This document shows, in pieces, positions 1 to 64,000 of a stretch of 64,000 bases of DNA. This stretch comes from Bradyrhizobium canariense (GTDB lineage Bacteria > Pseudomonadota > Alphaproteobacteria > Rhizobiales > Xanthobacteraceae): NCBI RefSeq assembly GCF_900105125.1, contig NZ_LT629750.1:4739001-4803000 (forward strand). Direction: 5' to 3'. The translations under genes were made by a program, and so were the position numbers. The notes below the pieces were generated by a model that was not told the origin of the DNA, did no database searches, and saw only the letters and a program-made list of their open reading frames with translations. Numbering within the stretch: the first letter of the stretch is position 1; the number at the start of each line of letters is the position of its first letter.

Positions 1-620
1 TCATCAAGAAAGAGTTTGCGCTGTCGGGCTCGGAGCAGAACCCCGACCTTACCGGCAAAAGCTGGCTGATGACGGCCAAGCGCGCCACCAACAAGGGCGC
101 GCCGGGACCAGTGGAGGCGTTCAAGACCCACGGCATTGATTTCGTGGTGCGTGACAATCTCGCCGACCTCGTCGCCGGCATGAATGCGCTTGCCGGCAGC
201 GATTTATTGCAGCTCGAACCCCTGAAGGCCCAGATCGAGGCGCGCGACCGCGAAATATCAAATCCTTACGTCAAGGATACGCAGGTGATGAACATCCATA
301 ACGCGCGAAAATATATCGGCGACCGGCTGATCCGTACCGCGAGGCCGCACCGGATTCTCGATCCCGCGCACGGCCCCCTGATCGCGGTAAAACTCAATAT
401 CCTGACCCGCAAGACCCTCGGCGGTTTCGAGACCGATCTCGATGCGCGGGTGTTCGGCCGCGACGGCAAGATCATGCCGGGGCTTTATGCTGCCGGCGAA
501 GCGGCCGGCTTCGGCGGTGGCGGCATGCACGGCTATCGTTCACTGGAAGGCACTTTTCTGGGCGGTTGCCTGTTTTCTGGACGCAACGCCGGGCGCGCCG
601 CGGCGAAAGCGGTAGGTTAA
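1..620 (+). CDS. FAD-binding dehydrogenase, C-terminal part
   Basis: This frame is open from the first bases of the window and ends at 620, so the N-terminal part, including the FAD-binding Rossmann motif, lies outside. The visible ~206 residues end with a Gly-rich cap (GLYAAGEAAGFGGGGMHG, then a SLEGTFLGGCLFSGR-type segment). That ending is typical of the succinate dehydrogenase/fumarate reductase-like flavoproteins annotated as FAD-binding dehydrogenases (the COG3573 type, often compared with 3-ketosteroid dehydrogenases). These proteins oxidise or reduce C-C bonds using FAD; the substrate cannot be told from this part. The next gene is unrelated and follows after about 160 bp, so this is the end of its transcription unit. 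Confidence 0.85.
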   Translation, partial: IKKEFALSGSEQNPDLTGKSWLMTAKRATNKGAPGPVEAFKTHGIDFVVRDNLADLVAGMNALAGSDLLQLEPLKAQIEARDREISNPYVKDTQVMNIHNARKYIGDRLIRTARPHRILDPAHGPLIAVKLNILTRKTLGGFETDLDARVFGRDGKIMPGLYAAGEAAGFGGGGMHGYRSLEGTFLGGCLFSGRNAGRAAAKAVG

Positions 621-779
621 AAAACAGCAACCGCTTGATCCGTATCGGCGTCGACGAAACGCTAACGCTGATGCGAGAACCCGGGGCGTCGTCGGCCGGA
701 GCCGTGGCTTCTTAACATTGTTCTCAGACTCTTGTGGTCCAGTTGCGGCACTTCAGCGTATTCGATTACGAGTGAAATT

Positions 780-2651
780 GTGAGTTTGTGGCGTCGCATT
801 GTGGAGCGCCTGCCTGCTTCGCCTGCCGGCCGCCGCCGGCTTGCGCAGGTGCTCGCTGCTATTCGCTACGACCTGTCCTGGCGGCTGGCGCGCCCCGGCG
901 CCTTCCGACAGCGTTTCGAGCATGCCATCGCCACGATGCCGCAGGGCATCTGCCTCTATGATGCGCAAGACAGGCTCGAGCTGGTCAACGAGCAGTTCTG
1001 CAAGATTTACAATCAGCCGATGTCCAGGCTTCGTACGGGCATGCGCCTGTACGACATTCTCGCCGACAGCTGCGCGATCGGCAATTATCCGGGGCGAAGC
1101 GTTGACGATATCTATTCCGCACGAAAGGCTTTCATCGACAAGCGGGAGAAAGGCACGTTCCTGCAGGAGCTCGGCGACGGGCGGTTGATCGCGATCTATC
1201 ATCAGCCGCTCGATGATGGCGGATGGGTCTGCACCTACGAAGACATTACCGAGCGCCGACGCGCCGAGGCGCAGATCGAATTCCTCGCCCAGCATGATGG
1301 CTTGACGCAACTCCCCAATCGCCTGCTGTTCAACGCCCGCCTGGACGATGCGCTGAAGAAAGCCAACGATGGCGTCTCCTGCGCCCTGCTCTGCCTCGAT
1401 CTCGACGGCTTCAAGGACGTGAATGACCGGCTCGGCCACGCGGCAGGAGACGCACTGCTGCAAGAGGTCGCGACGCGATTATTGAAATGCGTCCGCAAGG
1501 ACGACACCGCGGCGCGACTGGGCGGCGACGAATTTGCGATCGTTCTGCCAAACGCTTCCGCCGCCGAAGCCGTCAAGACCGCGCAGCGCGTCACGTCAGC
1601 GCTGAGCGGAACCCATTCGCTTGGCGCATTCGGAGAAGCCCATATCGGCGTCAGCATCGGCATTGCCTGCGCGCCCGAACATGCGACCGAAGCCGACGCC
1701 TTGATGCTGCTTGCCGACAAGGCGCTCTATGCCGCAAAGCACAGCGGACTTGGCATCCCCCGGCTTTATGACGATCAGCTCGAACGCTTCACCTCCGGAT
1801 CGCCGCAGGAATCTTCAGCGATTCGCAAAGGGCGAAGCCTGTCTCCTGCCATCGAGGAACTGCGCAAGGTTGCCGCGCTCGCAAACGATCTTCGCGCCGC
1901 CCTTCACGACGGTCACCTTCATCTTTGCTACCAGCCGATCTACGATTCGATGACCCGCCGGCCGATCGCATTCGAAGCGCTGGCCCGCTGGACGGACCCG
2001 GTCCGGGGCAGCGTTTCTCCCGCCGAATTCATCCCCGCGGCGGAAGAAAGCGGCTTCATCGGACCATTGACGGAGTGGGTATTGTTGAACGCTTGCCGGG
2101 AGGCGGCGCGCTGGCGCGAGCCCGTTCAGGTCAGCGTCAATCTTTCGCCGCTCAATCTGTCACAGCCCGCTTTGGTGGCGACGGTCGAGCGCATTCTGGC
2201 GGAGACCGGACTGCCGGCCAATCGCCTCGTGCTCGAACTGACGGAAGGCCTGCTGCTCGAAAGTTCCGATACCATTCAGAACTGCTTGCGTGGACTGAAG
2301 CAGCTCGGCGTCGAGCTATGGCTGGATGATTTCGGTTCGGGTTACGCCAACCTTGGCTATCTGCACCGGTTGTCCTGCGACGTCGTCAAGATCGACCGCA
2401 GCTTTCTGATGCAGCACGACAAGCAGCGGGAGATTCTCGGCGGCATGATCGCCCTTGCCCAGGCATGCGGGCTCCGGGTCGCGGTCGAAGGCGTGGAAAC
2501 CGCCAATCACCACCTCCTGCTCCAGGAGCTGGGCTGCGATCTGCTGCAGGGATTCCTGTTCGCCCGTCCGATGCCGCCGGAGCAGATCGACGCTTCCCTG
2601 GGCCTGGTTGCAGGACTACCGTTCCTCGACGGCGCTCCGATCTTCGCCTGA
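780..2651 (+). CDS. PAS-GGDEF-EAL cyclic-di-GMP signalling protein
   Basis: About 624 residues from the in-frame GTG at 780; a TTG at 732 would add 16 residues that look non-coding. An N-terminal PAS-type sensor (about residues 40-150, around MPQGICLYDAQDRL) is followed by a diguanylate cyclase domain with an intact GGDEF motif (RLGGDEFAIVL, near residue 247). A phosphodiesterase domain follows with an intact EAL motif (FEALARW, near 398), DDFGSGY and VEGVE. Both active sites look complete, so it may make or degrade cyclic-di-GMP; which activity dominates cannot be read from sequence. No signal peptide or membrane helix is obvious, so it is probably cytoplasmic. It stands alone, not in an operon. 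Confidence 0.9.
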   Translation: MSLWRRIVERLPASPAGRRRLAQVLAAIRYDLSWRLARPGAFRQRFEHAIATMPQGICLYDAQDRLELVNEQFCKIYNQPMSRLRTGMRLYDILADSCAIGNYPGRSVDDIYSARKAFIDKREKGTFLQELGDGRLIAIYHQPLDDGGWVCTYEDITERRRAEAQIEFLAQHDGLTQLPNRLLFNARLDDALKKANDGVSCALLCLDLDGFKDVNDRLGHAAGDALLQEVATRLLKCVRKDDTAARLGGDEFAIVLPNASAAEAVKTAQRVTSALSGTHSLGAFGEAHIGVSIGIACAPEHATEADALMLLADKALYAAKHSGLGIPRLYDDQLERFTSGSPQESSAIRKGRSLSPAIEELRKVAALANDLRAALHDGHLHLCYQPIYDSMTRRPIAFEALARWTDPVRGSVSPAEFIPAAEESGFIGPLTEWVLLNACREAARWREPVQVSVNLSPLNLSQPALVATVERILAETGLPANRLVLELTEGLLLESSDTIQNCLRGLKQLGVELWLDDFGSGYANLGYLHRLSCDVVKIDRSFLMQHDKQREILGGMIALAQACGLRVAVEGVETANHHLLLQELGCDLLQGFLFARPMPPEQIDASLGLVAGLPFLDGAPIFA

Positions 2652-2747
2652 TCCGCGACGCGGAGAGGCGGCGTTGACCGCGGGTTTTTCGGCGCCGCGC
2701 GGCTTCCCGACAGCAAACACCGCCATTTTCGGTCTTTTTCGGATGCG

Positions 2748-2776
2748 GGAACCTATTTGCGGCTGCTCCATCTAAC
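2748..2776 (+). promoter_or_regulatory. Candidate ECF-sigma promoter, copy 1
   Basis: GGAACC at 2748-2753 and CATCTAAC at 2769-2776 are separated by exactly 15 bp, 40 bp before the ECF sigma gene start. The same arrangement (GGAACC-N15-CATCCAAC) lies before the DUF4142 gene. GGAAC is the usual -35 core of many alphaproteobacterial ECF promoters. Autoregulation by the sigma factor encoded at 2817 is inferred. Confidence 0.55.
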
Positions 2777-2816
2777 CGATCAGCAGTACAATGTGATCGG
2801 ATGGAGCCACCTCATT

Positions 2817-3509
2817 ATGCCCTACGCACCGGCACCCCGGATTGTCGCCACTGAGGCCGCCGACGCCGAATTGGTGCGGCGCGCGCTGGCGCGGGACGAG
2901 ACCGCCTTCCGCTCGATCATGCAGTCCAACAACCGCAGGCTTTACCGGCTCGCCCGGGGCATTCTGCGCAATGACTCCGAGGCGGAGGACGTCGTGCAGG
3001 AAACCTATGTCCGCGCGTTTACGCATCTGGAAAAGTTTCGCGGCGAGTCCAGCCTCGCGACCTGGCTTGCACGCATCGCCATGAACGAGGCGCTCGGCCG
3101 CTTGCGCCGCCAGCGGCCGAACGTCGAGATCGACACGCTGGCTCCGGGGGAAATGGAAGCGCAGATCATTCAGTTTCCTCTCTCGGCTGTCGCGGAAGAT
3201 CCGGAAAAATCCATGGCGCAACGTGAAATCCAGCATGTCGTCGAGCACGCGATCGACGAATTACCCGAGGCCTTCCGCGTCGTCTTCATCACCCGCGTGA
3301 TCGAGGGAATGAATATCGAGGAAACCGCCGATATTCTCGGATTGAAGCCGGAGACCGTGAAGACAAGATTGCACCGCGCCCGCGCGATGCTGCGCGACAA
3401 CGTCGAAAAGAAGATCGGCCCCGTAGTGATGGAAGCATTTCCATTTGCCGGCAAGCGTTGTGAACGGCTGACGGAAGCAGTTCTGAAAAGACTGGGCCTC
3501 CCCGAATAA
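2817..3509 (+). CDS. ECF RNA polymerase sigma factor
   Basis: 230 residues from ATG 2817. The longer frame from 2757 would run through the predicted promoter, so the internal ATG is preferred. Region 2 is recognisable around ARDETAFRSIM, then LARGILRNDSEAEDVVQETYVRAF and the FRGESSLATWLARIAMNEA segment. Region 4 is a helix-turn-helix, LPEAFRVVFITRVIEGMNIEETADILGLKPETVKTRLHRAR. It is an ECF (group IV) sigma factor that would direct RNA polymerase to a small stress regulon. No anti-sigma gene is adjacent. The next two genes encode a DUF4142 protein and a cupredoxin, and the first has the same candidate promoter, which suggests an envelope or redox stress role. Confidence 0.9.
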   Translation: MPYAPAPRIVATEAADAELVRRALARDETAFRSIMQSNNRRLYRLARGILRNDSEAEDVVQETYVRAFTHLEKFRGESSLATWLARIAMNEALGRLRRQRPNVEIDTLAPGEMEAQIIQFPLSAVAEDPEKSMAQREIQHVVEHAIDELPEAFRVVFITRVIEGMNIEETADILGLKPETVKTRLHRARAMLRDNVEKKIGPVVMEAFPFAGKRCERLTEAVLKRLGLPE

Positions 3510-3514
3510 TCTTC

Positions 3515-3543
3515 GGAACCTTTCTACACGCGACCCATCCAAC
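3515..3543 (+). promoter_or_regulatory. Candidate ECF-sigma promoter, copy 2
   Basis: GGAACC at 3515-3520, 15 bp, then CATCCAAC at 3536-3543, 56 bp before the DUF4142 start. It matches copy 1 at 2748-2776 in both boxes and in spacing. This makes the DUF4142-cupredoxin pair a likely target of the upstream ECF factor. Confidence 0.55.
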
Positions 3544-3599
3544 TCCTGTGCAACCAATGCCCGGCGGCCTCGGTCCCGGCGCTACAGGAGTGTCAGACC

Positions 3600-4121
3600 A
3601 TGTTCGTACGATTGAGCGCGGCGATTGCCGCGGTAAGCCTGTTGAGCGGCACCGCATTTGCGCAGGGCGCAAAGCCGACCGATCCGCAGATCGCCCATAT
3701 CGCCTACACCGCCGGCGTGATCGATGTTGCCGCCGCCAAGCAGGCTTTGGAAAAAACCAACAACAAGGAGGTCAAGGCGTTCGCCGAAGACATGGTGCGC
3801 GACCATGAAGCGGTGAACAAGCAGGCGCTCGATCTTGTCAAGAAGCTCAACGTCACGCCCGAAGACAACGACACCAGCAAGACGCTGTCAAAGAACGCCG
3901 CCGACAAGCGCACCGAACTGGCGAAGCTGAAAGGCGCGGAATTCGACAAGGCCTATGTCGCCAACGAGGTCGCCTATCACAAGGCGGTCGATAGCGCGCT
4001 GGAGACGACGCTGATTCCGTCCGCCGGCAATGCCGAACTGAAGAGCCTGCTGCAGACCGGCCTGAAGATTTTCCAGGGCCACGAACAACATGCTGAACAC
4101 GTCGCCGCCAGCCTGAAATAA
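3600..4121 (+). CDS. DUF4142 domain exported protein
   Basis: 173 residues with a clear cleavable signal peptide (about 1-22, ending GTAFAQ), so it is exported to the periplasm or cell surface. The mature part is a helical DUF4142 domain: AAKQALEKTNNKEVKAFAEDMVRDHE, NKQALDLVKKL, then a histidine-containing C-terminal helix (FQGHEQHAEHVAA). The family is a ferritin-like helical bundle of unknown biochemical function, often linked to stress and controlled by ECF sigma factors. A good ribosome site (CAGGAG) precedes the ATG. The cupredoxin gene starts 10 bp after the stop, so the two are probably co-transcribed. Confidence 0.85.
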   Translation: MFVRLSAAIAAVSLLSGTAFAQGAKPTDPQIAHIAYTAGVIDVAAAKQALEKTNNKEVKAFAEDMVRDHEAVNKQALDLVKKLNVTPEDNDTSKTLSKNAADKRTELAKLKGAEFDKAYVANEVAYHKAVDSALETTLIPSAGNAELKSLLQTGLKIFQGHEQHAEHVAASLK

Positions 4122-4131
4122 GGAGCTTCAC

Positions 4132-4449
4132 ATGACGCCGAGATGGATTCTCCCGGTCATTGCAGCGTTATCGCTGGGGGCCTTCGTCTCGGCGCGTGCG
4201 GCGACCATACAGATCTCGATGGAAAATCTGGTCATTGCGCCGGCGGAAACCTCGGCCAAGGTCGGCGACACCATCGAATGGGTCAACAAGGACATTTTCG
4301 CGCACACCGCAACCGCGCGGAATGGCGATTTCAACGTGACGATGCCGCCGAAGAAAACCGCGACTGTCGTCCTGAAGAAAGCCGGCACAATCGAATATTA
4401 TTGCCGCTTCCATCCCAACATGAAGGCGACGCTCGTGGTGATGCCCTAG
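4132..4449 (+). CDS. Cupredoxin (plastocyanin/amicyanin-like copper protein)
   Basis: 105 residues with an N-terminal signal peptide (ending about SARAA). The type I copper fold is shown by the core GDTIEWVNKDIFAHTATA, which supplies the first His ligand, and by YYCRFHPNMKATLVV, which gives Cys, His and Met in the usual C-x(2)-H-x(2)-M order. All four expected ligands are present, so it should bind copper and carry single electrons in the periplasm. The length fits short amicyanin/pseudoazurin-like proteins. It follows the DUF4142 gene by 10 bp. Its redox partner is not visible nearby. Confidence 0.88.
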   Translation: MTPRWILPVIAALSLGAFVSARAATIQISMENLVIAPAETSAKVGDTIEWVNKDIFAHTATARNGDFNVTMPPKKTATVVLKKAGTIEYYCRFHPNMKATLVVMP

Positions 4450-4454
4450 CACGC

Positions 4455-4553
4455 TGGAGCCTGATCCAGCTTCGCTGAAATCGGGCTCGTCGCTTTTCTC
4501 CTGTGCATGATCTTTACCAAAAGCCGGCGTCCATGGTTTTGGATCATGCACTG
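4455..4553. repeat. Dispersed palindromic repeat, GCATGATC family, copy A
   Basis: An intergenic repeat whose core is an inverted repeat, GCATGATC ... GATCATGC, flanked on the left by a CTTCGCTGAA-containing arm. A second full copy in the same orientation lies at 10314-10427 and a partial one at 17337-17391. The inside also pairs (AAAAGCCGG against CCATGGTTTT), so it would fold as RNA after the cupredoxin gene. Confidence 0.7.
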
Positions 4554-4639
4554 GATGACCTCCGAGGTAATCGATTTGGGCGCGCCTACCTTCGATAGTC
4601 GATCAGCCGATCAATCCGGCGCCATCGAAGGAAAGCAAA

Positions 4640-5020
4640 ATGAGCGACACCAAGACAATTGACCCAAAGACCGTTGCCTGTCGCTACATCCATTTGTGGA
4701 ACGAACGCGCGGCCGACCGCCGGCGTGAAATTCTCAAGGCAAACTGGACTGACGATGCGAAGTATGTCGATCCGCTGATGAGCGGCGACGGCCGTGACGG
4801 CGTCGATGCATTGATCGCCGGCGTGCAGCAGCGCTTTCCGGATTTCAGATTTCAACTGATCGGCGAGCCCAACGGATATGGCGACCACGTCCGTTTCTCG
4901 TGGGGGCTCGGTCCCGATGGCGCCGACAGCCCGATCAAGGGCACCGACTTCGCCGTGCTCAGGGATGGACGGATCCGCAGCATCACCGGATTTCTGGATC
5001 AGGTGCTGCCGGGCGCTTGA
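4640..5020 (+). CDS. NTF2-like / SnoaL-like protein
   Basis: 126 residues with no signal peptide. The pattern CRYIHLWNERAADRRREILKANWTDDAKYVDPL, then DALIAGVQQRFPDFRFQLIGEP and HVRFSWGLGPDGA, is that of the NTF2/SnoaL cone fold, which holds both enzymes and binding proteins. The start is supported by GGAAAG eight bases upstream. Function is unknown; nothing around it narrows the substrate. Confidence 0.8.
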   Translation: MSDTKTIDPKTVACRYIHLWNERAADRRREILKANWTDDAKYVDPLMSGDGRDGVDALIAGVQQRFPDFRFQLIGEPNGYGDHVRFSWGLGPDGADSPIKGTDFAVLRDGRIRSITGFLDQVLPGA

Positions 5021-5154
5021 GAGGTTGCGAGCACGTGCTCGATGACAGAGGCAGCGTAATCCGCCTCACTGTGGTGGATTACGCCTTCGCCTTTACGCTT
5101 TGAGCAGGGCGGGAAGGTCGGCGAACGGCGCGGCGAGCCACGCTGGAACTGCTG

Positions 5155-5400
5155 CTAGTGTGTATGCAGATCCAAAAAGCTGAGAACGACGTTCACGTCC
5201 GACTGAGCCGGCAGATCGCCACACGAATCGTCATCGATCACACGCTGACATGCATTGACCGTGACTTCATCACCGAAATTATGGGCTTGCTCAATGACCG
5301 CCCGGGCGGTTTCCGCCCAGATGCTGTCTGACGTCGCCGAAGTCGCAGCAATACCAGAGTCCCGCGCAAGAAAGTTCTGCATCGTCCCGAATGCCGTCAT
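5155..5400 (-). CDS. Small hypothetical protein
   Basis: An 81-residue frame on the minus strand. ATG 5400 is preferred over an upstream Met at 5436 because AGGGAG lies seven bases before it. The protein is acidic, has a short helical N-terminus (MTAFGTMQNFLARDSGIA) and two Cys, and shows no known domain, signal peptide or membrane helix. It stands alone in a gene-poor stretch. The ribosome site and plausible composition support it, but it is not certain to be coding. Confidence 0.5.
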   Translation of the reverse strand: MTAFGTMQNFLARDSGIAATSATSDSIWAETARAVIEQAHNFGDEVTVNACQRVIDDDSCGDLPAQSDVNVVLSFLDLHTH

Positions 5401-5646
5401 CGACCGCTCCCTATATTGTTTCGGAACGTCATACACTGCTAATTCTAAGAACCAGCCGCCGTATTAATTCGCATTTGAATTTGCCGCGCACCGAAAATTC
5501 ACCATGCCCGGTCGGCAGCGGTCGCCAATCAACCAGCCTGAGCAAGCCGGTAAAATTTAACGGAATTCGACTCTCGTTTATTCAAATCTGAGCGCTATCG
5601 GTACGTCGTCCCGCTTTTTGCAAGCGGACTATTTAGGGCGGCAACA

Positions 5647-5850
5647 ATGAACCACTCGCTGTACAGCGCTGATCGCCAGACGCACCGCAGAACGATCGGG
5701 TCGGCTTTTGTCGCGATATTCATCGTCACGCTGCTTGGCGTTTCCGTTATCTCAAAACTCGAACGAGGGCCGGCATCGCCTTCGGTCGCCGTCCTGAGGG
5801 CCGGTATACCGCTCGACACAACTGACGGCGGCTACTTCATCGTGCGCTAG
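5647..5850 (+). CDS. Small single-span membrane protein
   Basis: 67 residues: a short polar start (MNHSLYSADRQTHRR), one hydrophobic helix (about residues 20-36, FVAIFIVTLLGVSVI) and a short outer tail. The opening MN-SLYSADR resembles a small protein family I recall as common in Bradyrhizobium, of unknown function. Start at ATG 5647 after a purine-rich GGGCGG. It has no operon partner. Confidence 0.65.
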   Translation: MNHSLYSADRQTHRRTIGSAFVAIFIVTLLGVSVISKLERGPASPSVAVLRAGIPLDTTDGGYFIVR

Positions 5851-6042
5851 GCGCGCCTCCGCGCGGCTCGATCGTGTCACTTTGCCGCTCCGGCTAATTT
5901 CATCCGAAAGCCCGCGGCGTTAACTACGATCGAAGAGGATCCTCGGCGAATGCACGCTTCCAATTGTGCGTAACACAAAATTAAGATTGATTGATCTCGC
6001 TCTAAGATCGTTGCGAAGTTTGTATTTCCTCAACCAGAAAGT

Positions 6043-6498
6043 TTGGGGGCGAGGTTGATCAGAACAGTCTGGATCGCGGCCGTTTGCCTGGCAAGTATCG
6101 GTGGATTGTTCGCCACCAGGGTAACAGCGTCGATGTCTCCCGCCGAGGAAACGGTGACTGACCAGACGGTCGGCGCTGGCTTCTCACAGGACACCCTCAC
6201 TAAGGCCGACAAACTCGATGTTACGTATGTCGGCTCTTTAACAGAGACCACTGCGGCGTTGCCGGTGAAACGGATTGAGACCTTCCAGCCCGCACTGAGG
6301 AGAACTGCAAATCGTAGTTCGCTGCGACCGCTTCATCCGAATGCAAAACGGATCGCCGGGATACTACCCAGGCCTCGGCCCAAAATTAGACTGGCCAATA
6401 ATGATAGCTCCGCGGGAGCTAGCGCCGACTGCGCTCAGCCCAATGGCTCGGGCAGCATCGTAACATGGTTCAACGGCTGGCTTCGGTGCGGCTCGTAA
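6043..6498 (+). CDS. Exported hypothetical protein
   Basis: About 151 residues from TTG 6043; a second TTG at 6055 is equally possible. The N-terminal hydrophobic segment (IRTVWIAAVCLASIGGLFATRVTA) looks like a signal peptide or anchor. The rest is a low-complexity, basic and proline-containing stretch that ends with two Cys (DCAQ, WLRCGS) and may form one disulphide. No known domain. It converges on the thioesterase gene with only 12 bp between stops. Confidence 0.6.
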   Translation: MGARLIRTVWIAAVCLASIGGLFATRVTASMSPAEETVTDQTVGAGFSQDTLTKADKLDVTYVGSLTETTAALPVKRIETFQPALRRTANRSSLRPLHPNAKRIAGILPRPRPKIRLANNDSSAGASADCAQPNGSGSIVTWFNGWLRCGS

Positions 6499-6510
6499 AT
6501 CACTCGTCGC

Positions 6511-6927
6511 CTATTTCAGCAGTTTCCAGGTTGACGTCGCATGAGCGACCGTTTCCCCAGCCGCATCATAGGCGTGGGATTGCAGGAAGAAAATCGAACG
6601 GCCCTTCTTCAGAAACCCTGCCTGACAGCGCACGACGCCGGTTCGAGCGGGGCTGAAATACTGTACCTTCATCTCCAGGGTAGATCCCGCTCCGATGCGG
6701 TGCTTGAGAAGATGCCCCATCGAAATATCCAGCGCGGTCGCCAACACCCCACCGTGAAGCGACCCCTGCGGATTGTACATCGGCGGCTTTACGTCGAACG
6801 ATACGGTGCAGCTATCGTCCGCATAGGAGATCTGCATTCCCAGAAAGCGCGACAGGAAGAAGGAGCCGAACTCATGCCTGTCATCGGCAAGCGCTTGTTC
6901 GAACATCGCCTGTGCTGCTTCACGCAT
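6511..6927 (-). CDS. PaaI-type hotdog-fold thioesterase
   Basis: 138 residues in a single hotdog domain. The motif NPQGSLHGGVLATALDISMGH carries the HGG and acidic residue used by the PaaI/YdiI class of acyl-CoA thioesterases. The strand EMKVQYFSPARTGVVRCQAGFLKKGRSIFF follows as expected. It should hydrolyse an acyl- or aryl-CoA thioester in the cytoplasm. The specific substrate is not given by context, although a benzoyl-CoA pathway lies further along the window. Confidence 0.88.
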   Translation of the reverse strand: MREAAQAMFEQALADDRHEFGSFFLSRFLGMQISYADDSCTVSFDVKPPMYNPQGSLHGGVLATALDISMGHLLKHRIGAGSTLEMKVQYFSPARTGVVRCQAGFLKKGRSIFFLQSHAYDAAGETVAHATSTWKLLK

Positions 6928-7039
6928 CGTGCCAGTTTCCCCTATGTCTCATGAAATTGAATTCATCGCGCCATGAGGGCGGGGCGGGCACCCGGCCAGG
7001 GTCCTGCCTCGACAGGCACGCGCGGCTGTTCGATCAACG

Positions 7040-7882
7040 TCAAAATCCGTAAAGCCGCGCTGGATTGTCGGCAAGAATGCGTTGCCGCAGCATCGCGTCC
7101 GGAAGCCATTTGGCGATGCAATTAAAAAGTTGCGTATCGTTTGGCGGTTCGGATAGCGAAGGATGAGGCCAATTGGTTGCCCATACCATGCGGTCCGGTG
7201 CGATCGCCACGAAATGTTTTACCAATGCTTCGACGTCGCTGTAATCGGGTGGCCCTGAGCGCGATGCCCAGTACGGCGCCGAAAGCTTCAACCAGACCCG
7301 GCCGGTTTCGAGCAAGCGTGACAAGCACTGAACCGCTGGATGATCTGAGGTCACCCCGCCCGAGAATCTCCCGATATGATCAATGACGATCGTTCCCGGC
7401 CAACCCAGGATTTGGGTTTCGCGCGCCGGCAGTTGCAGCCCGTCAAGTTGTAACTGCGTGTGCCAGCCGACTGCCTGGACCTTGCGCACGATCGCATCGG
7501 CCTCGGCCCATCCGATCGCGCCACCGGGGATCATCGCCAGCCGCAAGCCGCGCATGCCGGCATCGGTGAGATCGCGAAGCTCCTGCACACCGATTTCACC
7601 GTCGACAACGGCCACGCCACGCGCGGCGTCGCGCCCGAGCTGCGCCATGCTTGCAAGCGTGCAGCGGTTGTCGAAGCCATAGGCCGCGGGCTGCACGATA
7701 ACGGTGCGCTCGATTCCAAGAGCCTTTCTGAGCGCCCGATAGTTCTGCAACGTGCCGCGCGCGGGGGCCGTTGCGCCCGCAACGGTCGGATAACCGGCTT
7801 CGTAGATGTGCATGTGGGTGTCGCACAGCCCCGGCGGCGGCTGAAAATTCAGCTGTTCTGTCGCAATTTCACCGGCCGCCAT
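7040..7882 (-). CDS. Amidohydrolase family protein (PDC-lactonase-like)
   Basis: 280 residues forming a TIM-barrel amidohydrolase of the amidohydrolase_2 type. GLCDTHMHIYEAGYP provides the first metal-type HxH motif. IVIDHIGRF and WATNWPHPS are the conserved later motifs of the 2-pyrone-4,6-dicarboxylate lactonase-like subgroup. It probably hydrolyses a lactone or related ring compound. It is divergent from an MFS transporter gene (276 bp between starts) that may carry the substrate or product; that link is inferred from position only. Confidence 0.82.
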   Translation of the reverse strand: MAAGEIATEQLNFQPPPGLCDTHMHIYEAGYPTVAGATAPARGTLQNYRALRKALGIERTVIVQPAAYGFDNRCTLASMAQLGRDAARGVAVVDGEIGVQELRDLTDAGMRGLRLAMIPGGAIGWAEADAIVRKVQAVGWHTQLQLDGLQLPARETQILGWPGTIVIDHIGRFSGGVTSDHPAVQCLSRLLETGRVWLKLSAPYWASRSGPPDYSDVEALVKHFVAIAPDRMVWATNWPHPSLSEPPNDTQLFNCIAKWLPDAMLRQRILADNPARLYGF

Positions 7883-8158
7883 TTCCGCATCCTCTGGAAT
7901 CCCCGCCGTTCCGGCAAAAAGGAACGCTGCTGTTCGGCTCGATTAATCCGAGGACGCCCGCAGGCACAACGTTCAAACCAGCAGTGCAGGCCATCACAAT
8001 CGCCGAGGCAAGGAGGGATTGCTCTATTCCGTTTCAGGTGCGGTTTGGATAAAGACAACAACAGTCGCCGCACGATCATCAACCAGGCGACATAAAACGG
8101 GAGAGGCTTCTCGCGGGTCAGACGTGACTGCTGCGGACGCCAGACAAGGACGGACCGC

Positions 8159-9475
8159 ATGCCGCAGTCAGAAATCGAACAACGGACCTTGCGAAAGGTC
8201 TCCTGGCGCGTGCTTCCGCTGGTGCTTGCGGCGTATTTTCTCGCCAATCTGGACCGATCGAATATCAGCTACGCCGCGCTGCAGATGAACCACGACCTTC
8301 ATCTGACCGCCGAACAATTTGGCCTCGGCGCCGGTCTTTTCTCCCTGACCTATCTGCTGCTGGAGATCCCGAGCAATCTGGCGCTGGAGCGATTTGGGGC
8401 GCGGCTATGGATCGCCCGCATCATGATCTCCTGGGGAATCCTCTCCGCGGCAACGGCGTTCGTTGTCGGGGCGAATAGCTTCGTTGTGCTGCGCATGCTG
8501 CTCGGTGCGGCGGAAGCCGGGCTGGTGCCGGGCGTTCTGCTGTACATCACCTACTGGTTTCCCGATGTTCTGCGCGGCCGCGCGATCGCAATATTCCTGG
8601 TCGCCGCACCGGTTTCCAATATCGTCAGCGCGCTGCTGTCGGTCCCTTTGCTCGGCATGAATGGTTTCGCGGGTCTCGGCGGCTGGCAGTGGCTGCTCAT
8701 CATCGAGGCCTTGCCGGCCGTCATTCTCGGCCTCGTCACCGCGTTCGTGATGACGAACAAGCCGTCCGAGGCAAAGTGGTTGAGCGAGGATGAGAAATCC
8801 TGGTTGCAGCGACGCCTGGACAGCGAAAAGATCACCCAGACCGGCCCCAAGCCGCGGATGTGGCAGACGATCTGCAAACCGCGCGTGATGGCACTGGCAT
8901 TGATCTACGCCCTGCGCAATGTCGGAGCCTTCGGGATCACCTTCTTTCTTCCGCAAATCGTTCGCGACCTTGGCTTGAGCACGACCGAGATTGGCGCGGT
9001 CAATTCCGTGTCCTACCTCGTCGCGGTCATCGGCATGGTGCTATGGGCACGCAGTTCCGACCGGACCGGGGAGCGCCGCTGGCATCTGACGGCATCGATG
9101 ATCGTTGCGGCCGCTGGCCTCGCCTGCGCTGCGTGGCTGGGCGGCTCGCAATGGTCGCTGGTCGCGCTTGCGATCGCGAGCATTGGATATTACGCCTGCC
9201 CGCCCTGCATTTTCGCAATCTCGCCGAGCGTGTTGGCTCCCGTGGAGGCCGCCGCCGGCATCGCCTTCATCAACTGCTTTGCGCAAATCGGATCGATCGT
9301 CGGGCCCTACGGCGCCGGCTGGCTCCGGTCCGAGACCGGCAGCTTTCAGGGGGCGATGTACTTCATGGCGGGATGTTCGGTGCTGGCCGCGGTGATCGCA
9401 GCGCTCATCAAGGCACCCAATACCGCGCCGTCAAGCCGGCAAGCCATCCATCAGCCGAGTGCCGCGCGGAGCTGA
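8159..9475 (+). CDS. MFS transporter (anion:cation symporter type)
   Basis: 438 residues with about 12 predicted membrane helices and a charged central loop near residues 200-230. The start (RKVSWRVLPLVLAAYFLANLDRSNISYAALQMN) and the A-motif-like GLFSLTYLLLEIPSNLALERFGARLWIARIMISWG match the ACS family of the major facilitator superfamily, which takes up organic anions such as glucarate, phthalate or hydroxyphenylacetate. The substrate is not known. It lies divergently from the amidohydrolase gene, which may use the imported compound. Confidence 0.88.
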   Translation: MPQSEIEQRTLRKVSWRVLPLVLAAYFLANLDRSNISYAALQMNHDLHLTAEQFGLGAGLFSLTYLLLEIPSNLALERFGARLWIARIMISWGILSAATAFVVGANSFVVLRMLLGAAEAGLVPGVLLYITYWFPDVLRGRAIAIFLVAAPVSNIVSALLSVPLLGMNGFAGLGGWQWLLIIEALPAVILGLVTAFVMTNKPSEAKWLSEDEKSWLQRRLDSEKITQTGPKPRMWQTICKPRVMALALIYALRNVGAFGITFFLPQIVRDLGLSTTEIGAVNSVSYLVAVIGMVLWARSSDRTGERRWHLTASMIVAAAGLACAAWLGGSQWSLVALAIASIGYYACPPCIFAISPSVLAPVEAAAGIAFINCFAQIGSIVGPYGAGWLRSETGSFQGAMYFMAGCSVLAAVIAALIKAPNTAPSSRQAIHQPSAARS

Positions 9476-9516
9476 GCTGAGCTGAGCAGAACCCGGCTTA
9501 TCGATATTCTTGGGAT

Positions 9517-9590
9517 TGGAGCGGGCGAAGGGAATCGAACCCTCGTATGCAGCTTGGGAAGCTGCCGTTCTACCATTGAACTACGCCCGC
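9517..9590 (-). tRNA. tRNA-Gly (CCC)
   Basis: On the minus strand the 74 bases fold as a complete tRNA. The acceptor stem is GCGGGCG/CGCCCGC, the D arm contains TTCAATGGTAGAA, the anticodon stem GCAGC/GCTGC encloses the loop TTCCCAA (anticodon CCC), and the T arm contains GGTTCGATTCC. TCCA with an encoded CCA ends the gene at 9517. It reads GGG codons. The downstream MFS gene and the ogt gene are not co-transcribed with it. Confidence 0.95.
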
Positions 9591-9734
9591 GATCTTCTTG
9601 AGCATGATTAGCCGAGACTGCGCGCGCCGCCAAGCGGTTCCCGACATTTCCCGCGCGGCTTGACCCCAGCCGAACTTTCCAGGTGCGGCCGTTTGTGACG
9701 GTGCTATGATCCGTTCCGGGGTTGAGGTGGCGTA

Positions 9735-10313
9735 ATGGCGGGGCGTGGGTATTTTCTATTCGACACGGCGATAGGCCGGTGTGGCATCGCGTGGAGCGCA
9801 AGCGGCATTATCGGCGTCCAGCTACCGGAAACGCGGGAGATTGAAACCCGGGGGCGGCTGTACCGTCTTTATCCGGACGCCCGTGAGCAGCGGCCGCCCC
9901 TCGACGTCGAAATGGCGATCGAAGGGATTATTGCTTTGCTGCGTGGCGAGGCCGGCGATCTCTCCGACGCCACCCTCGACATGAACGATATCCCTGCCTT
10001 CAACCGGCGTGTTTATGACTTCACACGCACGATTCCGCGCGGCGAAACCCGCACCTATGGTGAAGTCGCCGCCAGTCTGAGAGCATCCGGCGCCGCGCGT
10101 TCGGTGGCGCAGGCGATTGCGAAAAACCCCTTCATGCTGATCGTGCCGTGCCACCGCGTGCTCGAAGCGGGCAGCTATGCGGACAAGATCTCGCCCCATG
10201 GCGGCAGCATCTCCAAACGCCGGCTGCTGTCGATCGAGGGCACGCTGAGCCTGGGCAACAAGACCCTGTTCGACGTGCTGCTTCCCGCTGCACCGCCGCG
10301 CCCGCAAACCTAG
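9735..10313 (+). CDS. ogt: Methylated-DNA--protein-cysteine methyltransferase
   Basis: 192 residues. The C-terminal DNA-binding and catalytic domain contains IPRGETRTYGEVAA, then GAARSVAQAIAKNPFMLIVPCHRVL, with the active-site Cys in PCHRV. The N-terminal ribonuclease-like domain is short, as in Ogt/AGT proteins. It repairs O6-alkylguanine by irreversible transfer of the alkyl group to that Cys. The N-terminus lacks the extra Ada regulator domain, so this is a stand-alone repair protein. Confidence 0.92.
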   Translation: MAGRGYFLFDTAIGRCGIAWSASGIIGVQLPETREIETRGRLYRLYPDAREQRPPLDVEMAIEGIIALLRGEAGDLSDATLDMNDIPAFNRRVYDFTRTIPRGETRTYGEVAASLRASGAARSVAQAIAKNPFMLIVPCHRVLEAGSYADKISPHGGSISKRRLLSIEGTLSLGNKTLFDVLLPAAPPRPQT

Positions 10314-10427
10314 GGTCTGATCACGCTTCGCTGAAGCAGAGCCGCCGCTCATCCCTTTGGGCATGATCTCTGTTGGGGCATGATCTTTTCCGAAAACCGG
10401 CCTCCCCTTTTCGGGATCATGCCCTAA
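10314..10427. repeat. Dispersed palindromic repeat, GCATGATC family, copy B
   Basis: Second full copy of the repeat seen at 4455-4553, in the same orientation, with the CTTCGCTGAA arm first. The inverted core is GGGCATGATC ... GATCATGCCC with inner arms CCGAAAA and TTTTCGG, so it folds into a long hairpin directly after ogt. It may act as a transcript end for ogt. Confidence 0.7.
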
Positions 10428-10436
10428 ATTAGCAGC

Positions 10437-11276
10437 ATGGTCAGAACGACGCTTCTGCAACGCCCCTCGATCACGGTGTCCGACTTCCGCTGCACCGCGG
10501 TGCCCGGTGACGCACCGTTCGTCGAGCAATATGGCTGTCACTCGATCTCCTATGTCCGCACAGGCAGCTTCGGCTGTCGCAGCCGCGGCCGCTCCTTCGA
10601 ACTGGTGGCGGGATCGATCCTGGTCGGCTATCCCGGCGACGAATATGTCTGCAGCCATGATCACGTCTGCGGCGACGAATGCCTGTCGTTTTTCCTGACC
10701 CCTGAACTGGTGCAAGCCATCGGCGATCGGACGGAAATCTGGCGGACCGGGTACGTCGCGCCGCTGCCCGAGTTGATGGTGTTGGGCGAGCTTGCCCGGA
10801 CGGCGGCCGCTGGCCGCAGCGATATCGCCCTCGACGAGATCGGGCAGATATTCGCCAGCCGGTTCGTCGAGATGGTCTCCGGGCGGGCGCAAAAGCCGGT
10901 GGTGGCTGCGGCGCGGGATCGCCGTCGCGCGGTGGAGACGGCCTTGTGGATCGATGCGCATTCACATCAGCCGATCGATCTCGAACAGGCCGCCATCCAG
11001 GCCGACATCAGTCCGTTTCACTTTCTGCGGCTGTTCTCCGACGTGCTTGGTGTCACTCCGCACCAGTATCTGGTGCGCTCGCGGCTGCGTCATGCGGCGC
11101 GCCTTCTGGCCGACGAGGACAGGCCCATCACCGACATCGCCTATGACGTCGGTTTCGGCGATCTCTCCAACTTCGTGCGCACCTTCCACCGCGCCGCGGG
11201 CGTGTCGCCGTTGAAATTCCGCCAGGCCTCGCGGGGCGACCGCAAGATTTTCCAAGAACGGCTCGCGGTGCACTGA
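10437..11276 (+). CDS. AraC family transcriptional regulator
   Basis: 279 residues. The N-terminal half is a cupin-like sensing region with several Cys and His ([22 protein letters not shown]). The C-terminal ~100 residues are two helix-turn-helix motifs, [33 protein letters not shown] and [32 protein letters not shown], the AraC/XylS signature. It probably controls the adjacent VOC-protein gene, which starts 55 bp downstream. The clustered Cys/His in the sensor half are unusual and may bind a metal; that is inference. Confidence 0.9.
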
Positions 11277-11331
11277 CTAGGGTGATTTCCACACGGCGCG
11301 TTACCGAACGCGCCCGGATTTGGAGATCATC

Positions 11332-11691
11332 ATGTACGACCACATCGGACTCAAAGTCAGCAATCTCGACGCCAGCGTGCGCTTCTACACCGCGGCACTG
11401 GCGCCGCTCGGATATGTGCTGTGTTCCCGGGACGACACCGGCGCCGGGTTTGGACCCAAAGGTGAGCCCGCGCTCTGGCTTTATCTGCACAAGGGGTCTG
11501 CGGGGGCCGGCGCCCATATCGCCTTCCGCGCGCCCGACCACGCCGCGATCAAGACGTTTCATGCCGCGGGACTAAAAGCGGGAGGCCGCGACAACGGCGC
11601 TGCGGGCCCAAGAGCCGATTACAGCCCGACCTATTTCGCTGCGTTCCTGATCGATCCCGACGGCAACAATGTCGAGGCGGTTTGTGCTTAG
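11332..11691 (+). CDS. VOC family (glyoxalase-like) protein
   Basis: 119 residues from ATG 11332, six bases after GGAG; an upstream TTG is less likely. The sequence MYDHIGLKVSNLDASVRFYTAAL, then HIAFRAPDHAAIKTFHAAGLKAGG and YFAAFLIDPDGNNVEAVC, is a single vicinal-oxygen-chelate module with His and Glu metal ligands at the usual places. The fold serves glyoxalases, dioxygenases and resistance proteins; the reaction here is unknown. It probably forms a unit with the upstream AraC regulator. Confidence 0.87.
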   Translation: MYDHIGLKVSNLDASVRFYTAALAPLGYVLCSRDDTGAGFGPKGEPALWLYLHKGSAGAGAHIAFRAPDHAAIKTFHAAGLKAGGRDNGAAGPRADYSPTYFAAFLIDPDGNNVEAVCA

Positions 11692-11750
11692 CCACCAACC
11701 ATCTCATCGCGGCCAACCGCTCGTGCGAAATGCGTGTCCTCATTAAGACC

Positions 11751-11868
11751 GTCATTCCGGGATGGTGCGTCAGCACGAGACCCGGAATCTCGAGATTCCG
11801 GGTTCGATGCGGAGCCTGTCATCGGGCCGGCCAGAGGCCGGACCCGTTGGCATCGCCCCGGAATGACG
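11751..11868. repeat. Dispersed CGTCATTCCGG repeat, copy 1
   Basis: A ~118-bp intergenic element with terminal inverted repeats GTCATTCCGG and CCGGAATGAC, and internal palindromes (GGCCGGCCAGAGGCC; CCGGAATCTCGAGATTCCGG). Near-identical DNA in the opposite orientation lies at 15981-16119; shorter relatives lie at 50778-50883 and 18875-18997. It is a REP-like or miniature inverted-repeat family typical of these genomes. Confidence 0.8.
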
Positions 11869-11917
11869 GTGAAATACCAAGATGACATTCCGTTCTCGGT
11901 CAAGAAAGGCCATCACC

Positions 11918-12331
11918 ATGGCATCCCTTCAAAAAGACATTCAACTCAGTGCACGCCCGGACGAAGTGTGGGACGCGGTACGGGACTTCGGTGCGCTGCA
12001 TACGCGGCTAGCGCCGGGCTTCGTGCTCGACACGCGTCTCGACGGCGACGGCGCCCGCATCGTCACATTTGCCAGCGGTACGGTGTTGCGCGAGTTGCTG
12101 GTCGATTGCGACGAGACGCGGCGGCGGCTGGTCTACGCCATCATCAGCGAGCGCGTGAAGCATTATAGCGCTTCGGTGCAGGTGCTCGACGATCACGACG
12201 GGCGCAGCCGGCTGCTCTGGATCATCGATTTCCTGCCCAACGATATCGCGCCCTATATCGGCGGCCAGATGGACCAGGCCGTGCTCGCCATGCAGAAGGC
12301 CTTCGGTCGCGCTGTTCAGCCGATTACGTGA
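11918..12331 (+). CDS. SRPBCC family protein
   Basis: 137 residues from ATG 11918 (AAAGG nine bases upstream); the frame is open back to 11882 but that part lies against the repeat. The pattern KDIQLSARPDEVWDAVRDFGALHTRLAPGFV, RIVTFASGTVLRELLVDCDETRRRLVYAI and LLWIIDFLPNDIAPYIGGQMDQAVLAMQKAF is the START/Bet v1-like polyketide-cyclase fold, a helix-grip pocket for small hydrophobic ligands. The ligand is unknown. Confidence 0.83.
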   Translation: MASLQKDIQLSARPDEVWDAVRDFGALHTRLAPGFVLDTRLDGDGARIVTFASGTVLRELLVDCDETRRRLVYAIISERVKHYSASVQVLDDHDGRSRLLWIIDFLPNDIAPYIGGQMDQAVLAMQKAFGRAVQPIT

Positions 12332-12429
12332 TCTTTCTCACAGTCGTCGGAGCGCGTTCTTCCTAGCCTCGCCCTCGTGCGTCCGGTTGCGCTGCTTTCG
12401 CGGTGCTTGCGCACGCGAGGAGCAAAGCC

Positions 12430-12954
12430 ATGACAGGAGCTGACAAGGTGCTGTGCCAGGCGGCAACGCTGCTGTTGCTGTTTACGCTGATGTCCGCGCC
12501 GGCGAAGGCGCAGTTCGCCGGCTTAGGCGGCGGCGGAGGCGGTGGTGGCGACATGATGACGCAAATGGCGCCGATGCTCGAAATGATGAAAGCAAAAATG
12601 GGCAAGCGCCGCTTCGCCATGATGATGCAGACCATGGGACCGATGATGAGCAAGATGATGGACGGTAGCGGCGGCGGTCTTGGTGGCGGACTTGGTGGCG
12701 GACTTGGCGGAATGGGTGGTGGCATTCCGGGAGGCCTTGGCGGAATGCCGGGTGGCGCTGGCACGGGAAGCAGCTTCGGCGGCGGTGGCTACGCGCCCGA
12801 AGCATCGGGAATCGGAATCGGCGCGGGCGGTGGCGGAGACATCATGGGCATGCTCGCCGGCGGTGGTGGCAGCGAATTGATGGGCATGATCCCGCAGTTG
12901 ATGCGGCTGGCCAGTTTTGGCGGCGGCGGTCACCGCCATCACCGGCGGCGATAG
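12430..12954 (+). CDS. Exported Gly- and Met-rich protein
   Basis: 174 residues from ATG 12430, behind a clear GAGGAG site. A signal peptide (about 1-28, ending SAPAKAQ) is followed by a glycine run, then a methionine-rich helix (about residues 43-78; MMTQMAPMLEMMKAKMG and FAMMMQTMGPMMSKMM). After that come several GGGLGG-type repeats and a His-rich end (GGHRHHRRR). No family is recognised. Met and His clusters on an exported protein could bind copper, but that is inference; it may equally be a structural surface protein. It converges on the MATE gene. Confidence 0.7.
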   Translation: MTGADKVLCQAATLLLLFTLMSAPAKAQFAGLGGGGGGGGDMMTQMAPMLEMMKAKMGKRRFAMMMQTMGPMMSKMMDGSGGGLGGGLGGGLGGMGGGIPGGLGGMPGGAGTGSSFGGGGYAPEASGIGIGAGGGGDIMGMLAGGGGSELMGMIPQLMRLASFGGGGHRHHRRR

Positions 12955-12984
12955 AATCCGCTCTTGACGCCGAAATGCGATGTC

Positions 12985-14427
12985 TCACGACAAGGCAGGG
13001 CGGACTTCTGGCACCGCACCGCCCTTTGGTCCCCATCGCGTCAGGATGACGCTCGAGGACGACAACACGCCGAGCACCACCATCGAAGTCGCCGCCAGCA
13101 CGAAGAAGTTTTCAGCGCTCGCATCGTGCGTCGACAGCCACCAGCCGCCGAGCCCGATAAACACCAGCCGCGCGCTTTGCGCCAGCACCGGCCCGATCAC
13201 CTTGGCCGCGCCCTGCGATGAGAAGTACATCGACATCGCGAGCCCGATGAACGCGTACATCGGAGCGGCCGTCGACAAATACTGACGGCTGGCGCTCCGC
13301 ATCGCGGAATCCTCGGTGAATATATTGACCCAGAGGTCGGGAAAAATCGCGATGACCGTCGCGATCGCCCCGACCGAGACGAAAGACAGCGTGCCCGCGG
13401 TCCAGGCAATCTGCCGCGCCCGCGCGATGCGGCCGGCGCCGATCGCCATGCCGACCATCGGCACCGACGCAATTCCGAACGCGAACGCAACCGAGGTCAG
13501 CATGAATTCCAGCCGGGCGCCGATGCCGTAGCCGGCCAGAATCGCGGTGCCGAATCCCGCCAGCATGTGCGTGAAGATACTGATCGTCAGCACCGACTGC
13601 AGCGGCGAGAAACAGGACACCAGGCCGACCTTGAGGATGTCGACGAACATCGCACGGCGGATGCGAAGCCCGCGAATCTTGGGAACGACGCGCGCCCGCC
13701 CCGAGAACAAATACCACGCCATGATCGACACGCTGATGCTGTAGGCGATCAGCGATCCCGCGGCGACGCCGCGCATGCCGAATTGCGGCACCGGACCGAG
13801 GCCGAGGCCGAGTGTGCCGCCGAGAATGATCTGGCAGACGGCGGAGTTGAGGATCAGCAGCGACGGCAATTTCATGTTACCGGTGCCACGCAAGATTCCC
13901 GCCATCGTATTCAACAGCCATGGCAGAACCGCGCCGCCAAAAAAGATCTGCGCGTAGGCGATGGCATTCGCCAGGACCTCGCCGCGCCCGCCGAGCAATT
14001 CCAGCAATCTGGGCCCAAAAATCAGCATGCCGAGCATGAAGGTCAGCCCAAAGCAGATCCCGATCAGCAGGGCATGCGCGGCCAGCGTCGAGGCGCGGTC
14101 GATATCGCCGGCGCCCAGCGCACGCGCAATTGCGGAAGCGACGCCGCCGCCCATCGCACCGCCGGACATCGTCATGGTCAGGATGACGCACGGAAATACC
14201 AGCGCCATCGCAGCCAGCGCCTCCACGCCGAGCCGGCCGATATAGGATGTTTCGGCGATGACAACACAGGTGCCGGCGCTGAGCGCGATGACGTTGGGCC
14301 AGGCAAGCCACAACAGCGTGCGCAGGATCGGACCGTCGATCAGCGCATTCCTGGCGGGTGCTGCAATTGGAGGGAGCGGTTGTTCGCCGTCGTCAACGGG
14401 AATCGGGGCGACAGCGATATCCGACAT
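12985..14427 (-). CDS. MATE family efflux transporter
   Basis: 480 residues with 12 predicted membrane helices in two related halves (around [30 protein letters not shown] and the equivalent half from about residue 250). The [17 protein letters not shown] loop matches the MATE family, which exports cationic drugs or metabolites in exchange for H+ or Na+. The start at 14427 follows GGAGAGGAA. The substrate is not known. It is divergent from the sugar-dehydrogenase-like lipoprotein gene and has no regulator beside it. Confidence 0.9.
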
Positions 14428-14640
14428 TTCCTCTCCGGAATTGGCGCGATCTGGCCGCCGCGCGCTGTTGGCTTCCTAGCACGATCCAGCCCGCGGCCTG
14501 GTTGCGTCAGGCGCATGGGCCGCCTGCGCAATTTAGCCGCTGTGGAGGTGGGTTTGTGGTTCTCGCAGGTAATTGAAGGCCGACGTCTTGAACGATTACG
14601 GGCTTGCCGCATTGTAACGGCAACATTCGGGGAACGAACC

Positions 14641-16029
14641 ATGCGCAAAAATATGCTTCTGGCGATATCCATCGGAGCGTTGGCGCTTCCACTCGCCGCC
14701 TGTCACGACCCGCAGGACACCGCCACCGCCGAGCAGAGTTTTGGGCCTTCGCCCACGCTTCCCGCCCCGCAGCACTCCTGGATACCGACGGTCAACGTGG
14801 CTACTGCCATAGGCTGGCCGGCCGGCGGCAAACCCACTGCCGCCAACGGCATGGCAGTCAATGCTTTTGCCACCGGGCTCGATCACCCACGCTCGCTCTA
14901 TGTGCTGCCCAATGGCGACGTGCTGGTGGCGGAGACAAATGCCCCGCCGAAGCCAGACGACGGCAAGGGCATCAAGGCCTGGGCGACGCGGCTGGTGATG
15001 GGCCGCGCCGGGGCCGGCACGCCGACAGCCAACCGCATCACGCTGCTGCGCGACGCCGATGGCGACGGCAAGGCCGAGACCAAAACTGTTTTTATCGAAG
15101 GATTGAATTCGCCGTTTGGAATGACGCTGGTCGGCAATGATTTTTATGTCGCCGATTCCGATGCGATCATGAAGTTTCCGTATCATGAGGGCGACACGAA
15201 AATCAGCGCAGCCGGCGTCAAGCTGGCAGACCTTCCCGCCGGTCGCATCAACCATCACTGGACAAAGGACCTCACCGCCAGTCCTGACGGCACCAAACTT
15301 TACGCAACGGTCGGCTCCAACAGCAATGTTGGCGAGAACGGCATCGAGGCCGAGACCAATCGCGCCGCCGTGCTTGAGGTGGATCGCGCCAGCGGAAAAT
15401 GGCGCGTGTTCGCCTCGGGCCTTCGCAATCCGAACGGGCCGTCATGGCAGCCGCAGAGCGGCGCGCTGTGGGTGACGGTGAACGAGCGTGACGAGCTCGG
15501 TGACGACCTCGTCCCGGACTACATGACGTCAGTCAAGGACGGCGCGTTTTACGGCTGGCCCTACAGCTATTACGGCCAGCATGTCGACACCCGCGTCGAA
15601 CCACAGCGGCCGGATCTGGTGGCCAAGGCGATCCCGCCGGATTACGCGCTCGGCGCGCATACCGCTTCGCTCGGCTTGACATTCAACACCGGCAATCTGT
15701 TTCCGCCAGACATGGCCGGCGGCGCATTCGTCGGCCAGCACGGCTCGTGGAATCGCAAACCGCGCGCCGGCTACAAGGTGATCTTCGTGCCGTTCGCCGA
15801 TGGCAAGCCCGCGGGAAAACCGCAGGACGTGCTGACCGGATTCCTCAACGACAGCGGCGAGGCACAAGGGCGGCCGGTCGGCGTCAAGATCGACAAGCAA
15901 GGCGCGCTGCTGGTGGCTGACGATGTCGGCAACACGGTATGGCGCGTGACGCCGCAGGCGAAGTCAGCGTCGCGAGAATCGTCATTCCGGGGCGATGCCA
16001 ACCGGTCCGGCCTCTGGCCGGCCCGATGA
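14641..16029 (+). CDS. Sorbosone dehydrogenase-like PQQ-type lipoprotein
   Basis: 462 residues from ATG 14641; the reading frame is open far upstream, but that part is antisense to the MATE gene. A lipoprotein signal ([21 protein letters not shown]) puts the protein in the periplasm on a lipid anchor. The body is a six-bladed propeller of the glucose/sorbosone dehydrogenase family: [77 protein letters not shown] and [16 protein letters not shown]. It probably oxidises a sugar or similar alcohol with PQQ. The last ~17 residues and the stop are encoded by a dispersed repeat, so the native C-terminus has been replaced. Confidence 0.87.
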
Positions 16030-16119
16030 CAGGCTCCGCATCGAACCCGAAATCCAAGGATTCCCCGATGTGCAATTGCACATCTGAGGTCTGGTGCTAA
16101 CGCACCATCCCGGAATGAC
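15981..16119. repeat. Dispersed CGTCATTCCGG repeat, copy 2
   Basis: A 139-bp element, inverted relative to copy 1 at 11751-11868 and nearly identical to it over the GATGCCAA ... GGCCTCTGGCCGGCC and AGGCTCCGCATCGAACCCG blocks. It has the same terminal GTCATTCCGG / CCGGAATGAC arms and an extra internal palindrome (GATGTGCAATTGCACATC). Its left 49 bp are translated as the end of the preceding gene. Confidence 0.82.
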
Positions 16120-16167
16120 AGGGATTGGATCGCTTCGTCGCTAACGCTCCTCGCGATAACGGCCCAG

Positions 16168-17286
16168 CTAAACCCGGAAATGCTTGCTCAGCTTCAGGCC
16201 CTGCGCCTGGTAGTTCGAGCCGATGCGCTGGCCGTACATGGCATCGGGCCGCGCCAGCATTTTTTCGTAAACCAGCCGGCCGACGATCTGGCCGTGTTCG
16301 AGGATGAACGGCACTTCGCGCGAGCGCACTTCCAGCACCGCGCGCGAGCCCTGCCCGCCCGCCCCGGCATAGCCGAAGCCGGGATCGAAGAAGCCGGCAT
16401 AATGCACGCGGAATTCGCCGACCAGCGGATCGAACGGCACCATCTCGGCGGCATAATCCGGCGGCACCTGCACGGCTTCCTTGGACGCCAGGATGTAGAA
16501 TTCGCCGGGGTCGAGAATGAGACTGCCGTCCGGCCGCGCCGCTATCGCCTCCCAGAACTCATTGATCGCATAGCCGCCACGGCGGTCGATATCGACCACA
16601 CCGGTGTGGCGCTTGGCGCGATAGCCGACAAAGCCGCTGGCGCTTTCGCCTGACAGATCGACGCTGAGCGCGACGCCATTGGCGAGATCGGCGTCGTCGA
16701 TATCGACCAGCCGTTCGGCATCGTGCAGCGCGTCAAGCTCATCGGCGTTGAGGATGGCGTCGCCAACCCGGAAGCGCACCTGCGACAGCCGCGATCCCTC
16801 GCGCAACAGCACCGGAAACGTCTTCGGGCTGATCTCGGCATAGAGCGGGCCATGATAGCCGGCGCCGATCATGTCGAACCGGCGGGTGCCGTCGGCGATC
16901 ACGCGGGTGAATACATCGAGCCGCCCGGTCGAGCTTTTGGGGTTGGCCGCGGCGACGATGTTCGGTGGCAGCGCCAGGCTCTCCAGTAACGGCACGATGT
17001 AGACGCAATTGGTCTCCAGCACCGCGCCATCGCTGAGGTCGATTTCGTGCAGCTTCAATTCGTCGATGCGCTCGGCCACCGTCGCGCCCGGCCCCGGCAG
17101 GAAGCTTGCGCGGACCCGATAGGCGATATCGCCCAGCCGCAGATCGAGGCTCGCCGGCTGGATCTGGCTTTCGACGAACGGATAGGCCGGCAGAATAAGG
17201 CCGGCATCCGCCATCGCCGCGATCATGCGATCGGGCAGAATGCCATTGGCATCGGGTTGAAGCGTGAACGACAATTCCTTACCCAT
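16168..17286 (-). CDS. dcd: 2'-deoxycytidine 5'-triphosphate deaminase
   Basis: 372 residues from ATG 17286; a further 14 upstream residues to 17328 look non-coding. It makes dUTP from dCTP in pyrimidine nucleotide synthesis. The catalytic segment NPKSSTGRLDVFTRV is the dCTP-deaminase S-S-x-G-R motif. A second, related trimeric dUTPase-like half follows (LASKEAVQVPPDYAAEMVPFDPLVGEFRVHYAGFFDPGFG). At about 370 residues it is the double-length alphaproteobacterial form rather than the ~190-residue E. coli Dcd. It is divergent from the metZ riboswitch region. Confidence 0.9.
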   Translation of the reverse strand: MGKELSFTLQPDANGILPDRMIAAMADAGLILPAYPFVESQIQPASLDLRLGDIAYRVRASFLPGPGATVAERIDELKLHEIDLSDGAVLETNCVYIVPLLESLALPPNIVAAANPKSSTGRLDVFTRVIADGTRRFDMIGAGYHGPLYAEISPKTFPVLLREGSRLSQVRFRVGDAILNADELDALHDAERLVDIDDADLANGVALSVDLSGESASGFVGYRAKRHTGVVDIDRRGGYAINEFWEAIAARPDGSLILDPGEFYILASKEAVQVPPDYAAEMVPFDPLVGEFRVHYAGFFDPGFGYAGAGGQGSRAVLEVRSREVPFILEHGQIVGRLVYEKMLARPDAMYGQRIGSNYQAQGLKLSKHFRV

Positions 17287-17336
17287 TCGATCATGACCCG
17301 ATTGGACGGCATCGGATCGTGATCTCATCTCGTTGT

Positions 17337-17391
17337 TTGAGCATGATCTTTTCGGAAAACCGGTTTCTGCTTCTCCAGATCATGCGCTAGC
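17337..17391. repeat. Dispersed GCATGATC repeat, partial copy C
   Basis: A 55-bp inverted repeat, GCATGATCTTTTCGGAAAAC ... AGATCATGC, the core of the family at 4455-4553 and 10314-10427, without the left CTTCGCTGAA arm. It lies in the dcd-metZ intergenic region; nothing else but repeat and riboswitch is visible between 17287 and 17620. Confidence 0.6.
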
Positions 17392-17477
17392 CGGACGCTG
17401 GAAATATAGCCTTTTTACGGGTTATCCGATGGCCGCCTTGACGGAAAGGGCGCGACCGAATAAGAGCATGACTTATC

Positions 17478-17530
17478 CCGTGGTGATTTGAGCCGGCCGG
17501 CTTGCAGCCACGTTAAATAAGTCGCTAAAC
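17478..17530 (+). promoter_or_regulatory. SAM-II riboswitch aptamer
   Basis: The sequence matches the conserved SAM-II core: CGTGG (17479-17483) pairs with CCACG (17508-17512) as P1, flanked by TGATTT and CTTGCAG, followed by the invariant TTAAATAAGTCGCTAAA stretch. SAM-II aptamers bind S-adenosylmethionine and control methionine biosynthesis genes in alphaproteobacteria. It sits 90 bp before the metZ start, which fits exactly. Confidence 0.93.
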
Positions 17531-17584
17531 AGGCCGGGGACATGTGTGATCCCGGCCTGTGGAAATTTTCCAGGCCGGTTTTTT
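17531..17584 (+). terminator. Riboswitch expression platform: antiterminator/terminator pair
   Basis: Two mutually exclusive hairpins follow the aptamer. Hairpin A pairs 17531-17540 with 17550-17558 (AGGCCGGG with CCCGGCCT). Hairpin B pairs 17554-17564 with 17568-17576 (GGCCT..GGAA with TTCC..AGGCC) and is followed by six T (17579-17584), a Rho-independent terminator. They share 17554-17558, so only one can form. Ligand control of this choice is inferred from layout. Confidence 0.75.
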
Positions 17585-17620
17585 GTGACCATTTTCCAGG
17601 GTGGTCACGACGGAGGTCAC
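17585..17620 (+). promoter_or_regulatory. metZ translation-initiation hairpin
   Basis: GTGACC(A) at 17585-17591 can pair either with (T)GGTCAC at 17602-17608 or with GGTCAC at 17615-17620. The second copy overlaps the ribosome site GGAGG (17612-17616) just before ATG 17621. The two alternatives would expose or hide the ribosome site, so a translational layer of control is possible in addition to the terminator. Confidence 0.5.
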
Positions 17621-18841
17621 ATGTCTGAGACTACAACAACCACGACGAATAAGCCCAAGTCACCCACCGCCCACTATCGGCCCGAAACCCGGCTGGTCCA
17701 TTCCGGCGCGATACGTTCGGAGTTCGGCGAGACGTCCGAGGCGCTGTTTCTGACGCAGGGTTTTATCTATGACAGCGCCGAGCAATGCGAGGCGCGGTTC
17801 AAGGGCGAGGAGCCCGGGTACCTCTATTCACGCTTCTCCAATCCCAATATTTCGATGTTCGAGCGCCGCATGATCGAGCTCGAAGGCGCGGAAGCGGCGC
17901 GCGCCACCGCTACCGGCATGGCCGCGGTGACGACGGCCGTTCTCGCGCCACTGAAGGCCGGCGATCACGTCGTTGCCGCCAAGGCAATGTTCGGATCGTG
18001 TCGCTATGTGGTGGAAGACCTGCTGCCGCGTTACGGCATTGCGTCCACTTTGGTCGATGGTCTCGATCTCGACCAGTGGCGGAAGGCGATACGGCCGAAC
18101 ACAAAAACCTGTTTCCTGGAGAGCCCGACCAATCCGACGCTGGACGTGCTCGATATCGGCGCTATCGCCGAGATCGCGCACCAGGGCGGCGCCCGGCTGA
18201 TCGTTGACAATGTATTTGCAACGCCGATCTGGCAGAGCCCGCTGTCGCTCGGCGCCGACGTCGTGGTGTATTCCGCGACCAAACACATCGACGGCCAGGG
18301 CCGCTGTCTCGGCGGCATCATCCTGTCGTCGGAAGCGTTCATCGCCGAGCACATCCACAATTTCATGCGCCAGACCGGCCCATCGATGTCGCCGTTCAAT
18401 GCCTGGGTATTGCTGAAGGGGCTGGAGACGCTGGCGGTCCGCGTCCGCGCGCAGACCGAAAGCGCGGCAGCCATTGCCGACGTCCTGGCGCAGCATCCGA
18501 AAATCTCGCGGCTGATCTATCCGGGCCGTGACGATCATCCGCAGGCGGCAACGGTGAAGAAGCAGATGCGCGCCGGTTCGACGCTGATCGGATTCGAGAT
18601 CAAGGGCGGCAAGGCAGCGACCTTCCGTGCGCTGAACGCGCTGAAGGTGTCGCGGATTTCAAACAATCTCGGCGATGCCAAGAGCCTCGTCACCCATCCC
18701 GCGACCACGACGCATCAGCGGTTGACCCCGGAGGCTCGCGCCGAACTCGGCATCAGCGAAGGCTTTGTCCGGCTCTCGGTCGGCCTCGAGCATCGCGATG
18801 ACCTGATCGAGGATCTGCAGGCAGCGTTGGAGAAGGCGTGA
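17621..18841 (+). CDS. metZ: O-succinylhomoserine sulfhydrylase
   Basis: 406 residues from ATG 17621 after GGAGG. It is a PLP enzyme of the Cys/Met-metabolism family that makes homocysteine from O-succinylhomoserine and sulphide in methionine synthesis. The family core is clear: YSRFSNPNISMFERRMIELEGAEAARATATGMAA, then AKAMFGSCRYVVEDLLPRYGI, FLESPTNPTLDVLDIGAIAEIA, the PLP-lysine motif VVYSATKHIDGQGRCLGG, and SNNLGDAKSLVTHPATTTHQRL near the end. The SAM-II riboswitch upstream confirms a methionine role. Confidence 0.94.
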   Translation: MSETTTTTTNKPKSPTAHYRPETRLVHSGAIRSEFGETSEALFLTQGFIYDSAEQCEARFKGEEPGYLYSRFSNPNISMFERRMIELEGAEAARATATGMAAVTTAVLAPLKAGDHVVAAKAMFGSCRYVVEDLLPRYGIASTLVDGLDLDQWRKAIRPNTKTCFLESPTNPTLDVLDIGAIAEIAHQGGARLIVDNVFATPIWQSPLSLGADVVVYSATKHIDGQGRCLGGIILSSEAFIAEHIHNFMRQTGPSMSPFNAWVLLKGLETLAVRVRAQTESAAAIADVLAQHPKISRLIYPGRDDHPQAATVKKQMRAGSTLIGFEIKGGKAATFRALNALKVSRISNNLGDAKSLVTHPATTTHQRLTPEARAELGISEGFVRLSVGLEHRDDLIEDLQAALEKA

Positions 18842-18874
18842 GGGGCTGACGGTTCGCCGCGAGACGGCCTCTGA

Positions 18875-18997
18875 CGTCATTGCAAACTAACGGGTCGCGC
18901 GCACGCGCGCCCGATGACAGACTCCGCGAAGCAATTCAGAAGCTACACCGTTATAAGAGCTGGATTGCTTCGTCGCTTGCGCTTCTCGCAATGACGG
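18875..18997. repeat. Dispersed repeat related to CGTCATTCCGG family, copy 4
   Basis: About 120 bp between the convergent metZ and SGNH genes, with ends CGTCATTGC and GCAATGACG. A short internal palindrome GGTCGCGCGCACGCGCGCC and the phrase GGATTGCTTCGTCGCTTGCGC are present. It is a diverged member or a sister family of copies 1-3. Confidence 0.6.
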
Positions 18998-19001
18998 CAC
19001 C

Positions 19002-20057
19002 TCACATCGGCCGGTACTTCTGCACGCTGGACGGCACGTTGACGCCCAGCTTGATCTGGCCCACCGACATGATGATGTCGTCGCCGAGCAACTGGGCGAA
19101 GCAGGCATAGCCCCAGTCGTTCATATGCAGGCCGTCGGCGATCACGAAGCTGTCGATCGGCAGCGCCTGCTCATCATGCCATTCGCGCATCACCTCGAAG
19201 CGCGGAAAAATGCCGACATGGCGAAGCTCTGCGACCTTGTTCAGCAACTTCACCATCCGGCTTGCGCTTTCCGCCCGCTCGTAGACCTTTGGAGAATATT
19301 GCGGATCGACCAGCACGAGATCGGCGCCAGCAGCCTGAATGCGCGCGACGCCATCTTCCACCATCTTTGCAGTTTCCGCAGGATCGAGATTGCGCAGCAC
19401 GGCATTGGTGCCGACCTGCCAGATCACGAGATCCGGTTTCGCATCGATCACCGAGGTCTGGATCCGCTTCATCATTTCCGGCGCGTCCTCACCGCCGACG
19501 CCGCGGTTGAGGACGGTGATGTCGGCGCCCGGATATTTCCGGTGCAACTGCGCCGCCAGCCGGTTGGGATAGGTGAACTCAGGCGACGACGATCCATAAC
19601 CCGCCGTCGAAGACGAGCCGAATGCGACGATGACCACCGGCTGTCCCGCAGCCAGCTTGCCCGCGACATGCGGCAATGATCCCATCGATTTGACACCGCC
19701 CTTCGGAGACAGGCACGGCACGCGGCTGAAAATGTCACCGGCGGATTTTGCGACCGCCTTCACCTTATCGATCGCCCGGCTGGTGATGCTCCTGGGCTGC
19801 GCCGGATTTGCCTGATCGACAGACGCAATATTGCCGGCATTACCAGCACCGGTCGTTTGGGAACCCGGCGCCTTAACGCCTTCGGATTTGGAGTCGTCAG
19901 ATCCGGCAATGTCGGATTTCGCACTATCGGATAACGCAGACTGCTGGGCGGCCTGGACGCGTGTCGGCAGCATCAACGCCGGTGCCAGCAACACGAGCGC
20001 TGCGACGACGGGCGCGGCCAGCGATGTCATTGCGGAAAAAGGGCGGTCGAAACTCAT
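19002..20057 (-). CDS. SGNH/GDSL hydrolase family protein (first)
   Basis: 351 residues from ATG 20057; 16 residues of open frame upstream overlap the preceding gene's end and are not needed. A signal or anchor segment (about 8-40) is followed by an ~80-residue Ser/Ala/Gly-rich linker, then the SGNH domain. Block I is VAFGSSSTAGYGSS (Ser nucleophile), block II VLNRGVGGEDAPE, block III IWQVGTNAVL (oxyanion Asn) and block V DGLHMNDWGYACFA (Asp and His). All four blocks are present, so it should be an active periplasmic esterase or acetyl-transfer enzyme. It is the third gene of an operon with OpgC and a second SGNH protein, so it probably acts on acylated surface or periplasmic glycans. Confidence 0.87.
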   Translation of the reverse strand: MSFDRPFSAMTSLAAPVVAALVLLAPALMLPTRVQAAQQSALSDSAKSDIAGSDDSKSEGVKAPGSQTTGAGNAGNIASVDQANPAQPRSITSRAIDKVKAVAKSAGDIFSRVPCLSPKGGVKSMGSLPHVAGKLAAGQPVVIVAFGSSSTAGYGSSSPEFTYPNRLAAQLHRKYPGADITVLNRGVGGEDAPEMMKRIQTSVIDAKPDLVIWQVGTNAVLRNLDPAETAKMVEDGVARIQAAGADLVLVDPQYSPKVYERAESASRMVKLLNKVAELRHVGIFPRFEVMREWHDEQALPIDSFVIADGLHMNDWGYACFAQLLGDDIIMSVGQIKLGVNVPSSVQKYRPM

Positions 20058-20070
20058 TAACGCTGAATCC

Positions 20071-20937
20071 TCAATTCTGCTGGGCCGTGTTGATGTGAGC
20101 TGCATCGATCACAAACGTCGACAACGCACGGCCCAGGCAATCATGAACACGCTTCGCAAGCTCGAGGCCATGCGACGCGCTGAAAAAGTCGAAATCTCCC
20201 GAGTCATTCCATTGATGCATGATGGCGAACCGGTCGAATAGCGGAACGTTGTACTGCTGTGCCACCACGCGCATATTATCTAGGTAGGGCGGCGCAGAAA
20301 TCATCGATTCCGTGCGCGGGCTATATTGCAGATTCATTAAAATCACGTCGGCTCCCGCCTTTTGCAGCGCAGCAACTCCATCGTCGACCGCGCCACGAAA
20401 ATCATCGGGATCGATAGACCGCATAGCATCGACGGTACCGGTCTGCCAGATCACTAAAGTAGGCTTTTTGTCTTCCATTAACTTAACGAATTCGGCGGCC
20501 ACCTCCTCGGCGGTTTTCTTGGACCGTAATTCTACGGATATGTTGATCGGGACAGAAGGTAATTTCTCTTTCAGGATCGCCTGCAACCGGGCCGGATAGG
20601 CACTCGCTTCCGAAGCGGTAATGGTCGACGACCGGCTGCCAATCACCAGAATATCCAGTGGACGGCTGTTTTTTACGGCATCCGCGACTTTTGGCAGCGT
20701 ACTGTCGGTCGTAAGCAGATAGGCCGGGACATCGCAGGCCTGGGCGGCATCTTGGGGAGTGGCTGGGGGAGCAGCCTGTGGAGCGACAGCGGGAGTGGCT
20801 TGGGAATCATCTTGTGGAGCGGGCTGCGAAGCGCCTTGTGGGGCACCTTGGGAAGCATCCTCAGCGCGAGCGAATGTTGCGGTTAAAAAACCCGCCAGCA
20901 GCATCAATCCCAGGATTGCTCCCGAGCTGAACCTCAT
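20071..20937 (-). CDS. SGNH/GDSL hydrolase-like protein (second, degenerate)
   Basis: 288 residues from ATG 20937, which overlaps the opgC stop by four bases (ATGA) and has a strong GGGGGAG site inside opgC. A signal peptide (about 1-25, ending FARA) is followed by a repetitive low-complexity linker of Q/A/P/S (APQGASQPAPQ-type repeats) and an SGNH-like domain. Block I is LVIGSRSSTITAS and block III IWQTGTVDAM, so the oxyanion Asn is replaced. The block V position reads SASHGLELAKR, with no clear catalytic Asp. It may be a non-catalytic partner or have altered activity. The next SGNH gene starts 13 bp after its stop. Confidence 0.82.
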   Translation of the reverse strand: MRFSSGAILGLMLLAGFLTATFARAEDASQGAPQGASQPAPQDDSQATPAVAPQAAPPATPQDAAQACDVPAYLLTTDSTLPKVADAVKNSRPLDILVIGSRSSTITASEASAYPARLQAILKEKLPSVPINISVELRSKKTAEEVAAEFVKLMEDKKPTLVIWQTGTVDAMRSIDPDDFRGAVDDGVAALQKAGADVILMNLQYSPRTESMISAPPYLDNMRVVAQQYNVPLFDRFAIMHQWNDSGDFDFFSASHGLELAKRVHDCLGRALSTFVIDAAHINTAQQN

Positions 20938-22202
20938 AAGCTCCCCCCCGCCATATCGGCGTTGCCGACGGTGCTTTTTGTACGTGATGCACTCTTGTCT
21001 GCCGAATGTTTGTACCACGAAAAAAGCCATGCCGCGCCCGACATAATGACGATTCCAGAGATGCTGACGACGAAATGCATTCCGGCGCCGCCGGAGACTT
21101 CGGCCAGTATGAAATGTCCTGCGAACGCAAGAAACACGCCGAGACAGAAGATTTCCAGCGAATGCTGCCCGCACAGGATCAGCGGCCGCAGCCAGGGCGA
21201 CTTCAGGCCGGCCCAATCCTTGGGCAGGAAGCGCACGGTAACGGCCGCCAGCGCCAGAAAATGTGCGAACCTCAACACGTCTAGGTCGGTCTTGTTGATG
21301 GGATACATCCATTGCTCGAGCCAGCGCGGCATCAGGAAACTTAGCTGCGGCAGGTACCAGGTCAGCGTGACGCAAAACGCCGCGAATAGATAGGCGAGCG
21401 AGATCCACAGCGTGATCCGCGACGCGAGGATTCGCGACATTCGCCTGGCGCCCCCTTGCGCGCACCACGCACCGAACACGAACAGCAATTGCCAGGCGAA
21501 CGGATTGAAGGCCCAAACGCCGTTCGGATAGGCCGACAGATACAGGTCGTATTGCCAAGTGACCGCATACAGTAACACCGACAGCGCCAGCGTGACGTCA
21601 GGCCTCCACTTCATCAGCCACAGTATCAGCGGCAGGAAAAGCATCAGCACGATATAGAGCGGCAATACGTCCATGTTGACCGGGCGGAATCTCAACAGCA
21701 ACGCCTGGACGATGGTGACGTCCGGTTGCTTGAGAAAATCCATGATGCCCATTTCTTCGGTGTAGAGCGGGTTCTCGAAACTGGTTGCGACATAGGAAAT
21801 CTCCGCGAGAAAGATCGTGAACAAAAACACATGCGCGACATAGATCTGCCAGACCCGCCGCAGGATACGCGCAGTCGCGACCACGAAGCCGGCCTCGCGC
21901 ATCGCGCGGCCATAAACGAACGCGGCGGTGTAACCGGAGATGAAAATGAATATTTCGGTGGCGTCGCTGAATCCGTAGTTGCGGATCGTGAGCCAGGTCA
22001 GGAGGTTGGGCGGCAGATGATCGATGAAGATCAGCCACAATGCGAGGCCGCGAAACAGATCGAGCCGCAGCTCACGCTCGCTGACCGCGGGAAGTGAAAT
22101 GGCCGGCGCAGTATCGGCCGGTGCCGGCGCGAGGTCTCGCGCGGCCGCATCCGCGGCGTCCGCGAGTGGTGGTCCGGCAATTCGATCGGCAACGGACGTC
22201 AT
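20934..22202 (-). CDS. opgC: OpgC family membrane acyltransferase
   Basis: 422 residues from ATG 22202 (a GTG at 22235 is possible). About ten membrane helices and the acyltransferase-3-like core ELRLDLFRGLALWLIFIDHLPPNLLTWLTIRNYGFSDATEIFIFISGYTAAFVYG match OpgC, which succinylates osmoregulated periplasmic glucans from the membrane. The conserved RGLALxxIFxDH motif carries the likely catalytic His. It is the first gene of a coupled three-gene operon: its stop overlaps the start of the degenerate SGNH gene. OpgG/OpgH are not in the window, so the acceptor glycan is not proven. Confidence 0.88.
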   Translation of the reverse strand: MTSVADRIAGPPLADAADAAARDLAPAPADTAPAISLPAVSERELRLDLFRGLALWLIFIDHLPPNLLTWLTIRNYGFSDATEIFIFISGYTAAFVYGRAMREAGFVVATARILRRVWQIYVAHVFLFTIFLAEISYVATSFENPLYTEEMGIMDFLKQPDVTIVQALLLRFRPVNMDVLPLYIVLMLFLPLILWLMKWRPDVTLALSVLLYAVTWQYDLYLSAYPNGVWAFNPFAWQLLFVFGAWCAQGGARRMSRILASRITLWISLAYLFAAFCVTLTWYLPQLSFLMPRWLEQWMYPINKTDLDVLRFAHFLALAAVTVRFLPKDWAGLKSPWLRPLILCGQHSLEIFCLGVFLAFAGHFILAEVSGGAGMHFVVSISGIVIMSGAAWLFSWYKHSADKSASRTKSTVGNADMAGGSL

Positions 22203-22444
22203 CTGGAACCGTTTGGAATAAGGTGGTTTTCGCACGTTCGCGCGATGCGAAACACCGTATCGGCCGATAGTAGCGGCCTCGGGATCGCAGGCAAGTTACG
22301 GGGGGTTAAGGCAGGCGCGATTTAGGCCCGAACTATGGTCAAACGACGGTTGCATACAACGACATTACCGCCCGCACGCTACGGCAATTGGTTCCACCGG
22401 GTCTTTTCGATATGATGCCCACAGATTCCAGAAAGTTTGCCCAG

Positions 22445-22837
22445 ATGTACCGCGCCGTTACCCATCAGATCGAAGTGACCGTCGAACCGAACTTCATGCC
22501 GGAACGTTCGTCGGTCGAAAGATCTCAGTATTTTTGGTCTTACACCATCGTCATCGTCAACGCCGGTGCGGAGACGGTGCAATTGCGGACGCGGCACTGG
22601 GTTATCACCGACGCTTCGGGCCGGAAGCAGGAGGTCCGTGGTGAGGGCGTGGTCGGCGAACAGCCCGTGCTCGCGCCGGGCGAGCGCTTCGAATACACCA
22701 GCGGCGTGCCGCTTCCGACCGCGTCGGGATTCATGGCCGGCCGTTACCAGATGGTCAGCGAAAGCGGCGAGCGCTTCGAGGTCGATGTGCCGACGTTTTC
22801 ACTCGACAGTCCCGACAGCAAGCGGGTGCTGAATTAA
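22445..22837 (+). CDS. apaG: Co2+/Mg2+ efflux protein ApaG
   Basis: 130 residues from ATG 22445; the frame opens earlier but ApaG proteins start near MYRAVTHQIEVTVEPNF. The whole chain is the single ApaG fibronectin-III-like domain: FWSYTIVIVNAGAETVQLRTRHWVITDASG, VRGEGVVGEQPVLAPGERFEYTSG and VPLPTASGFMAGRYQMV. It is a soluble protein linked genetically to Co2+ resistance and Mg2+ efflux; its direct function is not settled. It converges on hslO with 15 bp between stops. Confidence 0.93.
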   Translation: MYRAVTHQIEVTVEPNFMPERSSVERSQYFWSYTIVIVNAGAETVQLRTRHWVITDASGRKQEVRGEGVVGEQPVLAPGERFEYTSGVPLPTASGFMAGRYQMVSESGERFEVDVPTFSLDSPDSKRVLN

Positions 22838-22852
22838 TGACGGAGATAAGCC

Positions 22853-23860
22853 CTACTCCACGCCGGCTTCGTCAGGCGTGAAGTCATAGATCGAGCTGCA
22901 GAATTCGCAGGTCACGACCACCTTGCCGTCCTTCACCATGTCGGCGCGGTCCTGAGGCGCAAAGCTCTTGAGCATCGCCGAGACAGCATCCCGCGAGCAC
23001 GAGCATTGCGCACGCAACGGCAGCGGCGAAAACACCCGCACTCCGCGCTCATGAAACAGCCGATATAACAGACGTTCGCCCGACAGATCCGGATCGATCA
23101 GTTCGACATCTTCCACGGTCGAAATCAGCGACTGGCCTTCGACCCAGGCGTCGTCTTCCGCAACCGTGTGGGTGACGACGCCCTCCGGCGCATCGCCCGG
23201 ATGCAAATCAGGCTGCCGCGCCCGTTCGGGTGCTTTCGGCAGAAATTGCAGCAACATTCCGCCAGCGCGCCAGTGATGTTTTGGGCCTTCGCCGCCGCGC
23301 CATTCCTCACCGACCGCAAGCCGCACCCGCGTCGGAATTTGCTCGGAGCGCAGGAAATATTCATGCGCGGCATCTTCCAGATTGCCGCCATCGAGCGCCA
23401 CCAGCCCCTGATAGCGGCTCATGTCCGGCCCCTGATCGATGGTCATCGCAAGATGGCCTTTTCCCAGCAGGGCTGCGGAATTCTGACCAGCCGTTAGCCG
23501 CTTGGCGTCGTAACGCGCATAGGCGCGCAAGCGGTCCGGCGCCTGGAAGTCGACGATCAAAAACGACACCGGACCATCGGTCTGGGTTTGCAGGATGAAG
23601 CGGCCGTCGAATTTTAGTGCCGAGCCGAGCAGCGTCGTCAGCACGATCGCCTCGCCGAGCAATTTGCCGACCGGTGGCGGATAATCGTGCTTGGTGAGGA
23701 TCTCGTCGAGCGCGGGGCCGAGACGGGTCAGGCGGCCGCGCAGATCGAGCGCACTAACCTCGAAGGGCAGCACCGCGTCGTCGACCGGCACCGCCGACGG
23801 CGCACGGATCGGGGTTTCAGTTTCAACGGAGATTTTGATGTCGGGGGATTGTGAGGTCAT
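22853..23860 (-). CDS. hslO: Hsp33 redox-regulated chaperone
   Basis: 335 residues. The N-terminal HSP33 domain (LPFEVSALDLRGRLTRLGPALDEIL, GEAIVLTTLLGSALKFDGRF, TDGPVSFLIVDF) is followed by the C-terminal redox switch with its four zinc-binding Cys, CSCS and CEFC. Zinc release and disulphide formation under oxidation turn on holdase activity in the cytoplasm. An N-terminal extension of about 25 residues is longer than in E. coli. It lies downstream of the argD-argF pair on the same strand after about 210 bp of repeat-like sequence, so it is probably independent or weakly linked. Confidence 0.93.
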   Translation of the reverse strand: MTSQSPDIKISVETETPIRAPSAVPVDDAVLPFEVSALDLRGRLTRLGPALDEILTKHDYPPPVGKLLGEAIVLTTLLGSALKFDGRFILQTQTDGPVSFLIVDFQAPDRLRAYARYDAKRLTAGQNSAALLGKGHLAMTIDQGPDMSRYQGLVALDGGNLEDAAHEYFLRSEQIPTRVRLAVGEEWRGGEGPKHHWRAGGMLLQFLPKAPERARQPDLHPGDAPEGVVTHTVAEDDAWVEGQSLISTVEDVELIDPDLSGERLLYRLFHERGVRVFSPLPLRAQCSCSRDAVSAMLKSFAPQDRADMVKDGKVVVTCEFCSSIYDFTPDEAGVE

Positions 23861-24071
23861 GGCGCTTTATCTGGGGTCGGCGGGCGCAGAACGAAAGGGT
23901 CGAAAAACGGCGAAATATTCCACGAATCGTGCCCGCGAACGCGGGGAGGTATGCTCCCGGCGTCATGTGCTGCGGAAGATATCCACCACGACGCAGAAAC
24001 GAGAGACCTCGCGGCATGATCCCGGTATTCGCCGGGACAACGCCGTCATCGTGCTCAATCCAAACGCTGCC

Positions 24072-24998
24072 TCACGCCACCGCGTCGAAGCACCATGCCA
24101 GAATGCCCTTTTGGGCATGCAGGCGATTTTCCGCCTCATCGAACACGACCGATTGCGGACCATCGATCACCTCGTCGGTGACTTCTTCGCCGCGATGGGC
24201 GGGCAGGCAATGCATGAACAACGCGTCGGGCTTCGCCAGCGACATCAGCTGGGCGTTGACCTGATACGGCCGCAGCAGATTGTGGCGGTGCTCGCCGTCC
24301 TTGTCGCCCATCGAGACCCAGGTGTCGGTCACCACGCAATCGGCGTCACGCACGGCTTGTTCCGGATCATTGCCGAGCACGACCGGCGCGTGGGTTGCCT
24401 TGATCCAGTCCTTCATCGCCTTGTTCGGTGCGAGTTGCGGCGGGGTCGCAATGTTGAGCGTGAATTTGAACCGCTCTGCCGCATGCGCCCATGACGCCAG
24501 CACGTTGTTATCGTCACCGCTCCACGCGATGGTGCGCCCCTCGATCGGGCCACGATGCTCTTCGAATGTCATCAGATCCGCCATCACCTGGCAGGGGTGC
24601 GAGCGCCGTGTCAGCCCGTTGATGACAGGCACGGTGGCGTGCGCGGCGAGCTCCAGCAGCGCGTCGTGGCTGAGAATGCGGATCATGATCGCATCGACGT
24701 AACGCGACAGCACCCGCGCCGTGTCAGCGATGGTTTCGCCGCGGCCAAGCTGCATTTCTGCGCCGGTCAGCATGATCGCCTCACCGCCGAGTTGGCGCAT
24801 GCCGACATCGAACGACACCCGGGTGCGGGTCGAGGGCTTCTCGAAGATCATGGCGAGCGTCTTGCCTTCGAGCGGCTTGGCGGGCTTGTCATGTGCCTTC
24901 AGCTTCGCCTTCATGGCGACGCTTGCCGCGAGCATGTTGCGCAGTTCTTTGGTCGGAAGCTCGTTCAGATCGAGAAAATGACGCAGAGCTTTGCTCAT
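24072..24998 (-). CDS. argF: Ornithine carbamoyltransferase
   Basis: 308 residues. It makes citrulline from ornithine and carbamoyl phosphate in arginine synthesis. Family motifs are complete: [21 protein letters not shown] (carbamoyl phosphate binding, S-T-R-T-R), [18 protein letters not shown] (H-P-C-Q) and [19 protein letters not shown] (H-C-L-P). Its ATG shares one base with the argD stop (TAATG), so the two genes are translationally coupled. Confidence 0.95.
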
Positions 24999-26206
24999 TA
25001 TCCCGCCGCCTGTTTCAACTGATTGCCGGAAAGTGCGGCGCAGGCGCGATCGAGCCGCTGCACGGCCTCCTCGATCTCCGCTTCGGTCACGATCAACGGC
25101 GGCAGGAAGCGCACCACATTATCACCGGCGCCGACCGTGAGCAGTTTCTGATCGCGCAACGCGTTGACGAGATCACCCGACGGCACCACGGCCTTCAGAC
25201 CGATCAGCAATCCCTCGCCGCGCACCTCCGTGAGCACCTTGGGATAACGATCGACCACTGAAGCCAGTTTCTGTTTGAGCAGCAGCGACATCTTCTGCGC
25301 GTGCTCGAAAAAGCCAGGCTTGAGCATGACGTCGAGCACCGCGTTCGCGGCGGCGACGGCAAGCGGATTGCCGCCGAACGTCGAACCGTGCGAACCCGGC
25401 GTCATGCCGGATGCAGCTTCCGCCGTCGCGAGACAAGCCCCGATTGGAAAGCCGCCGCCAAGCGCTTTCGCCAGCGGCATCACATCGGGCGTAACGCCGA
25501 GGCGTTTATAGGCGAACAGCTCGCCGGTGCGGCCCATACCGGTCTGCACTTCGTCGAAGATCAACAGCAGGCCGTTGTCGTCGCAGAGCTGGCGCAACGC
25601 CTTGAAGAATGCATGCGGTGCGGCACGCACGCCGCCTTCGCCTTGCAGCGCCTCGATCAGGATGCCCGCGGTCTGCGGACCGATCGCTTTCTTGACGGCG
25701 TCAAGATCGCCAAGCGCGACCTGGTCGAAGCCATCCAGCGGCGGCCCAAAACCTTCGAGATATTTCGGTGAGCCGGTCGCCGCCAGCGTCCCCAGCGTTC
25801 TGCCGTGAAACGCGCCTTCGAACGTGATGATGCGATAGCGTTCGGGGCGACCTTTGGCGGCGTGATATCTGCGCGTGATCTTGATCGCGCATTCCATCGC
25901 CTCGGCGCCGGAGTTGGCGAAGAACACGAAGTCGGCAAAGCTTTGTTCGCACAGTCTTGCGGCGAGCCGTTCGCCATCCGGGCTCTTGAACAAATTGGAC
26001 ATGTGCCACAGCTTGGTGGCCTGTTCCTGCAGGGCTGCGACCAGATACGGATGCGCGTGGCCGAGTGCGTTTACCGCAACGCCGGAGGTGAAATCGAGAT
26101 AGCGCTCACCGTTGGTTGCGATCAGCCATGCGCCTTCGCCGCGCTCAAAACCGAGATCGACTCTGGCAAATACGGGAAGCAAATGCGACGTGGCGCTCTT
26201 GGTCAT
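24998..26206 (-). CDS. argD: Acetylornithine transaminase
   Basis: 402 residues from ATG 26206 (a GTG at 26215 is possible). It is a class III PLP aminotransferase converting N-acetylglutamate semialdehyde to N-acetylornithine. Motifs include [65 protein letters not shown] and the PLP-lysine region [18 protein letters not shown], then [18 protein letters not shown]. It is the first gene of the argD-argF pair. A hairpin followed by a T-rich tract lies 65-100 bp upstream on the same strand. Confidence 0.93.
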
Positions 26207-26686
26207 GGCGATCACTGAAAGTTAGAGCCGACTGCAATGCGCGAATTGCGCGATGCAGCAACAATAGGCCGGAAAACAAAACGTGCCGCCTTTTAGGGGC
26301 GGCACGTGGCGGGCATTCTATGCGCACGGCGATAAGTGTCAACCGGCCACAGGGCGTCCAAACTGCCACTGTCAAGATTCCGAATCTCCGTAAGATCCCG
26401 GTGCGGTGGAAAAATCGAATTGCAATGATTAAATCACGGAACATGTGGACGCACAGACGCGGACTCTTGCGCCCGAGTCACGCCATATTGTAGCGTCTGG
26501 GCTGTCGGGTACGACATCTCGTGCGGCGGATCTGATCCTCTAAGTCCTATGTGTTCGGCGTACACGTTCGGGCGCGCTTTCTGCGCCCGGCGAGGGCTAA
26601 GGGATTCTGACCGCAGGGATTTTTAGAGATTTAGATCGCAGCGCCGTCCCAGGTAATGGCCGGTGCGACGCGAAGGGATGAATGCG
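26207..26686. other. argD-gcrA divergent intergenic region
   Basis: This 480-bp gap between divergent genes has no convincing gene. On the argD side lies a perfect 10-bp hairpin at 26281-26307 followed on the minus strand by a T-rich tract. On the gcrA side lies a 7-bp hairpin (CGGGCGC 26569-26575 with GCGCCCG 26583-26589) about 100 bp before gcrA. The 99-codon minus-strand frame here runs into argD in another frame and is probably not a gene. Confidence 0.6.
26274..26307 (-). terminator. Terminator-like hairpin in the argD leader
   Basis: 26281-26290 (ACGTGCCGCC) pairs perfectly with 26298-26307 (GGCGGCACGT) around a 7-base loop. Read on the minus strand the stem is followed by TTTGTTTT (26274-26280). 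It therefore looks like a Rho-independent terminator pointing toward argD, 68 bp before its start, which would fit attenuation. No ligand-binding fold or leader peptide is obvious. Confidence 0.5.
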
Positions 26687-27196
26687 ATGACGGTATTGAC
26701 CTGGTCGGACGATCGCGTCGAGCAACTCAAGAAGCTCTGGGAGGCCGGACTTTCGGCCAGCCAGATCGCGGCGGAACTCGGAAATGTGACGCGAAACGCC
26801 GTGATCGGTAAGGTGCATCGGCTTGGCCTTTCCGGCCGCGCCAAGAGCCCCTCTTCGGCAGCGCCACGCCAGCGCAAGGCGCGGCCGGCCCAGCACATGA
26901 TGCGGGTTTCGCGGCCGGTCTCACGCGGCAACACTGCACTGGCCCATGCCTTCGAAGTCGAGATGGAGCCGGATCCGATCGCCTATGACAACGTGGTGCC
27001 GATGAGCCAGCGCCTGTCGCTGCTGGAGCTCAACGAGGCCACCTGCCATTGGCCTGTCGGCGACCCTTCCAGTCCGGAGTTTTTCTTTTGCGGCGGCAAG
27101 GCGCTGTCCGGCCTGCCCTATTGCGCGCATCACTCGCGGGTGGCCTATCAGCCCGCCGGCGACCGCCGCCGGCAGCCGTCGAAGCCGGCGCGGTAA
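26687..27196 (+). CDS. gcrA: GcrA family cell-cycle regulator
   Basis: 169 residues from ATG 26687 with AGGGA nine bases upstream; two in-frame Met codons precede it. The N-terminal DNA-binding domain LTWSDDRVEQLKKLWEAGLSASQIAAELGNVTRNAVIGKVHRLGLSGRAK is the GcrA signature. The C-terminal sigma-70-interacting part has the usual Cys/His cluster (ATCHWPVGDP, FFFCGGKALSGLPYCAHHS). GcrA acts with RNA polymerase holoenzyme at methylated promoters in alphaproteobacterial cell-cycle control. Confidence 0.93.
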   Translation: MTVLTWSDDRVEQLKKLWEAGLSASQIAAELGNVTRNAVIGKVHRLGLSGRAKSPSSAAPRQRKARPAQHMMRVSRPVSRGNTALAHAFEVEMEPDPIAYDNVVPMSQRLSLLELNEATCHWPVGDPSSPEFFFCGGKALSGLPYCAHHSRVAYQPAGDRRRQPSKPAR

Positions 27197-27231
27197 GATC
27201 GACTTACGACGATTTATCTGCGAAGATTTGT

Positions 27232-27352
27232 TGCCGTCCCGGCAAAATGCCGGGACCTATAACCACCGGCGTTCGTGGTTATGCAAGCTGGCCACTTCGG
27301 CTCATTAAAATTTTACATCAGGGGTTATGAGTCCTGGCGATGGCCGGGACGA
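27232..27352. repeat. Palindromic intergenic repeat between gcrA and phoB
   Basis: About 120 bp with outer arms CGTCCCGGC and GCCGGGACG and inner hairpins (GTCCCGGCAAAATGCCGGGAC; ATAACCACCGGCGTTCGTGGTTAT). It fills the space between the convergent gcrA and phoB genes and could serve as a two-way transcript end. It resembles the dispersed repeats elsewhere in overall design but not closely in sequence. Confidence 0.55.
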
Positions 27353-27372
27353 GAGCTATTTAATGCGGCTCG

Positions 27373-28074
27373 TTACTCGACCTTCGCAAAGCGGTCGTCG
27401 AGCGCGTAGCCGGCACCACGCACGGTGCGAATAGGATCCTGTTCACGGCCCGGATTGAGCAGCTTGCGCAGCCGTCCGATGTGCACATCCACCGTACGCT
27501 CATCGATATAGATATCGCGGCCCCATACGCTGTCGAGCAATTGCTCGCGGCTGAACACCCGTCCCGGATGCTCGAGGAAAAATTCCAATAGCCGGTACTC
27601 GGTCGGACCGAGATCGATCGGACGCCCCGAACGCGCGACGCGGCGCTTCTCGCGATCGAGCTCGATATCGCCATAGGTGAGTACGGTGGCGAGGCGTTCG
27701 GGACTGGCGCGGCGCAAAAGACCCTTTACCCGCGCCAGCAATTCCGGCACCGAGAACGGCTTGACGATGTAATCGTCGGCACCGGTCGCAAGCCCCCTGA
27801 CCCGCTCGCTTTCTTCGCCGCGCGCGGTCAGCATGATGATCGGAAGCTGCCTGGTCTCAGGCCGCGCCCGCAACCTTCGGCACAGCTCGATCCCGGACAA
27901 CCCCGGCAGCATCCAGTCGAGCACGATCAGATCCGGAACACGTTCCTTCAGCCGTGTGTCGGCGTCATCGCCGCGCCCGACCGTTTCAACGTCATAGCCT
28001 TCGGCGTCCAGGTTGTAGCGCAGCAGCGTGGTAAGCGCTTCTTCGTCTTCAACCACCAGAATGCGCGCGCTCAT
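27373..28074 (-). CDS. phoB: Phosphate response regulator PhoB
   Basis: 233 residues from ATG 28074, giving the usual start MSARILVVEDEEAL. The receiver domain has the acidic pair EDEE, phospho-acceptor Asp in VLDWMLPGLSG and Lys in YIVKPFSVPELLAR. The C-terminal winged helix (DLGPTEYRLLEFFLEHPGRVFSREQLLDSVWG, RTVDVHIGRLRKLL) is OmpR/PhoB type. It binds Pho boxes when PhoR phosphorylates it. It is the last gene of pstS-pstC-pstA-pstB-phoU-phoB, 13 bp after phoU. Confidence 0.95.
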   Translation of the reverse strand: MSARILVVEDEEALTTLLRYNLDAEGYDVETVGRGDDADTRLKERVPDLIVLDWMLPGLSGIELCRRLRARPETRQLPIIMLTARGEESERVRGLATGADDYIVKPFSVPELLARVKGLLRRASPERLATVLTYGDIELDREKRRVARSGRPIDLGPTEYRLLEFFLEHPGRVFSREQLLDSVWGRDIYIDERTVDVHIGRLRKLLNPGREQDPIRTVRGAGYALDDRFAKVE

Positions 28075-28087
28075 ATGCAGCCTTCCC

Positions 28088-28804
28088 TCAGTTTCCGGGT
28101 ACGGTTGTGGCAAACGTCGTCATGTCGCCCTTCGGGCGCTTGTCGAGTATCTGCTGACCTTCGATCATGTAGAACACGGTTTCCGCAATATTGGTGGCAT
28201 GGTCGCCGATCCGCTCGATGTTCTTGGCGCAGAACATCAGATGGATACAGAAGCTGATGTTGCGCGGATCTTCCATCATATAGGTCAGGAGTTCGCGGAA
28301 CAGCGACGTGCAGATCGCGTCGACTTCCTCGTCGCCCTTCCACACCGTCATCGCCGCCGGCAAATCGTGCGCCGCATAGGCATCGAGCACGGATTTAACC
28401 TGCGACTGCACCAGGTCGGTCATATGCTCGAGGCCGCGGATCAGCTTCAGCGGCTGAAAATCGCTCTCCAGCGCCGCGACCCGCTTGCCCATGTTCTTGG
28501 CAAGATCGCCGATCCGCTCGAGATCGGTCGCGACCCGCATGGCGCCGACGATCTCGCGCAGATCCACCGCCATCGGCTGACGCCGCGCAATGGTCAGAAC
28601 CGCGCGTTCCTCGATCGTGCGCTGCAGATTATCGATCTCAATATCCGAAACCACGACATGCTTGCCCAGCGCGACGTCACGACGGATCAGCGCATCGACG
28701 GATTCGGTAATCATGCGCTCGGCAAGGCCACCCATCTCGGCGACCAGCCTGGTTAGTTCCTGAAGATCGCTGTCGAACGCCTTGGCGGTGTGCTCAGAAG
28801 CCAT
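28088..28804 (-). CDS. phoU: Phosphate signalling protein PhoU
   Basis: 238 residues forming two PhoU three-helix repeats. The family motifs are LTRLVAEMGGLAERMITESVDAL and DLERIGDLAKNMGKRV in the first half, and FCIHLMFCAKNIERIGDHATNIAETVFYM in the second. It links the Pst transporter to the PhoR kinase and keeps the regulon off when phosphate is plentiful. It lies 11 bp after pstB and 13 bp before phoB in one transcript. Confidence 0.95.
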   Translation of the reverse strand: MASEHTAKAFDSDLQELTRLVAEMGGLAERMITESVDALIRRDVALGKHVVVSDIEIDNLQRTIEERAVLTIARRQPMAVDLREIVGAMRVATDLERIGDLAKNMGKRVAALESDFQPLKLIRGLEHMTDLVQSQVKSVLDAYAAHDLPAAMTVWKGDEEVDAICTSLFRELLTYMMEDPRNISFCIHLMFCAKNIERIGDHATNIAETVFYMIEGQQILDKRPKGDMTTFATTVPGN

Positions 28805-28815
28805 GTTCTATCTCC

Positions 28816-29637
28816 TCAGCCGAACCGGCCGGTGATGTAATCCTGGGTGCGTCGATCGCTCGGCGAGGTGAAAATCTTGTTGGTGTCGTCGAACTCGATC
28901 AGCTCGCCGAGATACATGAAGGCGGTCTTGTCCGAGACGCGGGCGGCCTGCTGCATGTTATGGGTCACGATGGCGATCGTATAGTGCTCGGCCAGTTCCT
29001 GAATCAACTCCTCGACCTTGGCGGTCGAAATCGGATCGAGCGCCGAACATGGCTCGTCGAACAGGATCACTTCGGGCCGCACCGCGACGGTACGGGCGAT
29101 GCAGAGCCGCTGCTGCTGGCCGCCGGACAGGCTGAGACCAGAGGCGTTCAGCTTGTCCTTGACCTCGTTCCAGAGCGCGCCGCCGCGCAACGCCTTCTCC
29201 ACGCGGTCGTCCATTTCGGATTTGGAAATCTTCTCATAAAGACGGATACCGAAGGCGATGTTTTCATAGATCGTCATCGGAAACGGCGTCGGCTTTTGAA
29301 ATACCATGCCGACGCGCGCGCGTAGCAGATTGAGATCGAGCTTGGGATCGAGAATGTTGGTCTGGTCGAGCATCAACTGGCCGACGGCGCGCTGCCCCGG
29401 ATAGAGATCGTACATCCGGTTGAAAATCCGCAGCAATGTCGATTTGCCGCAACCGGACGGACCGATAAAAGCGGTGACGCGATTGGTGCCGAGCGTCAGA
29501 TTGATGTTCTTCAGCGCATGATGCTCGCCGTAATAGAAGTTCAGGTTGCGCACGCTGACTTTGGCCGGGGCATCCGGCAACGGCGCCGCAGGAACGGGTC
29601 CGCTCGAACTACCCACGGATACAGAGACTTCGTTCAT
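28816..29637 (-). CDS. pstB: Phosphate ABC transporter ATPase PstB
   Basis: 273 residues from ATG 29637, which overlaps the pstA stop by four bases (ATGA). All ATPase motifs are visible: Walker [10 protein letters not shown], the Q loop [13 protein letters not shown], signature [13 protein letters not shown], Walker [14 protein letters not shown] and the H loop IVTHNMQQA. It powers high-affinity phosphate import with PstC and PstA at the inner membrane. Confidence 0.95.
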
Positions 29638-30479
29638 TTTGCAGCCCTCTCGGCGCCAAGATAACGCGCGCCAATATTCAACGCGAGTACGGTTAGAGTA
29701 ATAAGCAAGGCCCCGCTCCAGGCGAGTTCCTTCCAATAAGCGTAGGGGCTTTGCACGAAGTTGTTGATGGTCACCGGCAGGTTGGCCATCGTCTTGGTCA
29801 GATCGAGGCTGAAGAACTGGTTGCTCAGCGCGGTGAACAATAGCGGCGCGGTCTCGCCGGCAACACGCGCGGTTGCGAGCAGGACGCCTGTGATCAGGCC
29901 GGAGCGTGCAGCCCGGTAAGCGATCCGCTTGATAACGAGCGAACGCGGCAGCCCCAGCGCCGATGCCGCCTCGCGCAACGGGTTGGGCACCAACAGCAGC
30001 ATATCTTCGGTGGTGCGGAGCACGACAGGGATGACGATCACGGCCAGCGCCAGTGCACCGGCCAGGGCCGAGAACCCGCCCATCGGCACCACGACGGCGC
30101 CATAGATGAACAGGCCAATGATGATGGAGGGTGCGCTGAGGAGAATGTCGTTGATGAAGCGGATCACCGAGGTCAGGTGATCATGCTTGCCGTATTCGGC
30201 GAGATAGGTGCCAGCGAACAGGCCAAGCGGCGCGCCAATGCCGACGCCGATCACGGTCATGATGACCGAACCGATGATCGCGTTCAGCAAGCCGCCTTCG
30301 GTCGAACCCGGCGGGGGCGTATTCTCCGTAAAAAGCTGGAGACTTAAGCCCGCAACTCCGTTGTAAAACAGGGTGATCAGAATCAGCGCAAGCCAAGTCA
30401 CGCCGAACAAGGCGGCTCCGACGCAGAGCCCGCGGATGATGATGTCCTTGCGACGGCGTGATGCGTAAATCGGGTTCAT
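29634..30479 (-). CDS. pstA: Phosphate ABC transporter permease PstA
   Basis: 281 residues with six membrane helices and the permease coupling loop [36 protein letters not shown]. The family start ([33 protein letters not shown]) fits PstA. It pairs with PstC as the membrane channel for phosphate. It starts four bases after the pstC stop and overlaps pstB, so the four genes are tightly coupled. Confidence 0.94.
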
Positions 30480-30483
30480 GAGT

Positions 30484-31482
30484 TCAATTCCCCGCCTTCT
30501 TTTCCAGCCGCAACAACATCAGCCGCGCCGCGGCCAGCACGAAGAACGTCAGCACGAACAGCAACAGGCCGAGCAAAATGAGCGCCGATTGATGCAAGCC
30601 GTCGCTTTCGGCAAACTCGCTGGCGATCGCCGCCGAAATCGTCGTGCCCGGCCCGAAGATCGAGGACGAGATGCGGAATGAATTGCCGATGATGAAAGTG
30701 ACCGCCATGGTTTCGCCGAGCGCACGGCCGAGCGCCAGCATGATGCCGCCGATGACGCCGACGCGGGTATAGGGAATGACCACATTGCGGACCACTTCCC
30801 ATGTGGTGCAGCCGACGCCGTAGGCTGCTTCCTTCAACACCGGCGGCACCGTCTTGAACACGTCGACCGAGATTGCGGTGATGAACGGCAGCACCATGAT
30901 GGCGAGGATCAGCGCCGCATTGAACAGGCTGAGATAGGAGGGTGGACCACCGAAGATCGAGCCGAGCACCGGAATGCCGTCAAACAACCCGATCATGAAG
31001 GGTTGAAACGTGTAGGCCAGGAACGGGCCGAGGACGAAGAACCCCCACATGCCGTAGATAATCGAAGGAATGCCCGCGAGCAGCTCGATCGCTATTCCGA
31101 TCGGGCGGCGCAGCCATTGCGGGCAGAGCTCGGTCAGGAAGATGGCGATGCCAAGCCCGACCGGAATGGCGATCAGCATCGCGATGAAGGACGTCACCAG
31201 CGTGCCGTAGATCGGACCGAGGGCACCCAGCACCGGCGGATCCGCCGATGGCGCCCAGCGCTGCGTCCACAGGAACGCGAAGCCGTACTCCCTCATCGCG
31301 GGCCAGGCGCCCACGATCAGCGAAAGAATGATGCCGCCGAGAATAAGCAGCACCGAAATCGCACAGATACGGGTGATCCAGTAAAAAGTAACGTCGCCGA
31401 GTTTGAAGGCGTTCAGCGCCTTGGCACGATCGTAAGGTCCGGCGGCTTCCATTACATCGCTCTGAACGGCCATGTCTGCCAC
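30484..31482 (-). CDS. pstC: Phosphate ABC transporter permease PstC
   Basis: 332 residues with about six membrane helices. Motifs [37 protein letters not shown] and the coupling loop [45 protein letters not shown] are those of PstC. It follows pstS after about 200 bp that hold a hairpin, a common way to keep more pstS than pstC message. Confidence 0.94.
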
Positions 31483-31614
31483 GCCAATCCCCTATACTGC
31501 ATAACCAAACTACCTGGAAATCCGGCGCTTCAGTCTTGAGCCGGATCTAGCGCGTTCAAACTTCAATCAGGCCGATAAGATGCCCGACAAATCCGACCTT
31601 GATGATCCGAGAAG

Positions 31615-31640
31615 CCCAACCCGGGATAACCCGGATTGGG
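31615..31640 (-). promoter_or_regulatory. Hairpin between pstS and pstC
   Basis: CCCAACCCGG (31615-31624) pairs with CCGGATTGGG (31631-31640) with one mismatch around a short loop. No T-run follows on the minus strand. It may protect the 3' end of a short pstS message or weaken read-through into pstC. The rest of 31483-31689 shows no gene. Confidence 0.45.
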
Positions 31641-31689
31641 TAGAGAGCGCGTTCTCTGTTGGCACGAAACCCGACCTCAGCTCTTTGCG

Positions 31690-32700
31690 TCAGCTCTTGA
31701 TTTCAGCCGACCAGGTCTTTTCGATCAGCTTGACCACCGATTCCGGCATCGGGATGTAGTCGAGCTCCTCAGCCATCTTGTCGCCCTTGGCGAAAGCGAA
31801 CTTGAAGAACTTGATCGCTTCCTGCGAGGCCGCCTTGTCGGTCGCATCCTTGTGCATCAGGATGAACGTCGAGGCCACGATCGGCCACGACTTGTCGCCG
31901 GGCTGGTCGGTCAGGATCAGGTAATAGCCGGGAGCATTTGCCCAATCGGCATTGGAAGCCGCCGCCTGGAAGGCTTCGGTGGTCGGCTGCACGGTCTTGC
32001 CGGCCTTGTTGACCAACCCGGTGTAGGTCAGCTTGTTCTGCTTGGCGTAGGCGTATTCGACGTAACCGATCGCATTCTTGGTCTGACCGATATTGCCGGA
32101 AACGCCCTCATTGCCCTTGGCGCCAACGCCAACCGGCCACTCGACCGCGGTGCCTGAACCCACCTTCGACTTCCAATCCGCGTTAACCTTGGAGAGATAG
32201 TCGGTGAAGTTGAAGGTCGTACCCGAACCGTCCGCGCGGTGAACGACGGCGATCGCGGCCGACGGCAGAGTGAGCTTCGGATTGAGCTTCTTGATCGCGG
32301 CGTCATCCCATTTGGTGATCGTGCCGAGGTAGATCTTGCCGAGGGTATCGCCATCCAGCACCATGTCGCCAGCCTTCACGCCGTCGATGTTCACCACCGG
32401 GACGATCGCGCCCATGATCATCGGCCACTGCGCGAAGCCATCCTTCTCGAGCTGATCGGCCTTCAGCGGCGCATCGGTCGCTCCGAACGTCACGGTCTTG
32501 GCCTGGATCTGCTTGATGCCGGCGCCGGACCCGATCGACTGGTAGTTCACGCTGCTGCCGGCGTCCTTCTTATAGGCATCCGCCCATTTCGACAGGACCG
32601 GGAAGATAAAGGTCGAGCCGGCACCGGTGATGTCAGCGGCGAATGCCGACGTCGATGCGGCAACCAAGCCGGCAGCGACGATAGCTTTCAGGAATTTCAT
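31690..32700 (-). CDS. pstS: Phosphate-binding protein PstS
   Basis: 336 residues with a signal peptide (1-21, cut after TSAFA) and the PstS start [24 protein letters not shown]. Phosphate-binding segments [28 protein letters not shown] and [16 protein letters not shown] are present. It is the periplasmic receptor that delivers phosphate to PstCAB. A Pho box lies about 100 bp upstream, so expression should rise on phosphate starvation. Confidence 0.95.
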
Positions 32701-32796
32701 TGCTGGTCTCCATCTGGTGAGCGAAGCGCCGGACGCGCCCGATCGCGCTCACGCCGCTCGTTTAGGAGCGGTCAATGCCGCTTTTACGAAGGTTTG

Positions 32797-32813
32797 ATGA
32801 CAGGTGGATGACA
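32797..32813 (-). promoter_or_regulatory. Pho box upstream of pstS
   Basis: On the minus strand, TGTCAT occurs twice exactly 11 bp apart (plus-strand ATGACA at 32797-32802 and 32808-32813), the second preceded by C as in the CTGTCAT half-site consensus. Two such direct repeats define a PhoB binding site. It lies 97 bp before the pstS start and points toward it. Confidence 0.85.
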
Positions 32814-32818
32814 CAGGC

Positions 32819-32836
32819 AAGCAATTGAAATTGCTT
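32819..32836. repeat. Inverted repeat between phoR and pstS
   Basis: AAGCAATT pairs perfectly with AATTGCTT around two bases, immediately after the phoR stop and just upstream of the Pho box. It may end the phoR transcript, although no T-run follows on the phoR strand. Confidence 0.4.
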
Positions 32837-32840
32837 GGTT

Positions 32841-34142
32841 TTAGACCCCAGAAGGGGGCTTCGCCTGGGGAAAACAGGCGGTGAAAGTAGCGCCGTTTTT
32901 CAGCACGCTTTCGATCAAAAGCCGGCCGCGGTGCCGGTTAACAATATGTTTCACAAGCGATAATCCGAGCCCGGTTCCACCCTGCGCGCGGCTGTCGCCG
33001 ACATCCACCCGGTAGAACCGTTCGGTCAGCCGCGGCAGATGTTCCGGCGCGATGCCGGGACCGAAATCGCGCACCATGACGCGGACTTCGGGCACGCCCT
33101 CACCCGATATCGCTGACGTCAGCGATACAATGACCTTGCCGCCGGACGCGCCGTATTTCAGCGCGTTCTCGATCAGGTTTTCAAACAGCCGCAGCAGCTC
33201 CTCGCGGTCGCCCGCGATTGCCACCGGCGTCTCCGGCAAATCGATGTCGATCGCGACCTGGCGCTCCCGCGCCAGCGGCTCCAGCCCATCGGCGACCTGC
33301 CGGATGATCGGAACGATATCCACCAGCGTGTCGGGGCGAACATGGGCCGAAAGCTCGACCCGCGACAGCGACAGCAGGTCGTCGATCAGCCGCGCCATGC
33401 GCGTGGCCTGCGTGTGCATGATGCCGAGAAAGCGCTCGCGTGCCTTGGCGTCGTCCTTGGCCGGCCCCTGAAGGGTATCGATGAAGCCCGACAGCGCAGC
33501 CAGCGGCGTGCGCAGCTCATGACTGGCATTGGCCACGAAGTCGGCGCGCATTTCCTCGACCCGGCGCAGCGGCGTCTGGTCGTGGAACGTCATCAGCATG
33601 CATTTGTCGGTGCCGCCGAACAGGGTGGGCACTGGCACCGGCGTGACGATCAACTCCATCCAGCGATCGACCGGCACATGATCGAGATAGGTCGCGCGCC
33701 GGGTCTCGGACGTGGCGATGGCTTCGCGCAATGCAGTGATGATTTCAGGTGATCGCAAGGCGAACTGGGCGAGTTCGTTCTTGCGCAACGCCGGCGCAAG
33801 CTGCGCCGCCGCCGCGTTGAGGTGGATGACGCGGCCGGCACGGTCCAGCAGCACTGCGGGATCGGGCATGCCGGCAACGACGGCGCTGACAGCCGCGGTT
33901 TCGACCGGATTGACCCCGCGCACATCTTCACGCGACGTCGCCGCGTTGTGCAATCGCCACGGCACCAGGGCTGCCGCGGCGATGCAGGCAAAAACCGCGG
34001 TGGCGCGAACCGGCGACAGTTCGCCGAGTGCAACCAGCACGGCCAAGGCGAGAGCCGCGGTGAGCAGGATAATGGCAGCGTGCCGCAGCCGGTCAGGCCA
34101 CGGAGAATAGAAAGAGGAAGATGTCGGAGCTTCTAGGGCCAT
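32841..34142 (-). CDS. phoR: Phosphate sensor histidine kinase PhoR
   Basis: 433 residues from ATG 34142. Two membrane helices (about 20-60) are followed by a PAS region (VVAGMPDPAVLLDRAGRVIHLN) and the kinase core. H box FVANASHELRTPLAALSGFIDTL gives the phospho-His; N box LIENALKYG, G1 VRDFGPGIAPEHLPRLTERFYRVD and G2 GGTGLGLSLVKHIV follow. It phosphorylates PhoB when phosphate is scarce. It is upstream of pstS on the same strand and 31 bp after the YbhN-like gene, with the Pho box promoter between it and pstS. Confidence 0.94.
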   Translation of the reverse strand: MALEAPTSSSFYSPWPDRLRHAAIILLTAALALAVLVALGELSPVRATAVFACIAAAALVPWRLHNAATSREDVRGVNPVETAAVSAVVAGMPDPAVLLDRAGRVIHLNAAAAQLAPALRKNELAQFALRSPEIITALREAIATSETRRATYLDHVPVDRWMELIVTPVPVPTLFGGTDKCMLMTFHDQTPLRRVEEMRADFVANASHELRTPLAALSGFIDTLQGPAKDDAKARERFLGIMHTQATRMARLIDDLLSLSRVELSAHVRPDTLVDIVPIIRQVADGLEPLARERQVAIDIDLPETPVAIAGDREELLRLFENLIENALKYGASGGKVIVSLTSAISGEGVPEVRVMVRDFGPGIAPEHLPRLTERFYRVDVGDSRAQGGTGLGLSLVKHIVNRHRGRLLIESVLKNGATFTACFPQAKPPSGV

Positions 34143-34173
34143 CGAGCCGGCTCTCCCGTTCGGGTGCGCATCT

Positions 34174-35229
34174 TCAGGCGTTCGTGTCCCTGCGCTCCCG
34201 CACGTAAGCGGCTTCGCGGCGCGGTTCGACCTCAAGCCCTCGCGTCACCTGGCGCAGGCGCTTATTTCGCGCCCCCAGGATAACTTCCCGAAACGTCAGC
34301 AAGATTACAGATATGATAAATGGCGCAATATAATAGAGCAGGCGGAACAGCAGCATCCCTGCCAGCAGGTCTTCGCGGTCCATCTGCCACAGGCCGACCA
34401 GCATCGCGGCGTCGAACACGCCGAGCCCGCCGGGAGAATGACTGGCAAAGCCCAGCAGCGTCGCCGAGACGAAAATGACCGCGACGACGACGAAACCCAA
34501 ATTGGGTTCGTCGGGAACCAGCACATACATCGCCAGCGCACAAAAGCCGAGATCGACAATTCCGATCACGATCTGCAGCAGCGTCAGCGACCCGCCCGGC
34601 AGTATCACCGACCAGGGCCCGCGTCCGACCGTCCTCGGCCGCATTGAAACCCAGGCCACATACGCCAGCAGGCCCAGGATAATGGCGAACGCGGCCAGCC
34701 GATTGAGCCAGGGCGGCAATTGATCGATCGCCGACGCGGCCTCCGGATGATAGGCGATACCGAGCCCCAACACCGCAGCATTACCCAGCCAGAAGGTCAG
34801 GCCGGCCAGAAAACAGATCTTGGCGACGTCGATCGCGTTCAATCCCCAGCCGGAATAGATGCGGTAGCGCACCGCGCCACCGGTAAAGACACTGGCGCCG
34901 ACATTGTGCCCGATCGAATAGCTGGTGAAGGCGGCGAGCGCATTGACGCGGTAAGGGATATCGGCGCGGCCGATCGCGCGAACCGCAAACAGGTCATAGA
35001 AGGTCAGCGTGAAATAGCCCGCGGCCACGAACAAGCTGGCCAGGAAGATCGAGCGGGGTTCCGTCTCCTTGATCGCCTCGACGACCTCTTCGACGTCCAT
35101 GCCCCGCAGCATGTGGTAAAGTACGTAGCATGCAATCCCGATAACGGTGATGCTGACCGCAACACCCAATTTATGCAGGATTTGCTTCTGGCGCAGAAAC
35201 GACATCGCCCTGCGTATTGCTTCCAGCAT
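34174..35229 (-). CDS. YbhN/LPG-synthase-like membrane protein
   Basis: 351 residues with about eight membrane helices. The sequence TSYSIGHNVGASVFTGGAVRYRIYSGWGL and LLGFASHSPGGLGVFDAAML is the signature of the lysylphosphatidylglycerol synthase transmembrane (UPF0104/YbhN) family. It lacks the cytoplasmic aminoacyl-transferase domain of full MprF enzymes, so it is more likely a flippase-like or lipid-related membrane protein of unknown task. It is first in line before phoR (31 bp gap). Confidence 0.85.
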   Translation of the reverse strand: MLEAIRRAMSFLRQKQILHKLGVAVSITVIGIACYVLYHMLRGMDVEEVVEAIKETEPRSIFLASLFVAAGYFTLTFYDLFAVRAIGRADIPYRVNALAAFTSYSIGHNVGASVFTGGAVRYRIYSGWGLNAIDVAKICFLAGLTFWLGNAAVLGLGIAYHPEAASAIDQLPPWLNRLAAFAIILGLLAYVAWVSMRPRTVGRGPWSVILPGGSLTLLQIVIGIVDLGFCALAMYVLVPDEPNLGFVVVAVIFVSATLLGFASHSPGGLGVFDAAMLVGLWQMDREDLLAGMLLFRLLYYIAPFIISVILLTFREVILGARNKRLRQVTRGLEVEPRREAAYVRERRDTNA

Positions 35230-35557
35230 CTAGACCTCGAATTGCGATCCTGCGTCGTGGCCGCCGGGCGAATTTTTTCCGCTGCCGACGCCGCGCTTGC
35301 CCCCCGGCCCGATGTCGTAGCGCGTTTTGAGCCGGAGTGGAATTCGCTTGGGGTGAATAAAACGCGATCCTTCAATATATTAGGCTGGAATTAGTGACAC
35401 AGGATGCACAGTTTTGCTGCATTCTCCCCGCCCCCGTAAAAGGCGCTGCCATGCCGCGCCTGCGAGATGCACAGATTTTTCCCCTAACAGGCCTGGTTTG
35501 ACGGACATCGTCTAAAAAACCGCCGTTCCGGCGTTTCGCCGACGGGGCCGGCCGAAC
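35230..35557. other. Intergenic region with a terminator
   Basis: No gene is seen in this 328-bp gap. It holds the promoter region of the YbhN-like gene on the right side of its start, with an AT-rich patch around 35358-35400, and a Rho-independent terminator for the membrane-protein gene ending at 35558. Confidence 0.6.
35514..35545 (-). terminator. Rho-independent terminator
   Basis: On the minus strand a stem forms from 35545 to 35523 (CCGT-CGGCG, three-base loop, CGCCG-GA-ACGG), then GG and six T (35514-35519). It ends the OmpA/small membrane protein transcript 12 bp after its last stop. Confidence 0.75.
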
Positions 35558-35854
35558 TCAAGCGGCCGCCGTATGGCGCGACAGCACCCAGTCGCGCAAC
35601 CACGACCCGACCGCACAACCAGCCAGATACAACGCGAACATGATGAGGCCGAGGTCGAGCCAATAGCCCGGGCGGCCCGGAACCACGCGCGAGAGCGCGG
35701 CGACGACAAGCACCGCCACCAGGGCGGCGAGCCAGCGCGACGTCACCTTCGATACGCCCTGACCGCGGTGGACCACGGCAATCCAGCCGACCACAAAGCC
35801 CAGCAACAGCGAGCCCAGCAACCAGCCCCAGTGAAACATCGCCAGATATGCCAT
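35558..35854 (-). CDS. Small three-helix membrane protein
   Basis: 98 residues, nearly all in three hydrophobic helices (WGWLLGSLLLGFVVGWIAVV, WLAALVAVLVVAALSRVV, YWLDLGLIMFALYLAGCAVGSWL). It starts four bases after the OmpA-family gene stop, so the two are co-translated or at least co-transcribed, and a terminator follows at once. The family is unknown; the pairing suggests it helps place or anchor its partner in the envelope. Confidence 0.8.
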   Translation of the reverse strand: MAYLAMFHWGWLLGSLLLGFVVGWIAVVHRGQGVSKVTSRWLAALVAVLVVAALSRVVPGRPGYWLDLGLIMFALYLAGCAVGSWLRDWVLSRHTAAA

Positions 35855-35858
35855 GGCC

Positions 35859-37253
35859 TCACCTCACCACGAACTCGATGCGGCGGTTCTGCGCCTTGCC
35901 TTCGTCGGTATCATTCGAGGCGATCGGCTGCGTACTGCCATAGCCTGTCGCCGTAAAGCGGTCAGCGGGCAACCCTGCTTTGATCAGATAGTCCGCAACC
36001 GCCTGCGCGCGCTTCTCGGATAGCGCCTGGTTGAAAGCATCGTCGCCGTCGGTGTCGGTGTGTCCTGCGATCTCGATGCTGGCGTTCGGGCAGCGCAACG
36101 CAGTTTCGATCAAGCGGTCAAGCAGCCCCGCGGAATCCGGATCGATGATGGCTCGGCCCGATTCGAAACCAATTTTTCCTTTGCCAAGCAAATCCGAAAA
36201 CAGCTGCTGGCACACGGTGGCATCCACCGGCGCCGCCGCCGGCTTGACGGAAATATCGGCCTTGTACTGCCAGCCTTGCGGAAAATCCTTGCCGAGCCCG
36301 GCACGGATCTGAACCGCGGCCGCATCGTAGAATGCGTCGCCCGAGAGCTTCACTTCGCGGTCCGACACCACCAGCGTGCCGGTCGATAATCGCGACAGCG
36401 CGCCCAGCGCCGGCGCCACCGCGGCTGAAAATCCGCTGGGCGCGCCGATGCTGGCCTTGAGATTGTCGACGACCTTCTCGCTGAAGAACTTCCGCGACGC
36501 CGCCGCAACCAGCGCCGCATGGACGGTGTTACCAGGCACATAGCCGGTCAGCGTCAGCGTGACGGCGACGGGGTCCTTGTAAGCCTGAAAGATGTAGGGC
36601 GGCGCCTTGATCTCGTTCGCCGCGACGGAAAAACCCTCGGGAAGGTTTTTCAGTCCCGCGGCGATCGCTTCGCGGCCGCCGAGGTCGCGAGCCATGCCGG
36701 AAAGGCTGATCTGGGTATCTGAAATGGTGACCTTGCCGTCTTTCAGTTTTCCGATCTGATCGATCAGCAACGCTGCCGCGCCGTCGAAATGCGGCGGGGC
36801 GCCCCGCGACAGGTTCATCTGATCGACAACCTCGACGCCACCAAGAGCAGCGCGGGCCATATCGAGCAATTTGGTCTTTGTGGCCGGCAAGGGTGCACTT
36901 CCACCCAGCGTAACCCTGACCACATCGCGCTCAGCCGACCAGACGAAGGGCTTGGCTTCAGGAACGAGGCGCGTTTCGTCGTTAACCAGCCGTACGCCTG
37001 GCACAGCCTCCACCGCAGCCACAGCGCCGCGACGGCCCTCTTCCGAGAATGCATCCGCCGCAAACGTGACATCGCGGCCGTCGACCTCGATTTGCCGCTT
37101 GTCCAGCACCGTATCCTTCAGTGCAGCGGTGCTTTGCGCGGCCAAATCCGCTTCAAGTGGCGCCGTACTCGACCAGGCCGCGATCGCCCAAAGGATGGCC
37201 AAAGGAATCACACCCGGCCACCATTTGCTGCTCCACCTGAAAAGTCCGTGCAT
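35859..37253 (-). CDS. OmpA family protein with BON-like repeats
   Basis: 464 residues from ATG 37253 (AGGA eight bases upstream). One N-terminal membrane anchor (about 10-30) is followed by several BON-like repeats (DGRDVTFAADAFSEEGRRGAVAAVEAVPGVRLVND; VTISDTQISLSGMARDLGGREAIAAGL; VVSDREVKLSGDAFYDAAAVQIRAGL). A C-terminal OmpA peptidoglycan-binding domain ends the protein (FESGRAIIDPDSAGLLDRLI, IEIAGHTDTDGDDAFNQALSEKRAQAVADYL, NRRIEFVV). It should span the periplasm from the inner membrane to peptidoglycan. It is divergent from a polysaccharide deacetylase gene and coupled to a small membrane protein. Confidence 0.88.
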   Translation of the reverse strand: MHGLFRWSSKWWPGVIPLAILWAIAAWSSTAPLEADLAAQSTAALKDTVLDKRQIEVDGRDVTFAADAFSEEGRRGAVAAVEAVPGVRLVNDETRLVPEAKPFVWSAERDVVRVTLGGSAPLPATKTKLLDMARAALGGVEVVDQMNLSRGAPPHFDGAAALLIDQIGKLKDGKVTISDTQISLSGMARDLGGREAIAAGLKNLPEGFSVAANEIKAPPYIFQAYKDPVAVTLTLTGYVPGNTVHAALVAAASRKFFSEKVVDNLKASIGAPSGFSAAVAPALGALSRLSTGTLVVSDREVKLSGDAFYDAAAVQIRAGLGKDFPQGWQYKADISVKPAAAPVDATVCQQLFSDLLGKGKIGFESGRAIIDPDSAGLLDRLIETALRCPNASIEIAGHTDTDGDDAFNQALSEKRAQAVADYLIKAGLPADRFTATGYGSTQPIASNDTDEGKAQNRRIEFVVR

Positions 37254-37418
37254 TCGATGTCCTGCGCTCTCGGAACGGAGAGAAAACAAACCCTTGCGAG
37301 GCTGTCAAACTGGAAATAACAGGGAATGGTAGGATCAATGCATGGCGGTCCGGCTAACCGTTTCTTCAGCGCTCTCCCGCTAGTTTTCGCACTCGCATCC
37401 CAAGGCCAATCACTCCTG

Positions 37419-38477
37419 ATGAAGCAGCTTCGCAAGAGCGTCATTCGCGCCGGACTGGAAGCGCTTTACTTCAGCGGTGCCCATTATGTGCTGCGGCCGA
37501 TCTTCGCGGGTGTCGGCGCCATTTTCATGCTGCACCATGTGCGGCCACCCGGCGACGCCGAGTTCCAGCCGAACCGGCATCTTGAGATCACGCCAAAATT
37601 CCTGCGCGCCATGCTGTCGCACCTCCGCGCGCAAGGCATCGACATCGTCACGATGGATGAGGTTCACCGGCGGCTGATCGAACGCAGCTTTTCGCGACGA
37701 TTCGCCTGCTTCACGCTGGACGATGGCTATCGCGACAACCGGGACTTCGCGTTGCCGGTGCTGCGTGAATTCGCCGCACCCTTCACCGTCTATGTCGCCA
37801 GCGATTTCGCCGAAGGCACCGGCCGGCTGTGGTGGATCGCGCTGGAGATGGTGATCGCGAAAGCGTCAATGCTCGAGGTCGAGATCGGCGGCGCTGCCGT
37901 GCGGTTCGACACGGAGACGCCGGCCGCCAAGCAGATCGCGTTCGACCGGTTGCACGACTGGCTGCGCGGGCTACCCGGCGAGCTCGACATCGAGCGTGAG
38001 GTCAGCGCGCTGTGCGCCCGTCACGGCGTCGATCAAGCCGCGATCTGTCGCGATCTCTGCATGTCCTGGGACGAGTTGAAACCGTTCGCCAACGATCCGC
38101 TGATCGCCATCGGCGCTCACTCGATCACCCATTGCAATCTCGCCCGGCAGACCGCCGACCATGCCAGCCACGAGATGACCGTGAGCCGCGAACGGATCGA
38201 AGGCGCGGTGCAGCGCCCCGTTCTCCATCTCGCTTATCCCTATGGCGACAAGATCGCGGCCGGCCCCCGCGAATTCGCGATGGCGCGCGCCGCCGGCTTC
38301 AAGACCGCGGTGACGACGCGCCCCGGCATGATCTTCCCCGAGAACGCCGAACACATGACGGCGCTGCCGCGGGTTTCGCTCAACGGCAATTATCAGGACG
38401 CCCGCATTTTGCCGGTGCTGACCTCCGGCGCCGCCACCGCGATGTGGAACGGCTTCCGGCGCGTCGACGCAGCGTAG
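37419..38477 (+). CDS. Polysaccharide deacetylase family protein
   Basis: 352 residues from ATG 37419; the open frame upstream to 37326 overlaps the divergent promoter. The NodB-homology core is present: FACFTLDDGYRDNRDFALPVLREF with the catalytic Asp and metal Asp (LDDGYRD), later IGAHSITHCNL (metal His pair) and VLHLAYPYGD. It removes acetyl or similar groups from a surface carbohydrate. No signal peptide is evident, so it may act on a cytoplasmic intermediate. It is transcribed away from the OmpA gene. Confidence 0.87.
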   Translation: MKQLRKSVIRAGLEALYFSGAHYVLRPIFAGVGAIFMLHHVRPPGDAEFQPNRHLEITPKFLRAMLSHLRAQGIDIVTMDEVHRRLIERSFSRRFACFTLDDGYRDNRDFALPVLREFAAPFTVYVASDFAEGTGRLWWIALEMVIAKASMLEVEIGGAAVRFDTETPAAKQIAFDRLHDWLRGLPGELDIEREVSALCARHGVDQAAICRDLCMSWDELKPFANDPLIAIGAHSITHCNLARQTADHASHEMTVSRERIEGAVQRPVLHLAYPYGDKIAAGPREFAMARAAGFKTAVTTRPGMIFPENAEHMTALPRVSLNGNYQDARILPVLTSGAATAMWNGFRRVDAA

Positions 38478-38499
38478 TTGCGTTCGACGCTTCTTCTCT

Positions 38500-38530
38500 T
38501 CCCTTCTCCCCTTGTGGGAGAGGGGAAAAG
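38500..38530. repeat. Short CTCCCC hairpin repeat
   Basis: CCCTTCTCCCC TTGT GGGAGAGGGG is a hairpin of the kind seen in longer form at 39421-39585 and 47669-47761. It lies between the deacetylase and SDR genes and may end the deacetylase transcript. Confidence 0.5.
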
Positions 38531-38594
38531 TCCCTTCCTTGACTCATGTCCCTCCCGCGCCCAAAACCGCCGATAAAATCAACTGGAGGGCAAC

Positions 38595-39395
38595 ATGTTC
38601 AAGGATCTGTTTTCGCTAAAGGGCCGCGTCGCATTGGTGACCGGCGGATCGCGCGGCATCGGCAAGATGATCGCAGCCGGCTTCCTCAGCCAAGGCGCGG
38701 CGAAGGTCTATATCACGGCGCGCAAGGCCGGACCGTGCGAAGCCACTGCCAAAGAGCTCACGGCCGAGTATGGCGGCGAGTGTATCGCGCTGCCGATCGA
38801 TATCTCCACCATGGCCGGCATCGACATGCTGGCAGCGGAAATCAAGAAGCGCGAACCGAAGCTCGACATTCTCGTGAACAATGCCGGTGCGGCGTGGGGC
38901 GCCGATTTCGACGAATTTCCGGAAAGCGGCTGGGACAAGGTGATGAACCTCAACGTCAAGACGCCGTTCTTCCTGACCAAGGCACTGGCAGCGCCTTTGC
39001 GCGCGGCCGCCACCGCCGAGAAGCCCGCCAAGGTCATCAACATCGCCTCGATCGACGGCATCTTCGTCAATCCGTTGGAGACCTATTCTTACGCCGCGAG
39101 CAAATCGGGACTGATCCACCTGACCCGCCGAATGGCGGTGAAACTGATTCCCGACCACATCGTGGTATCGGCGATCGCGCCGGGACCGTTCAAATCCGAC
39201 ATGAACAAGGCCGCGCGTGACAACGCCGACGAAGTGGCGACGCGGGTGCCAGCGGGACGCATCGGCACCGATGAGGATATGGCGGGTGCCGCGATCTATC
39301 TCGCCTCGCGCGCCGGCGATTACGTGGTCGGTACCACCATCGCGGTCGATGGCGGCATCGTCTACGCCAATGCCGGACTGGAGATCGCCGGATAA
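38595..39395 (+). CDS. SDR family oxidoreductase
   Basis: 266 residues behind a GGAGG site. The Rossmann motif TGGSRGIGKMIA, the NNAGA motif, catalytic Ser in INIASIDGIF and YAASKSG for Tyr and Lys are all present, then APGPFKSDM and DGGIVYA at the end. It is a classical short-chain dehydrogenase, NADP(H)-linked by its second-strand Arg (ITARKAG). It resembles RhlG-like or 3-oxoacyl reductases; the substrate is unknown. It precedes the box cluster but on the opposite strand, so a pathway link is unproven. Confidence 0.9.
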   Translation: MFKDLFSLKGRVALVTGGSRGIGKMIAAGFLSQGAAKVYITARKAGPCEATAKELTAEYGGECIALPIDISTMAGIDMLAAEIKKREPKLDILVNNAGAAWGADFDEFPESGWDKVMNLNVKTPFFLTKALAAPLRAAATAEKPAKVINIASIDGIFVNPLETYSYAASKSGLIHLTRRMAVKLIPDHIVVSAIAPGPFKSDMNKAARDNADEVATRVPAGRIGTDEDMAGAAIYLASRAGDYVVGTTIAVDGGIVYANAGLEIAG

Positions 39396-39420
39396 GGTCA
39401 GGGACAGCCGCCGCGATCGA

Positions 39421-39585
39421 CGGTGCCCCTCGCCCCGCTCTTGCGGGGTCGAGACAAGCTAGCTCGCTCTTAGAGCGTTGGAGTGAGGGGCATCTCTCGG
39501 CCGATGCAATCGCCGTGATACCTTTACCCCCTCACCCGCCGCGCGTGAGCGCGGCGCCCCCTCCCCGCAAACGGGGAGAGCTGAA
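39421..39585. repeat. Paired CTCGCCCC/CTCACCC hairpin repeats
   Basis: Two neighbouring palindromic repeats. The first runs from GCCCCTCGCCCCGCTCTTGCGGGG to GAGTGAGGGGC and is broken by a 9-bp palindrome containing CTAGCTAG-like sequence. The second has CCCCCTCACCC, GCGCGTGAGCGCG and CTCCCCGCAAACGGGGAG. They fill the gap between the convergent SDR and boxB genes and probably act as transcript ends. Confidence 0.55.
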
Positions 39586-39590
39586 CAAGA

Positions 39591-41036
<1,446 letters not shown>

Positions 41037-41083
41037 GGCGTGCTCCTTGGGCTTGTTATGGCGCGCATCGCAACTTGCTTAAT

Positions 41084-41189
41084 CGTCATCCTGAGGTGGG
41101 AGCGCATCTCGCGCGAGCCTCGAAGGATGCCGCTCCGCCTCCGCAGCCATCCTTCGAGGCTCGCTTGCGCTCGCACCTCAGGATGACGG
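41084..41189. repeat. CGTCATCCTGAGG palindromic repeat
   Basis: A ~106-bp inverted repeat between boxC and boxB: CGTCATCCTGAGGTG and GCGAGCCTCGAAGGATG on the left, CATCCTTCGAGGCTCGC and CACCTCAGGATGACG on the right. It folds as a long hairpin in the boxCB transcript and could affect the relative amounts of the two messages. Confidence 0.75.
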
Positions 41190-41200
41190 CGGTATTCTTC

Positions 41201-42889
41201 TCACACTCTCGTCATATCGAACTGCGCCTTCTGTCCGGTGCCGTAGCGCCGCAGCGCGCCGTCTTCGCCGACCGCATTGGGGCGCTGGAAGATCCAGTTC
41301 TGCCACGCCGTCAGGCGCGAGAAGATTTTCGATTCCATGGTTTCGGGTCCGACGAAGCGCAGATTCGCTTCCATGCCGGTGAGGCCGTCAGGCGAAAAGC
41401 TGGTGCGCTCCTCGAGGAATACCCTGACCTCGTCATCCCAATCGATGTCGTCGAGCGCAAAGGTCACGAGGCCGAGTTCTTCGGCCGCCTCCGCATCGAT
41501 CGCTTCGCCGATTTTCTGTTGTGCGCGATCCAGATCGGACGGGTCGGCCTGGAAACGCGATTGCAGCCGGGTCAGGCCGTGGCTCATCGGATAGGGCCCG
41601 AAATTCATTGCGGTCAATTCGATCGTCGGCGGCGCGCGATTGTCGCCCTGCTTCTGGCCAATCAGCATGTAGGAACGGTCGGCGGCGAACACGAGTTCGG
41701 CCAGCGTGCCGACAAAGCACGAGCCCGGCTCGACCAGCGTCACCAGCGTGCGCGAGGTGACGTCGATGCGCTTCAGCACGCGCTTCCAGTACTGCCTGAT
41801 TTCGTTGACCAGCCAATGCGCTTTGTTGGCCTCGAGAAATGCGTCGCAGGCAACGACATTGGCGCGGTCGCCGTGCGACTTGAACAGCAGCATCGCGGTC
41901 TCAAGTTCATTGATGCGCAGATGCAGGATCGCATCATCCAGCTCGCGCGCGACCTGGAGCGGCCAGAACGACGCGCCTTGCGCAATCATGCCGTCGATAT
42001 CGGCAGGCGGCGCCACGTCCGGCGCCTTGATCGAGATGGTCGCGATGCGCTCGGCTCGCGCGATATCAACACTGACATGGCCGTAGCGAATACTGTTGTC
42101 GTCGATGCTGCGGGATAGTGGCGTCAGCGCGATGCCTTTGCCGTTGCCGGCGCGCGTGGAGGCGGCGGCGAATTCCCTGGCGCGCTCGGCAACTCTGGCT
42201 TCGAGCTTGCTGTTGGGCACGATCTCGTCGACCAGCCGCCATTGCACCGCGCGCTTGCCCTTGATGCCTTCCTCGATGGTACAGAAATAATCGGCGTGGT
42301 CGCGGCGCACCTTGCGCTTGTCGACCACGCGCGTCAGTCCGCCGGTGCCCGGCAGCACCGCCAGCAACGGCACTTCCGGCAACGCGACGGCCGCAGCGCC
42401 GTCGTCGGCGAGAATGATATGATCGGTCGCCAGCGCCAGCTCGTAGCCACCGCCGGCCGCAGTGCCATTGATCACGGTAATAAAGCGCTGTCCGGAATTT
42501 TCGCTGGAGTCTTCGAGACCGTTGCGGGTCTCGTTGGTGAATTTGCAGAAGTTCACTTTGTGGGCGTGGGTCGCGCCCGCCAGCATCCGGATATTGGCGC
42601 CGGCGCAGAACACGCGGTTCTTGGCTGAACGCACCACCACCACCTTCACGCCGGGATGCTCGAAGCGCAGCCGCTGCACCACGTCGGCCAGCTCGATATC
42701 GACACCGAGATCGTAGGAATTCAGCTTGAGCTGATAGCCTTCGAACAGGCCGCCATTCTCGTCGACATCCATGGTCAGCGTCGCGACATCGCCCGCGACA
42801 TCGAGCTTCCAGTGCCGGTAGCGCGACGGATCGGTCTGGAAATCGATGTATTTCGCGCTGCCCGCGAGGACGCGATCTTCACCGGCCAT
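41201..42889 (-). CDS. boxC: 2,3-epoxybenzoyl-CoA dihydrolase BoxC
   Basis: 562 residues from ATG 42889 (AAGGGTGG upstream); the open frame to 43036 runs across the transposon end and is not native. BoxC is a two-domain crotonase-fold enzyme that opens the epoxide ring of 2,3-epoxybenzoyl-CoA with two waters, giving 3,4-dehydroadipyl-CoA semialdehyde and formate. The first crotonase half is clear (VVVVRSAKNRVFCAGANIRML; INGTAAGGGYELALATDHIILADD; LPEVPLLAVLPGTGGLTRVVDKRKVRRDHADYF). The second half (SCFVGTLAELVFAADRSYML) is diverged, as in the family. Its upstream region was invaded by an IS1595 element. Confidence 0.94.
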   Translation of the reverse strand: MAGEDRVLAGSAKYIDFQTDPSRYRHWKLDVAGDVATLTMDVDENGGLFEGYQLKLNSYDLGVDIELADVVQRLRFEHPGVKVVVVRSAKNRVFCAGANIRMLAGATHAHKVNFCKFTNETRNGLEDSSENSGQRFITVINGTAAGGGYELALATDHIILADDGAAAVALPEVPLLAVLPGTGGLTRVVDKRKVRRDHADYFCTIEEGIKGKRAVQWRLVDEIVPNSKLEARVAERAREFAAASTRAGNGKGIALTPLSRSIDDNSIRYGHVSVDIARAERIATISIKAPDVAPPADIDGMIAQGASFWPLQVARELDDAILHLRINELETAMLLFKSHGDRANVVACDAFLEANKAHWLVNEIRQYWKRVLKRIDVTSRTLVTLVEPGSCFVGTLAELVFAADRSYMLIGQKQGDNRAPPTIELTAMNFGPYPMSHGLTRLQSRFQADPSDLDRAQQKIGEAIDAEAAEELGLVTFALDDIDWDDEVRVFLEERTSFSPDGLTGMEANLRFVGPETMESKIFSRLTAWQNWIFQRPNAVGEDGALRRYGTGQKAQFDMTRV

Positions 42890-42924
42890 GGGCCACCCTT
42901 GAGCTATGACGATTGATCTTGATA

Positions 42925-42938
42925 TGCACAATAATGCA
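42925..42938. promoter_or_regulatory. Candidate BoxR operator 1 (TGCA-N6-TGCA)
   Basis: TGCA at 42925-42928 and 42935-42938, six bases apart, 36 bp before the boxC start. From memory, BzdR and BoxR of Azoarcus bind direct TGCA repeats with this kind of spacing and release them on binding benzoyl-CoA. boxR is encoded in the same cluster, so this is a plausible repressor site. Confidence 0.6.
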
Positions 42939-42974
42939 TGTTTTTGCGCCCGTCCAGCCAGAAACGCCAAAATA

Positions 42975-42988
42975 TGCATTTTGTTGCA
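42975..42988. promoter_or_regulatory. Candidate BoxR operator 2, at the transposon edge
   Basis: A second TGCA-N6-TGCA at 42975-42988, centred exactly 50 bp from the first. It straddles the transposon boundary: its last three bases (42986-42988) are the end of the element's inverted repeat. The uninterrupted host sequence would have read TGCA-N6-TTCA. Confidence 0.5.
42978..42985. repeat. Target-site duplication, left copy
   Basis: ATTTTGTT directly left of the element; the same eight bases follow its right end at 46694-46701. An AT-rich 8-bp duplication is what IS1595-family transposases make. Confidence 0.85.
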
Positions 42989-43009
42989 CATTATAACCTT
43001 GACAAAGCA
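42986..43009. repeat. Left terminal inverted repeat
   Basis: 24 bp beginning GCACATTATAACC and ending GACAAAGCA, an exact reverse complement of 46670-46693; the match ends at 43010. Confidence 0.92.
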
Positions 43010-43017
43010 AGATGCAA
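42990..43017 (-). promoter_or_regulatory. Outward promoter at the transposon end
   Basis: On the minus strand TTGCAT (43017-43012) is followed after 16 bp by TATAAT (42995-42990), a good housekeeping promoter that points out of the element toward boxC, 100 bp away. The -10 box lies inside the terminal repeat. Both candidate BoxR operators lie between it and boxC. Confidence 0.5.
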
Positions 43018-43080
43018 TGCCGCATACGGATGCCACTCCCGAACAAGCTGATTTGCCTGCGGGGGTTGGCGCGCCCGATA

Positions 43081-43857
43081 TTACTGTTCACCTGTCGGCT
43101 GATTCCCCTCCGGGGAAGAACTTCCTTTTGCGCTCCGCTCCGCGTGGAGACGGCGCGCTTCCTTTTTTGCAGCCCTCGCCCGGTCAAGTTCCAACTGTGA
43201 CGGTGTGGGTGTCGGGGGTCCGCCTAGAGCTGCCTGAGCCTTTGCTACATGAAGGGCTTTCTCTGTTTCGTCTATCCACTGGGGCACATGTTCGAGTGGA
43301 GGATTATGCAAAGGCGGTTGCGTCGGTATTGGAGGCCTTGGAAAGGGGTTCTCGGATACTCGTCCTGCCTGCCGATTGATTTCGCCGTTGATGAAGTTAA
43401 GCATCTCCATTGTGGCATTGAAGTAATCAAGCTGCTTTTGAAGTAGCTCGATATCAACGTGTTTCCAGTCGTGAGAAAAGTTCGTGTTTTTCGCTGAGTT
43501 TTGCAGGTCAGCAAAATACACGCCGCTATCGGGTTCGGCTTCATCGCCCCAATTGCAATGGGCATATTGGTTGCGTATGGAAACGCAGTGCCAAATCATC
43601 GGTGTGACAATCTTCTGCTCTTCTTGCAGGCCCAGAACTTCCGCCGCTGGCACCATTAACCGCAAGGCGGCTTCGATTCGTGGCGATGTCGCTCTCAGCC
43701 CATAAAGCATCGCCAGAACGTGGTTTATGAGTTTGTGGGCGATTGCTGTATTGTAGCAGGCGGTAACTTCAATCTCTCCGAAGGACGCCAGGATGTGGCC
43801 GATCAAGGCCCCCTCTGCTTGGTGTCTGCGAAATGCAGGGTTGATATACATAGCCAT
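43081..43857 (-). CDS. HEPN-like passenger protein
   Basis: 258 residues from ATG 43857 (or ATG 43851). The long open frame upstream to 44034 is antisense to another gene and looks non-coding. The helical N-terminal half contains SIRNQYAHCNW, which fits the R-x4-H motif of HEPN domains (RNxxxH), a fold found in many RNA-cutting toxins and defence proteins. The C-terminal third is Pro-rich, then charged (DRARAAKKEARRLHAERSAKG). No family is recognised with certainty. It ends about 70 bp from the left transposon end. An RNase or toxin role is inference. Confidence 0.65.
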   Translation of the reverse strand: MAMYINPAFRRHQAEGALIGHILASFGEIEVTACYNTAIAHKLINHVLAMLYGLRATSPRIEAALRLMVPAAEVLGLQEEQKIVTPMIWHCVSIRNQYAHCNWGDEAEPDSGVYFADLQNSAKNTNFSHDWKHVDIELLQKQLDYFNATMEMLNFINGEINRQAGRVSENPFPRPPIPTQPPLHNPPLEHVPQWIDETEKALHVAKAQAALGGPPTPTPSQLELDRARAAKKEARRLHAERSAKGSSSPEGNQPTGEQ

Positions 43858-44047
43858 GCCGAAGACCGACCCGGTGAAAGAGATTGAACTGCACCCCGAC
43901 GCATGGGAGCGCTTTGAGCGCGCCGCTGGTGTAGTAGCGAAAGCTCCCCCGCAGCATCGGGTGGCGAAAGAGAAGTCTCTAAAGGCCAATCCGAAAGTGA
44001 AGAAAGCGGTGAAGAAGTCTCGCAAAACAACCAATAAAGCGGGTTGA
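43856..44047 (+). CDS. Small basic passenger protein
   Basis: 63 residues. A short acidic/hydrophobic start (MPKTDPVKEIELHPDAWERFERAAGVVAK) is followed by a very Lys-rich tail (NPKVKKAVKKSRKTTNK). Its ATG at 43856 overlaps the start codon of the divergent HEPN-like gene within a single CATG. No domain is recognised; the shape would suit a nucleic-acid binding partner. No strong ribosome site is visible, so it is less certain than its neighbours. Confidence 0.5.
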   Translation: MPKTDPVKEIELHPDAWERFERAAGVVAKAPPQHRVAKEKSLKANPKVKKAVKKSRKTTNKAG

Positions 44048-44086
44048 ACTCCTATCGCTAGACAATTTCAGCGATATGATCGTTAA

Positions 44087-44452
44087 ATGGTGGGGACCAG
44101 TGTCAAACAAATATTGGAGGCGGTTGGCGTCAGCGAATCCTCGCTGGATGGGGTCCGACTTGCACAGGGTGTTGTGGGAAAATCGAGTTACGTAGCGGGT
44201 GTAGCCCTGCTGGCCCTATTAGTTGTCGCCTATTCACTGAGAGATTCTGGCTACCTACTCGCAGTCGCTTGTTTCATTGTGGTATTGTTTTTTGGCTATT
44301 TCGCCGGCGTGCTTTGGTTCGCCAACAAACATCCGGATATGGCCCTTTTGGAGGGGGCCGAATTAGTAAAATGGCGGCAGATAGAAATGGCCGCCAAGGG
44401 TCAGCCCGCGCTCCCGAACGCAACCCAGCAAGTCATTGGGGGCGAGTCTTGA
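44087..44452 (+). CDS. Two-helix membrane passenger protein
   Basis: 121 residues: a soluble N-terminus (about 30 residues), two adjacent hydrophobic helices (YVAGVALLALLVVAYSL; LLAVACFIVVLFFGYFAGVLWF) and a cytoplasmic-type tail. No family is recognised. Its stop is followed after one base by the start of the SinR/Cas2-like gene, so the two are translated together. A small two-helix membrane protein next to a nucleic-acid-type protein is a layout seen in defence systems, but no function is shown. Confidence 0.65.
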   Translation: MVGTSVKQILEAVGVSESSLDGVRLAQGVVGKSSYVAGVALLALLVVAYSLRDSGYLLAVACFIVVLFFGYFAGVLWFANKHPDMALLEGAELVKWRQIEMAAKGQPALPNATQQVIGGES

Positions 44453-44453
44453 G

Positions 44454-44801
44454 ATGGCTAAAAGTTTTTATGCAGTAATGATCCGGTGGGACATTCTCCC
44501 GACAGAAGCTAAGGTCAGCGAGATTGACGCAACCTTGGGAGTGTTGGGGGACTGGTTGCGGTTTGGGGGGCACAACTGGCTCATTTGGTCTGAAAGTACC
44601 CCGTCGCAGATTTATGCAGCCCTTGCTGGGAAGCTTTCGCAAAAAGATAGCGAGTTGATCGTAAATTTTGACCCAAACTCCTATTCCGGTTGGGCCCCAA
44701 AATGGGTTGACGACTGGATTACTCAGCGTCGCGACGGAGCGTTGAAAGTCATCAGTCCTCCGTCGCCGTCTTTCGCATCACTTTTCGAGCCAAAGCCCTA
44801 G
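44454..44801 (+). CDS. SinR/Cas2-like passenger protein
   Basis: 115 residues from ATG 44454. The layout matches the short ferredoxin-fold SinR/Cas2-like proteins: a first strand MAKSFYAVMIRWDI, then LGDWLRFGGHNWLIWSES, then PSQIYAALAGKLSQKDSELIVNF, then GWAPKWVDDWI. In that family the order is strand, helix, W-rich strand, helix, strand, and a GWLP..WdWl-type ending. The C-terminal tail is Pro/Ser-rich. Cas2 proper is an adaptation nuclease; these relatives stand outside CRISPR loci and have unknown roles. It is coupled to the upstream two-helix membrane protein. Confidence 0.65.
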   Translation: MAKSFYAVMIRWDILPTEAKVSEIDATLGVLGDWLRFGGHNWLIWSESTPSQIYAALAGKLSQKDSELIVNFDPNSYSGWAPKWVDDWITQRRDGALKVISPPSPSFASLFEPKP

Positions 44802-44830
44802 AGAGCTTAGTTGTCCGTCAAAAGGACAAC

Positions 44831-45133
44831 CTAAGCGGCCTTGGCGGCCGATGCCATTTCGATTGTTTCTAGATCGCGCTTGATCTTGGGCTTTGTCACT
44901 TCCACGGCATATCGAGCCTGAAGATTGAGCCAAAACTCAGGAGTGGTGCCAAGCGCCTTGGCGAGACGGAGTGCCGTATCGGCAGAAATGCTAGTCTGCT
45001 CGCTCGCGATCCGCTCGATACGTGTGCGAGGAATGTGGCAACGTTCTGCGAGGGCATATGCTGTGAGGCCCATAGGCACCATGAATTCCTCGCGAAGAAC
45101 TTCGCCGGGATGAAGGGGTGCTAACTTGGCCAT
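44831..45133 (-). CDS. higA: HigA family antitoxin
   Basis: 100 residues with a helix-turn-helix of the HigA/VapI type: LHPGEVLREEFMVPMGLTAYALAERCHIPRTRIERIASEQTSISADTALRLAKALGTTPEFWLNLQARY. This start (HPGEVLREEF) and the TPEFWLNLQ ending of the domain are the family signature. It neutralises HigB and represses the operon. It follows higB by 14 bp, the toxin-first order usual for HigBA. Confidence 0.93.
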   Translation of the reverse strand: MAKLAPLHPGEVLREEFMVPMGLTAYALAERCHIPRTRIERIASEQTSISADTALRLAKALGTTPEFWLNLQARYAVEVTKPKIKRDLETIEMASAAKAA

Positions 45134-45147
45134 CTCTAACTCCTATT

Positions 45148-45435
45148 TTACTTATGGTAATCGGTGAACTCTACTTCGTGCGCGTCGCCGTCGTCCCATC
45201 TAAAGCAGATACGATATTGGTCATTGACCCAAATGGCATGTTGACCTTCTCGATCATCCTCAAGTGGGTGAAGTTTGTTGTTTGGTGGGGCCTTCAGGTC
45301 CTTTAGTTCATGAGCCGCATCGATCATTCTTAGCTTACGTCTGGTGACGCTTTGCAACTGAGCTGGAAACCCCTTCGGGCATTCTCCATCAAAGATTGCC
45401 TTGGTGAGGTCATTCGCAAAGCTCTTGATTGGCAT
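45148..45435 (-). CDS. higB: HigB family toxin (RelE/ParE superfamily)
   Basis: 95 residues from ATG 45435, nine bases after AGGA; upstream frame to 45492 crosses the operator. Motifs MPIKSFANDLTKAIFDGE, RRKLRMIDAAHELKDLKAPPNNKLHPLEDDREGQHAIWVNDQYRICFRW and VEFTDYH match HigB, a ribosome-dependent mRNA endonuclease. The conserved R-x-C-F-x-W and final His are intact, so the toxin is probably functional and would help keep the transposon. Confidence 0.92.
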   Translation of the reverse strand: MPIKSFANDLTKAIFDGECPKGFPAQLQSVTRRKLRMIDAAHELKDLKAPPNNKLHPLEDDREGQHAIWVNDQYRICFRWDDGDAHEVEFTDYHK

Positions 45436-45449
45436 CGCCAGTGTCCTAC

Positions 45450-45503
45450 AACGTATCATCAAGTGATACGTTCCGCAAGAAGAACGTATCATAAACTGAT
45501 ACC
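45450..45503. promoter_or_regulatory. Tandem higBA operators
   Basis: Two palindromes of the form GTATCA-N5-TGATAC. The first (45450-45472) is a perfect 9-bp inverted repeat and ends 14 bp before the higB start; the second covers 45483-45503. Their centres are 33 bp apart, about three helical turns, which suits cooperative binding by HigA or the HigBA complex. Confidence 0.75.
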
Positions 45504-45664
45504 AAGGTTAGCTAACTATTTGTTAAGGTGTGTAATTTTGGAGAATTGGACTTGGGGACTTTTTGAAGTTGCGAGATCTATATCACGCAACCTAGCGTGC
45601 CCGCCAGTATTTGACGAATCAAGGCTTTGGTTTCGGTTGATTGGCCTTCCAGCGCAAAAAGCGC

Positions 45665-46630
45665 TTAGCCTTCAGCTTGAACGTCTTTGCGGTTAGGCCG
45701 TCGATAGGTCAGCCTCTTGCCAACGATGCCTTTTGCAAGCTGGTTGGCGCGATCGGTATCGTCCACGCCAAGGGCAATGCGGTTGTTATGGCGGAAGTCA
45801 AATTCCGCCAGATAACGATGCAAATGCTTTTCGGCGCAATGCTGGTAGGTACCGCGCATGCCGCGCTTGAACACTGAGAAGTAGCTTTCAATCGTGTTGG
45901 TTGTGATGAGCGTTTCGCCTTCACGGCGCGCGTATTCATCCTCTTGATGGTTGACTGTATCGTGGCGCGAAAACTCAGCGCCAAGCTTCTTATAAATCTT
46001 CGCTTGGTCGCTCATGAGGTGGGCTTCTTTGGAAACGTTGGCGCGAACGATCGGCGCTACATCGTCCACGGTTGCGGTCGCAACATGGAAGCTGCGGACC
46101 TGTCCGGTCTCACGATCAAGCAACGAAAGGACCGTGTTTTTATGGCCCGCGCCAGCTCGCTTCTTTTTAACGCCTTGCAAGCGGCCAATGTAGGTTTCGT
46201 CAACCTCAACCGCGCCGCCATCCTCGCCCATCGGCGGGACTAGGCCGCCAACGCGCATGGCCTCACGCAGGCGGTGCATTAGAAACCACGTCGATTTGTA
46301 GCTGATGCCCAGCATACGATGGACCTGATGGGCGCTAATTCCCTTCTTGGAGGCGGTCATCAGGAACAGGGCGGCAAGCCACTTGGTCAGAGGGATTTTG
46401 GAGCGCTCGAATACGGTGCCAACGGTCACGGTGAACTGCTCACGGCAGGCCGGTTCGTTGCACTGGTAGACGCCCGGACGGTGAGCCTTGCCCTCAAGCT
46501 TGGTGATCTTGTCCTGATCGGCATTGCCGCAATGCGGGCAAACCCGGCCATTTGCCCAAACACGGGCTTCTAGCCAGTCGCGGGCCTTGGTTTCATCGAG
46601 GAATATAGGGTTTTTGAGAAGATCGGCCAT
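45665..46630 (-). CDS. IS1595 family transposase
   Basis: 321 residues. The N-terminal zinc ribbon (CPHCGNADQDK, then CNEPACREQF) is the IS1595 type. It is followed by a helical region (WLAALFLMTASKKGISAHQVHRMLGISYKSTWFLMHRLREAM) and the ISXO2-like catalytic domain. That domain has VDETYIGR for the first Asp, LMSDQAKIYKKLG for the second, and HRYLAEFDFRHNNR near the end, as in the DDN(K/E) group. The frame is intact, so it is probably active. It reads inward from 38 bp inside the right inverted repeat. Confidence 0.95.
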   Translation of the reverse strand: MADLLKNPIFLDETKARDWLEARVWANGRVCPHCGNADQDKITKLEGKAHRPGVYQCNEPACREQFTVTVGTVFERSKIPLTKWLAALFLMTASKKGISAHQVHRMLGISYKSTWFLMHRLREAMRVGGLVPPMGEDGGAVEVDETYIGRLQGVKKKRAGAGHKNTVLSLLDRETGQVRSFHVATATVDDVAPIVRANVSKEAHLMSDQAKIYKKLGAEFSRHDTVNHQEDEYARREGETLITTNTIESYFSVFKRGMRGTYQHCAEKHLHRYLAEFDFRHNNRIALGVDDTDRANQLAKGIVGKRLTYRRPNRKDVQAEG

Positions 46631-46669
46631 CTGGGTTGCTCCAATGTCAGCAATCTACCCATGGTCGTC

Positions 46670-46693
46670 TGCTTTGTCAAGGTTATAATGTGC
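46670..46693. repeat. Right terminal inverted repeat
   Basis: 24 bp, exact reverse complement of 42986-43009. It contains a TATAAT reading outward, but no matching -35 box is seen on this side. Confidence 0.92.
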
Positions 46694-46701
46694 ATTTTGT
46701 T
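46694..46701. repeat. Target-site duplication, right copy
   Basis: ATTTTGTT directly after the right inverted repeat, identical to 42978-42985. Together with the host bases that follow (TCATG) it shows the pre-insertion sequence. Confidence 0.85.
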
Positions 46702-46794
46702 TCATGCGCGCCGGCTCCGCGTTCGGCATTTCCCTGACGAAATCTGACCTCATGACGCGGGAAATAGCCGGCTAAGCGGCGGCGCACCGTCTGC

Positions 46795-47604
46795 CTAGGC
46801 CACGCGTGAACCTTCGCTGCACAAAGCCGCATTCGCGAATTCCGAAATCGCCGCGAGCGTCGCACCCGGCGCTTCACGATACGGAGAGTGTCCCGCGCCC
46901 GTGATCATCGTCACGTCAACCGGGCAATAGCATTCCTGCTGGGCGATCTCGATCTGGCGCATCGTGCCGTACTGATCGCCGGAGCCCTGCACGATCGCAA
47001 CCGGCACGCGGATATAGGCGAGATATTCCGAGATATCCCAGTTGCGGAACTCCGGATCGAGCCAGGCGTCGCTCCAGCCATAAAACGTGTTGTCGACGTC
47101 GCCATGCCAGCGCGCAAGCTTCGCCCTGAGGCCGTTGGTCTCATAGGCTTTTCGGGTCTCGGCAATCGACGCCAATCCGATCTCCTCCGTGACAAAATGC
47201 GGGGCGATCATTGCAACCCCCTGCATGCGATGGTCCTGATGACCGCCGGCATAGATCGCCGCGATCGAAGCGCCGTCGGAATGCCCAAGCAGCATTCCGC
47301 GGCGAAGGCCGATCTGGTCGAGCAGCTTGGGCAAGACCTCCAGCGCTTCAATGTGCATGTAATCAAGCGGACGCGGCAATCTTACAGGCGTGGAGGCGCC
47401 GTAGCCCGCGCGCGAATAGACGAGGACGCCCGCGCCAGTGGCCTCCTGAAGCTTGTCCGGAAAATCGCCCCACAGCGCGGCCGATCCGAGGCCTTCATGC
47501 AGCATCACAATGGTCGGCGCTTCATCCGGCTGAGGCCCGATCATGCGGTATTCAAGATCGGACGCGCCGATCGAGAAGAAGCCAGTGGGTGAGAGGACGG
47601 TCAT
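46795..47604 (-). CDS. Alpha/beta hydrolase of the box cluster
   Basis: 269 residues from ATG 47604 (GGGAG nine bases upstream); the open frame above it runs through a repeat. The alpha/beta fold shows the oxyanion region VMLHEGLGSAALW, nucleophile elbow LLGHSDGAS (G-x-S-x-G), acid in VQGSGDQYG and catalytic His in TGAGHSPYREAP. It lies between the benzoate-CoA ligase and boxC on the same strand and was probably co-transcribed with boxCB before the transposon came in. It may hydrolyse a thioester or lactone by-product of the pathway; that role is inferred. Confidence 0.87.
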   Translation of the reverse strand: MTVLSPTGFFSIGASDLEYRMIGPQPDEAPTIVMLHEGLGSAALWGDFPDKLQEATGAGVLVYSRAGYGASTPVRLPRPLDYMHIEALEVLPKLLDQIGLRRGMLLGHSDGASIAAIYAGGHQDHRMQGVAMIAPHFVTEEIGLASIAETRKAYETNGLRAKLARWHGDVDNTFYGWSDAWLDPEFRNWDISEYLAYIRVPVAIVQGSGDQYGTMRQIEIAQQECYCPVDVTMITGAGHSPYREAPGATLAAISEFANAALCSEGSRVA

Positions 47605-47668
47605 TGTAACCGCTCCCATCGCAACACAACGCGCCGCGCTCTCTCCCCCCTTGCTCGATCCTTCCCTC

Positions 47669-47761
47669 CCCCCTTGCGGGGGAGGGTTAGGGAGGGGGGT
47701 AAGCCGCAAACGCTGGAGCTCGTGATACCCCCCTCTCCACCTCTCCCCCGCAAGGGGGGAG
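47669..47761. repeat. CTCCCCC palindromic repeat
   Basis: An inverted repeat of about 90 bp: CCTCCCCCCTTGCGGGGGAGG at the left, with a CTCTCCCCCGCAAGGGGGGAG arm at the right and further pyrimidine-rich arms between them. It lies between the ligase and hydrolase genes and belongs to the same type as 39421-39585. Confidence 0.65.
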
Positions 47762-47873
47762 AGAGCAGAGCGCACTGTGCGGCAACACTTTGGGCTTCAA
47801 TCGACAAGTACATCATCATTCGCCACTCGACATTCGGGGGCTCACACTCTCGCGCGCCTCGGAATGACGGACA

Positions 47874-49418
47874 TCACTGGCCATCCCGCAACTTGAACCG
47901 CTGGATTTTTCCGGTTGCGGTTTTGGGCAGGCTGTCGACGACGTCAATCCAGCGCGGGTATTTCCAGGGACCGATCTTCTGCTTGACGTGCTCCTTCAGC
48001 GCCTCATGCAGACCGTCGATGTTGCTGCCCGCGCGCAGCACCACGAACGCCTTCGGCTTCAGCAATCCTTCGGGGTCGGCCTCGGGCACGACGGCAGCCT
48101 CCAGCACCGCAGGATGCGTGATCAGCGCGCTCTCGACTTCGAACGGCGACACCCAGATTCCCGATACCTTGAACATGTCGTCGCTGCGGCCGCAGAACGT
48201 ATAACGCCCGTCGGTGTCACGAATGTATTTGTCGCCGGTGCGGGTCCAGTGACCCTCGAATGTCCTGCGGCTCTTGCTGCGCTGATTCCAGTAGCCTTCG
48301 CCGGCCGAGGGCGCATCGACCAGGAGTTCGCCGACCTCGCCATCGGGCACGTCAACGCCGGCTTCGTTAACCAGCCGTACCTTGTAGCCGGGCACCGGAC
48401 GGCCGGAACAGCCGTATTTGATATCGCCCGGCGCGTTGGAGAGGAAAATATGCAGAAGCTCGGTCGAGCCGACGCCATCGAGAATATCGACGCCAAAGCG
48501 CGACTTCCAGCTATTGCCGACCGATTCTGGTAGCGCCTCGCCGGCGGAGGTGCAGATGCGCAGGCGGTTGCCGCCGCGCGCGCTCTTCAACGTCTCGTCG
48601 TTGAGCATCGCGGCGAACAAGGTCGGCACGCCGAAGAAGATGCTGGGATGATATTTGTTCATTAGCGCGAACATCACAGCCGGCGTCGGACGCTCGGAAT
48701 TGAGAACCGTGGTGGCGCCGACCGACATCGGGAATGTCAGCGCATTGCCGAGGCCATAGGCAAAAAACAGCTTCGCCGCCGACAGCCCGACATCATCCTC
48801 GCGAATGCCGAGCACCTGTTTGGCATAGGTGTCTGCCGTCGCCGCGAGGCTGGAATGCAGATGCCGCACGCCCTTGGGCATTCCGGTCGAGCCCGAGGAA
48901 TAGAGCCAGAACGCCGGCTCGTCGGCGTGGGTCGCCACGGTCGCAAACGAGTCGTTCTCGCGCCCGATCTCCTCGGAAAGCTTCTTGTGGCCGTGCGCGT
49001 TTTGGCCGGCAACGATGACGTGCTCGAGGTCCGGCATCCGGCCGACCATGTCCTTGACGACCGGCAACAGCGCTTCGGAAATGAACAGCACCCGCGCGCG
49101 GCAATCCGCCAGCACATAGGCATATTGATCCGAGGTCAGCAGCGTGTTGAGCGGCACCGGAACCACGCCGGCCCGGATGGCGCCGAGAAACACGATCGGG
49201 AAATCGATCGTATCCAGCATGATCATCGCCACCCGCTCTTCGCGACGGACGCCGAGGCGGCGCAGCATGTTGGCGGCGCGACGGCTCTGCTTCTGCAGAT
49301 CGCCATAGCTCAGTTCAGACACGGTGTCGGTGAAGGCGAGCTTGCCACCGCGGCCCTCGTCGACATTGCGGTCGAGCAGCCAGGTCACGGCATTGTAGGA
49401 ACCGGACGTGCCATTCAT
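47874..49418 (-). CDS. Benzoate-CoA ligase
   Basis: 514 residues from ATG 49418, behind GAGG. It activates benzoate to benzoyl-CoA with ATP. The adenylate-forming motifs are complete: YSSGSTGMPKGVRHLH (P-loop), GVGSTELLHIFLSN, WTRTGDKYIRD, GRSDDMFKVSGIWVSPFEVE (hinge) and the catalytic Lys in KTATGKIQRFKLR. Length and motifs fit the benzoate-CoA ligase family rather than acyl-CoA synthetases in general. It is divergent from boxR, whose product probably controls it. Confidence 0.93.
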   Translation of the reverse strand: MNGTSGSYNAVTWLLDRNVDEGRGGKLAFTDTVSELSYGDLQKQSRRAANMLRRLGVRREERVAMIMLDTIDFPIVFLGAIRAGVVPVPLNTLLTSDQYAYVLADCRARVLFISEALLPVVKDMVGRMPDLEHVIVAGQNAHGHKKLSEEIGRENDSFATVATHADEPAFWLYSSGSTGMPKGVRHLHSSLAATADTYAKQVLGIREDDVGLSAAKLFFAYGLGNALTFPMSVGATTVLNSERPTPAVMFALMNKYHPSIFFGVPTLFAAMLNDETLKSARGGNRLRICTSAGEALPESVGNSWKSRFGVDILDGVGSTELLHIFLSNAPGDIKYGCSGRPVPGYKVRLVNEAGVDVPDGEVGELLVDAPSAGEGYWNQRSKSRRTFEGHWTRTGDKYIRDTDGRYTFCGRSDDMFKVSGIWVSPFEVESALITHPAVLEAAVVPEADPEGLLKPKAFVVLRAGSNIDGLHEALKEHVKQKIGPWKYPRWIDVVDSLPKTATGKIQRFKLRDGQ

Positions 49419-49481
49419 GCCGCGCCTCTGAAGCCCGAGCCTATGACAAAGCGTGTCACGACGCCTTCTCCCCAACTTTAA

Positions 49482-49493
49482 GAATTATAATTC
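49482..49493. promoter_or_regulatory. Palindrome between the ligase and boxR genes
   Basis: GAATTATAATTC, a perfect 12-bp palindrome in the 152-bp gap between the divergent ligase and boxR genes. An 11-of-12 match (GAATTATAGTTC) lies at 55714-55725, upstream of the ABC importer operon. AT-rich palindromes are rare in this GC-rich DNA, so it may be a shared operator. Confidence 0.45.
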
Positions 49494-49570
49494 ATAGAAA
49501 GCCACCAGCTGCGCTTGCTGTCAATCCTCATCGGCATTATGTTTCCGGGAACGTGCAGTCACGGGCGGAT

Positions 49571-50479
49571 ATGACCGAAAATCTCGATCCCGAAACCGGC
49601 TTTCTCCAGCAACTCGGCCAGCGCGTCCGTACCATGCGTGCGCTTCGCGGCATGTCGCGCAAGGTGCTGGCAAAAGTCTCCGGCATTTCCGAGCGCTATA
49701 TCGCGCAGCTCGAAAGCGGCAAGGGCAACGTCTCGATCGTGCTGTTGCGCCGGGTGTCGAATGCCATGGGCGCGCATCTGGAAGATCTCATTCCCGCATC
49801 CGAACCGTCGCCGGACTGGCCCGTGCTCCGCGACCTCCTGCGCAAGGCGACGCCGAGCCAGATCGCGCAGGCCAAGGATGTGCTTGCAGGTGGCGGCGCG
49901 TCGGCGCAACGGCAAGTATCGTTCGCCGGCATCGCCTTGATCGGGTTGCGCGGCGCCGGCAAATCCACGCTTGGCAAAATGCTGGCAAAAAAAATCGGCT
50001 GGAATTTCGTCGAACTGAACAAGGAGATCGAGCAGCAGAACGGATTATCCGTTGCCGAGATCATCGCGCTCTACGGCCAGGAAGGTTTCAGGCGGATGGA
50101 GCAGGCAGCGCTTAGTCAATTGCTGGCGCGGCGGGAGTTGATGGTGCTGGCGACCGGCGGCGGCATCGTCTCCGAGCCCCTGACCTTCGACCTCATCCTG
50201 TCGTCGTTCTACACCATCTGGCTGAAGGCCGAGCCGGAAGAACACATGGCGCGGGTACGCCGTCAGGGCGATCTGCGTCCGATGGCGGATGACCGCTCGG
50301 CGATGGCAGAATTACGCAACATTCTCGTGAGCCGCGAACCGCTCTATGCGCGGGCCTCGGCCGTGGTCGATACCGCGGGCCTCACCGTCAATGATGCGGC
50401 CGCGCGCTTGATCGATGCGGTCGCGCCGGTATTGCACAACGATGCGCCCGCATTTGGGATCCGCAGCGCGGCGTCTTGA
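49571..50479 (+). CDS. boxR: Benzoate pathway regulator BoxR (HTH plus shikimate-kinase-like)
   Basis: 302 residues from ATG 49571. The N-terminal XRE-type helix-turn-helix (about 12-75: LGQRVRTMRALRGMSRKVLAKVSGISERYIAQLESGKGNVSIVLLRRVSNAMG) is fused to a shikimate-kinase-like domain (about 120-290) with P-loop LIGLRGAGKSTLG and ATGGGIV. This architecture defines the BzdR/BoxR family, in which the kinase-like part senses benzoyl-CoA and the helix-turn-helix represses the catabolic genes. It is divergent from the ligase gene. Candidate TGCA-N6-TGCA operators lie before boxC. Confidence 0.93.
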   Translation: MTENLDPETGFLQQLGQRVRTMRALRGMSRKVLAKVSGISERYIAQLESGKGNVSIVLLRRVSNAMGAHLEDLIPASEPSPDWPVLRDLLRKATPSQIAQAKDVLAGGGASAQRQVSFAGIALIGLRGAGKSTLGKMLAKKIGWNFVELNKEIEQQNGLSVAEIIALYGQEGFRRMEQAALSQLLARRELMVLATGGGIVSEPLTFDLILSSFYTIWLKAEPEEHMARVRRQGDLRPMADDRSAMAELRNILVSREPLYARASAVVDTAGLTVNDAAARLIDAVAPVLHNDAPAFGIRSAAS

Positions 50480-50560
50480 GGCGCTTACCACGCCCAAGGA
50501 ATCGGCTTGCCTCAAGTGGCCAGCCTAGTAATTTTATTCCAACGACATTCAGCGCGCCAA

Positions 50561-50764
50561 GACACGCCTTACGAGACCAAGGCAGCGTTACTGCCAAAGA
50601 GCCTGCGAGAGGCGGTGTTCGCGCTCAACGACGATCCGTTTTTCCGCGACGCGCTGGGCGCGGGGTTTGTCGATTATTACGTTCACATCAAGAACGCGGA
50701 GATCGACCGCTTCCAGGCCGAGGTGTCCGACTGGGAACATCGCGAATATTTCGAGATGTTTTGA
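50561..50764 (+). pseudogene. Glutamine synthetase C-terminal remnant
   Basis: 67 codons that read as the very end of a glutamine-synthetase-family protein: LPKSLREAVFALNDDPFFRDALGAGFVDYYVHIKNAEI, then FQAEVSDWEHREYFEMF and a stop. The S-D-W-E-x-x-E-Y-F ending is typical of that family. No catalytic domain remains upstream; the frame runs into unrelated sequence after boxR. It is a decayed fragment, probably left by a deletion that joined boxR to this locus. Confidence 0.75.
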
Positions 50765-50777
50765 GATTCCACTCCCC

Positions 50778-50883
50778 GTCATTCCGGACCAGCGCGAAGC
50801 GCTGGATCCGGAATCCAGAGATTGTAGGACCACTGTTTGCGGCGCCAGATTCCGGGTTCGCGCTCCGCATGCCCCGGAATGAC
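50778..50883. repeat. Dispersed CGTCATTCCGG repeat, copy 3
   Basis: About 106 bp with terminal GTCATTCCGG and CCGGAATGAC and an internal CCAGCGCGAAGCGCTGG hairpin. It shares ends and design with copies 1 and 2 but has a different middle. It lies between the glutamine synthetase remnant and the ABC importer. Confidence 0.75.
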
Positions 50884-50898
50884 GAGAAAATTACCCGC

Positions 50899-51610
50899 TC
50901 AAATCCCCAGATACCGATGCTGCAGATCCGGTTCCGCGATCAGTTCCTGCGACGTACCGCCCCACACCGCGCGCCCGCGCTCGATGATGTAATGCCGGTC
51001 GGCGATGCGGGTGAGGTTGCCGACGTTCTTGTCGATCACCAGCACCGATTGCCCGCGCGCTTTGAGCATCGACAGGCAGTTCCAGATTTCGTCGCGGATC
51101 AACGGCGCCAGGCCTTCGGTGGCTTCGTCCAGGATTAACAAAAGCGGATTGGTCATCAGCGCGCGGCCGATCGCCAGCATCTGCTGCTCGCCACCCGACA
51201 GCGTGCCGCCCATGTTGGCGCCGCGCTCGGCGAGCCGCGGAAACAGTGCGTGGATTTTTTCGATGGTCCAGGGATCGGTGCTGCCGAGGCGATTGCCGGA
51301 TGCCGCGACCAGATTCTCGCGCACCGTCAGGTTGGGGAATATCTGGCGTCCTTCCGGCACAAGACCGATGCCGAGTTGCGCGATCCGAAACGAAGGAAGC
51401 ATGCGAACGTCCTGCCCCGCAAAACGGATCGTGCCCGCGCGCGCTGGCGTCAGCCCCATGATCGACCGGATCGTCGTGGTCTTCCCCATGCCGTTGCGGC
51501 CCATCAGCGCCACCATCTCGCCGGTCTTGATCGACAGCGACATCCCGAACAGCACCTGGCTCAGACCATAGCAGGTCTCGATATTCTCAATCTCGAGGAG
51601 CGGCACCGCG

Positions 51611-51618
<8 letters not shown>
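50899..51618 (-). CDS. livF: Branched-chain-type ABC transporter ATPase LivF
   Basis: 239 residues with Walker A MGRNGMGKTTT, signature LSGGEQQMLAIGR, Walker B LLILDEATEGLAP and the LivF-type GLVPEGRQIFPNLTVRENL segment. It is one of the two ATPases of the importer. It overlaps livG by eight bases. In the HAAT family such transporters bring in amino acids or aromatic acids; the place next to the box genes suggests benzoate or a related compound. Confidence 0.92.
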
Positions 51619-52370
<752 letters not shown>

Positions 52371-52378
<8 letters not shown>

Positions 52379-53318
52379 GGCTTTGCCTCCCGAGCATTCC
52401 CATGATGCCGCCACGTCCAAACAGCACGATCAACAGCAACAGCGGGCCCATGATCAGCGCCCAGTATTCTGTCAGTTGCGACAGGAACTCTTCCAGCAGC
52501 AGATACACGATCGCGCCGATCACCGGGCCGAACAGCGAACCCATGCCGCCGAGGATCACCATGACCATGAGATCGCCGGAACGGGTCCAGTACATGACCG
52601 CCGGGCTGACAAAGTCGGTGTTGGTTGCAAGCAGCGCGCCGGCGAGGCCGCACATCGTGCCTGCGATGACAAAGCAAACCAGCCGGTACCGCGTCGCGGG
52701 AAATCCGATCGCCTGCATCCGCGCTTCGTTGGAGCGCAGGCCCTGCACCACCATGCCGAACCGCGAATTGACGATGCGCCAGACCAGGTAAATTCCACCG
52801 AACAAACAGCCAAGGCAGAGATAATAAAACTGCACCCGGTTCGACAGGTTGATCAAACCGGCAAAGTCGCTGCGCTTGTAGATGGTGAGACCGTCGTCGC
52901 CGCCATAGCGCGCCAATCCCGACGCGACGTAATAGGCCATCTGCGCGAACGCCAGCGTGATCATGATGAAATAGACCCCGCGGGTGCGCAGGCTGAGCGC
53001 GCCGATCACCAGCGCAAACAGCGCCGAGGCCGCGAGCGCCACCGGCCACTGGATGAAACCGGAGCCGATGCCCTCAAAAGCGAGAATGCCGACCGCATAG
53101 CCGCCGATGCCGAGATAGGCCGCATGACCGAAACTCATCATCCCGCCATAACCCATGATGAGGTTGAGGCTGACGGCGGCCAGCGCGAAAATGACGATGC
53201 GGGTGAACAGCGTGAGCGCGAATACATTTCCGCTGACTTGCGAATAGAGCGGTAGCAACAGCAGGCCGGCAGCGACCAGCGCCACCACCACGCTACGAGC
53301 GCTGAACGAAGCGGTCAT
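52371..53318 (-). CDS. livM: Branched-chain-type ABC transporter permease LivM
   Basis: 315 residues with about nine or ten membrane helices. ALAAVSLNLIMGYGGMMSFGHAAYLGIGGYAVGIL is the LivM signature and GMGSLFGPVIGAIVYLLLEEFLSQLTEYWALIMGPLLLLIVLF forms the conserved end. It forms the channel with LivH. It overlaps livH by four bases (ATGA). Confidence 0.92.
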
Positions 53319-54232
53319 CGCTTGCTGGCCGGAAACAGCCCCTCCGGACGAACCACCAGCACGATCGCCATCAGGAGATAGATCAGCATCGAGGACAGTG
53401 CGGGCGCTGCGGTCGAAGCGGCGGCCGAACTCAGCACTTTCCGCAACAGATCGGGCAGGAAGGCGCGGCCGAGCGTGTCAATCATGCCGACAAAGATCGC
53501 GGCCAGGAACGCGCCCCTGATCGAGCCGATGCCGCCGATGACGATGATGACGAAGGCAAGGATCAGGATGTTCTCGCCCATGCCGATCTGGACCGTCAAA
53601 ATCGGCGCCTGCATAAGCCCGGCGAGACCGGCGAGCGCAGCACCCAGCCCGAATACCAGGGTGTAAAGCAGCTTGATGTTGATGCCGAGCGCCCCGATCA
53701 TTTCCCGGTTCGATGCGCCGGCGCGGATCAGCATGCCGATCCGGGTTCGCATCACCACCAGATACAGCATCAGCGCAACCGCAAGCGCTACAATGATGAT
53801 CGCGAGCCGGTAGGCGGGATAAAACACGCCCGGGATGATCTGGACCGGCACCGTCAACCAGACGGGCAGCGGCAGCGCGAGACCTGCCGGGCCCCAGATC
53901 AGCCGCACGGCGTCGTTGAAAAACAGGATGAGCCCGAACGTTGCCAGTACGTGATCGAGATGGTCGCGGCCATAGAGGTGCCGCAGCGCGACGAATTCGA
54001 GGGCGATGCCGAGCAACAGCGTCGCGCCAAGCGCCAGCACGACGCCGGCGAGGTAGCTCCCGGTCCATGCCACGAAAGTCGCGGCGAAATAGGCGCCCAT
54101 CATATAGAGCGAGCCGTGCGCCAGATTGACGAGGTCCATGATGCCGAAGACCAGCGTCAATCCCGCCGCCAGCAAAAACAGCAGCAGCCCGAACTGCAAT
54201 CCGTTGAGGAGTTGTTCGACGACAAGCAGCAT
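53315..54232 (-). CDS. livH: Branched-chain-type ABC transporter permease LivH
   Basis: 305 residues with about eight membrane helices. LLFLLAAGLTLVFGIMDLVNLAHGSLYMMGAYFA is the LivH signature, and GGIGSIRGAFLAAIFVGMIDTLGRAFLP the conserved loop. It starts 75 bp after the binding-protein gene stop and overlaps livM. Confidence 0.92.
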   Translation of the reverse strand: MLLVVEQLLNGLQFGLLLFLLAAGLTLVFGIMDLVNLAHGSLYMMGAYFAATFVAWTGSYLAGVVLALGATLLLGIALEFVALRHLYGRDHLDHVLATFGLILFFNDAVRLIWGPAGLALPLPVWLTVPVQIIPGVFYPAYRLAIIIVALAVALMLYLVVMRTRIGMLIRAGASNREMIGALGINIKLLYTLVFGLGAALAGLAGLMQAPILTVQIGMGENILILAFVIIVIGGIGSIRGAFLAAIFVGMIDTLGRAFLPDLLRKVLSSAAASTAAPALSSMLIYLLMAIVLVVRPEGLFPASKR

Positions 54233-54306
54233 GGAAACTTACATCAAGCTGAAACAAAACAGCGGCAGCGCGAACGCGCCGCCGCCGTGTGAAACTACTT
54301 CGCGGA

Positions 54307-55479
54307 TCACTTCATGGTGCATTTGTCGTGGAAGCGATCCTGGTCATCCTTGACGATGGTGGCAACCGTCTTGAGCGAAAGCTGGCCGTCGGCATCCTTC
54401 ACCACATCCTGCAGATAGAAATTCTGGATCGGGATGTGGTTGTTGCCATATTCGAACGGACCGCGCAGCGACCTGAAGTCGGCCTTCTCCATCTCCGCCT
54501 TCATCGCGTCCTTCTTGGTCATGTCGCCTTTCACCGCGACCACGGCGCTGTTGATCAACTGCGCCGCGTCATAGGCTTGCGCGCCATAATAGGTCGGACG
54601 CAGGCCCGGATATTTCTTGCGGTAGTCGGCGACGAAGCGCTTGTTCTCGTCATTCGGCAAATCGTTGACCCATTCCTGCGCGCCGGGAACGCCGATCGCA
54701 TTGTCCTTCTGCAACGGCAGCGACAATTCGTCGACGGTAAAGGCGGTGTAGAGCGGGATCTGCTGCTTGATGCCGGCCTGCGCATATTGATTGAGGAACT
54801 GCACGCCGGCGGCGCCGGGATAGAACACGAAGATCGACTCCGCGTTCGACGCGCGCGCCTTGGAAAGCTCCGCCGAGAAATCGAGCTGGCTCGGCCACAC
54901 CGTGTACTCCTCGCCCAGCACCTGGCCCTTGAATGTGCTTTTCACGCCGGCCAGCATGTCCTTGCCGGCGGCATAGTTGGGGCCGATCAGGTATACCGAC
55001 TTCACGCCCTTCTGGTTCATGTAAAGGCCCATCGCCGCCGGCGTCTGGTCGTTTTGCCAGGAGGTCGAAAACACGTAAGGCGAGCACAGCTCGCCCGCGA
55101 GCTGCGAAGGTCCGGCATTGGCGCTGATCAGGAAGGTCTGCGAATCCACTGCGGTCTTCAGCGAAGCCAACAGCACGTTCGACCAGATGTAACCGGCGAT
55201 GAAATCCACCTTGTCGGACTGCACCAGTTTCTCGGTCTTCTGCTTGCCGACATCAGGCTTCTGCTGATCGTCTTCGTAGATCACCTCGACCGGCTTGCCG
55301 TCCATCTTGCGGCCGAGATGATCGAGCGCGAGCTCGAACGCGTTGCGCATGTCGTTGCCGATCACGGCGGTCGGGCCGCTGAAGGTCGAAACAAACCCGA
55401 TCTTGATGGTATCAGCCGCCTGGGCTGGATTCGCTAGCGCCAAAACCGTCGCGCCCGCCAGCCAGAAACCCGTTTTCAT
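54307..55479 (-). CDS. ABC transporter substrate-binding protein (LivK-type)
   Basis: 390 residues behind GGAGGGAG. The signal peptide (1-21, cut after PAQA) is followed by a type I periplasmic binding fold: IKIGFVSTFSGPTAVIGNDMRNAFELAL, VEVIYEDDQQKPDVGKQKTEKLVQSDKVDFIAGYIWSNV and SVYLIGPNYAAGKDMLAGVKSTF. Two Cys (GELCSPYV and the C-terminal DKCTMK) could form a disulphide. It is the first gene of the five-gene importer. The members of this family found beside box or bad genes bind benzoate and related acids; the ligand here is inferred from place. Confidence 0.88.
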   Translation of the reverse strand: MKTGFWLAGATVLALANPAQAADTIKIGFVSTFSGPTAVIGNDMRNAFELALDHLGRKMDGKPVEVIYEDDQQKPDVGKQKTEKLVQSDKVDFIAGYIWSNVLLASLKTAVDSQTFLISANAGPSQLAGELCSPYVFSTSWQNDQTPAAMGLYMNQKGVKSVYLIGPNYAAGKDMLAGVKSTFKGQVLGEEYTVWPSQLDFSAELSKARASNAESIFVFYPGAAGVQFLNQYAQAGIKQQIPLYTAFTVDELSLPLQKDNAIGVPGAQEWVNDLPNDENKRFVADYRKKYPGLRPTYYGAQAYDAAQLINSAVVAVKGDMTKKDAMKAEMEKADFRSLRGPFEYGNNHIPIQNFYLQDVVKDADGQLSLKTVATIVKDDQDRFHDKCTMK

Positions 55480-55796
55480 CGTCGCTCCCTCCTCACTGTT
55501 TACCTGTCCCGCCGGCCAAACGACTTGTCCGGTTTCCTGCCCCGTTTGAAGAGCTTACCGCGCCCGTGTTCGAGCTGTCTTTTTATGGATGACGCATTTT
55601 GTGCGCGAAATCCGGCGCTGGCGGCAAGCGTGAAACACGGCCTGCCCTTAGAACCTTCGGCTCATCCCCCCAAACAGCCATGCACCATAGTTCGCGGCAG
55701 GCGCGAATGGCAAGAATTATAGTTCTGGTTGGCGGATCAGGATTGTCGCAGCCGGGCGGTCAGCCAATGATCAGGCCCGACGGCTTTCAACACCGT
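55480..55796. other. Importer upstream region
   Basis: A 317-bp gap between the importer operon and the sigma-factor gene end, without a convincing gene. It holds GAATTATAGTTC (55714-55725), an 11-of-12 match to the palindrome between the ligase and boxR genes, and GCATTTTGTGCG (55594-55605), which shares its core with the boxC operator-like sequence. Confidence 0.55.
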
Positions 55797-56684
55797 TCAG
55801 ATGCGATATTCGGCGCTCTCGATGATGTAGGGCGCGTGGCGAAAATCCCGGATGGTCGCGACCTTGTCGGCCGACCAGTTCAGCAGCATGAAATATTTTG
55901 GTGCCGAGCCGGGCTCGTTGGGATCGAACACCAGAATGGCTGGATGGCCTTCCACCAAACCGGCGACCAGATACCAATCCGAAACTTTCGAATAATTGCC
56001 GAAATAACGGGAGACCTCGGCCTTGCCGCTCATCCGGGTCTTGTTGACAAGATCGAGCCGCACGTCGTCCGCGATCATGGCGCGGATCGCGTCGAAATCC
56101 CGCGCGTTGAAATGGGCGACATAGGCGGAAAGACGTTCACGATCGGCTTCGGATAATGTCGGATGCGGCGCGTCGTCGGGTTCCCCGGCCAGTTCGCGCA
56201 ACTGCGTTCGTCCACGATGCAGCGCCGCCTTCACCGCCGGAAGGCTGAAATCCATGACGTCGCAGACTTCGCTGAGCGAACAGCCGAGCACATCCATCAG
56301 GATCACGCTGGCGCGCTGGGCAACCGGCAGGCGCATAAAGGTACGCAGGCTGGCATTGGCGATCTGGCGGCTGGCAACGGCGTCGAACCGGTCGGCAATC
56401 ATCTCCACCTCCTCGCCCGAGCGCAGCGCCTCCTGCCGGTTTCGCCGGCGCAGGAAATCGAGTGCGGTGTTGTGCGCGATCTTGAACAGCCAGCCCTCGG
56501 GATTGCCGATCAGGCCGGCGGACGGAAGCGATTCCACCGCCTTGATCAGCGCATCCTGCAATACGTCCTCGCCGTCGATCACCGAGCCGACCATGCGCGC
56601 GCAATAGCGATGCAGTTTCGGCCGCATCGCAATCAGCAGGCTGTCGATGTTGGCGATGGCCGGCCCCTCGGGGAGCGATTTCAT
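55797..56684 (-). CDS. ECF sigma factor with SnoaL-like C-terminal domain
   Basis: 295 residues from ATG 56684 (GGAGGCGGA immediately upstream). Region 2 is LHRYCARMVGSVIDGEDVLQDALIKAVESL and LIGNPEGWLFKIAHNTALDFLRRR; region 4 is LPVAQRASVILMDVLGCSLSEVCDVMDFSLPAVKAALHRGRTQLREL. A ~110-residue SnoaL/NTF2-like domain follows (LSAYVAHFNARDFDAIRAMIADDVRLDLVN). Such fused tails usually regulate the sigma factor in place of an anti-sigma factor. The DGGGR motif of the ECF41 group is not seen, so it belongs to another tailed group. A small protein gene precedes it by 25 bp. Confidence 0.9.
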   Translation of the reverse strand: MKSLPEGPAIANIDSLLIAMRPKLHRYCARMVGSVIDGEDVLQDALIKAVESLPSAGLIGNPEGWLFKIAHNTALDFLRRRNRQEALRSGEEVEMIADRFDAVASRQIANASLRTFMRLPVAQRASVILMDVLGCSLSEVCDVMDFSLPAVKAALHRGRTQLRELAGEPDDAPHPTLSEADRERLSAYVAHFNARDFDAIRAMIADDVRLDLVNKTRMSGKAEVSRYFGNYSKVSDWYLVAGLVEGHPAILVFDPNEPGSAPKYFMLLNWSADKVATIRDFRHAPYIIESAEYRI

Positions 56685-56709
56685 TCCGCCTCCGTTGACT
56701 AAAGCCCGC

Positions 56710-57018
56710 TCAGGGTTCGCCGAGCATCCGGTAATTGCCGACGATGGTAGCACCGCGAACCAGCGGCGGCTCGGCACATCGTTCACGGATGCCGCTCTGG
56801 AACGCCTGAAAGGCGGCGAGCTTCGGCAACGCGCTGCTGCCATCATCGGCTGCGGTTTCGACGAAATGGATGAAGGTGTCGTCGTCGAGCCGCAGTGAAA
56901 GATAACGCATGCCTTCCGGCTTCGCGGCCTTCAATTCCGCAAACACGTTGGCGATCAGTTCGGCGTTCTTGTCGGCCATATCAGCGCTTGTTCTATACCT
57001 GATCAGGGTCCGTTTCAT
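56710..57018 (-). CDS. Small protein coupled to the tailed sigma factor
   Basis: 102 residues from ATG 57018 (ATG 57021 adjoins it), after GGAGG. The pattern MKRTLIRYRTSADMADKNAELIANVFAEL, YLSLRLDDDTFIHFVE and FQSGIRERCAEPPLV suggests a dimeric ferredoxin-like (ABM-type) fold. Function is unknown. It lies 25 bp before the ECF factor on the same strand, so it may be part of its sensing or target set. Confidence 0.75.
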   Translation of the reverse strand: MKRTLIRYRTSADMADKNAELIANVFAELKAAKPEGMRYLSLRLDDDTFIHFVETAADDGSSALPKLAAFQAFQSGIRERCAEPPLVRGATIVGNYRMLGEP

Positions 57019-57193
57019 CATTCCCTCCATTACGGTTCCGGGGTGCGAAATCATCGCGTCCTGCGCCAGTGACGTTCGGCGCCGGCGAAAGGATTCGGCC
57101 GCAAAGAAAATATTTTGGACCGCATCCTGCGCGGTTTCCGGTTCGTCTTATCCGTGAAGCGCCGCACACCGCGCGCGCCAGGTACAGCGGAGA

Positions 57194-59998
57194 ATGGCGA
57201 TGCAGGAATCTTGCGTGAGAGGCGAGAAGAACTGGGCGCTCGGCGTCACCGCATTGGCCTCTTTCATGATGGCGCTGGACGCGCTGGTGATGACGACGGC
57301 CTTTGCCACCATTCGCCTGGATTTCAGCGCGTCGGTCGAGACGCTGCAATGGGCGGTCAACGCCTATAATCTGAGTTTCGCGGTGTTGCTGCTGACGGGC
57401 GCCGCGCTGGGTGACCGTTTCGGCCGCCGCAGGATGTTTGCTGCCGGCATCGCCATGTTCGTGTTGGCGTCAGTGGCCTGCGCGCTATCCGGCAGCGTGG
57501 GATGGCTGATCGCGGCACGATCCGCGCAAGGCGCCGGCGCCGCCCTGGTGATGCCGCTGGCGATGGCGATCCTGAGCGCGGCCTTTGCCAAGGAGGAGCG
57601 CGCACGGGCACTCGGCATCTTCAGTGGTGTGACCGGATTTGCCCTCATTGTCGGCCCCGCGATCGGGGGCTTCATCACCGAGAGCCTGGGATGGCGATGG
57701 ATCTTCTGGATCAATCTTCCGATCGGCCTGATCGCCATCGCGCTGGTGCTGACGCGTCTTCGCGAAAGTTATGGCCCGGCGTCCGGCCTGGACCTCCCGG
57801 GGCTTGGGATTGTCGCGATTGCCGCGCTCGCGCTGGTATGGGTCCTGCTGCGCGGCCACGTTGCCGGATGGACCAGCGCCGAAGTCATCGGCGCGCTTGT
57901 TGCGGGATCGTTGTTTTCGGTGGCGTTTGTGGTTTGGGAGTTGCGGGCGCGCGCGCCGATGGTGCCGATGCGGCTATTCCGGTCGCGGGCATTTTCCGCC
58001 GGCGTTGCCGCGAGCCTTTTGTTTTATGCCGCGATGTATGGCGTGCTGTTCCTGCTGCCGCAATTCCTGCAAGCCGCGCTGGGCTTCGCGCCGCTGGGCG
58101 CCGGACTTCGGTTGCTGCCATGGACCGCGACGCTGTTCGTCACCGCGCCGGTCGCGGGCGCCGTCGTCAACAAATTCGGTGAACGGCCGCTGGTCGTGAT
58201 CGGATTGTTGATGCAGGCGATCGGACTTGGCTGGATCGCGATGATCGCGGCGCCCGACGTGGCCTATGCGGCGCTGGTAGCGCCGCTGGTTCTGGCCGGC
58301 GTCGGCGTGTCGATGGCGATGCCGGCAGCCCAGAATGCGATTCTGAGTTCGGTCACGGTGACCGAGATGGGCAAGGCCTCCGGCGTCCTCAACATGGGAC
58401 GTTTTCTCGGCGGCATGTTCGGCATCGCGTTGCTCGTCACCGTCTTCTCCGCCAGCGGGGCCACGCATTCGGCCGCGACCTTCAGCACCGGCTTTGCCGC
58501 CGCGATGAGGGCCGCGTCCGCGCTTTCGTTGTTGGGAGCCGTCGCCGGTCTATGGCTGCCGGCGCGGCATCGCGTCGCTGTTGCGTCAAAGCCGCTGAAT
58601 GCCCGACGTCAAATACGCTCGCGATGGGCTTTCGCTATCGATCGAATGGCAAACTGCTCTTGGATCGAGCGCGCGAATGGATACATAATCGAATGGACGG
58701 AGACATCCGAACCGGAGTCGCAGGCCATGACGACGACGTCGAAGCTCCATCGTGTGGTAATCGTCGGCGCCGGCTTCGGCGGACTGGAAGCGACGTTCGG
58801 CCTCGCCGGCGCGCCGGTCAGCATCACGCTGATCGACCGGCGCAACCATCATCTGTTTCAACCGCTGTTGTATCAGGTCGCGACCGCGTCGCTGGCGACG
58901 TCGGAGATCGCCTGGCCGATCCGCTATCTGCTGCGCGATCGCCCTGACGTGACGACCTTGTACGCCACCGTGACCGGCGTGGACCCTGTGGCCAAGCGCG
59001 TGCTGCTCGATGATGGCGACGCGTTGCCGTACGATACGCTCATTCTCGCCACCGGCGCGCGACACGCCTATTTCGGCCATGACGAGTGGGAGCCGTTCGC
59101 ACCCGGCCTGAAAACACTTGAAGACGCGACCACGCTGCGGCGGCGCATTCTGGTCGCATTCGAGCGGGCCGAACGCGAGACCGATCCGCAGCGCCGCGCG
59201 GCACTGCTGACATTCGTCATCATCGGCGCGGGCCCGACCGGCGTCGAGCTCGCCGGCACCATCGCCGAGCTGGCGCAGGATACGCTGCCGCCCGACTTCC
59301 GTAACATCGACACCCACAAGACGCGCGTGGTGCTGATCGAGGCCGGGCCTCGCGTGCTCGCCGGCTTTGCCGATGATCTGTCGGCCTATGCGCAGCGCGC
59401 GCTGGAAAAAATCGGAGTCGAAGTGATGCTGGGACAGGCCGTCACCGAATGCTCGGCTGAAGGCGTTGTCTATGGCGGCAACAGGCTGGACGCCAAAACC
59501 ATCATCTGGGCGGCCGGCGTGCGCGCCTCGCCCGCGGCCGAATGGCTGGGCGCGCCGGCCGATCGCGCCGGCCGCCTGCAAGTGCAGCCTGATCTCACGG
59601 TGCTAGGCCACCCCGATATCTTCGCCGTCGGCGATACCGTTGCGATCGCAGGCCCTGATGGCAATCCGGTCCCGGGCATTGCACCGGCGGCCAAACAACA
59701 AGGACGCTATGTCGCGCAAGTAATAAAAGCGCGGCTGAACGGCCAGACTTCGGCACCGTTCCGCTACAAGCATGCCGGCAGCCTTGCGCAGATCGGCAAG
59801 CGGCAGGGCGTCATCGATTTCGGACGCTTCAAGCTGCGTGGCACCCTCGCATGGTGGATATGGGGCATCGCGCACATCTATTTTTTGATCGGCCTGCGCA
59901 ACCGCTTGAGCGTGGCGATCAGCTGGCTCTGGATCCACGCACGCGATCAGCGCGCCGCGCGCCTGATCACCCAAGGCAGCAGCAAAGTGGTGCGCTGA
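57194..59998 (+). CDS. MFS transporter / type II NADH dehydrogenase in one reading frame
   Basis: One uninterrupted frame of 934 codons from ATG 57194 (ATG 57200 has better spacing from GGAG). Residues about 1-470 are a 14-helix DHA2 (EmrB/QacA) MFS pump: MMALDALVMTTAFATIRLDF, GAALGDRFGRRRMF (A motif) and FWINLPIGLIAIAL. Residues 471-511 are a linker without similarity. Residues 512-934 are an NDH-2-like flavoprotein: VVIVGAGFGGLEATFGLA (FAD), FVIIGAGPTGVELAGTIAEL (NADH), PDIFAVGDTVAI and a membrane-facing C-terminal helix. Either it is a true fusion, or the stop of a separate pump gene was lost, with the second protein still starting at 58727. NADH oxidation joined to efflux would be unusual. 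Confidence 0.85.
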   Translation: MAMQESCVRGEKNWALGVTALASFMMALDALVMTTAFATIRLDFSASVETLQWAVNAYNLSFAVLLLTGAALGDRFGRRRMFAAGIAMFVLASVACALSGSVGWLIAARSAQGAGAALVMPLAMAILSAAFAKEERARALGIFSGVTGFALIVGPAIGGFITESLGWRWIFWINLPIGLIAIALVLTRLRESYGPASGLDLPGLGIVAIAALALVWVLLRGHVAGWTSAEVIGALVAGSLFSVAFVVWELRARAPMVPMRLFRSRAFSAGVAASLLFYAAMYGVLFLLPQFLQAALGFAPLGAGLRLLPWTATLFVTAPVAGAVVNKFGERPLVVIGLLMQAIGLGWIAMIAAPDVAYAALVAPLVLAGVGVSMAMPAAQNAILSSVTVTEMGKASGVLNMGRFLGGMFGIALLVTVFSASGATHSAATFSTGFAAAMRAASALSLLGAVAGLWLPARHRVAVASKPLNARRQIRSRWAFAIDRMANCSWIERANGYIIEWTETSEPESQAMTTTSKLHRVVIVGAGFGGLEATFGLAGAPVSITLIDRRNHHLFQPLLYQVATASLATSEIAWPIRYLLRDRPDVTTLYATVTGVDPVAKRVLLDDGDALPYDTLILATGARHAYFGHDEWEPFAPGLKTLEDATTLRRRILVAFERAERETDPQRRAALLTFVIIGAGPTGVELAGTIAELAQDTLPPDFRNIDTHKTRVVLIEAGPRVLAGFADDLSAYAQRALEKIGVEVMLGQAVTECSAEGVVYGGNRLDAKTIIWAAGVRASPAAEWLGAPADRAGRLQVQPDLTVLGHPDIFAVGDTVAIAGPDGNPVPGIAPAAKQQGRYVAQVIKARLNGQTSAPFRYKHAGSLAQIGKRQGVIDFGRFKLRGTLAWWIWGIAHIYFLIGLRNRLSVAISWLWIHARDQRAARLITQGSSKVVR
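58727..59998 (+). other. NDH-2 domain with possible internal start
   Basis: ATG 58727 begins MTTTSKLHRVVIVGAGFGG, exactly where free-standing type II NADH dehydrogenases start, with GGAG about 10 bases upstream and a short AT-rich stretch (TACATAAT, 58682-58689) further up. The 423-codon product would be a normal-length NDH-2, which passes electrons from NADH to quinone at the membrane without pumping protons. This is the alternative reading of the fused frame at 57194-59998. Confidence 0.6.
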
Positions 59999-60053
59999 GA
60001 ATTGCAGCGTTCAGCCGATGCCATCCGATCGATTGCTGTTGCTTATAAAATAA

Positions 60054-60088
60054 GCAACCTGGTTGCCCGAGCATGAACCCCAGGTTGC
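60054..60088. promoter_or_regulatory. Inverted repeat upstream of the biuret operon
   Basis: GCAACCTGG (60054-60062) and CCAGGTTGC (60080-60088), a perfect 9-bp inverted repeat with a 17-bp spacer, centred about 100 bp before the sigma-54 promoter. This is the usual distance for an enhancer-binding activator. It could also be the transcript end of the preceding gene, but no T-run follows. Confidence 0.5.
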
Positions 60089-60171
60089 AATCGTTGCCGT
60101 GAGGCTCACTCAAGCCATTGAAAACGAGACCTGATTTTCAGGGCTCGGGCTGATGGCACCTATGTACACAA

Positions 60172-60187
60172 TGGCACACTGCTTGCT
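60172..60187 (+). promoter_or_regulatory. Sigma-54 promoter
   Basis: TGGCACACTGCTTGCT matches the -24/-12 consensus (TGGCAC-N5-TTGCW) at every conserved position, with GG at 60173-60174 and GC at 60185-60186. Transcription would start near 60198, just before the cysteine hydrolase gene. Sigma-54 promoters commonly serve nitrogen-scavenging genes under NtrC. Confidence 0.8.
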
Positions 60188-60226
60188 TCGATGAGGTGAA
60201 CCACCGCTCGGAGCGTGCAGTCAGTC

Positions 60227-60952
60227 ATGGCGAGCCTCAGTCAAGCCAACACAAGCCTGCTCGCCGCGGAGCCCGGTCCGATCGAATTGAACTGGAGGGC
60301 GACCGCGCTTGTCATCATCGACATGCAGCGCGACTTCATGGAGCCCGGCGGCTTCGGCGAGACGCTCGGCAACGATGTCTCGCAACTCGCCCGCGCGGTG
60401 AAGCCGATCGCGGCGGTACTGGATGCAGCGCGTGCGACTGGAATGCTCGTGGTGCACACCCGCGAAGGGCATTTGCCTGATCTGTCCGATGCACCACCGG
60501 CAAAGGTTGCGCGTGGCGCGCCGAGCCTGCGCATCGGCGATCCCGGCCCGATGGGGCGGATCCTGATCCGCGGCGAAGCCGGCCACGACATCATCCCGGC
60601 ACTTTATCCGCTCGACAGCGAGATCGTGATCGACAAGCCCGGCAAGGGCGCGTTCTACGCGACCGAACTTGGCAATCTCCTGCAGAAATACGGCATCGAA
60701 AATCTGCTGGTCTGCGGCGTCACCACCGAAGTCTGCGTCAATACCACCGTGCGCGAAGCCAACGACCGCGGCTACCGCTGCGTGGTGCTGGCCGATTGCT
60801 GCGCGTCCTATTTTCCCGAGTTTCACGAGATGGGCCTGAAGATGATCAAGGCCCAGGGCGGCATCTTCGGCTGGGTCTCCGACTCGGCCACGGTCATCGA
60901 GGCAATTTCACCGGAGATCCCAACAACATCAGCAGCAGGGGCATCGCGATGA
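60227..60952 (+). CDS. Cysteine hydrolase, biuret-hydrolase-like
   Basis: 241 residues from ATG 60227 (GTG 60215 would add four). It is an isochorismatase-fold amidohydrolase with the catalytic Asp in [15 protein letters not shown], Lys in [16 protein letters not shown] and Cys in [21 protein letters not shown]. The segments [39 protein letters not shown] and [14 protein letters not shown] closely follow what I recall of Rhizobium biuret hydrolase (BiuH). It would convert biuret to allophanate and ammonia. It overlaps the permease gene by four bases, and an allophanate hydrolase gene follows, which supports the assignment. Confidence 0.85.
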
Positions 60953-62604
60953 GCACGACCACAGGGACTGCCGTAAAGCCTGGTTTCAAGCCGGTGTTAT
61001 GGACGCCTGGCGACTGGAACGCTTTTTTCGGTTTCGGCACCAACATCCTGGTCAACATGCTGGTGTTGACCGGGTTGTTGCGCTTCGTGCTGAAGATGCC
61101 CGACTCCCTGGTGTTCGGCCGCATCCTGCCCGCGCTCGGCCTGATGATGTGCCTGTCCACGTTCTATTACGCGTTCCTAGCCTATCGGCTGGCGCAAAAG
61201 ACCGGCCGCACCGATGTCTGCGCGCTGCCTTCCGGCGTCAGCGTACCGCATATGTTCATCGTCACCTTCGTGATCATGCTCCCGGTCACGCTCAAGACCG
61301 GCGATCCCATGAAGGGCTGGTCCGCCGGCCTCGTCTGGGTGTTCTTCCAGAGTTTTATTCTCATGATCGGCGGCTTCATCGCGCCGTACATTCGCAAGAT
61401 CACGCCGCGCGCTGCGCTGCTCGGCACGCTGGCCGGCGTCTCCGTGACGTTCATTTCGATGCGTCCGGCGCTCGAGATGTATATGACGCCGCAGATCGGC
61501 CTGGTCTGTTTTGCCATCATCCTGATCAACTGGTTCGGCGGCGTGAAATATCCGAAAGGAATCCCCGCGGGCCTCGTCGCGATCGCCGCCGGCATGCTGA
61601 TCGCCTGGGGCTCGAACCTGTTCGATCTCGGTCTCGGAGGATTGAGCATCAAGGGCGTGGGCGATGCGTTCGCGAGCTTCGGCTTTTCCGTGCCGCTGCC
61701 TGCCATAGGTCAGGTCTTCTCGGGCTTCGAATTCCTCGGCGTCATTCTGGTCACCGCGATCCCGTTCGGCATCTACGATCTGGTCGAGGCGATGGATAAC
61801 GTCGAGAGCGCCGAGGCCGCCGGCGACGAATACCCGACCACGCGCGTGCTGACCGCCGACGGCGTCGTCAGCCTGATCGGTTGCCTGATGGGCAATCCCT
61901 TCATCAACGCGGTTTATATCGGTCATCCCGGCTGGAAAGCGATGGGCGGACGGATCGGCTATTCGGCCGCGACCGGCATCATGGTCGTGGTGCTGGCGTG
62001 GTTCGGCATCATCTCGGTGTTGCTGGCGCTGGTGCCGGTGGTCGCGATCTCGCCGATCCTGCTCTATATCGGCATGCTGATCGGTGCGCAGGCGTTCCAG
62101 ACCACGCCGATCAAGCACGCCCCCGCCATCGTGCTGGCCTTGACGCCGCATCTCGCCGCCTGGGCGAAGCTGCAGATCGACACCACGCTGGGGTCGACGC
62201 TTGATGCAGCCGAGAAAGTCGGCGCCATGGCCCCGGACAAGATCGCCGCGGTCAAATCGGCCGCACTGGCCTCGCTTCCGCAACAGGGCGTGCTGTACCA
62301 CGGACTGGAAGTGCTGGGCGGCGGCTCGATCCTGGCCGGCCTGGTGTTGGGTGCGATCGGCGTCTTCGTCATCGAGCGTGAATTCGCCAAGGCTTCAGCG
62401 TTTGCGTTTGCCGGCGCGGTGCTGACCTATTTCGGCTTCATGCATGGCGAGGCGGTTGGTATCGGCGGCGGATTGGGCGTGACGCCCGGTGTGGCGCTGG
62501 CCTATGCTGTGATCGCCGCCGGATTTCTCGCGGTGGAGAAGTTCGGCACCAGTACCGACACCCTTTCGCATCCGGAGATGCCTCTTGCAGCCCCTGCCGA
62601 ATAA
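60949..62604 (+). CDS. NCS2-like permease
   Basis: 551 residues from ATG 60949, overlapping the preceding stop (ATGA). About 12-14 membrane helices; the region [24 protein letters not shown], then [55 protein letters not shown], resembles AzgA/xanthine-uracil permeases, with the Q/E-rich substrate region reading [12 protein letters not shown]. It is longer than most NCS2 proteins because of a soluble loop near residues 400-450. Between biuret hydrolase and allophanate hydrolase genes it probably imports biuret or a related ureide; that is inference. Confidence 0.82.
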
Positions 62605-62658
62605 TCTGCGAATACCCGACGAAACACAGCCGCGCCCGATCCGGTTCAGGGCGGCCTC

Positions 62659-64000
62659 GTGACCGAGACCGTTGCTGCAATTGTCGCCGCCCATCGGGCC
62701 GGCACGATGATGCCCGCGCCGACCATAGCGCGTTGTTATCAGCGCATCCGCGATTACAACGATCCGGCGGTCTTTATCAGCCTGCGCGACGAAAAGGACG
62801 CGCTGGCGGAGGCGGCAACACTCAGCTCAAAAGACCCCGCGCGGCTTCCGCTGTACGGCGTTCCCGTTGCGGTAAAGGACAATATCGACGTCGCGGGATT
62901 GCCGACCACCGCCGCCTGCCCGGCCTTCGCCTACTCGCCTTCACGCGATGCAACGTCGGTGGCGCGGCTGCGCGCGGCCGGCGCGATCATCATCGGCAAG
63001 ACCAATCTCGATCAGTTCGCCACCGGTCTCGTCGGTGTGCGCTCGCCCTATGGCATTCCCAAGAACCCGATGCGCGGCGATTTGATTCCGGGCGGATCGA
63101 GTTCGGGTTCGGCCGTGGCTGTTTCCGCCGGACTGGTGCCGCTGGCCCTGGGCACCGACACCGCGGGCTCCGGTCGCGTGCCCGCCATGCTCAACAACAT
63201 CATCGGGCTGAAGCCAAGCCTCGGATTGATTTCCACCTCAGGCGTGGTACCGGCGTGCCGGACGTTAGACTGCGTGTCGATTTTTTCGCTGACCACGGAC
63301 GACGCGATGACGGCGCTCGCCGCGATGGCAGGCCCCGACGACGCCGATCCCTATTCGCGCGGCCGACCGCTGGCGCAGACGACGGCGTTTCCCGCCAACC
63401 TCAGGCTTGGCGTGCCGCGCAGCGGACAATTGATCTTCTTCGGCGACAAGGCTTCGGAACAAGCCTACGGCGAGGCGCTGAAGCGCTGGGCTTCGCTTGG
63501 CGCCACGCTGGTCGAATTCGATCTCGAGCCGTGTTATGAGACGGCACGGCTGCTGTATGAAGGACCGTGGATCGCGGAGCGCTATCTGGTGATCCGCGAT
63601 CTGCTGGCGTCGTCGCCGGAGGCGATCCACCCGGTGACACGCGAGATCACGCTGCCCGGCGCGCGGCTGACCGCGGCCGACACTTTTGCCGCGCTGTATC
63701 GATTGCAGGCCTTGCGCAAGCTCAGCGAGCACACTTTCGCAAATCTCGACGCGCTGGTGCTGCCGACCGCGCCGACCGCCTACAGCACCGCGCAGGTGCT
63801 GGCCAATCCGATCGAACTCAACAGCCGGCTCGGCACCTACACCAATTTCGTCAATCTGCTCGACCTCTGCGGCCTTGCCTTGCCGGCCGCGATGCGGCCG
63901 GACGATATCCCGTTCGGCATTACCCTTCTGGCGCCCGGCGGGCAGGACGCGCAGCTTGCAAGCATCGGCCGCGTGTTCCATGCCGATACTAGGCTGCCGC
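62659..64000 (+). CDS. Allophanate hydrolase, N-terminal part
   Basis: Starts at GTG 62659 behind AGGGCGG and is open to the window end (447 codons seen). It is an amidase-signature enzyme: YGVPVAVKDNIDVAGLPTTAACPAFAYSP gives the catalytic Lys, PGGSSSGSAVAVSAGLVPLALGTDTAGSGRVPAMLNNIIGLKPS the two catalytic Ser and the GSGR block. The PTTAACPAFAY stretch and Gly-Ser-Gly-Arg replacing the usual GSIR are features of AtzF/DUR2-type allophanate hydrolases. It splits allophanate into ammonia and CO2. It follows the permease by 54 bp as the third gene of the operon. Confidence 0.88.
   Translation, partial: MTETVAAIVAAHRAGTMMPAPTIARCYQRIRDYNDPAVFISLRDEKDALAEAATLSSKDPARLPLYGVPVAVKDNIDVAGLPTTAACPAFAYSPSRDATSVARLRAAGAIIIGKTNLDQFATGLVGVRSPYGIPKNPMRGDLIPGGSSSGSAVAVSAGLVPLALGTDTAGSGRVPAMLNNIIGLKPSLGLISTSGVVPACRTLDCVSIFSLTTDDAMTALAAMAGPDDADPYSRGRPLAQTTAFPANLRLGVPRSGQLIFFGDKASEQAYGEALKRWASLGATLVEFDLEPCYETARLLYEGPWIAERYLVIRDLLASSPEAIHPVTREITLPGARLTAADTFAALYRLQALRKLSEHTFANLDALVLPTAPTAYSTAQVLANPIELNSRLGTYTNFVNLLDLCGLALPAAMRPDDIPFGITLLAPGGQDAQLASIGRVFHADTRLP

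What the first reader, a model, noticed from the sequence alone, without database searches (positions are those of the whole stretch)
42986..46693. Intact IS1595-type transposon with defence-like cargo inside a benzoate gene cluster
Perfect 24-bp ends, an exact 8-bp duplication (ATTTTGTT) and an unbroken transposase show a recent insertion. The cargo is not accidental: a HEPN-like protein, a small basic protein, a two-helix membrane protein coupled to a SinR/Cas2-like protein, and HigBA. IS1595 subgroups are known to carry passengers, but this set looks like a compact mobile defence or addiction module.
Basis: partly seen in the sequence, partly recalled or inferred. Interest (0 to 1): 0.75.

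Follow-up and report, generated by a model that had tools for sequence, protein, structure and literature searches.

The report
Operator-homing transposons carrying swappable HEPN genes
A small bacterial jumping element sits exactly inside a conserved gene-control site next to benzoate-breakdown genes; relatives in other species lie at the same site with different passenger genes, and their tips appear to rebuild the control site instead of destroying it.

Summary
The element is real: 3,708 bp, perfect 24-bp ends, exact 8-bp duplication, intact IS1595-type transposase. It is not a fixed cargo module: HigBA, the membrane and the 115-aa proteins have no match in 34 other delimited elements. Two other things recur. 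(1) Site: eight Bradyrhizobium genomes carry such an element at the same 8 bp upstream of boxC, the centre of a conserved TGAA-N6-TGCA palindrome resembling the published BzdR operator TGCA-N6-TGCA. On a boxC tree of 94 genomes the eight need 8 changes; one gain would need 36 losses; in 7 of 8 the duplication equals the nearest empty relative's allele. Tips at this site begin GCA, so both junctions rebuild the palindrome. (2) Cassette: 15 of 15 close elements keep a small Lys-rich protein; in 11 it lies head-to-head with a HEPN-like gene, start codons overlapping on CATG, though the HEPN-like proteins are only 19-57% identical. Best reading: an operator-targeting passenger transposon with a swappable HEPN toxin/defence slot. 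Repeated insertion is well supported; operator binding, toxicity and defence are inferred.

The parts
42978..42985 (.). target duplication, boxC-proximal copy (ATTTTGTT; AACAAAAT on the boxC strand)
46694..46701 (.). target duplication, distal copy
42986..43009 (+). 24-bp terminal inverted repeat, cargo end, tip GCAC
46670..46693 (-). 24-bp terminal inverted repeat, transposase end, tip GCAC
45665..46630 (-). IS1595/ISXO2-type DDE transposase with zinc ribbon, 321 aa
46652..46680 (-). promoter-like pair TTGACA-17-TAGATT; first hexamer lies in the end repeat (consensus match only)
45148..45435 (-). HigB-type RelE-fold toxin (PF05015)
   Evidence: no match in the 34 other delimited elements
44831..45133 (-). 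HigA antitoxin (TIGR02607)
   Evidence: no match in the 34 other delimited elements
44454..44801 (+).
44087..44452 (+). small membrane protein (hydrophobic stretches by eye), 121 aa, directly upstream of the previous gene
43856..44047 (+). small Lys-rich protein, 63 aa, core ELHPDAWERFERAxxVVAKxPPQHR; conserved passenger
43081..43857 (-). HEPN-like protein, 258 aa, motif RNQYAH
43855..43858 (.). CATG palindrome holding the overlapping start codons of the small basic gene (+) and the HEPN-like gene (-)
42999..43379 (+). ORF whose TTG start lies in the end repeat (TTGACAAAGCA = M-T-K-Q); overlaps the HEPN-like gene antisense; coding status uncertain
42975..42988 (-). operator-like palindrome TGCA-ACAAAA-TGCA created at the boxC-proximal junction
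46691..46704 (-). operator-like palindrome TGAA-ACAAAA-TGCA kept at the distal junction
42925..42938 (-). second conserved operator-like palindrome (O1) TGCA-TTATTG-TGCA nearer boxC, untouched
41201..42889 (-). boxC (2,3-epoxybenzoyl-CoA dihydrolase), next to the insertion
49568..50479 (+). BzdR/BoxR-type regulator (PRK08154), presumed to bind the palindromes
   Evidence: binding not tested

Best explanation
This is a passenger-carrying ('transporter') IS1595-family transposon of a lineage that inserts by preference into one operator-like palindrome upstream of boxC in Bradyrhizobium. The transposase joins the element into TGA|AACAAA(A/G)T|GCA (AGCAAAGT in one species) and duplicates the central 8 bp. 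Because the element's outer bases are GCA, both junctions again read TG(A/C)A-N6-TGCA, so the boxC-side palindrome stays in place and the host pathway is presumably left regulated: a harmless docking site (sequence shown; regulation inferred). The freight is a fixed small Lys-rich gene back to back with an interchangeable HEPN-like gene, start codons overlapping on CATG, plus one-off extras (here HigBA and a membrane/115-aa pair). I infer that the HEPN-like protein is an RNase-type toxin or abortive-defence effector, that the small protein restrains or regulates it, and that new HEPN genes are swapped into the slot.
For: Same site: flanks of six full elements align to the same boxC-upstream site; two more lie there (G153 decayed, G513 split over two contigs). 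8 of the 13 genomes with the end repeat (265 searched) have it there. Independence: boxC tree of 94 genomes, 8 filled, 8 changes, 36 losses for a single gain; in 7 of 8 the duplication (AACAAAAT, AACAAAGT or AGCAAAGT) equals the allele of the nearest empty relative; rpoB tree of 29 genomes, 6 filled, 6 changes; both orientations occur. Operator: the palindrome is present with at most 2 mismatches in 92 of 92 genomes read, 50 bp from a second TGCA-type palindrome in 76 of 92; BzdR operators are TGCA-N6-TGCA, A-rich in OR3 (PMC6678401, passages); such a regulator lies in the window. Tips: the 16 tips at this site begin GCA (12, the rest); over 27 sites tips match target flanks at 75 of 162 positions against 48 expected, within clades 70 of 156 against 50.8, p 0.00035. 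Cassette.
Against: No experiment: BoxR binding, transposition, toxicity and defence are untested. The 92-94 genomes read at boxC were mostly top hits, not a random draw. The tip/flank match has no signal in one of three transposase clades (19 of 54 against 18.1, p 0.42) and is not significant alone in the window's clade (14 of 42 against 9.4, p 0.06); sites are not fully independent. AU tests reject host-like groupings of the transposases only weakly (p 0.024, 0.043) or not at all (p 0.43, 0.37). The A/AAT allele is common, so allele matching says little for four of the eight; for G509 the nearest empty relative (G404) has AGCAAAGT, the next two AACAAAGT. HEPN models give only sub-threshold hits (Csx1_HEPN E 0.021, Csm6 HEPN E 0.015, RiboL-PSP-HEPN E 0.0084), PADLOC likewise (best E 0.011), and no PDB match (best E 0.083, CCR4-NOT subunit). 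The HEPN profile also finds free-standing genes (46 of 126 genus genomes have some match at E 1e-4). Four of 15 close elements have no HEPN-like gene.
Confidence: 0.68

Rival explanations
1. One ancient insertion upstream of boxC was inherited vertically, lost in most species, and its middle was replaced many times.
For: The six transposases at boxC group closely, with G322 from another site among them; their DNA identities (78-86%) are not far below those of boxC (86-90%); some host-like groupings are not rejected.
Against: Single gain needs 36 losses on the boxC tree (midpoint root, weak branches counted), each leaving a clean empty site; both copies of the duplication carry the same local allele within a genome; the element lies in either orientation; grouping of window and G527 as in the host tree is rejected, p 0.024.
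Confidence: 0.07
2. One insertion spread between species by homologous recombination in the conserved flanks, not by repeated transposition.
For: Flanks are 83-87% identical on the boxC side between filled genomes, and recombination among soil bacteria is common (general knowledge).
Against: The boxC 5' end next to each element sits in the tree among empty relatives and the duplication alleles differ accordingly, so cross-overs would have to fall within a few bases on both sides each time; inverted copies in G329 and G513.
Confidence: 0.1
3. The cluster at boxC reflects survival rather than targeting: insertions are random, and only those that keep the operator are seen.
For: Rebuilding of the operator is exactly what selection would favour.
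Against: A genome of about 8 Mb offers many neutral sites; 8 of 13 end-bearing genomes at one 8-bp site is hard to reach without targeting. Site B is likewise hit by transposases of separate clades (G407/G524/G422 and G473, G404).
Confidence: 0.08
4. One reading: the whole set (HEPN, basic protein, membrane/SinR-Cas2 pair, HigBA) is one compact mobile defence or addiction module.
For: All genes sit in one intact element; HigBA matches a known addiction pair.
Against: The set is not found in the other 34 delimited elements; only the small basic gene and the HEPN slot recur.
Confidence: 0.04
5. The small Lys-rich protein and HEPN-like gene serve the element (transposition regulation or target choice), not defence.
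For: The small gene is in every close element (15 of 15), also where no HEPN is present, and always on the strand opposite the transposase.
Against: The HEPN slot is hypervariable (19-57% identity at 67-93% transposase identity), which fits an effector in conflict better than a transposition factor; close elements without it still have ends, duplication and an open transposase frame.
Confidence: 0.2

Closest known systems
IS1595 family transporter insertion sequences (tIS); Siguier, Gagnevin and Chandler 2009, not read, known through citations in PMC3129680 (passages; PMC9330008, passages, describes tIS in general)
   Same: ISXO2-like DDE transposase with zinc ribbon, short inverted repeats, 8-bp duplication (size recalled as typical), passenger genes unrelated to transposition.
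   Different: Recurrent insertion at one operator-like site, tips that rebuild the target palindrome, and a conserved small-protein/HEPN cassette; the listings of my searches showed no report of these, but ISfinder and subscription papers were not available.
IS30 target choice (PMC9333248, passages seen, some from the abstract)
   Same: Inserts into nearly palindromic hot spots or next to its own inverted repeats; here too target flanks tend to dyad symmetry (39 of 78 against 29.3, p 0.01) and two elements share an 8-bp spacer beside each other's tips (L113).
   Different: Different transposase family; I know of no IS30 homing on a regulator's operator or rebuilding it (recall).
Tn7 at attTn7 and similar safe-site elements (recalled)
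   Same: Repeated insertion at one conserved harmless chromosomal site with varied cargo.
   Different: Single small DDE transposase, insertion within a palindrome and not beside a gene end, no targeting proteins recognised.
HEPN toxin systems such as HepT-MntA, and HEPN RNases Csm6/Csx1 (recalled; Pfam names)
   Same: R-x4-H motif, mobile or toxin-like context, small partner gene.
   Different: Sequence below the curated thresholds; partner is a small Lys-rich protein (49-63 aa in most close elements) encoded head-to-head with overlapping start codons, not a nucleotidyltransferase.

Membership tests
IS1595 family | ISXO2-like DDE domain and zinc ribbon | tested here: met
   PF12762, PF12760, NF033547 over cut-off
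IS1595 family | terminal inverted repeats and 8-bp target duplication | tested here: met
   exact 8-bp duplications in all 35 delimited elements, the window's included (a 36th row, L094, was a false pair and was dropped; 17 loci with a transposase match could not be delimited)
IS1595 family | placement in an ISfinder subgroup (ISNwi1, ISNha5 and so on; names recalled) | not testable with these tools
   ISfinder not held
HEPN superfamily | conserved R-x4-H (R-N-x3-H) motif | tested here: met
   R and H invariant in 15 of 15 aligned proteins at 13-29% identity to the window's; eight of the 15 belong to the set of 19 picked partly by this motif, seven do not
HEPN superfamily | match to a curated HEPN model over its cut-off | tested here: not met
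   best hits sub-threshold
HEPN superfamily | all-helical HEPN fold | not testable with these tools
   structure prediction switched off
BzdR/BoxR operator | TGCA-N6-TGCA palindrome, A-rich N6, at a benzoyl-CoA pathway promoter | tested here: met
   definition from PMC6678401; the empty site has TGAA on one side in 82 of 92 genomes, so it is an imperfect match
BzdR/BoxR operator | binding by the regulator | not testable with these tools
   needs an experiment
HigBA type II toxin-antitoxin | RelE-like HigB next to HTH HigA | tested here: met
   PF05015, TIGR02607
   no Pfam, NCBIfam or PADLOC family; PHROGs of unknown function only

The most novel reading that the evidence does not exclude
A transposon lineage has specialised on a transcription factor's operator: its transposase reads the BoxR palindrome as its target and its own tips have become operator half-sites, so each insertion duplicates the operator and leaves the host pathway regulated; it uses this safe dock to move a hypervariable HEPN effector slot that is locked to an antidote-like small gene by overlapping CATG start codons - a new kind of mobile toxin/defence cassette.
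Probability: 0.38. Interest if true: 0.88.

Novelty: new variant of a known kind. Interest (0 to 1): 0.72.

Why it matters
Target choice by DDE insertion sequences is usually loose. A passenger transposon that repeatedly hits the same 8 bp inside a regulator's operator, and rebuilds the operator with its tips, would be a natural example of harmless docking by a single 320-aa transposase. The second half, a fixed small gene sharing its start with an ever-changing HEPN-like gene, gives a simple search rule for a possibly large unrecognised family of mobile toxin or defence cassettes in Hyphomicrobiales.

Tried and rejected
Rejected: the five-gene set as one module. Rejected: a chance end-pair (ten delimited elements in the genus with exact duplications, the window's included). 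Rejected: a tRNA as target of site B (no tRNA in the five site-B loci; of 19 loci scanned only L049 has one, a tRNA-Arg 618 bp beyond its element). Site B lies between genes near a glnS-like gene (read by eye). Plasmid searches with the HEPN-like, 115-aa (E 1e-5) and membrane (E 0.01) proteins gave nothing; one small protein (that of G509) had no match in plasmids or phages; the transposase had only matches under 60% identity in plasmids (37 records at E 1e-60). I had meant to use a second palindrome copy, 11-22 kb away in many genomes (capped list), as a test of targeting; but match counts in the eight filled genomes show nothing beyond what the junctions can account for (apart from one 3-mismatch hit in G402), so it tests nothing. 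Mis-steps: searches failed on a wrong reading frame of mine; one search timed out; the rpoB trees mixed strands and are not used (one search replaces them; the rpoB column is not used either). G298, G336 and G410 have TGCA instead of TGAA without an element; I looked at up to 500 bp upstream and saw no end repeat.

Literature: ten searches of the open PMC library; their listings showed no report of IS1595 elements homing on an operator or of HEPN passengers in them (IS1595 with HEPN: two unrelated-looking papers by title, not opened). Of six papers I saw found passages only (PMC4424350, PMC6678401, PMC9330008, PMC3129680, PMC9333248, PMC7371123). Subscription papers, including the 2009 IS1595 paper, were not readable.
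Full report
Observation. It lies between boxC and an alpha/beta-hydrolase-like gene (by eye) in an aerobic benzoyl-CoA (box) cluster with its BzdR/BoxR-type regulator. The genome has one match to it.

Relatives. The end repeat, with up to 3 mismatches, occurs in 13 of 265 genus genomes. Ten elements, the window's included, have both ends, and all ten have exact 8-bp duplications. From 53 sources of genus and family I delimited 35 elements of 1.6-3.7 kb, all with exact duplications (one further row, L094, was a false pair and was dropped; 17 loci with a transposase match, among them L050, L051 and L107, could not be delimited).

Cargo. Among the ten genus elements the transposase (69-92% identity to the window's) and the small basic protein are shared with the window; beyond these only a 31-residue match of the end ORF to G458 was seen. 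HigB, HigA, the membrane protein and the 115-aa protein have no match (E 1e-3) among the open frames of the other 34 delimited elements. In the 15 close elements (transposase 65% or more) the small protein is found in 15 of 15. Its 25-codon core varies mostly at third positions (1190 of 1799 pairwise differences), so it is a real gene. A regular-expression scan finds Lys-rich small frames with a similar proline stretch in some of the more distant elements. No Pfam family matches six of these proteins.

HEPN-like slot. A profile built from 19 proteins, some picked by the R-x4-H pattern, finds HEPN-like proteins in 20 of the 35 delimited elements, 19 of which trained it; the twentieth is G458. 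In an alignment of 15 (window plus loci) R and H are invariant at 13-29% identity to the window; seven of the 15 (L158, L164, L167, L170, L171, L173, L174) were not in the training set. In the 11 close elements that have it, the small gene's ATG and the HEPN-like gene's ATG overlap on CATG, 11 of 11; of the four close elements without HEPN, G545 gives only a 27-aa frame, G524 has no CATG, and G407 and G005 have no ATG start for the small gene. In 24 further HEPN-bearing loci (distant, undelimited or transposase-less) the same overlap with a small Lys/Arg-rich frame of the same look was seen in 13, a decayed one in G153, and none in 10; of 12 free-standing HEPN genes none showed a clear one, L268 a doubtful 41-aa frame (read by eye; no transposase match in those loci). 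HEPN-like proteins of close elements are 19-57% identical while their transposases are 67-93% identical: window and G509 22% against 90%, G232 and G239 19% against 93%, yet G402 and G232 57% against 71%. I read this as exchange in a fixed slot. The HEPN-like gene of G458 runs past the element's end (324 aa, ending 119 bp beyond it).

Site. Flanks of six elements (window, G402, G458, G509, G527, G329) align to the same place upstream of boxC. G153 has a decayed copy without a transposase match, with ACTTTGTT on both sides, and G513 a copy split over two contigs with AGCAAAGT at both ends. The transposase end is distal to boxC in six (for G153 inferred from the HEPN gene's strand) and proximal in two (G329, G513). 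The other five end-bearing genomes have it elsewhere: G407 and G524 at site B, G322, G545 and G497 at other sites. The boxC 5' region was found in 261 of 265 genomes. I read the upstream region in 94 of them, mostly top hits; for the rest emptiness is inferred only.

Operator. In 92 of 92 genomes a palindrome within 2 mismatches of TGAA-ACAAAA-TGCA starts 91-135 bp before boxC; 76 of 92 have the second, TGCA-type palindrome exactly 50 bp on, the rest 51-54. BzdR operator regions OR2 and OR3 contain TGCA(N6)TGCA, A-rich in OR3 (PMC6678401, passages). The duplicated 8 bp are the exact centre of the upstream palindrome. After insertion the boxC side reads TGCA-N6-TGCA and the far side TGAA-N6-TGCA, because the tips begin GCA. 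That BoxR binds here is inferred.

Independence. On a 480-bp boxC tree of 94 genomes the eight filled sites need 8 changes; one gain would need 36 losses (midpoint root, weak branches counted). In 7 of 8 the duplication equals the allele of the nearest empty relative: AACAAAGT for G402 and G153, AGCAAAGT for G513, AACAAAAT for G527, G329, G458 and the window (whose nearest is distant, 0.19). For G509 (AACAAAGT) the nearest, G404, has AGCAAAGT and the next two AACAAAGT. rpoB from 29 of 30 genomes gives 6 changes for 6 filled. Transposase grouping of window with G527, as in the host tree, is rejected at p 0.024, and with G322 added at p 0.043; two other host-like groups are not rejected (p 0.43, 0.37) and neither is a single boxC clade (p 0.07).

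Target rule. Over 27 sites (boxC copies collapsed to one, site B to two) tips match the flank that follows the duplication at 75 of 162 positions against 48 in shuffles, none of 20,000 reaching it. Shuffling within transposase clades (26 sites) gives 70 of 156 against 50.8, p 0.00035; by clade 14 of 42 against 9.4 (p 0.06), 19 of 54 against 18.1 (p 0.42), 37 of 60 against 23.3 (p 0.0025). Site B, shared by transposases of separate clades, lies in the second. Two elements in L113 lie beside each other across one 8-bp spacer, as IS30 does beside its own ends (PMC9333248, passages).

Mechanism and limits. Shown: same-site insertions, tips that restore the palindrome, a conserved small gene and a variable HEPN-like slot with overlapping starts. 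Inferred: transposase targeting of the palindrome, preserved regulation, RNase activity, toxin/antidote relation, defence. HigBA and the membrane/115-aa pair look like late additions to this one copy.

Noticed in passing
L042, L046, L083, L097, L098 (site B): A second recurrent insertion site (GAACGTGCAGGC|GGCCGAAT|AGCGGTACGGAT) between genes near a glnS-like gene, hit by transposases of separate clades; in the rpoB tree these five genomes fall in one host group, with G509.
   Followed up: partly
window 42999-43379 and non-transposase ends of G458, G527, G005, G407: The end repeat itself supplies a TTG start (TTGACAAAGCA, M-T-K-Q/H) for a small ORF with a loosely conserved start and variable rest.
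   Followed up: partly
G000:C1:1506330-1506944 (L254): A second, free-standing HEPN-like match (RNKYAH) in the window's own genome; flagged with 2 TAA inside the match, while the local ORF is open.
   Followed up: partly
L263-L267, L269: Free-standing HEPN-like genes with RNE(L/F)NHCM(F/Y) and no transposase match in the locus.
   Followed up: no
G320, G395, G401 and others listed: A second operator-like palindrome, often TGCAACAAAGTGCA, about 11-22 kb from the boxC one.
   Followed up: no
L255 (G349), L256 (G536): Small basic gene plus HEPN-like gene with no transposase match (L255) or a 52-aa remnant (L256), suggesting the cassette outlives the element.
   Followed up: partly
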